This document shows, piece by piece, positions 1 to 38,688 of a stretch of 38,688 nt of DNA (positions within the stretch are counted from its first letter, which is position 1; every line of letters starts with the position of its first letter). The notes under the pieces are model-generated. The model searched no databases. It was not told the DNA's origin and saw nothing but the letters and a program-made list of their open reading frames with translations. The position numbers and the translations under genes were made by a program. The stretch comes from an uncultured Verrucomicrobia subdivision 3 bacterium (lineage in GTDB: Bacteria > Verrucomicrobiota > Verrucomicrobiia > Limisphaerales > UBA11358). Location: NCBI GenBank assembly GCA_903944085.1, contig CAJAQO010000308.1:1-38688 (forward strand), written 5' to 3'.

Positions 1-54
1 GAACAGGATTTGCTGGCCGATTTGTTCCCGACACAAAGCACCTTTGACTTTTAA
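1..54 (+). CDS. 3' end of an unidentified gene (partial)
   Basis: Frame 1 is open from the window edge to a TAA at 52-54 and gives a 17-residue C-terminus ending in ...STFDF. The body of the gene lies outside the window, so no family can be named. It is followed by about 120 bp of A/T-rich spacer and then the convergent HicB-like gene. The tail could be a chance open frame, because 17 codons is too short to prove coding. Confidence 0.3.
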   Translation, partial: EQDLLADLFPTQSTFDF

Positions 55-173
55 AAAACCAAATCCACCGAAATTCAACTAACAACATTTTCACCAATAA
101 AATCAATGGTTCGCCATGTGAGTTTCGTAACACCCTCTGAAGGGACGATGGAAAATGATAGGATAACGCCGGC

Positions 174-377
174 TCATGGCATGGCGAGTTCCACGAGCTT
201 GGAATCTTTGTGCAGTTTAAGGGGCGAGGGTTCAAACCATAGCGCCAAGGCTTCCTTGGCGTTGACTATGGCTTCGGCCTCCGTGTTGCCGGCAGATGCG
301 CAGCCGGGCAGTTCAGGAAAAACCGCCGACCAGCGTTTGGTTACTGAATCCAATTCGATCAGGAGTCGCAGTTTCAT
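174..377 (-). CDS. HicB-like antitoxin-family protein, orphan
   Basis: The 67-residue product has the HicB/UPF0150 pattern: a short beta strand start (MKLRLLIE), then WSAVFPELPGCASAGNTEAEA, then a helix of the form NAKEALALWFE. This matches the partial RNase-H-like fold of HicB antitoxins. In hicAB pairs a roughly 60-residue HicA mRNA interferase normally sits beside it. Here ligA ends 46 bp upstream, and no HicA-like frame is visible in the 119 bp downstream. The protein also lacks the C-terminal DNA-binding domain found in longer HicB proteins. It is probably a solitary HicB-fold protein, perhaps a relic of a toxin-antitoxin pair. The family is fairly sure; a toxin-neutralising role is not. 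Confidence 0.72.
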   Translation of the reverse strand: MKLRLLIELDSVTKRWSAVFPELPGCASAGNTEAEAIVNAKEALALWFEPSPLKLHKDSKLVELAMP

Positions 378-423
378 GGCGGCAAAATAACTTCAACCCC
401 GCATTCAGGCAAGCAGCACGGAA

Positions 424-3303
<2,880 letters not shown>

Positions 3304-3307
<4 letters not shown>

Positions 3308-4020
3308 TTCTTTATTCCGGAGGCGGGTTTTTCATCCTTCAGAATCGGATGATATTCCTTCTCAATGAATTTCCAGCCACTGCCCATCGAGGAGATTTCG
3401 CCGCGGCCTTCGACATAGTCGTGATAAAAGACGATGTAAACATGGACGAGCGCAAACAAAATGAAGAACCACATGAACGCGTGATGCCATTGGCGCACGG
3501 CGAAATCCCCGCCCATCAGCGGCACGATCCACGCGAAAAGTTTCGGCAGCCACGCCTTGCTCATCGCGGCGTAAAGGCCGAAGCCGGTGATGCACTGGAA
3601 CAAAAACGCAAGAAAGGTCATGAAATAAGTGAAACCGGCAACGGCGTTGTGGCCGATGGTTTCAATCGGCGTGTTGTCCCGCTGCAAGATGTCCACGGCG
3701 ATGACCTGCTTGATTTCCTTCCACTGTTTTTTGCGGAACGGCAGAAAATTTTTCCAGTTCGCATAGCGGTTGCCGACAAAGCCCCAGTAAATACGGAACA
3801 GGAAATTAAAGAAAAAAATGTAGGCGAAGACAAAGTGGATGAAGCGAACTTTGCCGAACCAATACGCGAATGACGCCTCGGACGCCTGCTGAATGGCCAG
3901 CGGCGCGCCGATGAGATAGCCGGTCACGCACAGCACGACGAGGCTGAATGCATTGAGCCAGTGGTAAAACCGGACCGGGATTTCCCAGACGTAAACTCGG
4001 CCGAGGGTTTGTGTTTGCAT
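3304..4020 (-). CDS. hyaC: Ni/Fe-hydrogenase b-type cytochrome subunit
   Basis: The 238-residue protein is a di-heme cytochrome b that anchors the hydrogenase dimer in the membrane and passes its electrons to quinone. Four hydrophobic segments are visible, carrying histidines suited to heme binding: RFYHWLNAF (TM1), RFIHFVFAYIFFF (TM2), a third around FMTFLAFLF, and WHHAFMWFF ... LVHVYIVFYHDY (TM4). It ends in the typical HyaC/HupC segment EGRGEISSMGSGWKF. The frame extends to 4104, but the ATG at 4020 is preceded by a strong AAGGAGG ribosome-binding site and starts the conserved MQTQTLGRVYVWEIPVRF, so it is preferred. It lies 11 bp after hyaB and overlaps hyaD by four bases. Confidence 0.93.
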
Positions 4021-4031
4021 AGTGCCTCCTT

Positions 4032-5756
4032 TTAGCCGCCGACGGTGACGCGGTTGAGCGTGCGGCCCTGCGGATCGTAAAGATGCACGGCGCAAGCCAG
4101 ACACGGATCAAACGAGTGGATCGTGCGGATGATTTCGAGCGGTTTTTCGGGATCGGCCACCGGCGTGCCGATAAGCGATGATTCGTAAGCCGAGCGCTGG
4201 CCGCTCGCGTCGCGCGGCGAGGCGTTCCACGTCGAGGGCACGACGAGCTGGTAGTTCGCAATTTTTTTGTCTTCGATGACAATCCAATGCGCCAGCGCGC
4301 CGCGCGGGGCTTCGCTCATGCCGACGCCTTTGGCAGAAGTGGGCCAGGTTTCCGGCTCCCATTTTTCATTGTTAAATGTGCGCGAATCGCCGTTTTTGAT
4401 GTTCGCCAAAAGATCGCCGTAAAATTCCTGCGCCCACTGCGCGACCAAATAAGTTTCAATGCCGCGCGCTGCTGTGCGGCCAAGCGTGGAAAAAAGCGCC
4501 GTCACCGGAACGTCCAATTTTTTCAGCACCATGTCCACGGCGTCTTTGATGTCAGCGCGACCAGTGCCGTAACCGACGAGCAGGCGGGCGAGCGGGCCGA
4601 CTTCCATCGCGTGGCCGTTCCAACGCGGCGTCTTGAGCCAGGAATATTTTCCATCCACATTGAGCTGGTCGTAAGGCGGCTTCGGACCGGTGTAATTCAA
4701 TTTGGTTTCGCCGTCCCACGGATGTTTTGCTGCCGCGTCGCCGTCGGAATATTGATACCACGAATGCGCGATGGATTCCTTGACCTGCTGCGGATCGTGC
4801 GCGTCCACCGGCAAAATTTTGCTCAAATCGCGGTTCAAAATCGCGCCGCGTGGGAATTTGAATTTTCCGGGATCGCCAAAGCCGTTCGTCGGGAGGTCGC
4901 CGTAAGCCAGATAATTGCTCAAGCCGCCGCCGATGGAAGCCCAGTCTTTGTAGAATGACGCGACGGCGAGCAAATCGGGAATATAAACCTGCTCGACGAA
5001 AGTTCTCGCATCGGTCATCAATTTGCCGACGTAGGCGAGGCGTTCGGCGTTGATGGCGTTGGCGTCGTCAATGTTCAGCGAGCACGGCGCACCGCCGACG
5101 AGATAATTCGGATGCGGATTTTTGCCGCCGAAAATCGTGTGGACCTTGACAATTTCCTTCTGCCAGTCGAGCGCCTCGATGTAATGCGCGACGCCGAGCA
5201 GATTCGCCTCCGCCGGCAGTTTCATCGCCGGATGACCCCAATAGCCGTTCGCAAAAATGCCGAGCTGGCCGCTTTCGACAAATTTCTTAATGCGGTTCTG
5301 GACGTCGGAGAAATAGCCGACGGAACTTTTCGGCCAGTTGGAAATGCTTTGTGCCAACTCCGACGTGGCTTTCGGATCGGCTTTGAGCGCGCTGACCACG
5401 TCCACCCAATCCAGCGCGTGCAGGTGGTAAAAATGCACGACGTGATCCTGCATATATTGCGTGCAAAACATCAGGTTGCGAATGAGTTCGGCGTTCGGCG
5501 GAATGACAATGCCCAGCGCGTCCTCGACCGAACGCACGGACGCGAGTGCGTGGACCGTTGTGCAGACGCCACACGTCCGTTCGGCGAACGCCCACGCGTC
5601 GCGCGGATCGCGTCCGCGCAAAATAATTTCCAGCCCGCGCACCATCGTGCCGGAGCTGAAGGCGTCGGTGACTTTGCCGTCGTTCACTTCGACTTCCACG
5701 CGGAGGTGGCCTTCGATGCGGGTGACCGGATCAATGACAATTCTTTTGGCAGCCAT
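4032..5756 (-). CDS. hyaB: [NiFe]-hydrogenase large subunit, uptake type
   Basis: This 574-residue protein carries the NiFe(CN)2CO site that splits hydrogen. The N-terminal motif ERTCGVC (Cys62, Cys65) and the C-terminal DPCLACAVH (Cys552, Cys555) supply the four nickel ligands. A 16-residue tail follows the His and would be cut off by the HyaD protease encoded downstream. The sequence (RIEGHLRVEVEVNDGKV, NPHPNYLVGG, GHAMEVGPLAR) matches group 1 membrane-bound uptake enzymes. It is encoded 30 bp after the small subunit and before the cytochrome, the classic hyaABCD order. The hyp metallocentre-assembly genes it requires are not in this window. Confidence 0.97.
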   Translation of the reverse strand: MAAKRIVIDPVTRIEGHLRVEVEVNDGKVTDAFSSGTMVRGLEIILRGRDPRDAWAFAERTCGVCTTVHALASVRSVEDALGIVIPPNAELIRNLMFCTQYMQDHVVHFYHLHALDWVDVVSALKADPKATSELAQSISNWPKSSVGYFSDVQNRIKKFVESGQLGIFANGYWGHPAMKLPAEANLLGVAHYIEALDWQKEIVKVHTIFGGKNPHPNYLVGGAPCSLNIDDANAINAERLAYVGKLMTDARTFVEQVYIPDLLAVASFYKDWASIGGGLSNYLAYGDLPTNGFGDPGKFKFPRGAILNRDLSKILPVDAHDPQQVKESIAHSWYQYSDGDAAAKHPWDGETKLNYTGPKPPYDQLNVDGKYSWLKTPRWNGHAMEVGPLARLLVGYGTGRADIKDAVDMVLKKLDVPVTALFSTLGRTAARGIETYLVAQWAQEFYGDLLANIKNGDSRTFNNEKWEPETWPTSAKGVGMSEAPRGALAHWIVIEDKKIANYQLVVPSTWNASPRDASGQRSAYESSLIGTPVADPEKPLEIIRTIHSFDPCLACAVHLYDPQGRTLNRVTVGG

Positions 5757-5786
5757 AAAATTTTTGGTTGAAAATTTCGGTTAAGT

Positions 5787-6917
5787 TTAGGAACCGCCTT
5801 GTTCCGCACGGCCGTCTTTCACATCTTCGCTCGCCGCTTGTTCTTCTTTGATTAAATGCCGTTTGCGAATGTTCGTGGAAATCGCATGAGCCGCGATGCC
5901 GACGACGGTCACCGCGCCAAGCCCGACACCGATCTTGTCCGCCGTAGTCTCGATGCCAAAGCCGGGAAAGTTCGGCAAATGCCGGTAGAACGGGCCGTTG
6001 TCCCAAAAATTTCCCTCGCTACAGCCGATGCAGGGATGGCCGGACTGAATTGGAAAACTCACGCCGCCGTTCCAGCGCATTACGCCGCAGGCGTTGTAAG
6101 TCACCGGGCCGCGACAGCCCATTTTGTAGAGGCAAAAACCGCGCTTGGCGTTTTCATCATCGAAGGAATTTACAAATAATCCGGCATCGTAATTCGGACG
6201 ACGATAACAGGTGTCGTGAACGCGCCGTGAATAAAACGCTTTCGGCCGGCCGAGTCCGTCGAGCTGCGGAATGCGGTCGAACGCGAGCAGATGAACGATT
6301 GTTCCCGTCATCACCTCGGCGATCGGCGGGCAGCCCGGCACATTGATGATCGGCACGCCGGAAACAAGTTTATGAATCGGTGTGGCTTGAGTCGGATTCG
6401 GTTTGGCCGCTTGCACGCAGCCGTTGCTCGCGCAACTGCCCCAGCAGATCATTGCCTTGGCACCTGCGGCCGCTTCCTGCACGATGTCCAGTGCGGTGCG
6501 TCCGCCGATGCAGCAGTAAACGCCACCTTCAGCCGTCGGCACCGAGCCTTCGACGACCATGAGATATTTGCCTTTGTATTTGGTCATCGTGTCGCGCAGC
6601 GCTTCCTCGGCCTGCTTGCCGGAAGCGGCCATCAGCGTCTCGGTGTAGTCGAGCGAAATTTTGTCGAGCACGATGTCGGCGATGCCGGGATGCGACGAGC
6701 GGATGAACGATTCCGAGCAGCAGGTGCATTCCTGAAAATGAAACCACAGCACCGGCAGGCGCGGCTGGGTTTCGAGCGCCTTGGTGACTTGCGCGACGGC
6801 GCTGGCGGGCAGACCGAGCATGGCGGTCATCCAGGCGCAGGCTGTGAGAAATTCACGGCGCGAGACGCCCTTGGACTGGGCATGCTCCCAGATGGTCGGT
6901 CGGGAATTGGTGGACAT
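5787..6917 (-). CDS. hyaA: [NiFe]-hydrogenase small subunit, six-cysteine (oxygen-tolerant type)
   Basis: The 376-residue small subunit holds three iron-sulfur clusters that carry electrons from the NiFe site to cytochrome b. A twin-arginine signal (SRREFL at 19-24, then a hydrophobic stretch) exports the folded dimer. Proximal-cluster cysteines are Cys64, 66 and 67 (ECTCCSES), Cys162 and 167 (CASNGC) and Cys196 (VPGCPP). All six equal the E. coli Hyd-1 positions 17, 19, 20, 115, 120 and 149 with one constant offset of 47, the signature of the [4Fe-3S] cluster of oxygen-tolerant group 1d enzymes. Medial and distal cluster ligands are at HDTC and in the GFCLYKMGC and GHPCIGC segments. A C-terminal membrane helix spans about 330-350. 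Cys135-Cys136 are extra. It is the first gene of the operon. Confidence 0.97.
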
Positions 6918-7169
6918 AATTTGGCGTGCGGGTTAAGTGATTTAATTTTTTAGTTCACTAAAACTTTCGTCCGCCTTGGAAAATTACACCAACCCAATTT
7001 GGCGTTTTCCTTGACATAATTTGCCAAGCGGTTCAGCACTGAAAAAAATTAGCGGAGAACGGACGACAACGCAGGTTTCACCCGCCGCCGGCGTGTTTCG
7101 TGGCGCATCGCGCTTGCATTGCCTAACGCACGCCGCCGTTCTAGCATGAAGTGCAGACACAACCAGCAT
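6918..7169. other. Divergent intergenic region, hyaA versus TPR gene
   Basis: This 252-bp spacer must contain the promoters for the leftward hydrogenase operon and the rightward TPR/mla operon. A TTGACA box lies at 7011-7016 (plus strand) but has no good -10 at the usual distance. A TTGGC/GCCAA inverted pair at about 7000-7028 brackets it. I see no convincing operator or RNA gene. Confidence 0.35.
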
Positions 7170-8612
7170 ATGGATCCACGGCAACAAGCTTTGAAGCGGG
7201 CATTTGACGCGCACAACGCCGGCCGGCACGGCGAGGCGGAAGCCCTCTGTCGGTCGCTAGTGCAGGCTGGCTTGGCTGATCCGCAACTTTTTTTCCTGCT
7301 CGGAATGGTGCTGCACAAAACGGGCCGCGCCATCGAGGCGGCGCAATGGCTGGAACGCGCCGCGCTGGCGCAGCCGGATTCCGCGCGGATTTTCAGCGGT
7401 CTGGGCTGCGTGCGCCAAAAGCTCGGCGACCCGATCCGCGCCGCGAAAAATTTTTCCCGCGCCGCCGAACTGGAGCCGCAGCAGGCCAACTATTTTTACA
7501 GCCTGGGCAACGTGGTTTATCAACTGGGCGAACTGGAGCCGGCCGCCGCCGCCTTTCAGCGCGCGGTGGCCTTGAATCCGCGCGATGCCGAAAGCTGGAA
7601 CAATCTTGGCAAATGCCTCAAAGAATTGAACCGCGTGGACGAATCCATCGTCGCCTACGACCAGGCGCTGGCGTTGAACCCCGGCTATTTGCTGGCGCTG
7701 CAAGGCCGTTCGATTTCCCTGCTGACGGCTGGCCGGCTGGCCGAAGGCTTGCGCGATTACGAACTGCGCTGGCTCACACTCAAGCCGCGCCAGTTTTCGC
7801 AGCCGCGCTGGGCGGGCCAGAAAATCCCCGGCCAGACTTTATTCCTCCACGCCGAGCAAGGTTTTGGCGACGGCATTCAGAGCGCGCGTTACGCCCGGCT
7901 GGCCCGCGAACGCTGCGGCCGCGTCATTCTCGAATGCCGGCCGGAACTTAAAACGCTCTTCGCTGATTCCGGCGTGGCGGATGAAGTTATTGCGTTCGGT
8001 GAAAAAACTCCGCCGTGCGATTTTTACACTTCGGTCATCAGCTTGCCGGGACTGCTCGGCATCACCCTGGAAAATATTCCCGGCCATGCGCCATATCTGA
8101 AAGCTCCGCCGCCGCGCGAACTGCCGCCGCCGCCCGCCGGAAATTTCCGCGTCGGTCTCGCCTGGGCCGGCAGTCCCACGCACAAAGATGACGCCGCGCG
8201 CTCGTTGAAACTGGAAATGCTGGCCCCGGTTTTGGCCGTGCCTGGCGTCACGTTTTACAGTCTGCAAATGCCGGTGCCAAAAAGCGATGAAGAGGCGATT
8301 AAAAAATTTCCAAACTTGGTGGAACTCGGCGGGTTCACAGATTATCGCGCCACGGCCTCGGCGGTGATGGCGCTGGATTTGATCATTTCCGTGGACACCT
8401 CCATGGCGCATCTGGCGGGCGCGCTGGGCAAACCGGTTTGGACGCTGATTCAATTTGCGCCCGACTGGCGCTGGTTCCAGCAATTCGGGGAACAGACGCC
8501 GTGGTATCCCACCATGCGCCTGTTTCGCCAGCCCCGGCGCGGCGGCTGGCCGGCGGTCATCAACCGGGTGGCCGCTGAATTGCCCGCGCAGAATCGGGGA
8601 AAACAACTTTGA
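7170..8612 (+). CDS. TPR protein with glycosyltransferase-9-like C-terminal domain
   Basis: The 480-residue protein begins with tetratricopeptide repeats (about residues 1-200; for example NYFYSLGNVVYQLGELEPAA and SWNNLGKCLKELNRVDES). The C-terminal half resembles the heptosyltransferase/GT9-like domain that often follows TPRs in unannotated bacterial proteins: FLHAEQGFGDGIQ, VGLAWAGSPTHKDD, and a donor-site-like segment DLIISVDTSMAHLAGALGKPVW. No signal peptide is seen. The ATG at 7170 was chosen because the TPR homology starts there; in-frame ATGs at 7119 and 7146 would add an unlikely leader. It lies 25 bp before the mlaE-like gene on the same strand, suggesting a link to envelope lipid or glycan work. 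Substrate unknown. Confidence 0.82.
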   Translation: MDPRQQALKRAFDAHNAGRHGEAEALCRSLVQAGLADPQLFFLLGMVLHKTGRAIEAAQWLERAALAQPDSARIFSGLGCVRQKLGDPIRAAKNFSRAAELEPQQANYFYSLGNVVYQLGELEPAAAAFQRAVALNPRDAESWNNLGKCLKELNRVDESIVAYDQALALNPGYLLALQGRSISLLTAGRLAEGLRDYELRWLTLKPRQFSQPRWAGQKIPGQTLFLHAEQGFGDGIQSARYARLARERCGRVILECRPELKTLFADSGVADEVIAFGEKTPPCDFYTSVISLPGLLGITLENIPGHAPYLKAPPPRELPPPPAGNFRVGLAWAGSPTHKDDAARSLKLEMLAPVLAVPGVTFYSLQMPVPKSDEEAIKKFPNLVELGGFTDYRATASAVMALDLIISVDTSMAHLAGALGKPVWTLIQFAPDWRWFQQFGEQTPWYPTMRLFRQPRRGGWPAVINRVAAELPAQNRGKQL

Positions 8613-8637
8613 CCGGAAGCCGGCGGGATTCTACGCT

Positions 8638-9504
8638 GTGGTGGTGCGCGGAAATCTGGCCAAAGCGTTTGAGCTGACGAACACGCAGGTGTTTCGCCGC
8701 GCCGCCCTGCCCAAATCCTACACCGACCGGCTCGGACGCAAGCTGTTCCTTTTTCTGCTGACGATTCAAGGGCTGGCCGCATTTGCCTTGATCACGCTCG
8801 GTGTCATTCTGAAAAAATCCGGCGTGGCGCACAGCGTCATGCAGCCGCGCGTCCGGCATGAAATCAACCGCGCCGGCGTTTCACTGATGCCGATGTTTAT
8901 TTTTGTGGCGCTGGCGCTGGGTTTTCTGGTGATCGGGCAAACGGTTTCCGCGCTGGCGAAAGTGGGCGCGACCAATTATCTCGGTTCCACGATGGTGGTG
9001 GTGATCGTGCGCGAACTGGGACCGCTGCTCACGGCGGTGCTGGTGCTGGCGCGCGTCGGCACGGCCAACGTCATCGAACTCGGCACGGCCCGCGCGCTGG
9101 GCGAAGTCGAGGCGCTGGAGGCGCTCGGCATTGATCCGGTGCATTACCTCATCGTGCCGCGCGTCATCGGCATGGCGCTGGGCGTTTTTGCGCTGACCAT
9201 TTATTTGATTCTCGGCGCGCTGGGCAGCGGCTATCTCTGGGCGTTTTTGCAGGATGTGCCGCTGCGGCCCGGCGATTATTTCAAACAGATCGCCGAGGCG
9301 CTCGACTGGCTGGACTTCGTGCTGCTCGCGCTGAAAACGGTGGCGTTCGGATTTTTCATCGCGCTGGTGACGTGTTACCACGGCTTGGCGCAGCCGCTGC
9401 GGCTGGAGGATGTTTCCCGCGTGGCCGTGCGCGCCGTCACGCAAGGGGTCGTGGTATGCGTGCTGATTGACGCGGTGTTCATCGTGCTTTACCTCGTGGC
9501 ATGA
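8638..9504 (+). CDS. mlaE: MlaE-family ABC transporter permease
   Basis: This is the inner-membrane permease of an Mla-type phospholipid transporter, about 288 residues from a GTG at 8638. The MlaE/YrbE signature is clear: FVALALGFLVIGQTV, then VVVIVRELGPLLTAVLVLARVGTA, then ELGTARALGEVEALEALGIDP with the coupling helix that touches the ATPase, then hydrophobic helices to the C-terminus. The frame runs upstream into the TPR gene, so the start is set by homology; GTGs at 8641 and 8644 are equally possible. Its stop overlaps the ATPase start (ATGA). Length fits the family, which is usually around 260 residues. Confidence 0.92.
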   Translation: MVVRGNLAKAFELTNTQVFRRAALPKSYTDRLGRKLFLFLLTIQGLAAFALITLGVILKKSGVAHSVMQPRVRHEINRAGVSLMPMFIFVALALGFLVIGQTVSALAKVGATNYLGSTMVVVIVRELGPLLTAVLVLARVGTANVIELGTARALGEVEALEALGIDPVHYLIVPRVIGMALGVFALTIYLILGALGSGYLWAFLQDVPLRPGDYFKQIAEALDWLDFVLLALKTVAFGFFIALVTCYHGLAQPLRLEDVSRVAVRAVTQGVVVCVLIDAVFIVLYLVA

Positions 9505-10289
9505 GCGAAACAAAGCCCCATCCGGCAGTCATCGAAATGTGCGGCGCGCAAATTGCCGCGCTGCGCGACGCGTCGCTCACCGTGCTGGAAGATGTGAACT
9601 GGTCGGTGCTGCCTGGTGAATTTTGGGTGGTGGCCGGCCCGCAACATTCCGGCAAAAGCGATCTGCTGCTGCACGCGGCGGGCTTGCTGACGCCGGCGGC
9701 TGGAATCTGCCGCGTGTTTGGCCGCGAGACAGGTGCGTTCGGCGAAGCGCAACTCGCCGACCGGCTGCGCGTCGGTTTTGTTTTCGCCGACGGGAAACTT
9801 TTCAACCAGCTTTCGATTGCGGAAAATGTCGCGCTGCCGCTGCGCTACCAAAAAAACTTGACGGCCGCCGAGGCGGATCGCGCGGTCGAAATCCTGTTGG
9901 AATTGCTGGAGCTGACGCCGTTCGCGGACGTCGCACCGGCCCACCTTGCGGCCAACTGGCGGCGGCGCGCGGCGCTCGCGCGGGCGCTGATGTTGCAGCC
10001 GGAACTGCTGCTGCTGGACAATCCGCTCGGCGGTCTGGATGGCCGCCATCGCCAGTGGCTGCTGCAATTTCTGGATCAGCTCTGGCGCGGTCACGAATTT
10101 TTCGGCGGCCGGCCGATGACTTTGGTGGCGACGGCGGGCGATTTGCGCGCCTGGCAAAATTCAAAGCGCCAATTCGCCGTGCTGGATGATAAAACTTTTT
10201 CCGTGCTCGGCTCCTGGGCTGACGTGGAAGCCAATCGCCATCATGCCGTAAGCGAATTGCTGGCCGAGCCAGCCGCCACCCACATTTGA
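9501..10289 (+). CDS. mlaF: MlaF-like ABC ATPase with degenerate catalytic motifs
   Basis: Position and fold make this the nucleotide-binding subunit of the Mla transporter (262 residues). Walker A is intact (GPQHSGKS, 46-53) and the D-loop is present (GGLD, 177-180). Other motifs deviate: the Q-loop glutamine is replaced (FADGKLF, Ala96 where MlaF has Gln), the LSGG signature reads LAANW (149-153), Walker B ends LLLLDNP so the catalytic Glu is Asn174, and the H-loop histidine appears to be Gly213 (TAGDL). It may bind but not efficiently hydrolyse ATP, or the family may use altered residues. It overlaps mlaE by four bases and precedes the MCE gene by 7 bp. The assignment as the Mla NBD rests largely on context. 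Confidence 0.85.
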   Translation: MSETKPHPAVIEMCGAQIAALRDASLTVLEDVNWSVLPGEFWVVAGPQHSGKSDLLLHAAGLLTPAAGICRVFGRETGAFGEAQLADRLRVGFVFADGKLFNQLSIAENVALPLRYQKNLTAAEADRAVEILLELLELTPFADVAPAHLAANWRRRAALARALMLQPELLLLDNPLGGLDGRHRQWLLQFLDQLWRGHEFFGGRPMTLVATAGDLRAWQNSKRQFAVLDDKTFSVLGSWADVEANRHHAVSELLAEPAATHI

Positions 10290-10296
10290 AATTTTT

Positions 10297-11592
10297 ATGC
10301 CACTGCAAGATTTGACTCCGCAACTTCGCACGCGCCTCAACCAAGTGGAGCGCGCCGTGGGCTGGTTTGTGTTTCTGGCGACCGCGCTGCTGCTGTTCGG
10401 TTTCGGCTACTACATTTACCACACGGCCGAACGCAAGGGCTGGTTTCTGGTGGACGCAAAGTTTTTCACCTATGTCAAAGATGCGTCCGGTTTGAATGTT
10501 GGCGACCCCGTCGTCCTCATGGGATTTCAGGTTGGCGAGATCACCGGCATCGCGGCCATGCCGCCGCGCACGCAGCACAATGTCCGGCTCGAATTTGTTG
10601 TCAACCAGGTGAATAAAAACAGCAAAAATATCCAGCCCTATTACGGCTACATCTGGAGCGAGGGTTCGGTGGTGAAGCTGAACGCGGATTTTCTTGGCAA
10701 ACACTGGCTGGAAATCACGCGCGGCACCAATGGTTTCGGCATTTACTCCACGCATCCGCTCGAAACGCTCTCGCTGGAACAGGCGCAGAGCCTGCCGGAC
10801 CCGGACCGCTGGCGGCTGGCGGAAAATATTTATGACGAAAAGTCCAATCTCATGTTTCGCGCTTTCAGTTCTTTGGCCCAGTCGAACCTGACGCGCATCG
10901 TTCAGCTCAAATCCGAGTCCATTCTGGCCTTTCATGCCCCGGTCAATGTCCGTCACATCGCCGCGGTGTGGAATGATGCGATGCAGCAATACCAAAAATA
11001 TGATTACCGGAATGAAGATGAAACCAACGCCTACGAATTGCGCTTCGCCGAGGCGCCGGCCATTGCCGACCAGGTGCAGGCCATTGTGGCGCAGGTGCAG
11101 GGCGCGCTGCCGGGAATTCTGGCGCTGACCAACAAACTGGCCGCCGTGCTCGACAATGCGGTGAACGCGACTTCCAATCTGAACACCACCCTCGTGGCCG
11201 CGCAGCCGCTCCTCGCAAATTTCGGGGACATCAGCGCGCAGTTGCGCGCGCCGGGCGGCCTCGGCGTCTGGGCGCTGGGCACGAACGGCAACGGCCAGAT
11301 TCAAGGCGCGCTCACGAATTTGAATTCATTGCTCGCGAACACGGATACGAATTTGAACGCGCTCACCGCCAACATTGGTTTGACGCTGGACAACATCGCC
11401 GGCATCACGAGCAACTTGAATGTGCAGGTGCAGGCCAATTCAAATCTGCTCTGGGGGATTTCAAAAACCGTCATGGACACGGATGACATGGTGCAGGGGC
11501 TGAAGCGTCACTGGCTGCTGCGCTCCGCATTCAAAACCAAGGCGACGAATCAGCCGCCGACAATCAACCGACCGCCGATGAAGACAAAGTAA
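10297..11592 (+). CDS. mlaD: MCE-domain lipid transport protein (MlaD-like)
   Basis: The 431-residue protein has a short cytoplasmic N-terminus, one membrane anchor (about 21-42, WFVFLATALLLFGFGYYIY) and an MCE domain in the periplasm (about 49-145; ... VGDPVVLMGFQVGEITGI). MCE proteins form hexameric rings that conduct lipids between membranes. The C-terminal 250 residues are predicted helical and rich in Asn, Ala and Leu (repeats like NLNALTANIGLTLDNIAGI), resembling the long helical tails of larger MCE proteins that build tunnels or needles. It is the last obvious member of the operon. No MlaC- or MlaB-like gene follows. Confidence 0.88.
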   Translation: MPLQDLTPQLRTRLNQVERAVGWFVFLATALLLFGFGYYIYHTAERKGWFLVDAKFFTYVKDASGLNVGDPVVLMGFQVGEITGIAAMPPRTQHNVRLEFVVNQVNKNSKNIQPYYGYIWSEGSVVKLNADFLGKHWLEITRGTNGFGIYSTHPLETLSLEQAQSLPDPDRWRLAENIYDEKSNLMFRAFSSLAQSNLTRIVQLKSESILAFHAPVNVRHIAAVWNDAMQQYQKYDYRNEDETNAYELRFAEAPAIADQVQAIVAQVQGALPGILALTNKLAAVLDNAVNATSNLNTTLVAAQPLLANFGDISAQLRAPGGLGVWALGTNGNGQIQGALTNLNSLLANTDTNLNALTANIGLTLDNIAGITSNLNVQVQANSNLLWGISKTVMDTDDMVQGLKRHWLLRSAFKTKATNQPPTINRPPMKTK

Positions 11593-11629
11593 ATCTGTCT
11601 GCGGCGGCGGTCGGAGCGTTTCCCGAAGA

Positions 11630-11794
11630 TTATTTTGCCAGCAGCAACACTAGGCCGATGAACGCCGCCATAAAGCCCACGATCAGGGCGCCATCCACCA
11701 CGCGGAAATGCGCGTCTTCCGCCTTGAGCGCACGCGTGAGCATCGGGCGCCGGCTGCGGCTTTTTTCTTGGCGGATGAAAGCGGTGTCAGTCAT
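11630..11794 (-). CDS. Small single-pass membrane protein, 54 aa, unknown function
   Basis: A minus-strand frame from ATG (11794) to TAA (11630) encodes 54 residues. The N-terminal half is basic and hydrophilic (MTDTAFIRQEKSRSRRP). The C-terminal half is one hydrophobic helix (DGALIVGFMAAFIGLVLLLAK). This charge asymmetry suggests an inner-membrane anchor with the N-terminus inside. Codon choice resembles neighbouring genes (high GC at third positions). It is convergent with mlaD, 37 bp from its stop. I recognise no family. A real small gene is likely but not proven. Confidence 0.5.
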   Translation of the reverse strand: MTDTAFIRQEKSRSRRPMLTRALKAEDAHFRVVDGALIVGFMAAFIGLVLLLAK

Positions 11795-12028
11795 GCGCCT
11801 GTTTTAGCATAAGCCGAGCCAACCCATCGCCGCTGCCGACGCGAACGGATTCCACCTTTGGAAAGGCTGGTTGGAAATGTCGCCAGCCGCCGGTTTAGCT
11901 GCAAATGTCTTTGTTGGGTCTGATCCCGGCATGGACGAAGCGGGCTTGATTTGAGACAATCCCGCCCAGAGATTTGACACCCGCGCCGGGCTTGAACCGT
12001 CGCCACCGCAAGCACAACCCAAACAACC

Positions 12029-12802
12029 ATGAAAAACATTCTGCTGTCGCTCGTCCTGGCCATTTCCATCGGCTCCGCCCATGCGGGCTGGCTGTCTGCG
12101 CTCGGCTTGGGCCAAAGTTCAACCAATTCCACGGCGACGGCGGCGCTGTCCGCGCTATCGCAGGATCAGGTGGTTGGCGGTCTCAAGGATGCGCTGGGCA
12201 GCGGTCTGCAACATGCCATCGCCAGTCTTGGCCACGATGGCGGGTTTCTGACCAATCTCGACGTGAAAATTCCGCTGCCGGAAAAATTGCAGTCGGTGGA
12301 AAAAACGCTGCGCGCGTTGAAACAAGACAAACTGGCGGATGATTTTGTGGCCACGATGAACCACGCCGCCGAAGCGGCCGTGCCGCAAGCCGCCAGCGTT
12401 TTCGGCGAGGCGGTGAAACAGATGAGCATTGAAGATGCGAAGGCGATTTTGACCGGGCCGCCGGACGCCGCCACGCAATTTTTCCGCCGCACCACGCAGA
12501 CGAATTTGTATGCGCGCTTTCTGCCGATTGTCCAGCAGGCCACGGCGAAGGCCGGCGTGACTTCGGCCTACAAAACCATGCTGGCCAAGGTCGCCGGCGG
12601 CGGCGCGTTCGGCGGCACTTTTGGCGGGCTGGCCAACAGCTATCTCGGCGCGGATGCGCTGGATGTGGATGCGTATGTGACCAACAAGGCGCTCGACGGC
12701 CTGTTCAAAATGGTGGCCGACGAGGAAAAAAGCATCCGCGCAAATCCCGTCGCGCGCACCACGGATTTGATGCAGAAAGTTTTCGGCGCGGTGGGAAAAT
12801 AA
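12029..12802 (+). CDS. DUF4197 domain protein, secreted
   Basis: The 257-residue product starts with a Sec-type signal peptide (MKNILLSLVLAISIGSAHA) and continues with the DUF4197 pattern: GLKDALGSGLQHAI, KIPLPEKLQSVEKTLRAL, MNHAAEAAVPQA, DAKAILTGPPDAATQFFR and a C-terminal LDGLFKMVADEEKSIRANP. This family is predicted periplasmic and has no established function. It stands alone behind a 234-bp spacer and is convergent with the HpnI-like gene. The inverted repeat AAGCCGC (12802-12808) with GCGGCTT (12821-12827) right after the stop could serve as a weak terminator, although no T-run follows. Confidence 0.88.
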   Translation: MKNILLSLVLAISIGSAHAGWLSALGLGQSSTNSTATAALSALSQDQVVGGLKDALGSGLQHAIASLGHDGGFLTNLDVKIPLPEKLQSVEKTLRALKQDKLADDFVATMNHAAEAAVPQAASVFGEAVKQMSIEDAKAILTGPPDAATQFFRRTTQTNLYARFLPIVQQATAKAGVTSAYKTMLAKVAGGGAFGGTFGGLANSYLGADALDVDAYVTNKALDGLFKMVADEEKSIRANPVARTTDLMQKVFGAVGK

Positions 12803-12825
12803 AGCCGCAAGCCAAAACCGGCGGC

Positions 12826-14046
12826 TTAAAGTTCAACCAAGGTTCCGTCGCGGCGCAGTTTCATTTTCCGACCGCGCCATTCAATCGTGTTTCCCAGAAA
12901 CGCGGCGAGCCAGATCGCCGCGTTCAATAAATCCCGCACCGGCACGAGCCACGCCGGCGAAATTAGTTTTCGTTCCGGCGTGAACCGGCGTTGCAGATTT
13001 TGCGCGAGCCCAATCCGCAGCAGCCACAGCGCGGGAGCCAGCAGCGCGCCCCACGGCAGCAAATAGGCGAATTGAAAATGCTGCTCGCCGCCGCGCTGCG
13101 TGAGCGCCAGGGAAAATTGCGGCCAGCCCGCCATGAACCAAAGCAGCGCCCACAGGGTGACGTTGGATAAAATGCTGAAAAAATAAGGCAGGGGCTGGCA
13201 CACGCGAATAGTGCGCGCCCAGCGGAGTTGATGGTTCCAAACCCGCGCCCAGTTTTGCGGCGCATCCCAACATTCCACCACCACCGGGCAAAGCGCAATG
13301 CGGTGGCCAAGCTTCGCGATGCGATGGCCGAGCTGGTAATCATCCGCCAGACAGTCGGCGAGCGACGCGAAGCCGCCGATTTCATTCAGCGCCGGGCGGC
13401 GGACCAGAATCGCCGCGCCCAGCGCGAAGTCCAGCGGTTTCAAAGTTTGCGACTGCAACACCTGGCTCCAGAAATCGGCGTTGACGGCGACCGCTTCCCA
13501 TTTCATTGCGGTCGTCGTGGGATTGGCGAGCCGGTAAAAACAATTCACCAGCGCAATTTTTTCATCACGCAGCGGCGCGACAAAGCTGGCGAGAAAATCC
13601 GGCGGCACGCGCACGTCGGTGTCGCTGATGAGAATCAAATCGTGCGCCGCGAGCTTTTCCAACTGCGCCAGCTTGGCGGCCTTCGCGTTCGTGCCGGCGA
13701 GGTTTTCGCAGACGCTGAACCGCGCGCGGCAGTTCGGATTTTCCGCCAGGAGCTGATGCACGATGGCGCAGACGGGATCAGCGGCCTCGGCGACGCCGAA
13801 CAGAATTTCCACCGGCCCGGCGTAAGTTTGCTGGAGCCAGCTTTGCAGCGATGCGCGCGTCGTGGCGTCGCACCCCTTGAGCGGTTTCAAAATGGAAACA
13901 GCGGGCGCAAAATTTCCCCCGGCGAATTTTTGGTGCAGCGGAAATTTTCGCGCGGCGGCCCATTGCCAAAGCGCGAGCGCGGCGCTCAAAATGGCGCCGG
14001 CGCCAAAAATGTAGCCCAGGAAATTCACCGCCAGAGGAAACCGCAA
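12826..14046 (-). CDS. hpnI: Family 2/21 glycosyltransferase, HpnI-like
   Basis: The 406-residue membrane glycosyltransferase has an N-terminal membrane helix (about 6-28), a GT-A domain (SILKPLKGCDATTRASLQSW, QTYAGPVEILFGVAEAADP, the metal-binding SDTDVRVPPDFL, LADDYQLGHRIAKLG and the acceptor motif HQLRWARTIR), and three or more C-terminal helices. This pattern is shared by ceramide glucosyltransferases and by HpnI, which adds N-acetylglucosamine to bacteriohopanetetrol. No other hopanoid genes are in the window, so HpnI is the closest family name rather than a proven role. The 3' end is convergent with the DUF4197 gene. Array 1 lies upstream. Confidence 0.8.
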   Translation of the reverse strand: MRFPLAVNFLGYIFGAGAILSAALALWQWAAARKFPLHQKFAGGNFAPAVSILKPLKGCDATTRASLQSWLQQTYAGPVEILFGVAEAADPVCAIVHQLLAENPNCRARFSVCENLAGTNAKAAKLAQLEKLAAHDLILISDTDVRVPPDFLASFVAPLRDEKIALVNCFYRLANPTTTAMKWEAVAVNADFWSQVLQSQTLKPLDFALGAAILVRRPALNEIGGFASLADCLADDYQLGHRIAKLGHRIALCPVVVECWDAPQNWARVWNHQLRWARTIRVCQPLPYFFSILSNVTLWALLWFMAGWPQFSLALTQRGGEQHFQFAYLLPWGALLAPALWLLRIGLAQNLQRRFTPERKLISPAWLVPVRDLLNAAIWLAAFLGNTIEWRGRKMKLRRDGTLVEL

Positions 14047-14391
14047 AAACGGCGGTTTAACCAGCGTCTTTTTTTTATCATATTCCTGGCCAGCCAGATT
14101 TCCCAGCCACCGGGTTTTGCTGAAAAACGATAGTTTTTGTGATTTTCGTTTCAGTCTGGCTTATGGTAGGACAGCGACACTTGCGTTATGTTCGGGCTTG
14201 GGAGCAAAGTGGTGCAAACGGCGTTCGACGGCATTCAGAAGTTTCAGATGTCCGCCCCGCAGGCAAGGTATTGTCCCAGCCGGTCGAGGTTTTCCGCGTC
14301 AGCGCCGAGGTTTTCCAACTTGCCAACAAGGTTTTGCCCGGGGTGCTCAAGGTTTTCCGCCCGGCATTTGGGGTTTTGGGTCTCGCCCGCG

Positions 14392-14414
14392 AGGTTTTGC
14401 CGGGCGCAAAACCT
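14392..14414. repeat. Perfect palindrome at first inversion in array 1
   Basis: Two facing cores form arms AGGTTTTGC (14392-14400) and GCAAAACCT (14406-14414) around a 5-nt centre, a perfect 9-bp inverted repeat. It could fold as a hairpin in RNA or cruciform DNA, or form a symmetric protein site. Confidence 0.85.
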
Positions 14415-14496
14415 TTTTGGGCCGGCCGGCCACCTTGAATCCCTCCCGCACAACCTTCAATGCGGACCGCATAAAAGGTTTTGCGCGCCGTCCCCG

Positions 14497-14519
14497 AGGT
14501 TTTTTGCGATAAAAAACCT
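14497..14519. repeat. Perfect palindrome at third inversion in array 1
   Basis: Arms AGGTTTTTT (14497-14505) and AAAAAACCT (14511-14519) flank the 5-nt centre GCGAT. The geometry (9-bp arms, 5-nt centre) is identical to the palindrome at 14392-14414, but the arm sequence has changed on both sides together. Confidence 0.85.
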
Positions 14520-14876
14520 CGAATCTGTCGCGGAAAACTTCAAATCCGCGCCGGATAACCTTCAATGCCAGCCGGACAACCTCGATTCCCCGGCGCAAAA
14601 CCTTATCCGCCAGGCTGGTCACCTTGGGCGCGCGTTGCAAAACCTCTTCCAAATCATTCATTTGCACGAACGTGGGCGGCTGAATATGCCGGCTACACAG
14701 CCCCTTCGGCCTCGACGTGAACCGAAGGATGAGCTATCGGTCTAGTTTCGGAATCGGAGCGCTCAGCCAGCAAAACCATGATCAGATACCTTGCACCAAT
14801 CAAAGAGCTTTCCCGTTTGTCCACGCCGGCGCAGGTCAACGAATTGACCACATGGGATGTGTATGAGGACGATTTT

Positions 14877-16298
14877 TTACAGCGTCGGTTTCTTCTTCGT
14901 GAAGGTGTGCGTGGCGTGGCCGTAAAAAGCCTCGGCGCATTCCATCAGCGTTTCGGAGAGCGTCGGATGCGGATGCACGGTCAGGGCGATGTCCTCGGCG
15001 GTCGCGCCCATTTCCATGGCGAGCGTCGCCTCGCCGATAAGTTCGCCGGCGTTGGAACCGCAGATGCCCACGCCCAGCACGCGGTCGCTGTCGGGGTCAA
15101 TCAGCATCTTCGTCAGGCCGTCCGTGCGGTCAAAGCTCAACGCGCGGCCGGACGCGCTCCACGGGAATTTGCAGACTTCGTATTTGATGCCCTTTTCCTT
15201 GGCCTCGGCTTCGGTCAAACCGCACCACGCGAGTTCCGGGTCGGTGAAGACGACGGCAGGGATGACGATGTTTTCATTCACCACGTTTTCGCCGTTGATG
15301 TTCTCGACGGCGATGCGCCCTTCTTTGTGCGCCTTGTGCGCGAGCAGCACGCCGCCGACGATGTCGCCGATGGCGTAAATGTTCGGGTCGTCGGTGAGTT
15401 GGTGGTGGTTCACCTTGACGTAACCCTTTTCGTCCAACTGCACGCCGGTGTTTTCGAGGCCGATGTCGCCGCTATTCGGCACGCGGCCCACGGCCACGAG
15501 CACGCGGTCGTAAAGTTCTTCGAGCTTCTGGCCGTTGTATTCCATCTCGACTTTGATGTGCTTGCCGGCGGTGGACATTTTCAGCACGCGCGCCTTGAGG
15601 CGGATTTCCTTGAAGGCCTTCTTCGCAATCGCCACAACGGGACGCGCGAGGTCGGGATCGGCACCAGCGAGAATATTATCCATCGCCTCGACGACGGTGA
15701 CTTTGCTGCCGAGCGCGGCATAGACGGTGCCCATTTCCATGCCGATGTAACCGCCGCCGACGACGAGAAAATTCTCCGGCACATCTTCAATTTCCAGCGC
15801 ACCGGTGGAATTCATCACGCGCGGATTGCCCAAATCAAAAGCTTTCGGCATGGCCGCGCTGGAACCGACGGCGAGAATCGCCTTGTCGTATTCGACGAAC
15901 TGCTGGCCGTTCTCGGTCTCGACGCGCAATTTCTGCGAGCCTTCAAAATACGCGCGGCCTTTGATGACGGTCACATTGCGCATCTTGGCGAGCGTGGCCA
16001 CGCCGTTGCCGAGCTTGTCAATGATGGATTCCTTCCACACGCGCAGCTTGTTTAAGTCGAGCGTCGGCTCGGTGAACGTGATGCCGCGGTGCGCGGACTC
16101 GCGGGCGTTGACGATTTGATGCGTGGCGTAAAGCAGCGCCTTCGAAGGAATGCAGCCGCGATTGAGACAGACGCCGCCAAGTCGCTTTTCGCGCTCGATG
16201 AGAATGACTTTTTTGCCAAGGTCGGCGGCGTAAAACGCGGCGGCGTATCCGCCCGGGCCGGCACCGACGACTACAATTTCCGTTTTGATCGTATCCAT
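14877..16298 (-). CDS. lpd: Dihydrolipoyl dehydrogenase (E3)
   Basis: This 473-residue flavoprotein reoxidises the dihydrolipoyl groups of the E2 core and reduces NAD+. It has an N-terminal FAD fingerprint (VVVGAGPGGYAAA), the redox disulfide motif GGVCLNRGCIPSKAL (Cys44, Cys49), the NAD site (FLVVGGGYIGMEMG), YAIGDI and the C-terminal active-site HPHPTLSE with the His-Glu pair. Length is normal. It lies downstream of aceF on the same strand, separated by a 91-bp spacer that contains a palindromic repeat, so the two are probably one transcript. aceE is elsewhere in the window. Confidence 0.97.
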   Translation of the reverse strand: MDTIKTEIVVVGAGPGGYAAAFYAADLGKKVILIEREKRLGGVCLNRGCIPSKALLYATHQIVNARESAHRGITFTEPTLDLNKLRVWKESIIDKLGNGVATLAKMRNVTVIKGRAYFEGSQKLRVETENGQQFVEYDKAILAVGSSAAMPKAFDLGNPRVMNSTGALEIEDVPENFLVVGGGYIGMEMGTVYAALGSKVTVVEAMDNILAGADPDLARPVVAIAKKAFKEIRLKARVLKMSTAGKHIKVEMEYNGQKLEELYDRVLVAVGRVPNSGDIGLENTGVQLDEKGYVKVNHHQLTDDPNIYAIGDIVGGVLLAHKAHKEGRIAVENINGENVVNENIVIPAVVFTDPELAWCGLTEAEAKEKGIKYEVCKFPWSASGRALSFDRTDGLTKMLIDPDSDRVLGVGICGSNAGELIGEATLAMEMGATAEDIALTVHPHPTLSETLMECAEAFYGHATHTFTKKKPTL

Positions 16299-16304
16299 AT
16301 AAAA

Positions 16305-16387
16305 TTCAATGATGAAGGATGAATTATGAATGATGAAACGTGCACGACGCCGCCCGCTTTACTTCATCATTCATCCTTCGTAATTTG
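16305..16387. repeat. Imperfect palindromic intergenic repeat between lpd and aceF
   Basis: GATGAAGGATGAAT (16311-16324), followed by TATGAATGATGAA, is answered by TTCATCATTCATCCTTC at 16363-16379 on the other side of a GC-rich centre. The right arm lacks about 7 nt present in the left arm. The sequence looks like the dispersed ATGAATGATGAA-type intergenic repeats of environmental genomes. In the aceF-lpd transcript it would form a hairpin. Confidence 0.65.
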
Positions 16388-16389
16388 AG

Positions 16390-17685
16390 TTACAGTTTCG
16401 CCAGCGCCTCGTCAAAGTTTTCAAACGCCTTCACCAAATCCACCGTGAAACGAGCAGCGCTGCCGCCGTCAATCACGCGATGGTCGTAGCTCAACGCAAT
16501 CGGTGTGAGCAGCCGCGCCACGATTTGGCCGTCGCGCACGACGGGCTTGAGCGCGCCCCGACCGAGGCCGAGAATGGCGACTTCGGGCAAATTGATGATC
16601 GGCGTGAAATGCGCGCCGCCGATGGCTCCTTGATTCGAAATCGTGAACGTGCCGCCCTTCATTTCGTCGGCGGTGATCTTGCGGTCGCGCGCTTTCGCGG
16701 CGAGTTCTTCAAGTTCCTTCGCGAGCACAAGCAAGGATTTTTTGTCCACGTCGCGAAGCACGGGAACCATCAAACCTTGATCCGTGTCCACCGCGATGCC
16801 AAGGTGGATATATTCCTTGAGGATGATTTCGCTCGCCACTTCATCAAGGCTGGAGTTGAAAATTGGATGCTGCTTCAACGTCGCGGCAACCGCTTTCAAA
16901 ACGAACGGTGTGAACGTGAGCTTGACGCCTTTCTTTTCGTAATCGGCGGCAAATTTCTTCCGCAGCTCGCCGACGCGCGTGAAATCAATATCATCAAACT
17001 GCGTGACGCGGGCGACGGTGTTCCAGCTCTCGCTCATGCGGCGGGCGATGACCTTGCGCAATTGCGTGACCGGCTTCTTGAGGATCGGCCCCCATTGCGA
17101 AAAATCAATCTGCACGGCGGCGGGCTTGGCCGGAGCGGCACCAGCCGCTGCCGGTGCGGGCTTGGCGGCAGCTTTCGCGAGCTTGGCGAGATAGGCGCGC
17201 ACATCGCTGGTGGTGATGCGTCCGCCGGCTTCGCTGCCGCGAATCTTGGTCAAATCAATGCCCAGCTCGCGCGCCATCCGGCGCAACGACGGCGACGCCA
17301 CCGGCGCGGCCACGGGATTCGGAACCTCCTCGGCGCTTTGTTCATGCTCAACCTCATTCTCCTCCTCATCCTCAACAACTGGTTCCGGCGCAGCTTTGAC
17401 AGCCGCTTTTTTCGCGGCTGGTTTGGGTGCAGGCTCGGCGGCGGGGGCACCGCCGCCACCCGCCAGCGTGATCAGCTTCTGGCCGATGCTGACGCGATCG
17501 CCGGCCTTGACATGGATTTTCTCCACGACACCAGCACCGGTGGACGGAATCGAGGCCACGGCTTTTTCGTTTTCCAGTTCCAAAATGGCCTGGTCCTTGG
17601 CGACGGTGTCGCCGACGTTCACGAAAATGCCGACCACGACGCCGGAATCAGCGCCTTCACCGAGCTTGGGAAGTTTAACATCCAT
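16390..17685 (-). CDS. aceF: Dihydrolipoyl acetyltransferase (E2) of pyruvate dehydrogenase
   Basis: The 431-residue E2 accepts acetyl groups from E1 on lipoyl-lysine and passes them to CoA, and forms the core of the complex. It has one lipoyl domain (1-80) with the lipoylation site ELENEKAVASIP (Lys41), an Ala/Pro/Glu-rich hinge, a peripheral subunit-binding domain (about 125-165; SPSLRRMARELGIDLTKI) and the catalytic domain ending in DHRVIDGG (His402, Asp406). The ATG at 17685 begins the canonical MDVKLPKLGEGA; the longer frame to 17757 adds a non-homologous leader. Only one lipoyl domain is present, whereas many E2p have up to three. The 3' neighbour is lpd. Confidence 0.95.
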   Translation of the reverse strand: MDVKLPKLGEGADSGVVVGIFVNVGDTVAKDQAILELENEKAVASIPSTGAGVVEKIHVKAGDRVSIGQKLITLAGGGGAPAAEPAPKPAAKKAAVKAAPEPVVEDEEENEVEHEQSAEEVPNPVAAPVASPSLRRMARELGIDLTKIRGSEAGGRITTSDVRAYLAKLAKAAAKPAPAAAGAAPAKPAAVQIDFSQWGPILKKPVTQLRKVIARRMSESWNTVARVTQFDDIDFTRVGELRKKFAADYEKKGVKLTFTPFVLKAVAATLKQHPIFNSSLDEVASEIILKEYIHLGIAVDTDQGLMVPVLRDVDKKSLLVLAKELEELAAKARDRKITADEMKGGTFTISNQGAIGGAHFTPIINLPEVAILGLGRGALKPVVRDGQIVARLLTPIALSYDHRVIDGGSAARFTVDLVKAFENFDEALAKL

Positions 17686-17763
17686 AAATTGAAAAGTTAG
17701 TCTGGCGCATAACGGCGCGGTTTTCCAGCAGGAAATTCTTTGCCGCCAGCTTGGCAAAATCCG

Positions 17764-19113
17764 TCAATGATTAAACTGAAGTTGTTTGCTGACCTTGCCC
17801 AGCCGTTTTTCCCAATCACCCTTGTGCGCCAGCGGGTCGGCGTCCGTGCCCCAGAGTTTTTTCACCATCTCGCGCTGCGGCACGAACGGGCATTTCGCCT
17901 TCGGATTTTTGAAGCTGTCTTCCATCGCGCGCAATGCCAGTTGGGCGCCGGTCATCACGGCGGCATCGCCAAATTGTGATTTGAGTTTGTGCGCCGCGTC
18001 GTCGAGCGCGCCCCAGCGTTCCTCGCCGGTGCGGCCCCACAACGTCGGCTGCGTGTCCAGCCGAGAGAGATTCCACATGGCGATGCGGATTTGGCGCACC
18101 GCTTTCTCCTGCCCGCCCATGAGGCCGCGAAAAATTTCCTCCAGCGCGGCGTTGATGATGGAATTCTGAAACTGCGCGTGTTGAAAACGATGCGAACCGC
18201 CGACTTCGGAAAAATTGTCAAAGCGAATCGTCAGCGACATTTCGCGCGCCTGCAATTGCTCGCGGCGCAACTGGCCGGTGAGCCGCGTCGTCTCGCTCAA
18301 CGCAAAGGTCAGCGCCGCCTCGTAATCCGGCTCGTCATAAGGCAGCGTGGTGTTGCTGGAAATCGTCGTGCGGTCTTTCACTTCGAGCAGCAGCGGCTCG
18401 TTCCACAGGCCATTTGAAAACAGCCAAAGTTGCTGACCCCAAATGCCGAACGTTTGTTTGAGCAGAGTTGACGGCAGTTTTGCAACATGCCCGAACGTCA
18501 GCGCGCCGAGCGCCGCCAGCGAACGCTGGCGGTTTTTGCCGATGCCGGAAAGCTCGCGCACGGAGCGGTCTTTCAAAAATTCTTTTTCATCACCTGGTTT
18601 CACTTCGAGAAAGCCAGGCTTGGCGGCGTCCGTCGCCAGCTTGGCGAGGCGCGAGGAATTGGCGAGGCCGGCGGACACGGGAATTTTGATTTCACGCGTG
18701 ATGCGTTCGCAGATTTCGCGCACATATTTTTCCGGCGAGGTGTTGCGCCAGACCGTGCGGTCCATCGTCGTGAAATCCAGAAAGCCCTCGTCAATCGAAA
18801 CCGGCACGAGCAGCGGCGAATATTTCTCCAGCACGCGGAACATTTTTTGCGAGATGTCGCGATAGGAATCATAGTGTGGCTTGCACAACACCCCGCGCGG
18901 ACAAATCCGTTTCGCCTCGAAACACGCCATGCCCGTTTTGACGCCAAATGTTTTCGCCGCGCGGTTGGCCGCGATGACGATGCCGTCGCCACGCCGGCCG
19001 CCGCCGACCCACACGGCGCGGCCTTGCAATTTTTGGTCGAGCGCGATTTCGCAGCTCGCAAAAAAACTGTCGCCGTCCACGTGCAGGATACGATTTTTCA
19101 AGTCAGTTGACAT
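17764..19113 (-). CDS. dinB: Y-family DNA polymerase (DinB/Pol IV-like)
   Basis: This 449-residue translesion polymerase copies damaged DNA. The catalytic carboxylates are in ILHVDGDSFFASCE (Asp13) and VSIDEGFLDF (Asp108, Glu109). The steric-gate position is aromatic (Phe17/18). The palm/fingers are followed by a GIGKN helix-hairpin-helix and a little-finger domain (REMSLTIRFDNF). At 449 residues it is longer than typical Pol IV (about 350), with extra C-terminal sequence. An in-frame GTG at 19128 is an alternative start. No Shine-Dalgarno is seen. A 21-bp palindrome about 75 bp upstream suggests repressor control, possibly by LexA. Confidence 0.92.
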   Translation of the reverse strand: MSTDLKNRILHVDGDSFFASCEIALDQKLQGRAVWVGGGRRGDGIVIAANRAAKTFGVKTGMACFEAKRICPRGVLCKPHYDSYRDISQKMFRVLEKYSPLLVPVSIDEGFLDFTTMDRTVWRNTSPEKYVREICERITREIKIPVSAGLANSSRLAKLATDAAKPGFLEVKPGDEKEFLKDRSVRELSGIGKNRQRSLAALGALTFGHVAKLPSTLLKQTFGIWGQQLWLFSNGLWNEPLLLEVKDRTTISSNTTLPYDEPDYEAALTFALSETTRLTGQLRREQLQAREMSLTIRFDNFSEVGGSHRFQHAQFQNSIINAALEEIFRGLMGGQEKAVRQIRIAMWNLSRLDTQPTLWGRTGEERWGALDDAAHKLKSQFGDAAVMTGAQLALRAMEDSFKNPKAKCPFVPQREMVKKLWGTDADPLAHKGDWEKRLGKVSKQLQFNH

Positions 19114-19186
19114 TAAGCCGTTGTCCACCGCCGCGCCACGAGAAATTGTTCACCACGACAGACAACCCATTGATTTTGCCAGAGCG

Positions 19187-19207
19187 CATGGACAAAAGTT
19201 GTCCATG
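19187..19207. promoter_or_regulatory. Palindromic operator candidate between dinB and zinc-ribbon gene
   Basis: Arms CATGGACAA and TTGTCCATG are perfect inverted repeats around a 3-nt centre. The site lies in the divergent spacer, 74-94 bp upstream of dinB and about 52 bp upstream of the zinc-ribbon start. A half-site-like TTGTCCAC occurs at about 19121-19128. Because dinB is commonly damage-inducible, a LexA-type repressor is the obvious candidate, but the binding protein cannot be identified from this sequence. Confidence 0.5.
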
Positions 19208-19258
19208 CAAATGACAAAAGAAGATTAGCATTGCGGGCAAAAAGGAGCATAATTGTGG

Positions 19259-19669
19259 ATGGATGAACTTAGCATTCATCCGCCTATGAACGAAATCATC
19301 AAAATTCTCCTGCAACTTCAAACCTTGGAAATCAATGGCCACGCCGCACCGGGCCAGGAAAAACTAGCCGCCGAACTGCGCGCCAAAGTTCCACCGCCGG
19401 TGCTGGCCCACTACGACCGGCTCGTGGCCCGCGGCAAGAAAGGCGTGGCCCTCATCCGCAACGAGTCTTCTTGCAGCGCCTGCCATATCAGCGTCCCGCG
19501 TAACGTGGTGCTCACGCTGATGCACAACGCCGACGTCCAACTGTGCGAAAGCTGCGGACGTTATCTGTATCTGCCCGAACCGACGCCGACGCCGACGCCG
19601 ACGGAACCGGTGGCACCGAAGAAAACGCCCAAGGCCCGCAAGCCCAAAGCTGAATTGCAAACCGTGTAA
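19259..19669 (+). CDS. C4-type zinc-ribbon protein, small
   Basis: The 136-residue product has an N-terminal helical part (NEIIKILLQLQTLEI ... LAAELRAKVPPPVLAHYDRL) and then a Cys4 zinc ribbon, CSAC (72-75) and CESCG (96-99), followed by a PTPTPTPTEP linker and a basic Lys/Ala/Pro tail. This layout resembles the C4-type zinc-ribbon proteins related to CT398/HP0958, but it lacks their long coiled coil. AAGGAG (19242-19247) precedes the ATG at 19259; a TTG at 19253 and an ATG at 19286 are alternatives. Function unknown; the basic tail suggests nucleic-acid or ribosome contact. It is convergent with rplW across a shared terminator. Confidence 0.78.
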   Translation: MDELSIHPPMNEIIKILLQLQTLEINGHAAPGQEKLAAELRAKVPPPVLAHYDRLVARGKKGVALIRNESSCSACHISVPRNVVLTLMHNADVQLCESCGRYLYLPEPTPTPTPTEPVAPKKTPKARKPKAELQTV

Positions 19670-19693
19670 AACTGAAACCACTCAAAACAAAAA

Positions 19694-19721
19694 AACGGCG
19701 CGGAAAAATTTCCGCGCCGTT
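19694..19721. terminator. Bidirectional intrinsic terminator
   Basis: A 13-bp perfect stem (AACGGCGCGGAAA with TTTCCGCGCCGTT) with a very short loop sits between the convergent zinc-ribbon gene and rplW. An A-run precedes it, giving a U-run for the leftward rplW transcript; a weaker TCGTGTTTC follows for the rightward one. It marks the end of the ribosomal operon. Confidence 0.88.
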
Positions 19722-19738
19722 CGTGTTTCAAATTTCGA

Positions 19739-20020
19739 CTAGGTCAAAACAATCTTGTCGCCTTCTTTTAAGGTGACGATGGCTTTTTTCCAATCCGACG
19801 CCTTGCCGGCCTGCGCGGTGCGCTTGCGGCGGTCTTTGCCCCGGACGTTCAGTGTATTGACGCGGGTGACCTTGACCTTGAACAGTTCCTGCACGGCCTG
19901 CCGGATCTGCGGCTTGGTCGCGAGGCGGTCGGCCACGATGGTGTATTGGTTATACTTTTCGCTCTGGCGCGTGCCTTTTTCCGTCAGGCGCACGGTCTTG
20001 ATAATTTCAAAAGGGTTCAT
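19739..20020 (-). CDS. rplW: Ribosomal protein uL23
   Basis: The 93-residue L23 sits at the exit of the peptide tunnel of the large subunit, where SRP and trigger factor dock. It reads MNPFEIIKTVRLTEKGTRQ, then the conserved KPQIRQAVQELFKVKVTRVNTLNVRGK and a lysine-rich C-terminal region. Length is normal. It is the last gene of a four-gene S10-type cluster and is followed by a strong terminator, so rplB and the rest of the canonical operon are not here. Confidence 0.96.
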   Translation of the reverse strand: MNPFEIIKTVRLTEKGTRQSEKYNQYTIVADRLATKPQIRQAVQELFKVKVTRVNTLNVRGKDRRKRTAQAGKASDWKKAIVTLKEGDKIVLT

Positions 20021-20021
20021 G

Positions 20022-20651
20022 TTATTCTTTCGTCAGACGGGCTTCGACTTGTTCAAACGCGCTCTTGGTGAAGACGAGTTTGTCCGGGCGCAACACGTCA
20101 TAGGTGTTAAGCGAGTCGCTGGTGGTCAGCGTGACGCCGCAGATGTTGCGGGCCGCGAGCGTGAGGTTTTTGTTTTCGTCGCCGTTGGAAATCAGGAGCG
20201 TGGTGCCCATCAATCCCAAGGCATCAATCACCTTGACGAAATCCTTCGTTTTGGCCGAGGACAATTTGAAATCGTCCACGATGATCACGTCGTTCAGCTT
20301 GAGCCGTTCGCTCAAGGCCTTGCGCAACGCGAGCGCTTTGGTTTTCTTCGAAATCGTCTTTGTGAAATCGCGCGGCCGGGGGCCGAACGTGACACCGCCG
20401 CCGACCCAGATCGGCGATTGGAAGGAGCCGGCGCGGGCGCGGCCCGTGCCTTTTTGCTTCCACGGTTTCTTGTTGGTGCCGGAGACTTCGCCGGCGTTCT
20501 TGGCTTTGGCGGTGCCACTGCGCTGCGCCGCGCGATACGCGGTCACGGTGTCGTGGACAGCCTGTGTGCCTTTGCCGTTTTCAACCACGGCGAACTTCAC
20601 TTCGAGTTCGCCGGCGTCTTTGCCAGCAGTATTTTTAATGGAAATTTTCAT
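20022..20651 (-). CDS. rplD: Ribosomal protein uL4
   Basis: The 209-residue L4 is a primary 23S rRNA-binding protein whose loop lines the exit tunnel. The conserved loop is visible (KPWKQKGTGRARAGSFQSPIW, with GGGVTFGPRPRDF after it), followed by the Rossmann-like globular part (LILISNGDE-type strand, NICGVTLTTSDSLNTYDVLR). It ends one base before the rplW start, implying tight coupling. In many bacteria L4 also autoregulates the S10 operon; no leader element for that is recognised here. Confidence 0.96.
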   Translation of the reverse strand: MKISIKNTAGKDAGELEVKFAVVENGKGTQAVHDTVTAYRAAQRSGTAKAKNAGEVSGTNKKPWKQKGTGRARAGSFQSPIWVGGGVTFGPRPRDFTKTISKKTKALALRKALSERLKLNDVIIVDDFKLSSAKTKDFVKVIDALGLMGTTLLISNGDENKNLTLAARNICGVTLTTSDSLNTYDVLRPDKLVFTKSAFEQVEARLTKE

Positions 20652-20660
20652 GGCTCGTTA

Positions 20661-21380
20661 TTATTTCTTGGCGGCGGCGGCGGCATTGGCGGCTTTGACG
20701 TCGGCCTTTTTCTTGCCAACGGAAGCAACCGGGGCTTTCCAGCCCTTCGGACGTTTCTTGGATTCGCGGATGACGACATAATCGCCTTCCGATCCAGGAA
20801 TCGCACCTTTGATGAGGAGAATGTTGTCCGCCTCGCGCACCTGAATCACTTCAAGGTTTTGCGTGGTGCGGCTTCTCTGGCCCATGTGACCGGGCATCTT
20901 GAAACCGCGCAAGACAGTGCCGGGAAACAAACGCTGACCGATCGCGCCACCGCGACGATGCCAGCCCTTGTGACCGTGCGTGGACGGACCGCCGCCGAAA
21001 TGATGGCGCTTCATGACGCCTTCAAAGCCCTTGCCTTTCGTGGTGCCGATGGCGTCAATGAAATCACCGACGGCAAACAGCGCCGGACCGACGACATCAC
21101 CGGGTTTCACGTCTTTGGAGAAGTTGCGAAATTCCTTGATGCGCTTCACGGCCACGCCATTCTGCTTTTTGATGTGGCCGAGCAACGCCTTCGTCAGGCG
21201 CTGTTCCTTCTGGTCATCAAAGCCGAGCTGGACGGAATTATATCCGTCCTTGCCCGCCTGCGTCTTCACCTGAAGCACGCGGTTGGGGCCGGCGAGAACG
21301 ACCGTCACGGGAATCAACACACCCTGCGAATTATAGACGCGCGTGTGACCGAGTTTTTTTCCTAAAAGTCCTAGTGGCAT
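20661..21380 (-). CDS. rplC: Ribosomal protein uL3
   Basis: The 239-residue L3 lies near the peptidyl-transferase centre and helps start assembly of the large subunit. Recognisable parts are [18 protein letters not shown] at the N-terminus, the central [27 protein letters not shown] extension and [20 protein letters not shown]-terminal tail ending in an alanine/lysine stretch (about 30 residues past the usual end) is extra. It is the second gene of the cluster, 10 bp after rpsJ. Confidence 0.96.
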
Positions 21381-21390
21381 GGTGGTGTCC

Positions 21391-21696
21391 TCAGATTTTG
21401 ATGGTGATGTCCACGCCGGCGGGCAAATTGAGCTTCTTCAATTCGTCCACGGTCTTGGCGGTCGGATCGAGGATGTCAATCAGCCGCTTGTGGGTGCGTT
21501 GTTCGAAAGTTTCCTGAGATTTCTTGTCCGAGTGCGGCGAGCGCTGGACAGTGAATTTCTCGATGCGGGTCGGGAGCGGGATCGGGCCGGCGACGCGGGC
21601 ACCCGTGCGCTTGACGGTGTCGGCGATTTCGCGGGCCGACTGGTCTATGACCCGGAAGTCATAAGCCTTGAGGCGGATTCTAATACGTTGAGCCAT
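21391..21696 (-). CDS. rpsJ: Ribosomal protein uS10
   Basis: The 101-residue S10 belongs to the head of the small subunit and, as NusE, to transcription antitermination complexes. It is conserved through [34 protein letters not shown] and [24 protein letters not shown]. It leads the ribosomal cluster. A sigma-70-like promoter sits about 70 bp upstream. The str operon genes (rpsL, rpsG, fusA, tuf) that often precede it are absent. Confidence 0.97.
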
Positions 21697-22029
21697 ACAA
21701 AGAACGATTGTCTGTTAATGGTTTACTAAATTTCTTTCCACTCCCGGTTTTTCCGAAAGCGGACGCGGATAATAGCAACTGTGCGCTGCCGTGCAATATC
21801 TTTTTTCAGGAATTTTGCTCGACCCGCTCGGGCCGCCTTCCAAATTCAAACACCATGGTTCGAAAAATAATTTCCCCGTCAAACTGAAAACGTTCCCGAA
21901 CGACATGGAAAAATGCCTGGCTAATCCAGAAAAAATTCCGGCCCAGGGCTTTGATTCTTCAGCACAACCGGTGCAACAGCGGTCGCGAAGCTTGCCGCCG
22001 GCAGCGGCTTCGTTTAGCGTGCGGCTGCT
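21697..22029. other. Divergent spacer, rpsJ versus metallophosphoesterase
   Basis: These 333 bp hold the probable rpsJ promoter (21769-21796) and, further right, a sequence with no gene that I can support. A CGAAGC/GCTTCG inverted pair near 21987-22013 precedes the phosphoesterase start. No S10 leader structure is evident by eye. Confidence 0.4.
21769..21796 (-). promoter_or_regulatory. Sigma-70-like promoter for rpsJ operon
   Basis: Read on the minus strand, TTGCAC (-35, 21796-21791) and TATTAT (-10, 21774-21769) are separated by 16 bp. The -10 is about 72 bp upstream of the rpsJ ATG, leaving room for a leader of roughly 65 nt. Confidence 0.55.
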
Positions 22030-22941
22030 ATGCCGCTTTATCTGCCGCAGCTCACACGCCGAGAGTTTTTAAAACGCGCCGCCCTCGCCGGGGCCGCCGT
22101 TGCGCTGGCGCCGCAAGGTCACGCCAGCCTGTTCGGCAAGGCGCGGGACAAACATGTCTTCGCTTTTTTTTCCGACGCGCACATCGCCAGCGATCCGGCC
22201 CAGACTTACCTCCGAATCAACATGGCCGACCAGTTCGCCGCCTGCGCCCACGAACTCGCTGCGTGGCCGGTGAAACCCGCCGCCGTCATCGTGAACGGCG
22301 ATCTCGCGTTCAAATTCGGCTTGCCGGAGGATTACGCGACGTTCGGAAGATTGCTTGAACCCGTCCGTGCGCTCGCCCCGATTCACCTTACGCTGGGCAA
22401 CCATGATGACCGGGAAAAATTCTGGCAGGCATTTCCGCGCGACGCGACGCGATTGAAAACTGTCCCGCAACGCCAGGCGTCCATCTTCGCCAGCGACCGC
22501 GCGAACTGGTTCCTGCTGGATTCACTCGACGCCACGAACCACACGCCCGGCGAACTGGGCACGGCGCAGCTCGACTGGCTGGCGCGCGAACTGGCGGCCC
22601 GCCCGGAAAAACCAGCCATCGTGGTCTGCCATCATCCCTTGGACATTACCGGGCTGATGGGGCTGAAAGATTCGCCGGCGCTGGAGGAACTGCTCGTGCG
22701 GCACCGGCAGGTGAAGGCGTTTATTTTTGGCCACACGCACGACTGGCAGGTGGAGCAACATCCAAGCGGCGTGCAGTTCATCAACCTGCCGCCGACCGGC
22801 TATGTTTTCCAAGCCGGCCGGCCAAGCGGCTGGGTGCGTGTCACGCTCGCGCGCGATGGCATGGAGGTGGAGTTGCGCTCGCTTGATCCAAAATACCCGG
22901 ATCATGCCCAAGTGCGGCGGTTAAACTGGCGTCCGACGTAA
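22030..22941 (+). CDS. Tat-exported metallophosphoesterase
   Basis: The 303-residue protein has a twin-arginine signal (TRREFLKRAALAGAAVALAP) and a calcineurin-like phosphoesterase domain with all metal-binding motifs in order: SDAH (Asp49, His51), NGD (Asp91), GNHDD (Asn124, His125), VVCHHP (His201/202) and FGHTHD (His235, His237). It should hydrolyse phosphate esters or cyclic nucleotides outside the cytoplasm with a di-metal centre. The 3',5'-cAMP phosphodiesterase-like subgroup is the nearest in layout, but the substrate is unknown. It stands alone, divergent from rpsJ, and ends at an intrinsic terminator. Confidence 0.9.
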   Translation: MPLYLPQLTRREFLKRAALAGAAVALAPQGHASLFGKARDKHVFAFFSDAHIASDPAQTYLRINMADQFAACAHELAAWPVKPAAVIVNGDLAFKFGLPEDYATFGRLLEPVRALAPIHLTLGNHDDREKFWQAFPRDATRLKTVPQRQASIFASDRANWFLLDSLDATNHTPGELGTAQLDWLARELAARPEKPAIVVCHHPLDITGLMGLKDSPALEELLVRHRQVKAFIFGHTHDWQVEQHPSGVQFINLPPTGYVFQAGRPSGWVRVTLARDGMEVELRSLDPKYPDHAQVRRLNWRPT

Positions 22942-22960
22942 GCTGAAATTAGTTGTATTC

Positions 22961-22987
22961 GCGCGGCATCGTCTAAGCCGCGCTTTT
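22961..22987 (+). terminator. Intrinsic terminator after metallophosphoesterase gene
   Basis: A 7-bp perfect GC stem, GCGCGGC with GCCGCGC around a 9-nt loop, is followed directly by TTTT (22984-22987), 20 bp after the stop codon. Confidence 0.72.
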
Positions 22988-22999
22988 CAAAAGGCGCAA

Positions 23000-23023
23000 G
23001 CCGAACCGGTGGTCCGGTTCGGC
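23000..23023 (-). terminator. Hairpin downstream of aceE, probable terminator
   Basis: A 10-bp perfect stem (GCCGAACCGG with CCGGTTCGGC) closes a TGGT loop 8 bp beyond the aceE stop. On the minus strand the T-rich run (CCTTTT) comes only after several bases, so termination is likely but less textbook than its neighbour. Confidence 0.6.
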
Positions 23024-23031
23024 CTTCGATT

Positions 23032-25728
23032 TCAAACAATTTGCGGCTGCACCATTTCCGGGTCCACGCCCAAATCCTTGATTGCCTGCGCGACGACTTT
23101 GCGGTCAATGAGCTTCTTTTCCGCCAGCGCGTAGAGCGTGCCGATGACGGTGGACTCGACATCCACGCCAAAAAACCGGCGCAATCGTGCCCGCGTGTCG
23201 CTGCGGCCAAAACCGTCCGTGCCGAGCGTGAACAAGCCGCCGGGAACCCACGGCGCAATCTGGTCCGGCACCGTGCGAATGTTGTCGGAAACGGCGACGA
23301 AAGCGCCTTGTTCCTTCGCCAGCAGCGTCTCGACGTAATTTTTCTTTGCCGGCTGCGTGGGATGCAGCATGTTCCAGCGCTGCGTGCGGATGGCGTCGGT
23401 GCGGAGCAATTTGTAGCTCGTCGCGCTCCAGACATCGGCGCTCACGCCGTATTTTTCCGCAAGAATCATCTGCGCCTTCAACGCCGATTGCATGATGCTG
23501 CCGCTGCCAAAAATGTGCGCCTTGATTTTTCCGCCGTCGTAACCGGGCTTGTATTTATACAAGCCGTTCACGATGCCGTCCTCGACACCGGCAGGCATTG
23601 GCGGCATCGGATAGCTTTCATTGTAGAGCGCCAGGTAATAAAAAATGTCCTCCTGCTCGACAAACATCCGGCGCATGCCGTCGGTGATGATCACCGCGAG
23701 TTCAAAACCAAACGCCGGGTCATACGGCAGGCAGGTCGGAATCGTGCTCGCGTGCAAGAGGCTGTGGCCGTCCTGATGTTGCAAGCCTTCGCCGTTGAGC
23801 GAGGTGCGGCCGGAAGTCGCGCCGAGCAAAAAGCCTTTCGCGCGAATGTCACCGGCGAGCCAGAACAAATCGCCGACGCGCTGCGGACCAAACATCGAGT
23901 AATACGCGTAAAACGGAATCATCGGCACGCCATGCGACGCATAGCTGGTGCCGGCGGCGATGAACGACGACATCGCGCCCGATTCGCTGATGCCTTCTTC
24001 GAGGATCTGGCCGTCTTTCGCCTCGCGATAATACATCAACGATTTCTTGTCCACCGGTTCGTAGAGCTGGCCCTTCGGCGAATAGATGCCGTAATCTTTG
24101 AACAACGCATCCACGCCAAAGGTGCGCGCCTCGTCAGGAATAATTGGGACGACATTCTTGCCAACGCCTTTATGCCGCAACAAAATTGCCATTAAGCGCA
24201 CAAACGCAGACGTGGTTGAGATTTCGGTAATCGAACCTTTGAAGAATTCGGCAAAGTAATCCAGCTTCGGCACGTCGAGCGTCACCGGCTTGACGATGCG
24301 CGCCGGCACAAAACCGCCCAGCGCCTTGCGGCGTGCGAGCAAGTATTTTGTCTCCACGCTGTCCGGCGCGGGCCGGAAGAACGGCGTTTCCGCGATCACA
24401 TCGTCGCTGATCGGAATGTCAAAACGCCCACGGAACTCGCGGAGCTCCTTCTCGTTCATTTTTTTCTGCTGGTGCGAAATGTTTTTGCCTTCGCCGGCTT
24501 CGCCGAGGCCGTAACCTTTGACGGTCTTGGCGAGAATGATCGTCGGCTGGCCCTTGTGCTCGGTCGCGGCTTTGTATGCCGCATACATTTTGCGCACGTC
24601 ATGGCCGCCGCGCAGCAGCTTGGAAATTTGCTCGTCGCTCAAATGATTCACGAGTTCGAGCAGCTCGGGATATTTGCCGAAGAAATGTTTACGCGTGTAG
24701 CTGCCTGGCTCGACCACATATTTTTGATAGTCGCCGTCCACGCATTCTTCCATGCGCTTGAGCAGCAAACCGGATTTGTCGCGGGCGATGATGTCGTCCC
24801 ACTCGGTGCCCCAAATGACTTTGATGACGTTCCAGCCCGCGCCACGGAACAAGCCTTCCAGTTCCTGAATGATTTTTCCATTGCCGCGCACCGGCCCGTC
24901 AAGCCTTTGCAAATTACAATTGATGACCCAGACGATGTTGTCGAGATTTTCGCGCGCCGCGAGCGTGATCGCACCGAGCGATTCCGGCTCGTCGCTTTCG
25001 CCGTCACCGAGGAAGGCCCAGACTTTTGGTTCCTCTTTCCAATTCGTCAGCCCGCGCGCCTGCAAGTAGCGGTTGAACCGCGCCTGATACAGCGACATGA
25101 TCGGGCCAAGGCCCATCGAGACCGTCGGGAACTGCCAGAACTGCGGCATCAAATACGGATGCGGATACGACGACAGGCCGCCGCCCTCGGCGAGTTCCTG
25201 CCGGAAATTTTGCAGGTGCGTCTCGTCAATCCGGCCTTCCATGTAAGCTCGCGCATACATTCCGGGCGCGGCGTGACCTTGAAAATAAACCTGGTCGCCG
25301 GGAAAATCCTCCGTGGCTCCGCGAAAAAAATGATTGAACGCCACTTCGTAAAGCGTCGCCGACGAGGCGAACGACGCGATGTGCCCGCCGACTCCTGCCG
25401 TCCCAGAATTCGCCTTCACCACCATCGCCATCGCGTTCCAGCGCATGATGCTCTTGATGCGCCGCTCGATGACGCGGTCGCCGGGATATTCCGGCTGGTG
25501 CGAGGCCGGAATCGTGTTGACGTAAGGCGTCGTTAGGCCGGCAGACGTCGGCGGTGCCGCGCGCAACTCCTGCGCCAGCTTTTCGAGCAATTGCGCCGTG
25601 CGCTCCGTGCCCTGGCTTTCGAGCGCCAGCTCAAAAACCGACCGGAATGATTCGGACAACTTGTCGCCGTTGCCGCCGGCCGAAGCCGGGACACGCGCGC
25701 CGTAAATTTCTTTTTTAGATGATTTCAC
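23032..25728 (-). CDS. aceE: Pyruvate dehydrogenase E1 component, homodimeric
   Basis: This thiamine-diphosphate enzyme of about 898 residues decarboxylates pyruvate and acetylates lipoyl-E2. It is the single-chain AceE type: N-terminal QPEYPGDRVIERRIKSIMRWNAMAMVVKAN, the TPP motif from GDGESDE to NCNLQRLDGPVRGN, a transketolase middle part (FIAAGTSYASHGVPMIPFYAYYSMFG) and a C-terminal domain. Length is normal for AceE. The start is uncertain: a GTG at 25728 or a TTG at 25755; I chose the GTG because it leaves 90 bp for the promoters shared with the divergent lipoate ligase gene. Its partners aceF and lpd are encoded about 5.3 kb to the left, same strand, with unrelated genes between. Confidence 0.96.
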   Translation of the reverse strand: MKSSKKEIYGARVPASAGGNGDKLSESFRSVFELALESQGTERTAQLLEKLAQELRAAPPTSAGLTTPYVNTIPASHQPEYPGDRVIERRIKSIMRWNAMAMVVKANSGTAGVGGHIASFASSATLYEVAFNHFFRGATEDFPGDQVYFQGHAAPGMYARAYMEGRIDETHLQNFRQELAEGGGLSSYPHPYLMPQFWQFPTVSMGLGPIMSLYQARFNRYLQARGLTNWKEEPKVWAFLGDGESDEPESLGAITLAARENLDNIVWVINCNLQRLDGPVRGNGKIIQELEGLFRGAGWNVIKVIWGTEWDDIIARDKSGLLLKRMEECVDGDYQKYVVEPGSYTRKHFFGKYPELLELVNHLSDEQISKLLRGGHDVRKMYAAYKAATEHKGQPTIILAKTVKGYGLGEAGEGKNISHQQKKMNEKELREFRGRFDIPISDDVIAETPFFRPAPDSVETKYLLARRKALGGFVPARIVKPVTLDVPKLDYFAEFFKGSITEISTTSAFVRLMAILLRHKGVGKNVVPIIPDEARTFGVDALFKDYGIYSPKGQLYEPVDKKSLMYYREAKDGQILEEGISESGAMSSFIAAGTSYASHGVPMIPFYAYYSMFGPQRVGDLFWLAGDIRAKGFLLGATSGRTSLNGEGLQHQDGHSLLHASTIPTCLPYDPAFGFELAVIITDGMRRMFVEQEDIFYYLALYNESYPMPPMPAGVEDGIVNGLYKYKPGYDGGKIKAHIFGSGSIMQSALKAQMILAEKYGVSADVWSATSYKLLRTDAIRTQRWNMLHPTQPAKKNYVETLLAKEQGAFVAVSDNIRTVPDQIAPWVPGGLFTLGTDGFGRSDTRARLRRFFGVDVESTVIGTLYALAEKKLIDRKVVAQAIKDLGVDPEMVQPQIV

Positions 25729-25818
25729 TGGGTTAAACTTGTCTTGCGAACACAAAACAATCCTCGCACATCAAAACAAATTTGTCTCCCCGACGCCAGC
25801 CAAATTACCGCCCAAACC

Positions 25819-26562
25819 ATGACGCGCCTTGACCTCAAGCTCATCTTGCCCGCCGAAAATCTCGCTGCGGACGAGGCGCTGCTCGACTGGTGCGAGACGG
25901 GCGCGGGCGACGAAACAATTTTATTTTGGGAGCCGCGCGACACGTTCGTCGTCGTCGGCTACGCGAACAAGGTGGCGGCGGAAGTGAACGCCGCCGCGTG
26001 CGAGAAAAACGGGATTCCGATTTTTCGCCGCTGCTCCGGCGGCGGCACCGTGGTGCAAATGCCCGGCGGCTTGAATTACAGTTTGATTTTGCGCATCACC
26101 GAAACCGGCCCGACCCGGAACATCACAACGGCCAACCAGTTCATCATGGGAAAAAACCGCGTCGCGATTGAAAGCATTTTCCCCGACTCCGCACTCCGCA
26201 CTCCGCACTCCGCAATTTCTGTGCGTGGTCACACGGATTTATGTTTGGACAATTTGAAATTCGCCGGCAACTCGCAGCGCCGCCGGAAAAATTTCCTGCT
26301 CTTCCACGGCACGCTGTTGTTGAACTGTGACCTCACGCGCATCAGCGAGTTGCTTTTGATGCCGTCGCTGCAACCCGATTACCGCGCCAGCCGGCCGCAC
26401 GAGAGCTTTGTGACGAACTTGAATCTGCCCGCAGAAAAAGTAAAAACCGCGCTGGCCAAAGTGTGGAATGCAAACGAGGAATTAGCCAATCCGCCGCTGG
26501 AAGAAATCGCCCAACTCGCCAGCGAGAAATACTCAACGAGCGAATGGAATTTCAAATTTTAG
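25819..26562 (+). CDS. lplA: Lipoate-protein ligase A family protein
   Basis: The 247-residue protein belongs to the biotin/lipoate ligase fold: FWEPRDTFVVVGYANK, RRCSGGGTVV (70-79), GGLNYSLIL and DLKF-type lysine segment NLKFAGNSQRRRKN (Lys147). It would attach lipoate or octanoate to E2 proteins, here most obviously AceF Lys41, and it is divergent from aceE. Residues about 123-134 (PDSALRTPHSAI) are encoded by a GCGGAGT-type dispersed repeat and fall in a loop that normally has no such peptide, so the gene tolerated an in-frame insertion. The ATG at 25819 is set by homology. It could be a lipoyltransferase/octanoyltransferase (LipM-like) rather than a true ligase. Confidence 0.87.
   Translation: MTRLDLKLILPAENLAADEALLDWCETGAGDETILFWEPRDTFVVVGYANKVAAEVNAAACEKNGIPIFRRCSGGGTVVQMPGGLNYSLILRITETGPTRNITTANQFIMGKNRVAIESIFPDSALRTPHSAISVRGHTDLCLDNLKFAGNSQRRRKNFLLFHGTLLLNCDLTRISELLLMPSLQPDYRASRPHESFVTNLNLPAEKVKTALAKVWNANEELANPPLEEIAQLASEKYSTSEWNFKF
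26185..26217. repeat. GCACTCC tandem repeat inside lplA
   Basis: Four near-identical 8-bp steps of CCGCACTC lie in frame in lplA and encode SALRTPHSA. The same word in opposite orientation occurs in the hairpin at 34288-34358. It behaves like a dispersed repeat that inserted into a coding loop. Confidence 0.75.
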
Positions 26563-26564
26563 GT

Positions 26565-26634
26565 CTCACGCCAAGCCGCCAAGCCGCCAAGAATAAAATA
26601 TTTCAGACTTTGCGCCTTGGCGTCTTTGCGTGAG
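26565..26634. repeat. CTCACGC palindromic repeat between lplA and fumB
   Basis: CTCACGCCAAGCCGCCAAG at the left and CTTGGCGTCTTTGCGTGAG at the right are inverted copies with two mismatches around an A/T-rich centre. This is the widespread CTCACGCAAAG-type intergenic repeat of environmental bacteria. It lies between convergent stops and may double as a transcription stop. Confidence 0.8.
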
Positions 26635-26635
26635 T

Positions 26636-27211
26636 TCAGAGCCGCGCCACCAGCGCCGCCTGGCTCTTGGCAAAAATTTCCTCGTGCAGCGAATTCCCGT
26701 GCGCGTCAATCGTCACCACCGCCGGAAAATCCTCCACCGCCAGTTCCCAGATGGCTTCCGGCGAGCCGAATTTTTCGAGGAAATAAACATTGCGGACTTT
26801 TTTGATGCACTCGGCCAGCACCTGCGCCGCGCCGCCGATGGCGTGCAAATACACGCAGCCGTATTCCTTACACGCCGCCTGCGTCTTTTCGGCCATGCCA
26901 CCCTTGCCGATGACGCCGCGCAATCCGAAATCGCGGATGACCTGCCATTGATACGGCTCCTCGCGGATGGACGTCGTCGGCCCGGCAGCGGTGCAAAGGT
27001 AGCTGCCGTCCGCCTGCTTCATCATCACCGGTCCGCAGTGATACATGATACCGTCCTTGAAACTGACGCCGTCCGGCAGCGCGCCGCCTTCGTGCAAATA
27101 TTTGTGCACCGCGTCGCGCCCGGTGAACACCGTGCCGGAAAGCAGCACCTCGTCGCCGACTTTCAGCGCGCGGATTTTTTCTTCGGTGAAGGGGAAAGTT
27201 AACTTTGTCAT
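26636..27211 (-). CDS. fumB: Class I fumarate hydratase, beta (C-terminal) subunit
   Basis: The 191-residue protein is the swivel (beta) subunit of the two-subunit, iron-sulfur class I fumarase/tartrate dehydratase family, which interconverts fumarate and malate. Conserved features are LTFPFTEEKIRALKVGDEV, LSGTVFTGRDAVHKYL, HCGPVM, AAGPTTSIRE, GVIGKGGM and YLHAIGGAA. Length is normal. The alpha subunit gene is on the same strand but 3.2 kb upstream instead of directly adjacent; accessory DNA lies between. Because the two subunits must assemble, their separation implies that fumB now has its own promoter. The beta fold is shared with L-tartrate dehydratase, so that activity remains possible. 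Confidence 0.92.
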   Translation of the reverse strand: MTKLTFPFTEEKIRALKVGDEVLLSGTVFTGRDAVHKYLHEGGALPDGVSFKDGIMYHCGPVMMKQADGSYLCTAAGPTTSIREEPYQWQVIRDFGLRGVIGKGGMAEKTQAACKEYGCVYLHAIGGAAQVLAECIKKVRNVYFLEKFGSPEAIWELAVEDFPAVVTIDAHGNSLHEEIFAKSQAALVARL

Positions 27212-27266
27212 GGCCGCAACCTAAACAATTCGCCTGCGCATTTCCACCGGGAAATGTCTGCGAACT

Positions 27267-27740
27267 GCGCCGAGATCCCTTTGGGAAACTCCGAGCCATG
27301 TCCATGCTCGGCCCAGTGGTGATTTTGCCGGGACGAGACGCTTTCCTGCCGGGACGGGCAGTCGGCCAGCGAGGGCGAGGCTGAATTGAACGACCCGGAG
27401 CGACGTTCCAGCGAGGGCGAGAACCCTTCCGAACGGGGCGAGCGACTGATTTTCTGGGGCGAGACGGAATCCAACCGGGGCGAAATCCATTTTTGCCGGG
27501 TCGAGGTCCGTTCCCGCAGAGGCAAGCGACCATCTGGACGGGGCGAGTTCGAATCGCCCTGGGGCGAGCTGCAATCTGACGAAGGCAAGCTGGGTTCCGA
27601 CAGGGTCGAGTTGAGATTTATCAGGGGCGAGCAGTCTCCCGACAAGACCGAGTTGTCTTCCAACCGGGACGAGATGCGTCCGACTTGGGGTGAGATTGGG
27701 TTTTTTCGGGGCGAGCGGCGTTCCGAACGGGGCGAGCGGC
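27267..27740 (+). repeat. Array 2: twenty-three 21-bp-phased units with core GGGGCGAG
   Basis: The word GGGGCGAG (or close variants GGGTCGAG, GAGGCAAG, GGGACGAG) recurs at exact 21-bp steps. The CGAG element is at 27271, 27292, (27313 degenerate), 27334, 27355, 27376, 27397, 27418, 27439, 27460, 27481, 27502, 27523, 27544, 27565, 27586, 27607, 27628, 27649, 27670, 27691, 27712 and 27733. All cores have one orientation. The other 13 bp of each unit are unrelated. Degeneracy is greatest at the left end. Open frames on both strands here are a by-product of the multiple-of-three period. The array lies between fumB and a broken DUF2283 gene. Confidence 0.93.
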
Positions 27741-27798
27741 CTTATTTTCAGTGATTTACTGGGTTTTGGCCGTCCAATCCCGAAAAGGGCTGTTTGGC

Positions 27799-28007
27799 TC
27801 AGGCGGCAGCCAAATCCGGCTCCAGCGGATTGCCTTTCTTGAACTTGCTCACGCCCATCACGCTGAAACCGATGACCTACACCGCCGCATCCACGCGCTC
27901 CATCACGGCGTCGTTGGCGGTGGCCTTTTCGTAGCCAGCCGCGTTGGAAAAGCGACTTCAAGAAAATCCGCCTCCGCGTCGAACCAGACTTTTGTTTTAT
28001 CGGCCAT
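27799..28007 (-). pseudogene. Broken DUF2283-family gene (second copy)
   Basis: The minus strand starts MADKTKVWFDAEADFLEV, the typical DUF2283 N-terminus, then shifts frame. The new frame continues NAAGYEKATANDAVMERVDAAV, reaches an in-frame TAG, and resumes VIGFSVMGVSKFKKGNPL ... DLAAA up to TGA at 27799. One frameshift and one nonsense codon are therefore needed to explain it. The ATG shares one base with the stop of the intact DUF2283 gene (TGATG), showing that it was once a coupled operon member. Confidence 0.82.
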
Positions 28008-28213
28008 CATGCCCCGACCGTTTCCATCTCCATCCGGCCAATCTTTTCAGGCGAAACCCGTTTGGAAAGATAAAGCATTTCAATGCCCATCACCTTGCCG
28101 CTCGCGTTGTAATCGAAAATCACGCCGGGCGAAATCTCCTCGCTCTCGAAGGCGGGGGCTTCGTCCAAGTCCAGATACAGCGCGTCGGCTTTGCGGTCAA
28201 TCGTCAGCTTCAT
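28007..28213 (-). CDS. DUF2283 domain protein
   Basis: The 68-residue protein MKLTIDRKADALYLDLDEAP ... VIFDYNASGKVMGIEMLYLSKRV is a clear DUF2283 member, a small beta-rich family commonly encoded directly after a DUF4258 protein in what looks like a toxin-antitoxin-style pair. Its ATG overlaps the stop of the degenerate DUF4258 gene upstream (ATGA), and its stop overlaps the start of a second, broken DUF2283 gene. It is the only intact member of the cassette. Function is unproven; an antitoxin-like or chaperone role is inference from genome context of the family. Confidence 0.82.
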   Translation of the reverse strand: MKLTIDRKADALYLDLDEAPAFESEEISPGVIFDYNASGKVMGIEMLYLSKRVSPEKIGRMEMETVGA

Positions 28214-28337
28214 AATTTGCGTTTCAGTTTCCGGTCCAGGTGCGCGGTGATGACGCGCCTCGGTTCGTCTTTGGATACAATCACCCGCAGCACCCGGTTG
28301 GCAAGCTCCGGCACGGACGCCAAGCGTCGCATCCACC
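28210..28337 (-). pseudogene. Truncated, frameshifted DUF4258-like gene
   Basis: The last 33 codons before TGA at 28210 read SVPELANRVLRVIVSKDEPRR followed by VITAHLDRKLKRKL, the C-terminal half of a DUF4258 protein. Just upstream another frame gives RIEPDEVDATL, the family's preceding helix, so at least one frameshift separates them. The N-terminal half is missing: the DNA runs into the fumB-like remnant instead. It is the dead partner of the intact DUF2283 gene. Confidence 0.6.
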
Positions 28338-28363
28338 TCATCCGGCTCGATGCGCGAAGGATT

Positions 28364-28433
28364 TCAATCAACCGCGCTGCCGGCTTTCAGCGCGCAGATT
28401 TTTTTCGGGGAAGGGAAAGGAAAGTTCAACCAT
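28364..28433 (-). pseudogene. Remnant of a second fumB 5' end
   Basis: From ATG at 28433 the minus strand reads MVELSFPFPE, then, after a one-base slip in an A-run, KKICALKAGSAVD and stop. This parallels the real fumB start, LTFPFTEEKIRALKVGDEV. At DNA level about 50 bp are clearly alike (shared CTTTCAGCGCGC and a T-run). The rest of the gene is gone. It lies directly downstream of the AlbA_2 gene, in the place where fumB would be expected after fumA. Confidence 0.72.
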
Positions 28434-28452
28434 AACAAAACATTGACAGCAA

Positions 28453-30312
28453 CTAGACTAAATGAGTTGTCCGATAATCTGTTTTTAACAAATAGCCTCT
28501 GGTTTCAGGTTTCTTTTCAACAAACCCACCTTTTTGCAATTTATTAAAAGCAAAGCGAACCTTTCGATATAACCTATCAAACTCCTTGATGTCATCATTG
28601 GCACGACCAGATTCAAACCAAAGCGTAAAACTGGCCTGCTTGGCACTCGCAACTCGTGCTTTTGAGAAGTGGTTAAAACGATAAACGACACCAAGCACCT
28701 GTTTAAGAAACTCATCCAAAACATCAAAGCCTACGCCAAAAATTTCACGCAGCTCGGCAAGATAGTCTTTCATCATCAAAGAGCGATCCACTACATAGAT
28801 TGGATAAATGGCCGTGCTCAACTGGTGTTTTTGAATCAAGCCGGACTGTTCCAAAGCCAACAACGCCTTGAAATGATTATTGTCGGGAGTTAACAATATC
28901 GTGTAGCCAAGCCGTTCGTTCGCCCATTCTGACTTGATCAAATAACTCAATACGAGTTTTTGCTCTTGGCTTAATCCATTTCCTTGCAATTTGGTTTCCA
29001 GATAGCCGTCAAAAGATTGAAATAACCTCTCCATGCGTTCATCAAGCAACTTTCCTGCGCATACATGCAGACAAACCTCTTCAGAAAACAGACGGTAATA
29101 TGGAAGATCAATCTCATTTTGCAGGCACAAGTTGACCAACGTAGCCATGCCAATGCCGCGCCCTTCCCATTTTCGATAGACTCGCAACACATCCGCCAGC
29201 TTTGGATTGCGCGGTTTGGCTTCAGGAAGGATTCGACGTAACGGGATCGCATCATTTGGGGCTTCAATCAAAAGGTGGCTGCGAAACGAACCAGGATTTC
29301 GGATGGCAATATGAGCGCCCGGCTTAATGGCAATAATTGCCTGTTTGTTGATGGAATAATCACGGTGCGCCAACGCATTGTTGACTGTTTCACGCAACAA
29401 TTGTTCGGGGTATTGTGGCGCATTTTGTCCGCCCTGTTGAGCACTGACACCCACTTGAATATTTCGTAAGATATAGGCAAGACTGCTCTCCATGAGCGGT
29501 AGAATATTATCGGCCAAGTCCTGTTTATCGCGTGCAATTTCCTGCGGCACGTCAACGTATCCATGCACCTGACATCGGAATCCCAGGTTGTCGACCGCAT
29601 GTTTCCCGCAAACCAAAGCACCGAGCGTTGTGACCTGACCATCTTTGAAAAAACACTTGCGTTCAAGGAAAGGCATTGCAGCAGCGATGTCGGCCTTGAT
29701 CGTTTCAACTTTCACGGGTCGGTTCAGATGCGTGATATATTCGTTGAGTTTGTCCAAATCAAAGTCGTCCGGCGTAAGGCCGGCAACTGGCTGCAATTCT
29801 CTGGCGTGAACCGCCTCCTGCTTAAACTCTTCTTGAGCGTCAACCTCGGCTTCTGAAAATTTATGATCGCCAGTTAAAATCCGTTTGTAGGCTGTCCCCT
29901 TGTAAAAGACATATTTCCGATCCGAAGCAAGTTCGTCCACGTAAAGAACCGCTATGCGGCCACCAAGAAATTCTTTTAGTTCCATCGGCGGGAAGCAGTC
30001 TGACAAATTTTGCGGAGAACCTTTGCGATCCGTAAAAAGCTCTGCAATTTCTTTCAGGTTTGGTTCGGCGTGCGCTTGCCAGCCTGTAAAAACGTAACGC
30101 CGATTTGCGCCCGCCCCTTCTTCTTTTACGCCAAAAATCACGATGCCGCCACGAGTGTTAAGAAACGCATTTATGCTTTTGTGGCGTTCTTTCCAATCTC
30201 CTCCAGTCGCAGGCACAGGCTTTATCTCCAAGCCTTCCGTTTCCAGATCCTCAAAGCGTCCTTGCTGGATCAGTTCGCTCAATTTAATCAGGATGCGTTC
30301 AACAACTTTCAT
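28453..30312 (-). CDS. AlbA_2 / HATPase_c_4 domain protein (RecG-like regulator family)
   Basis: The 619-residue protein has an N-terminal Schlafen AlbA_2 domain (about 25-160: EIKP, then LNTRGGIVIFGVKEEG at 51-66) and a GHKL-type ATPase domain with N-box ETVNNALAHRDYS (308-320), IRNPGS (337-342), PRNPKLADVLR (367-377) and GRGIG (384-388). The C-terminal 200 residues are helical and unassigned. Proteins of this layout are annotated as putative transcriptional regulators or ATP-binding DNA-binding proteins, and AlbA_2 domains recur in defence islands. Base composition is clearly more A/T-rich than all neighbours and codon use is relaxed, a sign of transfer. It sits between the fumarase subunit genes on the same strand, 56 bp after fumA. 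Confidence 0.82.
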   Translation of the reverse strand: MKVVERILIKLSELIQQGRFEDLETEGLEIKPVPATGGDWKERHKSINAFLNTRGGIVIFGVKEEGAGANRRYVFTGWQAHAEPNLKEIAELFTDRKGSPQNLSDCFPPMELKEFLGGRIAVLYVDELASDRKYVFYKGTAYKRILTGDHKFSEAEVDAQEEFKQEAVHARELQPVAGLTPDDFDLDKLNEYITHLNRPVKVETIKADIAAAMPFLERKCFFKDGQVTTLGALVCGKHAVDNLGFRCQVHGYVDVPQEIARDKQDLADNILPLMESSLAYILRNIQVGVSAQQGGQNAPQYPEQLLRETVNNALAHRDYSINKQAIIAIKPGAHIAIRNPGSFRSHLLIEAPNDAIPLRRILPEAKPRNPKLADVLRVYRKWEGRGIGMATLVNLCLQNEIDLPYYRLFSEEVCLHVCAGKLLDERMERLFQSFDGYLETKLQGNGLSQEQKLVLSYLIKSEWANERLGYTILLTPDNNHFKALLALEQSGLIQKHQLSTAIYPIYVVDRSLMMKDYLAELREIFGVGFDVLDEFLKQVLGVVYRFNHFSKARVASAKQASFTLWFESGRANDDIKEFDRLYRKVRFAFNKLQKGGFVEKKPETRGYLLKTDYRTTHLV

Positions 30313-30368
30313 TCGATGAAAACTATTTTAGCCAGCTTATACGTTTTTGCACGGCTTGTTATTAAATG

Positions 30369-31247
30369 TCAATAAAGCCACTTCCCAATCTTCCCCTCCG
30401 CATCCAGCGTCACGCCTTGCCGCCGGAACGCCCAGCACATGTAGCTCACGCTCACGAAATACGACGCCGGCACGCGGTTCGCCGCGCAAATTTTCACGCC
30501 CAGCAGCGTCGTCTTGCCGCCAAAACCCATCGGGCCGATGCCGAGTTCGTTCGCCGTTTTCAAAATGTCCTGCTCCAGCGCGTCAAGCTTCGGGTCGGCA
30601 TTGCGGTCGTCGAGCAGGCGCAGGAGCTGCGTCTTGGAAAGTTCGTAGCCCGTCGCGCGGTCGCCGCCGATGCACACGCCGAGCACGCCGGGGCCGCAGC
30701 CCTTGCCCTGCGCCTGCAACACCGCGTCGAGAATCGCTTTGCGGCAGCCGTCGAGGTCGCGGTTCGCGTGCAGCGCGTCGTCCGGCAGCGAGTATTGCGC
30801 GCCGACATTTTCGCAGCCGCCGCCCTTGAGCACGAGTTTCACGGAAATCTCCGGCGACCGGTGCTGATGAAAATGAAATGTCGGCGCGCCCGGCCCGACG
30901 TTCGTGCCGTCGTTTTTGCCGGTGAGCGAATCCACGGAATTCTGGCGGAGAAAACCTTTTTTCGTCGCCAGCGTCACGGCTTCGCGCGCGGTCTCGGCGA
31001 ACGTGATCTGATCGTAGCCCACCGGCACATCCACATAAAATAAAATGCTGCCGGTGTCCTGGCAAATCGGCTGCGATTTCGTTTTCGCGAGCGCGATGTT
31101 TTGATCCACGATTTTCAGCGCGTTGGCCGCGAGGGAATTTTTCTTTTCATTTTCCAGCGATGCGAGGATGACTTTGTGGACGTCATCGGGAATCTCGGCG
31201 GACGTGCGGCGAATGAGTTCGACCAGGGAATCTTGCAATTGGCTCAT
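30369..31247 (-). CDS. fumA: Class I fumarate hydratase, alpha (N-terminal) subunit
   Basis: The 292-residue catalytic subunit binds a [4Fe-4S] cluster, probably through Cys62 (PICQDTGS), Cys145 (GGGCENVG) and Cys184 (GKGCGPGV). Other family signatures are NVGPGAPTFHFHQH, GVCIGGDRATGYE and GPMGFGGKTTLLGVKI. Length matches stand-alone alpha subunits. Together with fumB it forms the oxygen-sensitive fumarase of the TCA cycle. The beta gene is displaced by 3.2 kb. An L-tartrate dehydratase activity cannot be excluded from sequence alone. Confidence 0.93.
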   Translation of the reverse strand: MSQLQDSLVELIRRTSAEIPDDVHKVILASLENEKKNSLAANALKIVDQNIALAKTKSQPICQDTGSILFYVDVPVGYDQITFAETAREAVTLATKKGFLRQNSVDSLTGKNDGTNVGPGAPTFHFHQHRSPEISVKLVLKGGGCENVGAQYSLPDDALHANRDLDGCRKAILDAVLQAQGKGCGPGVLGVCIGGDRATGYELSKTQLLRLLDDRNADPKLDALEQDILKTANELGIGPMGFGGKTTLLGVKICAANRVPASYFVSVSYMCWAFRRQGVTLDAEGKIGKWLY

Positions 31248-31440
31248 AAAATTGTGGGAACAGCGTAAATCCTCGCGATGCAGGCGTCAATTATCGCCCA
31301 CATAATCTTCATCGCCTGCAAATTGAAACTGCCTGGCGAGTGGCGGAAACCATCGAATCGCCAATCCGTGAAGGTTCCGTTCCAGTGCTCGAAGAAGCCA
31401 CTGGCATCGCCGCCGATTCGCCGGACCGCCGTTGGCTGGC

Positions 31441-32343
31441 CTAGCCAACCGACAACTCCGCCGCGCGCACCGTGTTTTGCAACAGCATGGCGATGGTCAT
31501 CGGGCCGACGCCGCCGGGATTGGGCGTGATTTTGCCGGCGATGGGCTGGATGTTTTTGAAATCCACATCACCGACGAGTTTCGTGCCGGTCTTGCTGCTG
31601 GCATCGGGCACGCGGTTCACGCCGACGTCCATTACCACCACGCCGGGCTTGACCATGTCGGCCTTCAGAAATTCCGCGACACCCATCGCGGCGATAATGA
31701 TGTCGGCGCGGAGACAATGCGCTTTGATGTCGCGCGTGGCGGAATGGCAGATCGTGACCGTGCTGTTCGCCGCGCGGCCCTTTTGGCAAAGCATCGCGGC
31801 CATCGGTTTGCCAACGATGTTGCCCCGGCCCAGCACGACCACCTCGGCACCTTCGGTTTTCACACCGCTGCGCACGAGCAATTCCACCACGCCCGCCGGC
31901 GTGCAAGGATGGAAACCGGTCGCGTCACCGAGCATGAGTTTGCCGACATTGATCGGATGAAAACCATCCACGTCCTTCGTCGGCTGCACGCTGGAATAAA
32001 TCACCGATTCGCGAATTTGTTTCGGCAGCGGAGCCTGCACGAGAATTCCGTGCAGATGATCGGCCGAATTTAATTTCCCGATAAGCACGAGCAATTCGGC
32101 TTCGGAAGTTTTCTCCGGCAGGATGTGCGTTTCGGAAACGATGCCCAGTTCGGCGCAGGCTTTTTCCTTGCGCCCGACATAGACTTTGGACGCCGGGTCT
32201 TCGCCCACGCGGACAAACGCCAGGCCCGGAACCACACCGCGCTTTTTCAAATCCGCCACGCGGGCGAGCAGTTCGCGCTGGATTTGCGCGGCGATGGCGC
32301 GACCGTCAATGAGATTGTTCACCACGGGAACCGGGAATTTCAC
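31441..32343 (-). CDS. folD: Methylenetetrahydrofolate dehydrogenase/cyclohydrolase FolD
   Basis: The 300-residue bifunctional enzyme interconverts 5,10-methylene- and 10-formyl-tetrahydrofolate using NADP+. Signatures are VGEDPASKVYVGRKEKAC (with the catalytic Lys/Tyr pair), HGILVQAPLP, PTKDVDGFHPINVGKL, CTPAGVVELL, VVLGRGNIVGKPMAAML and the C-terminal PNPGGVGPMTIAML. Its ATG overlaps the stop of the upstream SH3 gene, so it ends a three-gene coupled cluster (rluB-like, SH3, folD). Confidence 0.96.
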   Translation of the reverse strand: MKFPVPVVNNLIDGRAIAAQIQRELLARVADLKKRGVVPGLAFVRVGEDPASKVYVGRKEKACAELGIVSETHILPEKTSEAELLVLIGKLNSADHLHGILVQAPLPKQIRESVIYSSVQPTKDVDGFHPINVGKLMLGDATGFHPCTPAGVVELLVRSGVKTEGAEVVVLGRGNIVGKPMAAMLCQKGRAANSTVTICHSATRDIKAHCLRADIIIAAMGVAEFLKADMVKPGVVVMDVGVNRVPDASSKTGTKLVGDVDFKNIQPIAGKITPNPGGVGPMTIAMLLQNTVRAAELSVG

Positions 32344-33572
32344 TTCCCAAACCAGGAATGTTTTTTCGGCTTGGACGGTTCGCCGGAAATCACATAGATC
32401 TTCTGGATGGTCAGCACCGGTGTGTCATGCCAGCGAGTTTCCAAGCCTTCCTCGCCCGTGACGGTGATGTGCAGGCCGTTGTAGCGCGCCAGATTCAAAT
32501 TGGTGGTCGTGCTGAAAAGATAGTTGATGGCCTTGTCGTTGGTCGGGTCGAACAACTCGAAATACGTCGGGGCGACCGGGCTGACCGAAGGCCGGACCGT
32601 GCCTTCATGCGTCACCACGCGCGGCGGCGGCGGATTGGTGTCCTCGACTTCCGGTGCCAGCACCGGCGTCGGCACGTTCACGGCGGGTGTCACCGGCGCG
32701 GGATTGGTCACTACCGGCGTCGCCAGAACGGCGGGTGCAGGAACGTTAACTTCCGTCGTCGCGGGAATCGTGGTCGGCGGTGCTACCGGCTGCGGTTCGA
32801 CCACCGTCGTGGGCGTCGGGGCCACCGGTTGAACGGCGGCAACCACCGGCGGCGGCACATTGGTTTCAATGGCCGGGACTTCCTGCTTCAAATAACTGGC
32901 GGCGACAAAGGCAAACGCGCTGGCCGGCGGCTCGATCTGCATCCAGTCACCTTTGCTCGCGACGGCGGTGACGCTCGTGCCTTTTTCCAGCACGCCGAGG
33001 ACGCTGAAATTCTCTCCGGGTCCGCCGCGCAAATTCAGTTTCTTAACGGCCACAACTTTATTCGTCGCATCAACAAACTTGGAATCAATCCAAGCCTTGG
33101 TGCCGGAGGGCAGCGCGATCTTCGCCCACTGCGCGGGTTCGCCAGCCTTGGGCTTGTCGAGATTGATTTCGGAAAGCACGGTCACGGTGTCGCCTTTTTT
33201 CACGTGGCCGACCACTTCGCCCTGTAAGCCGGCTTGGCCGCGCAAATTCACATTGTCAGCGGAGACCGTGGCCGGGCCGGCGACGAGCGTGACGGAGCCT
33301 TCGGCCGTTTTCTTTTCCGCCAGCTTGGCGCCGGTTTTCGGCGCGGCAGCCTTGGTTTTCTTGACAATTTTCTTTTTGGCCTTGACCGACGCTTTCTTCA
33401 CCGGCGCGTTGGTTTTGGTTTCCGCTGGTGCGGTCACCGCCGCCAGGGCGGTGGGCGCGGCGGGTGCGGCAACGGCCGGCGGCGGGATGGCCGGCAGCTT
33501 GTTCGTGTTAACCTGCGCCACGGCAGTCGTGGCAATCATCGTTCCTAAAATCAACCAGCAGTTCGTTTTCAT
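32340..33572 (-). CDS. Secreted protein with two bacterial SH3 domains
   Basis: The 410-residue protein starts with a signal peptide (MKTNCWLILGTMIATTAVAQ), then an Ala/Lys-rich stretch (KKASVKAKKKIVKKTKAAA), two SH3b domains (about 105-172, SADNVNLRGQAGLQGEVVG; about 173-240, AVKKLNLRGGPGENFSVLG ... GDWMQIEPP), a long Pro/Val/Thr linker, and a C-terminal region (YFELFDPTNDKAINYLFSTT ... ISGEPSKPKKHSWFGK) of unknown fold. SH3b domains bind peptidoglycan or peptides, so a cell-wall role is likely. The ATG at 33572 overlaps the rluB-like stop (ATGA) and begins the signal peptide; the longer frame to 33620 lacks one. Confidence 0.85.
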   Translation of the reverse strand: MKTNCWLILGTMIATTAVAQVNTNKLPAIPPPAVAAPAAPTALAAVTAPAETKTNAPVKKASVKAKKKIVKKTKAAAPKTGAKLAEKKTAEGSVTLVAGPATVSADNVNLRGQAGLQGEVVGHVKKGDTVTVLSEINLDKPKAGEPAQWAKIALPSGTKAWIDSKFVDATNKVVAVKKLNLRGGPGENFSVLGVLEKGTSVTAVASKGDWMQIEPPASAFAFVAASYLKQEVPAIETNVPPPVVAAVQPVAPTPTTVVEPQPVAPPTTIPATTEVNVPAPAVLATPVVTNPAPVTPAVNVPTPVLAPEVEDTNPPPPRVVTHEGTVRPSVSPVAPTYFELFDPTNDKAINYLFSTTTNLNLARYNGLHITVTGEEGLETRWHDTPVLTIQKIYVISGEPSKPKKHSWFGK

Positions 33573-34360
33573 AAATCTGAAATCAAAGTTTTTATTTCCA
33601 CCGCGTTCAGCGTGCGCCATTTGCCCGGCTTCAATTCGCCGAGCCGGATTTTGCCGATCTGCGTCCGCTGCAATTTTCTCACCGTCAGCGCCTGCGACTC
33701 AAACAAGCGCCGCACTTCGCGGTTTTTGCCTTCACCCAGCTCCAGCTCCACCACGCTTTTGGCCCGCGTGTGCGAAACCATTCTCGTCGCCAGCGCCTTC
33801 AGCCGTTCGCCTTCGTGAAAAATGCCCTCGCGAAACAACTGGAGCATCGCCGGCGTCACCTCGCCTTCGACGGTGGCGAGATACTTCTTCCGAATGCCGT
33901 AACGCGGGTGCGTCAGGCGCAACGCGAATTGTCCATCATTCGTCAGAAAAATCAATCCCTCGCTGTTGTAGTCCAAACGGCCGACGGACTGGACGGTGTC
34001 CCATTCGCGCGGCAGCAGGTCGTAAATCGTCGGCCGGTCCAGTTCATCCTGGCGCGAACAGACGCAGCCGACCGGCTTGTTCAGCGCAATATAAACCAGT
34101 TTTTTGGCGTGGATGAGTTTCCCGTCCACGGCCACCTGATCATGGTCGGGATCAATTTTGCTGCCGAGCAGGCGCACGGGCTGGCCGTTCACCGCCACGC
34201 GCCCCGCCAAAATAAATTGCTCGCCGGCACGGCGGGAAGCCACACCGGCATCGGCAAGAAATTTTTGAAGGCGAACCGTCAAAATGCGGAGTGCGGAACG
34301 CGGAATGCGGAAAAACAAATGTGCGCGCGGCGTTTTTTTATTCCGCGCTCCGCACTCCAA
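33569..34360 (-). CDS. rluB: Pseudouridine synthase, RluB/RsuA family
   Basis: It has an S4 RNA-binding domain (VRLQKFLADAGVASRRAGEQ ... GRVAVNGQPV) and the RsuA/RluB catalytic domain with ALNKPVGCVCS, the active-site aspartate in VGRLDYNSEGLIFLTNDG, and EGKNREVRRLFE. It converts a uridine of ribosomal RNA to pseudouridine, most likely in 23S rRNA. The frame's ATG at 34360 lies inside a GCGGAGTGCGG hairpin repeat, so the first 26 residues are repeat-derived; a TTG at 34282, just before the S4 domain, is the likely native start. The stop overlaps the SH3 gene's start. Whether it acts as RluB, RluE, RluF or RsuA cannot be told. Confidence 0.9.
   Translation of the reverse strand: MECGARNKKTPRAHLFFRIPRSALRILTVRLQKFLADAGVASRRAGEQFILAGRVAVNGQPVRLLGSKIDPDHDQVAVDGKLIHAKKLVYIALNKPVGCVCSRQDELDRPTIYDLLPREWDTVQSVGRLDYNSEGLIFLTNDGQFALRLTHPRYGIRKKYLATVEGEVTPAMLQLFREGIFHEGERLKALATRMVSHTRAKSVVELELGEGKNREVRRLFESQALTVRKLQRTQIGKIRLGELKPGKWRTLNAVEIKTLISDL
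34288..34358. repeat. Long hairpin built of GCGGAGTGCGG repeats
   Basis: A 19-bp arm at 34288-34306 (GGAGTGCGGAACGCGGAAT) pairs with 34340-34358 with one mismatch around a 33-nt loop. It lies between the small basic protein gene and the rluB-like S4 domain and supplies the 5' end of the latter's longest frame. The same word occurs inside lplA. Confidence 0.82.
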
Positions 34361-34372
34361 AATCCGCGTTAA

Positions 34373-34528
34373 TTACGCTTCCGGTTTGGTCTTGCGGAGA
34401 CCGGTGATTTTGTCGCCGGCTTTGCGCTGGCCGCGCTTTTCGAGCAGGGCGGTGCGTTCAAATCGCTTGAGGACGTTGCGTTTGCCGCCCAGAGTGGAGG
34501 CGGCGCGGAGACTGCGGTGCTGTGACAT
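34373..34528 (-). CDS. Small basic protein of the PVC group (TIGR04137-like)
   Basis: A 51-residue frame from ATG (34528) to TAA (34373) reads MSQHRSLRAASTLGGKRNVL, then KRFERTALLEKRGQRKAGDK and ITGLRKTKPEA. The pattern KRNVLKRFER ... KRGQ ... GLRKTKPE is that of a small, strongly basic protein family conserved in Chlamydiae, Verrucomicrobia and Planctomycetes and thought to be ribosome-associated. About a third of the residues are Lys or Arg. It is upstream of rluB on the same strand, fitting a ribosome-related role. The match is from memory of the family; its function is not established. Confidence 0.85.
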   Translation of the reverse strand: MSQHRSLRAASTLGGKRNVLKRFERTALLEKRGQRKAGDKITGLRKTKPEA

Positions 34529-34653
34529 AAATATTTTGGTTTAGCTTTTGTTAAAAGGAGCGATACAATACCAGAACCACGCCGCGCGGCAATGGCAAAT
34601 TGCATGAATGCGGGGTTTTTAGCATGTCCGGACGCCGAATCAGAAACGCAGAA

Positions 34654-35841
34654 ATGAAACGCATATTGTTTGTCGAAGACAACGAAGTCCTGCTGCAACT
34701 TTACAGCTTCCTGCTGGATGACGAGCGCGACCAGTGGGAAACCACCGTCGCGCCCGACGGCCATGCTGCCCTGAAACTTGTCCGGCAGGCGCCGTTTGAT
34801 GTCGTCGTTTCCGACATGCAAATGCCCGGCATGAGCGGCATTGAACTGCTCACCGAAGTCAGCAAGCTGCACCCGCAAACGTCGCGCATCATCGTCTCCG
34901 GTTTCACCGACCAGGCCGAGGCCGCCGATTCGCTGAACTGCACGCATCTCTTCATCCCGAAACCGTTCGACGTAAAACTGCTGCGCGCCACCCTCGCGCG
35001 CATCGGCAGCCTGGACGCTTATTTGAAAGACGACAAGCTGCGCGGGCTGGCCGGCAAAATGCGCACTCTGCCGAGCTTCCCGATGTTGTATCTCGACATC
35101 ATGCGGGAAATTGAATCGCAAAATTCTTCCATCCAAGGCATCGCCAAAATCGTCGCGCAAGATCCCGGCATCACGGCCAAAATTTTGCAGGTCGCCAACT
35201 CCGCCGCCATGGGCCTGCCCGAACGCGTCAGCGATCCGGTCGAAGCCGTGCAGCAGCTTGGCATGACCACCGTGCGCTCGCTCGTGCTCTCCGCGCAGGT
35301 GTATGCCAGCTTCGCGCCCGGCCGGCTGAAAAGTTTTTCCGCCGACGCCCTCTGGACCCACCTGATGAAATGCGGCGATCTCGCCCGCACCATCATGCGC
35401 CGCGAACGCGCGGAATTTGCCGAGACCGAGGACGCCTTCACCGCCGGCATGTTGCACGACATGGGCAAGCTCATGCTCGCCGACAGCCTGCCGGATGAAT
35501 TTCAAAAGGCGCTGACGCTCGCGGCGGCGGAAAAAATTCCGCTGCCGGAAGCCGAGCTGGAAATTTTCGGCGCGACCCACGCCGGACTCGCCGCGTATCT
35601 GCTCGGCCTGTGGGGTTTGCCCGCCGCGATTGTGGAAGCCGTCGCCTTTCACCACGCGCCGGAAATGAGCAGCCTGAAAAAATGCAGCGCGCTCACCGCC
35701 GTCCACGTCGCCAATGCGCTCGCCGACGAGTCGGGCACGGCCCCGCTGAATCTCGACTATCTCGCCGAAATCGGCGTCGCCGAACGCATCGCCGACTGGC
35801 GCGACACCGCCGCCGAATTGCAGCTGGAACAGTTCGCTTAA
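34654..35841 (+). CDS. Response regulator receiver with HDOD output domain
   Basis: The 395-residue protein starts with a receiver domain (MKRILFVEDNEVLLQLYSFL, phospho-acceptor Asp54 in VVVSDMQMPGMSG, Lys103 in IPKPFD) followed by an HDOD domain (about 130-330: LPSFPMLYLDIMREIE, IVAQDPGITAKILQVANSA, AVQQLGMTTVRSLVLSAQ). Uncommonly for HDOD, an HD-like pair is kept in GMLHDMGKL. Such proteins link phosphorelay signals to cell-cycle, motility or nucleotide signalling outputs. The ATG at 34654 starts the receiver domain exactly; ATGs at 34600 and 34624 would add a leader. No histidine kinase gene is adjacent. Divergent from the small basic protein gene. Confidence 0.92.
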   Translation: MKRILFVEDNEVLLQLYSFLLDDERDQWETTVAPDGHAALKLVRQAPFDVVVSDMQMPGMSGIELLTEVSKLHPQTSRIIVSGFTDQAEAADSLNCTHLFIPKPFDVKLLRATLARIGSLDAYLKDDKLRGLAGKMRTLPSFPMLYLDIMREIESQNSSIQGIAKIVAQDPGITAKILQVANSAAMGLPERVSDPVEAVQQLGMTTVRSLVLSAQVYASFAPGRLKSFSADALWTHLMKCGDLARTIMRRERAEFAETEDAFTAGMLHDMGKLMLADSLPDEFQKALTLAAAEKIPLPEAELEIFGATHAGLAAYLLGLWGLPAAIVEAVAFHHAPEMSSLKKCSALTAVHVANALADESGTAPLNLDYLAEIGVAERIADWRDTAAELQLEQFA

Positions 35842-36262
35842 AATGGCCGCCCGCAGATTTTTCGGATTTCGGATTTCTGGCGCGCCTTGCAAAATTTCTT
35901 AGAAAAGTTTTCCGAAGAGTTCGCCGCAATTTGCGTGACGGAATTGAAAGCATAAATGTCGCCGATCGGTCACAGATAAATTGTGAAGGCGTTTGGGCTG
36001 GCCGGGAGTGATTGCCGCTGCTAATTTTCCCATCTTTTTCCCCTTAGCAACCATGCTTTCGACCGAAACCGATTTGCTAAATTTAATCCTTACGAAAATC
36101 AAGCTGCCCGTTCAAACTGTTGCCTCCCGTTTCGCGGGGTTGCGTTTCCATTCCATCGCTGGCCGTGCAAAATAGCATGTTGACCAATGCCACGGCCAAC
36201 ACTTACACCGGCGGCAGATTGCAAATCAGCGGCAGCGGCACGCACGCCGATACCCGCGGGAG
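35842..36262. other. 421-bp stretch without a supported gene
   Basis: This spacer between the HDOD regulator and the flavodoxin gene has mixed, partly A/T-rich composition. It holds short open frames on both strands (for example MVAKGKKMGKLAAAI on the minus strand, ending at 35899) that match no family I know, and a possible remnant of an autotransporter-type beta-strand repeat near its right end. No RNA gene or terminator was recognised. Confidence 0.45.
36186..36245 (+). pseudogene. Possible remnant of an autotransporter-associated beta-strand repeat
   Basis: Reading plus strand gives NATANTYTGGRLQISGSGT, close to the pattern of the autotransporter-associated beta-strand repeat common in very large secreted proteins of Verrucomicrobia. 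The similarity covers one repeat only, with nothing supporting a gene on either side. It could be coincidence. Confidence 0.3.
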
Positions 36263-36835
36263 TTACCTTTTCAACTTCACGGCATATTGCGCCACGCGCT
36301 TGCCCAAGAGTTCGCCGGTCAGCTTGTCGGTCGCGTTGGGCGCGACGTCGGTCGGTTCCTGGCCGGCCTGCGCCATCACGCCGCTGAAGCCGCCGAGGCG
36401 ATTGATGCCATTGGCTTGCATGGGCATTTCACCGAGGCCAACCCAGATCATGCCGTGCTGCATGGCGAGCGTGAAGAAATATTGCAAGGTGCTGAACTTG
36501 TCGCCGCTGGGACTGCTGGAGACGGAGAAACCCGCCGCGATTTTGTCGCGCCACTCGCCGGCATACCATTTGCCGCCGGTGGCGTCCGCGAAGGCCTTGA
36601 ACTGCGCCGCCGGTCCGCCCATGTAAGTCGGGCTGCCGAAAATAATCGCGTCGCTCGCGTCAAGCTTGGTGAACACGTCGTCGTTATGGTAACGGCCTTT
36701 CACAATGTCGTCGCCATTGATGGCGATAAGATTGGTTTTGACGCCGGCGACGGACGCCGCGCCTTGATGCACGGCTTCGGCGAGCTTGGTCGTGTGGCCG
36801 GAGCCGGAGAAGTAAATGACAGATACCGTTGGCAT
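36263..36835 (-). CDS. Flavodoxin-family NAD(P)H-dependent oxidoreductase (WrbA-like)
   Basis: The 190-residue protein has the flavodoxin fold: FMN phosphate loop YFSGSGHTTKLAEAV (8-22), DAIIFGSPTYMGGPAAQFKAF with the aromatic flavin-stacking site, and AAGFSVSSSPSGDK. This is the WrbA-like group that reduces quinones with NAD(P)H, although the length and C-terminus also fit a general flavodoxin-like reductase. It is the last gene of the leftward pirin/YceI cluster, which suggests a part in handling quinone or oxidative stress. A small hairpin (GCCGC/GCGGC at 36874-36886) separates it from the YceI gene. Confidence 0.88.
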   Translation of the reverse strand: MPTVSVIYFSGSGHTTKLAEAVHQGAASVAGVKTNLIAINGDDIVKGRYHNDDVFTKLDASDAIIFGSPTYMGGPAAQFKAFADATGGKWYAGEWRDKIAAGFSVSSSPSGDKFSTLQYFFTLAMQHGMIWVGLGEMPMQANGINRLGGFSGVMAQAGQEPTDVAPNATDKLTGELLGKRVAQYAVKLKR

Positions 36836-36903
36836 AATTTATATTTTGGTTGGTGTTGAATTTGGTGAAGCTTGCCGCGCTGCGGCTCACCACAATGGAT
36901 TTA

Positions 36904-37512
36904 TTATTTGGCCACAGACGCGCCCGCGATGGCCAGGGAAAGATCAATCGTCGTTGAAACCTTGTCCTCATACTGCCCCTTGTTGATGTTGAAATCCTCG
37001 CGGTTGATGGTGAAGTTGGCGCGGATGACCAGCAGATCGCCTTTCAAATTCGGCACGCGGGCGGACAACTTGTCGGCCAAGTAAGTGAGCTTGATCGGCA
37101 CGGTGATTTCCTTGGCGACACCGTGCAACGTGAACGTGCCGGTGGCATCCGCCGTGGTGACGTTGCCGTCGGTCTTCACGTTGGCGAGTGACTTCGCTTC
37201 AAACGTGATTTCCGGATACTTGGCCACGTCGAGCCAGTTGGCGCTGTGCAAATGTTCCTTCTGCATCGGATTCGGCACGGTCAACGATTCGCTGGCAACA
37301 ATAATTTTCCCCGTCGTCGCCGCCGGATTTTCCAGATCAAACGAAACGGTGCCGCTGATGCCGCTGGCGCTGCCGTTGATGGATTCCAGCGGGGCGTCGA
37401 GTTTGAAGACCGCGTTGTTGACGCCCTTCGGATCTTTGAAGTCGAAGGATTGCGGCGCGGCGCAAACCGCCGTGGCCAAAGAGACGAGTGGCAGGATGTG
37501 GATCAGTTTCAT
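36904..37512 (-). CDS. YceI-family periplasmic protein
   Basis: The 202-residue protein has a signal peptide (MKLIHILPLVSLATAVCAA) and the YceI lipocalin-like barrel: SGISGTVSFDLENPAATTGKI, HLHSANWLDVAKYPEITFEA, TFTLHGVAKEITVP and RANFTINREDFNIN. YceI barrels bind isoprenoid lipids such as polyprenyl chains of quinones. Expression is often stress- or pH-linked. It overlaps the small membrane gene upstream by four bases (ATGA). The neighbours (flavodoxin and pirin) point to the same quinone/redox theme. Confidence 0.93.
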   Translation of the reverse strand: MKLIHILPLVSLATAVCAAPQSFDFKDPKGVNNAVFKLDAPLESINGSASGISGTVSFDLENPAATTGKIIVASESLTVPNPMQKEHLHSANWLDVAKYPEITFEAKSLANVKTDGNVTTADATGTFTLHGVAKEITVPIKLTYLADKLSARVPNLKGDLLVIRANFTINREDFNINKGQYEDKVSTTIDLSLAIAGASVAK

Positions 37513-37787
37513 GTTGGTATTTTTTTATTGGTTTGATTTGTTTTTGGTTTACGGAAAAACAGAGAAGCGCCGGCCAGCAGCGCAGCGCCGCCAAACGCCG
37601 CGCCGAGAAAATCCACGCCCGGCAGAAACTTTTTCTCATAAGAAATGCCGTCAATGCCGGTGACGGGATCCAGCGTCTTGACCGCCACGCTGGTTTTGGT
37701 CCAGCCGCGATTGGCGCCGGTGGCCAGCCAGGCTGCCCCGGCGGCCAGCAGCACCAATACGGCGAACAGTTGCAGAGCCTTTTTCAT
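37509..37787 (-). CDS. Small two-helix membrane protein, unknown function
   Basis: The 92-residue protein has an N-terminal hydrophobic helix (LQLFAVLVLLAAGAAWLATGA), a polar loop of about 35 residues (KTSVAVKTLDPVTGIDGISYEKKF) and a second helix (LGAAFGGAALLAGASLFF) followed by a basic tail. I do not recognise the family; the topology recalls DUF3185-type small membrane proteins. Its stop overlaps the YceI start, and pirin ends 3 bp upstream of its ATG, so all belong to one transcript. Confidence 0.78.
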   Translation of the reverse strand: MKKALQLFAVLVLLAAGAAWLATGANRGWTKTSVAVKTLDPVTGIDGISYEKKFLPGVDFLGAAFGGAALLAGASLFFRKPKTNQTNKKIPT

Positions 37788-37790
37788 AAT

Positions 37791-38486
37791 TCAATTCAAG
37801 TCGAACAACAAAACCTGCGACGGTTTGGTTGCGGCAATCTCTAGCACACTTTCGTCGCTCACGCCAACGGCGTCGCCGCCGGTCAACTTCGTGCCGTTGA
37901 GGGAAACTTCGCCCTCGGCGACGTGAACCCACGCATGGCGGTCTTTGGCCAGCGAATGTTTCACGTTCTGCCCGGCGTCCAGTTTGCCGAGCAGCAAATC
38001 CGCGTCCTGATGGATTTCCATGGAGCCGTCGCGACCGGTCTTGCTGGCGATCAGATGCCACTGTCCCGTCGGCGCGGCGGCAAAATTTCTTTCCGCGTAA
38101 CGCGGCGTCACGCCTTTTTCATCCGGCATAATCCAGATTTGCAGCAGGCGCAGCGGATCGGTCTTGGACGGATTGAACTCGCTGTGCTGCACGCCGGTGC
38201 CGGCGGCCATGTATTGAAATTCACCGGCGCGGATGACGCGGCCGTTGCCCATCGAATCCTTGTGCTCGATGGCACCGCTCAACACGTAGCTGATGATTTC
38301 CATGTCGCGGTGCGGATGTTTGCCGAAGCCCATGCCGGGCATGACGAGGTCGTCGTTGATCACGCGCAGGCTGCGGTAGCCCATCCACTGCGGATCATAA
38401 TAATCCGCGAAGCTGAAAGTGTGATAGCTGTCCAGCCAGCCGTGGCTGGCGTGGCCCCGTTCATTTGATCGTCGAATAATTTTCAT
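37791..38486 (-). CDS. Pirin-family protein (YhhW/quercetinase-like)
   Basis: The 231-residue protein is a bicupin of the pirin family. Metal ligands of the N-terminal cupin are His57, His59 (GKHPHRDMEI), His101 and Glu103 (TGVQHSEFN), the same numbering as in E. coli YhhW, which has quercetin 2,3-dioxygenase activity. The N-terminus (MKIIRRSNERGHASHGWLDS) and WQLIASKTGR-type linker (here WHLIASKTGR) are typical. The ATG at 38486 starts this conserved region. It is the first gene of the cluster and divergent from a LysR-type regulator. Confidence 0.94.
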   Translation of the reverse strand: MKIIRRSNERGHASHGWLDSYHTFSFADYYDPQWMGYRSLRVINDDLVMPGMGFGKHPHRDMEIISYVLSGAIEHKDSMGNGRVIRAGEFQYMAAGTGVQHSEFNPSKTDPLRLLQIWIMPDEKGVTPRYAERNFAAAPTGQWHLIASKTGRDGSMEIHQDADLLLGKLDAGQNVKHSLAKDRHAWVHVAEGEVSLNGTKLTGGDAVGVSDESVLEIAATKPSQVLLFDLN

Positions 38487-38540
38487 GAAACAACTATGCG
38501 CGCGGTTGGCCGTTTTGAGAAATACCATGTTTCTTGCCTC

Positions 38541-38561
38541 AGCATAACTTTTAGCTATGCT
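38541..38561. promoter_or_regulatory. LysR-type operator candidate
   Basis: AGCATA (38541-38546) and TATGCT (38556-38561) form a perfect inverted repeat with 9 bp between, holding the T-N11-A pattern of LysR-type regulator sites. It lies 8 bp upstream of the lysR-like ATG and 55-75 bp upstream of the pirin start. Confidence 0.6.
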
Positions 38562-38569
38562 TGATTTGC

Positions 38570-38688
38570 ATGGAACTGCGCCACTTCCGTTATTTTGTCG
38601 CCGTCGCCGAGGCGGAGAATGTCTCGCGCGCCGCGCTGAAGCTGCACGTTTCGCAGCCGGGCTTGAGCCGGCAGATCCGCGACCTCGA
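38570..38688 (+). CDS. LysR-family transcriptional regulator (5' part)
   Basis: The 39 codons visible encode [20 protein letters not shown], then [19 protein letters not shown], the unmistakable winged helix-turn-helix of LysR regulators. The effector domain lies outside the window. Divergent orientation next to the pirin operon, with a dyad operator between, suggests that it controls that operon and itself. Confidence 0.93.

Follow-up and report, generated by a model that had tools for sequence, protein, structure and literature searches.

The window, a stretch of 38,688 nucleotides of genomic DNA from an uncultured Verrucomicrobia subdivision 3 bacterium, carries a tandem array of 21-bp units (27,267–27,749, plus strand) between the two genes encoding the subunits of fumarase. 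The left neighbour is the gene for the beta subunit (PF05683; 26,636–27,211, minus strand), which looks intact and has its start codon 56 bp from the array, and the gene for the alpha subunit (PF05681) is found at 30,369–31,247. The interval from 26,636 to 31,247 also contains a DUF2283 gene, a 44-bp duplicated 5' fragment of the fumarase beta gene (28,379–28,419, minus strand; 86% identical to 27,155–27,198) and an SLFN/AlbA_2 gene (28,453–30,312, minus strand). The duplicated fragment is a scar of an insertion or rearrangement. Since this fragment, the DUF2283 gene and the SLFN/AlbA_2 gene all stand between the fumarase genes, the array sits where the fumarase pair is split in the source species. 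The first-pass annotation, made from the sequence alone, had called the surroundings a graveyard of broken genes, which is an overstatement given the intact-looking fumarase beta gene and the SLFN/AlbA and fumarase alpha genes that follow; the broken remnants near the array are just the 44-bp duplicate and small DUF2283-type remnants.

The array consists of 23 head-to-tail units with the consensus GGGnCGAGnngcntTCcnnCn, and its core recurs in steps of 21 bp from 27,267 to 27,729 (register 27,267 + 21k) in a single orientation. The core GGGGCGAG is matched at all eight bases in 7 of the 23 units and at six or more bases in 18 of them, and in registers other than this one at most 1 of 23 positions reaches a match of six or more. 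Column conservation is 0.539 (20 units) versus 0.307 ± 0.009 in 2,000 Markov shuffles with a maximum of 0.34, which corresponds to a z of about 26, and the other periods tested between 15 and 28 yield only 0.295–0.337. The register counts and the shuffle test thus bear out the lattice as it was originally described, with 23 units spaced by 21 bp in one orientation. Position 4 of the core is variable (G 13, C 5, A 3, T 2) and can be regarded as free, so that the real core is GGGnCGAG.

The 13 bases between successive cores had been described as unrelated. This holds for most of the spacer columns, which show a between-unit identity of 32% compared to 26% expected, but not for columns 14–16, where a weaker block (A/T)T(C/T) is preferred, nor for column 20, which favours C. 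With a mean unit identity of 0.49 and near-random composition in 10 of 21 columns, the array has spacers whose divergence is close to random, yet its 21-bp spacing has stayed unmoved. The unevenness between columns exceeds that of uniform decay (z 11.4). As had been noticed, no indel is needed within the 23 units; the best alignment, which runs slightly past the units, takes a single one. Degeneracy does rise towards the left edge, as a weak trend (Spearman 0.45, p = 0.03). Similarity between units does not fall with their distance in the array, no lag being significant, and together with the near-random spacers this leaves a recent origin, one of the two explanations that had been offered for the perfect phase, unsupported.

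A second 21-bp lattice is located at 14,228–14,660 of the window, flanked by a glycosyltransferase gene and a dihydrolipoamide dehydrogenase-like gene. The left half has GAGGTTTT as its core and the right half the reverse complement AAAACCTC, the orientation flipping midway in an unbroken lattice. This is presumably the feature numbered Array 1 in the first-pass annotation. The view of single arrays taken there missed what this lattice and at least 11 more arrays of the genome have in common with the first, namely the same period combined with unrelated cores.

The wider occurrence of such lattices was surveyed with a period scan based on column conservation (periods 13–39). Run first at period 21 on flanking DNA, it gave unexpected extra arrays with unrelated cores. 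Across 771 kb of the source genome, 13 intergenic period-21 arrays were found (about 14–17 per Mb), and all other periods from 13 to 39 together gave three matches (one at 18 and, within a 21-bp array, two at 14); 21, which corresponds to two turns of the DNA helix, is the only enriched period in this range. Without the window and a contig that had been selected because of its array, 10 arrays remain in about 718 kb, from which 80–100 arrays per genome can be estimated. Each of the 13 arrays has its own core, and the period alone is common to them. The cores include GGGnCGAG, GAGGTTTT, AAAnTGGGG, GTTCCCGgt, CACcgGTG, CGTTCtg..ggaaCG and CGACGcC..CGAcTTG as well as an alternation of ATTAAAGCGTTTTG and ATCATCGCG, which amounts to a higher-order repeat of 42 bp superimposed on the lattice (contig C10, positions 1,783–2,110 of locus L274). 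The array between the fumarase genes is therefore one member of a genome-wide, intergenic and non-coding class that is defined by its exact 21-bp period and not by its sequence.

The class extends unevenly to relatives. In 343 kb of a congener (G019), 13 non-coding period-21 arrays were detected, along with one array of 22 bp, and two of these had been known beforehand; the latter array (L384, 11,888–12,214) is the sole one of period 22 that was found. In contrast, 336 kb of another congener (G001) contained zero arrays, the single match there being a coding repeat (L306). One 21-bp array was identified in G065, which belongs to another family of the same order. A control scan of unrelated, mostly high-GC DNA gave matches at all multiples of three, with no preference for 21 over 15, 18 or 24.

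Several properties are shared across the arrays. They fall between genes predicted with a simple home-made gene caller although 83% of the DNA is coding, and the few exceptions overlap low-scoring predictions only. The neighbours are ordinary chromosomal genes, and no family is common to the flanking genes; the DUF1559-type genes among them suggest an origin in the Planctomycetes-Verrucomicrobia group; 12 of 24 arrays lie between divergent genes, a weak orientation bias (p = 0.04). The pooled autocorrelation of 20 arrays is +0.33 at 21 bp and +0.34 at 42 bp and near zero at 10, 11, 20 and 22 bp, and a half-turn sub-periodicity is absent. The constraint common to the arrays is one of rotation, exactly two turns, and not one of sequence. 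When each of 35 arrays (483 units) was aligned to its own cyclic profile, 11 indels were counted against about 3,200 substitutions from the consensus, a ratio of 0.003 that is likely somewhat higher in truth, since detection favours arrays that are in register. These counts lend support to selection on spacing, the other explanation originally proposed. In most arrays the variance between columns is above that of uniform decay. Consensus cores with dyad symmetry, a feature also of dimer operators, occur in 19 of 35 arrays, with self-complementarity above that of column-shuffled controls (p < 0.05).

In the simplest functional account of these properties, cooperative proteins would occupy sites lined up along one face of the helix. 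We assign a probability of roughly one half to the reading that the arrays are rows of protein-binding sites facing one side of the helix, spread by the copying of whole units and held in register by selection. A sequence-specific DNA-binding protein would find its sites lined up in each array, and adjacent bound molecules might touch to form a cooperative nucleoprotein stack that shapes the DNA or regulates the neighbouring genes. Additional units could arise from the copying of whole blocks of 21 or 42 bp, and entire arrays may occasionally be copied to new loci. Selection would then remove indels that rotate a site off the shared face, and bases that are not contacted would be left to drift. 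Some observations must be set against this reading. The core of the array between the fumarase genes has no dyad symmetry in its consensus, and the same applies to the whole CGAG class. No binding protein was identified for the arrays, and the flanking genes have no family in common. As the cores differ between arrays, no single ordinary sequence-specific protein can serve all of them; many paralogues or a protein that reads DNA shape would be needed. The function cannot be an essential one either, considering that arrays are not conserved at orthologous sites and that none is present in the 336 kb of G001.

The chief rival, possible but on balance doubtful, is that the arrays are neutral satellite DNA. 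Copying that prefers steps of 21 bp (and 42 bp), for example by slippage or synthesis over two turns, would be followed by decay, and the spacing would merely record the origin. The fast turnover between species fits this account. At the orthologous fumarase loci of 29 congeners no array occupies the corresponding place, save for a different one in G019 that lies downstream of fumB, on the other side, and the same absence was noted at 29 further loci around the lpd-like gene. In another congener (G017) one CACATGTG array is present at two loci (L403 on contig C49 and L406 on contig C60). Over about 400 bp inside the lattice, 6 substitutions (about 1.5%) and one insertion of exactly 21 bp separate the two copies, whereas the left flank that they share is about 17% diverged as counted from the alignment. 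This shows copying or conversion of an array bounded by the lattice, with gain or loss of a whole unit, and the low divergence inside the arrays could reflect recent conversion rather than selection. An exact one-unit difference is also what neutral copying would leave behind. The same can be said of the pooled similarity between units, which is above chance at distances of 1, 2 and 4 units (Stouffer 3.2, a moderate value, 5.1 and 3.2), the excess at 2 and 4 units hinting at 42-bp blocks, and of a two-unit block that recurs at 83% identity inside the fumarase-locus array (27,415–27,454 and 27,709–27,749). However, neutral decay does not account for conservation that is concentrated in a minority of columns, for indels at about 0.003 of substitutions despite near-complete drift of the spacers or for dyad symmetry in half of the arrays, and their intergenic position also speaks against it. 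Furthermore, a mechanism restricted to 21-bp steps is not known to us.

It is improbable that the array is the body of a mobile element, in which case the sequence at its right end would be the end of the element and arrays would move as units. This idea draws on relatives of the same core. A search of same-genus genomes with a three-unit model and with patterns revealed arrays of the same core in G026, where there are about 13 units, and in G010, and others with the core (A)AnCCGAG in G010 and G024, all of them at unrelated loci. The right end of the window array carries a terminal motif, TTATTTTCAGTGATTTA (27,741–27,757, plus strand), which matches TTTTTCAGGGATTTA at the same end of the CGAG-class arrays of G026 and G010 (two arrays); all four arrays have (T)TTTCAGGGATT(TA) or a close variant of it at this end. 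The CAGGGATT part of the motif is found in a short array of G030, and a site in G024 carries the motif too. A shared end at unrelated loci of several species would be expected of an element, as would the copied array of G017 and the position at the split fumarase pair. On the other hand, the CGAG-class arrays have no common left end, neither a transposase nor a target-site duplication was seen, other core classes end differently, and nucleotide BLAST of the array against 48–49 congeners, phages and plasmids returned zero copies. An exact-core scan of 84,980 species genomes gave low-divergence tandem repeats, 7-mer microsatellites and short runs among the matches listed and examined, none of which was clearly a long lattice with variable spacers. 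Viral contigs with the same pattern were also considered and rejected, those with long runs looking like coding-type repeats or microsatellites. Independently of the CGAG class, the TTTTG-type arrays of two species both end in TTTTGGCGGGC (around 3,021–3,036 of L205 and 2,105–2,116 of L274), possibly another class-specific terminal motif.

Quite unlikely, too, is an RNA-level element, according to which transcribed arrays would form series of small hairpins or sequester an RNA-binding protein as sponges, with a recognition unit of 21 nt. The lattice at 14,228–14,660 folds better than shuffles (z -5.6 and -7.2), as do L333 (z -7.2), L206 (-5.6) and L044 (-7.0). However, the array between the fumarase genes does not (z -0.6 and +2.1), nor do L261, L289, L252, L041 and L195, so that folding was dismissed as a class-wide property. 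Nearly all arrays lack covariation of base pairs inside their units, p < 0.02 being reached in just 3 of 34, and neither strand of the window has an Rfam match.

A coding origin had to be excluded because 21 bp equal seven codons, and each strand does have one frame that stays open over the whole array or most of it. A translated heptapeptide-repeat protein, which the first-pass annotation had itself named as the outcome that would overturn its reading, is nevertheless highly improbable, as it is contradicted by the conservation of codon positions, by stops in the majority of frames and by the lack of Pfam matches for the open frames of the array. Whichever frame is chosen, one or more of the nearly invariant columns coincide with third codon positions. 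In the frame that would explain the free column 4 as a wobble position there are three stops, and column 7, the wobble position of CGA, is A in 22 of 23 units. In two other arrays, L289 and L206, none of the six frames is free of stops. L306 of the same genus, a genuine coding heptad repeat, served as positive control with conservation of 1.26/1.43/0.66 by codon position; unlike it, the arrays of the 21-bp kind display no consistent wobble pattern. The array is thus non-coding.

Among described systems, the iterons of plasmid and secondary-chromosome origins come close, being direct repeats bound by protein on one face, like the proposed arrangement, and spaced by about two helical turns. Within one replicon, however, iterons have a common sequence and a rep gene next to them, whereas the arrays, at an estimated 80–100 per genome, accompany unrelated chromosomal genes and differ in their cores, as seen in the 13 arrays of the source genome. 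No replication initiator gene stands beside the window array, the flanks of which are fumarase, SLFN/AlbA and DUF2283 genes. Centromere repeats of the ParR/parC type and tandem operators are also rows of sites phased with the helix, but they occupy one or a few loci per replicon with one core and have the gene for their own protein adjacent. CRISPR arrays combine near-identical repeats with unrelated spacers and cas genes; here, the core is 8 bp long and partly variable, spacer columns are conserved, the unit is 21 bp, and no Cas families were detected among the flanking genes scanned. The 7-bp unit of STRR heptamers is lacking as well, since the array has no excess at lag 7 or 14.

With satellites and minisatellites the array shares the head-to-tail arrangement of tandem units, but not a similarity over the whole repeat length or a shared monomer, as unit identity is 0.49 and cores differ between arrays. 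Non-coding satellites of prokaryotes form intergenic head-to-tail arrays, with transposed families in Leptospira and Methanocella (Subirana and Messeguer, 2019; PMC6749651). As far as the available text of that study goes, repeat lengths vary widely and a family is made up of similar repeats, whereas the arrays described here have a fixed period of 21, unrelated sequences and most of the unit free. Intergenic tandem repeats with frequent deletions have been reported in lake Planctomycetota (PMC9426551). They resemble the arrays in being intergenic and in coming from environmental bacteria, perhaps of a related phylum, but cannot be equated with them, as the accessible part of the paper gives no period, sequence or phase. 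In the portions available, neither source mentions one constant period for repeats of unrelated sequence.

Iterons, satellites, CRISPR arrays, STRR repeats and coding heptads hence each differ from the arrays in at least one of the defining features tested, and no repeat family combining a fixed helical period with array-specific sequence was found in the records and open-access literature searched. In the loosest sense the arrays are tandem repeats; the novelty claimed is that of a class united by period alone. This points to an undescribed way of aligning sites on one face of the DNA.

A broader version of the site-row reading, which we hold more tentatively and at less than even odds, is that dozens to more than 100 intergenic arrays per genome, in species of the genus and in at least one other family of the order, might serve as address rows for protein stacks on one helix face. 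The 21-bp rotation would be selected, the core would be free to differ from array to array, and the reader would be a diversified protein family or a protein that senses shape. The chromosome would then possess an organising or regulatory system set by helical phase and not by sequence. If selection holds the phase, nature has run a mutational experiment on helical phasing in each array; with hundreds of units in every genome, the drift of non-contacted bases can be separated from the constraint on rotation, and a large unknown repertoire of DNA-binding proteins must read the arrays. If instead copying makes only 21-bp steps, that mechanism would itself be new. Tandem Repeats Finder run on the window did not report the array because its units are too divergent; as ordinary repeat finders miss such arrays, the class may be overlooked elsewhere.

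Shorter repeats were encountered as well. L012 and L009 (from G023 and G066) are microsatellites made up purely of the 7-bp unit GGGTCGA, which is similar to the core of the array, and four perfect copies of the heptamer ACTCCGC are located at 26,186–26,214 of the window.
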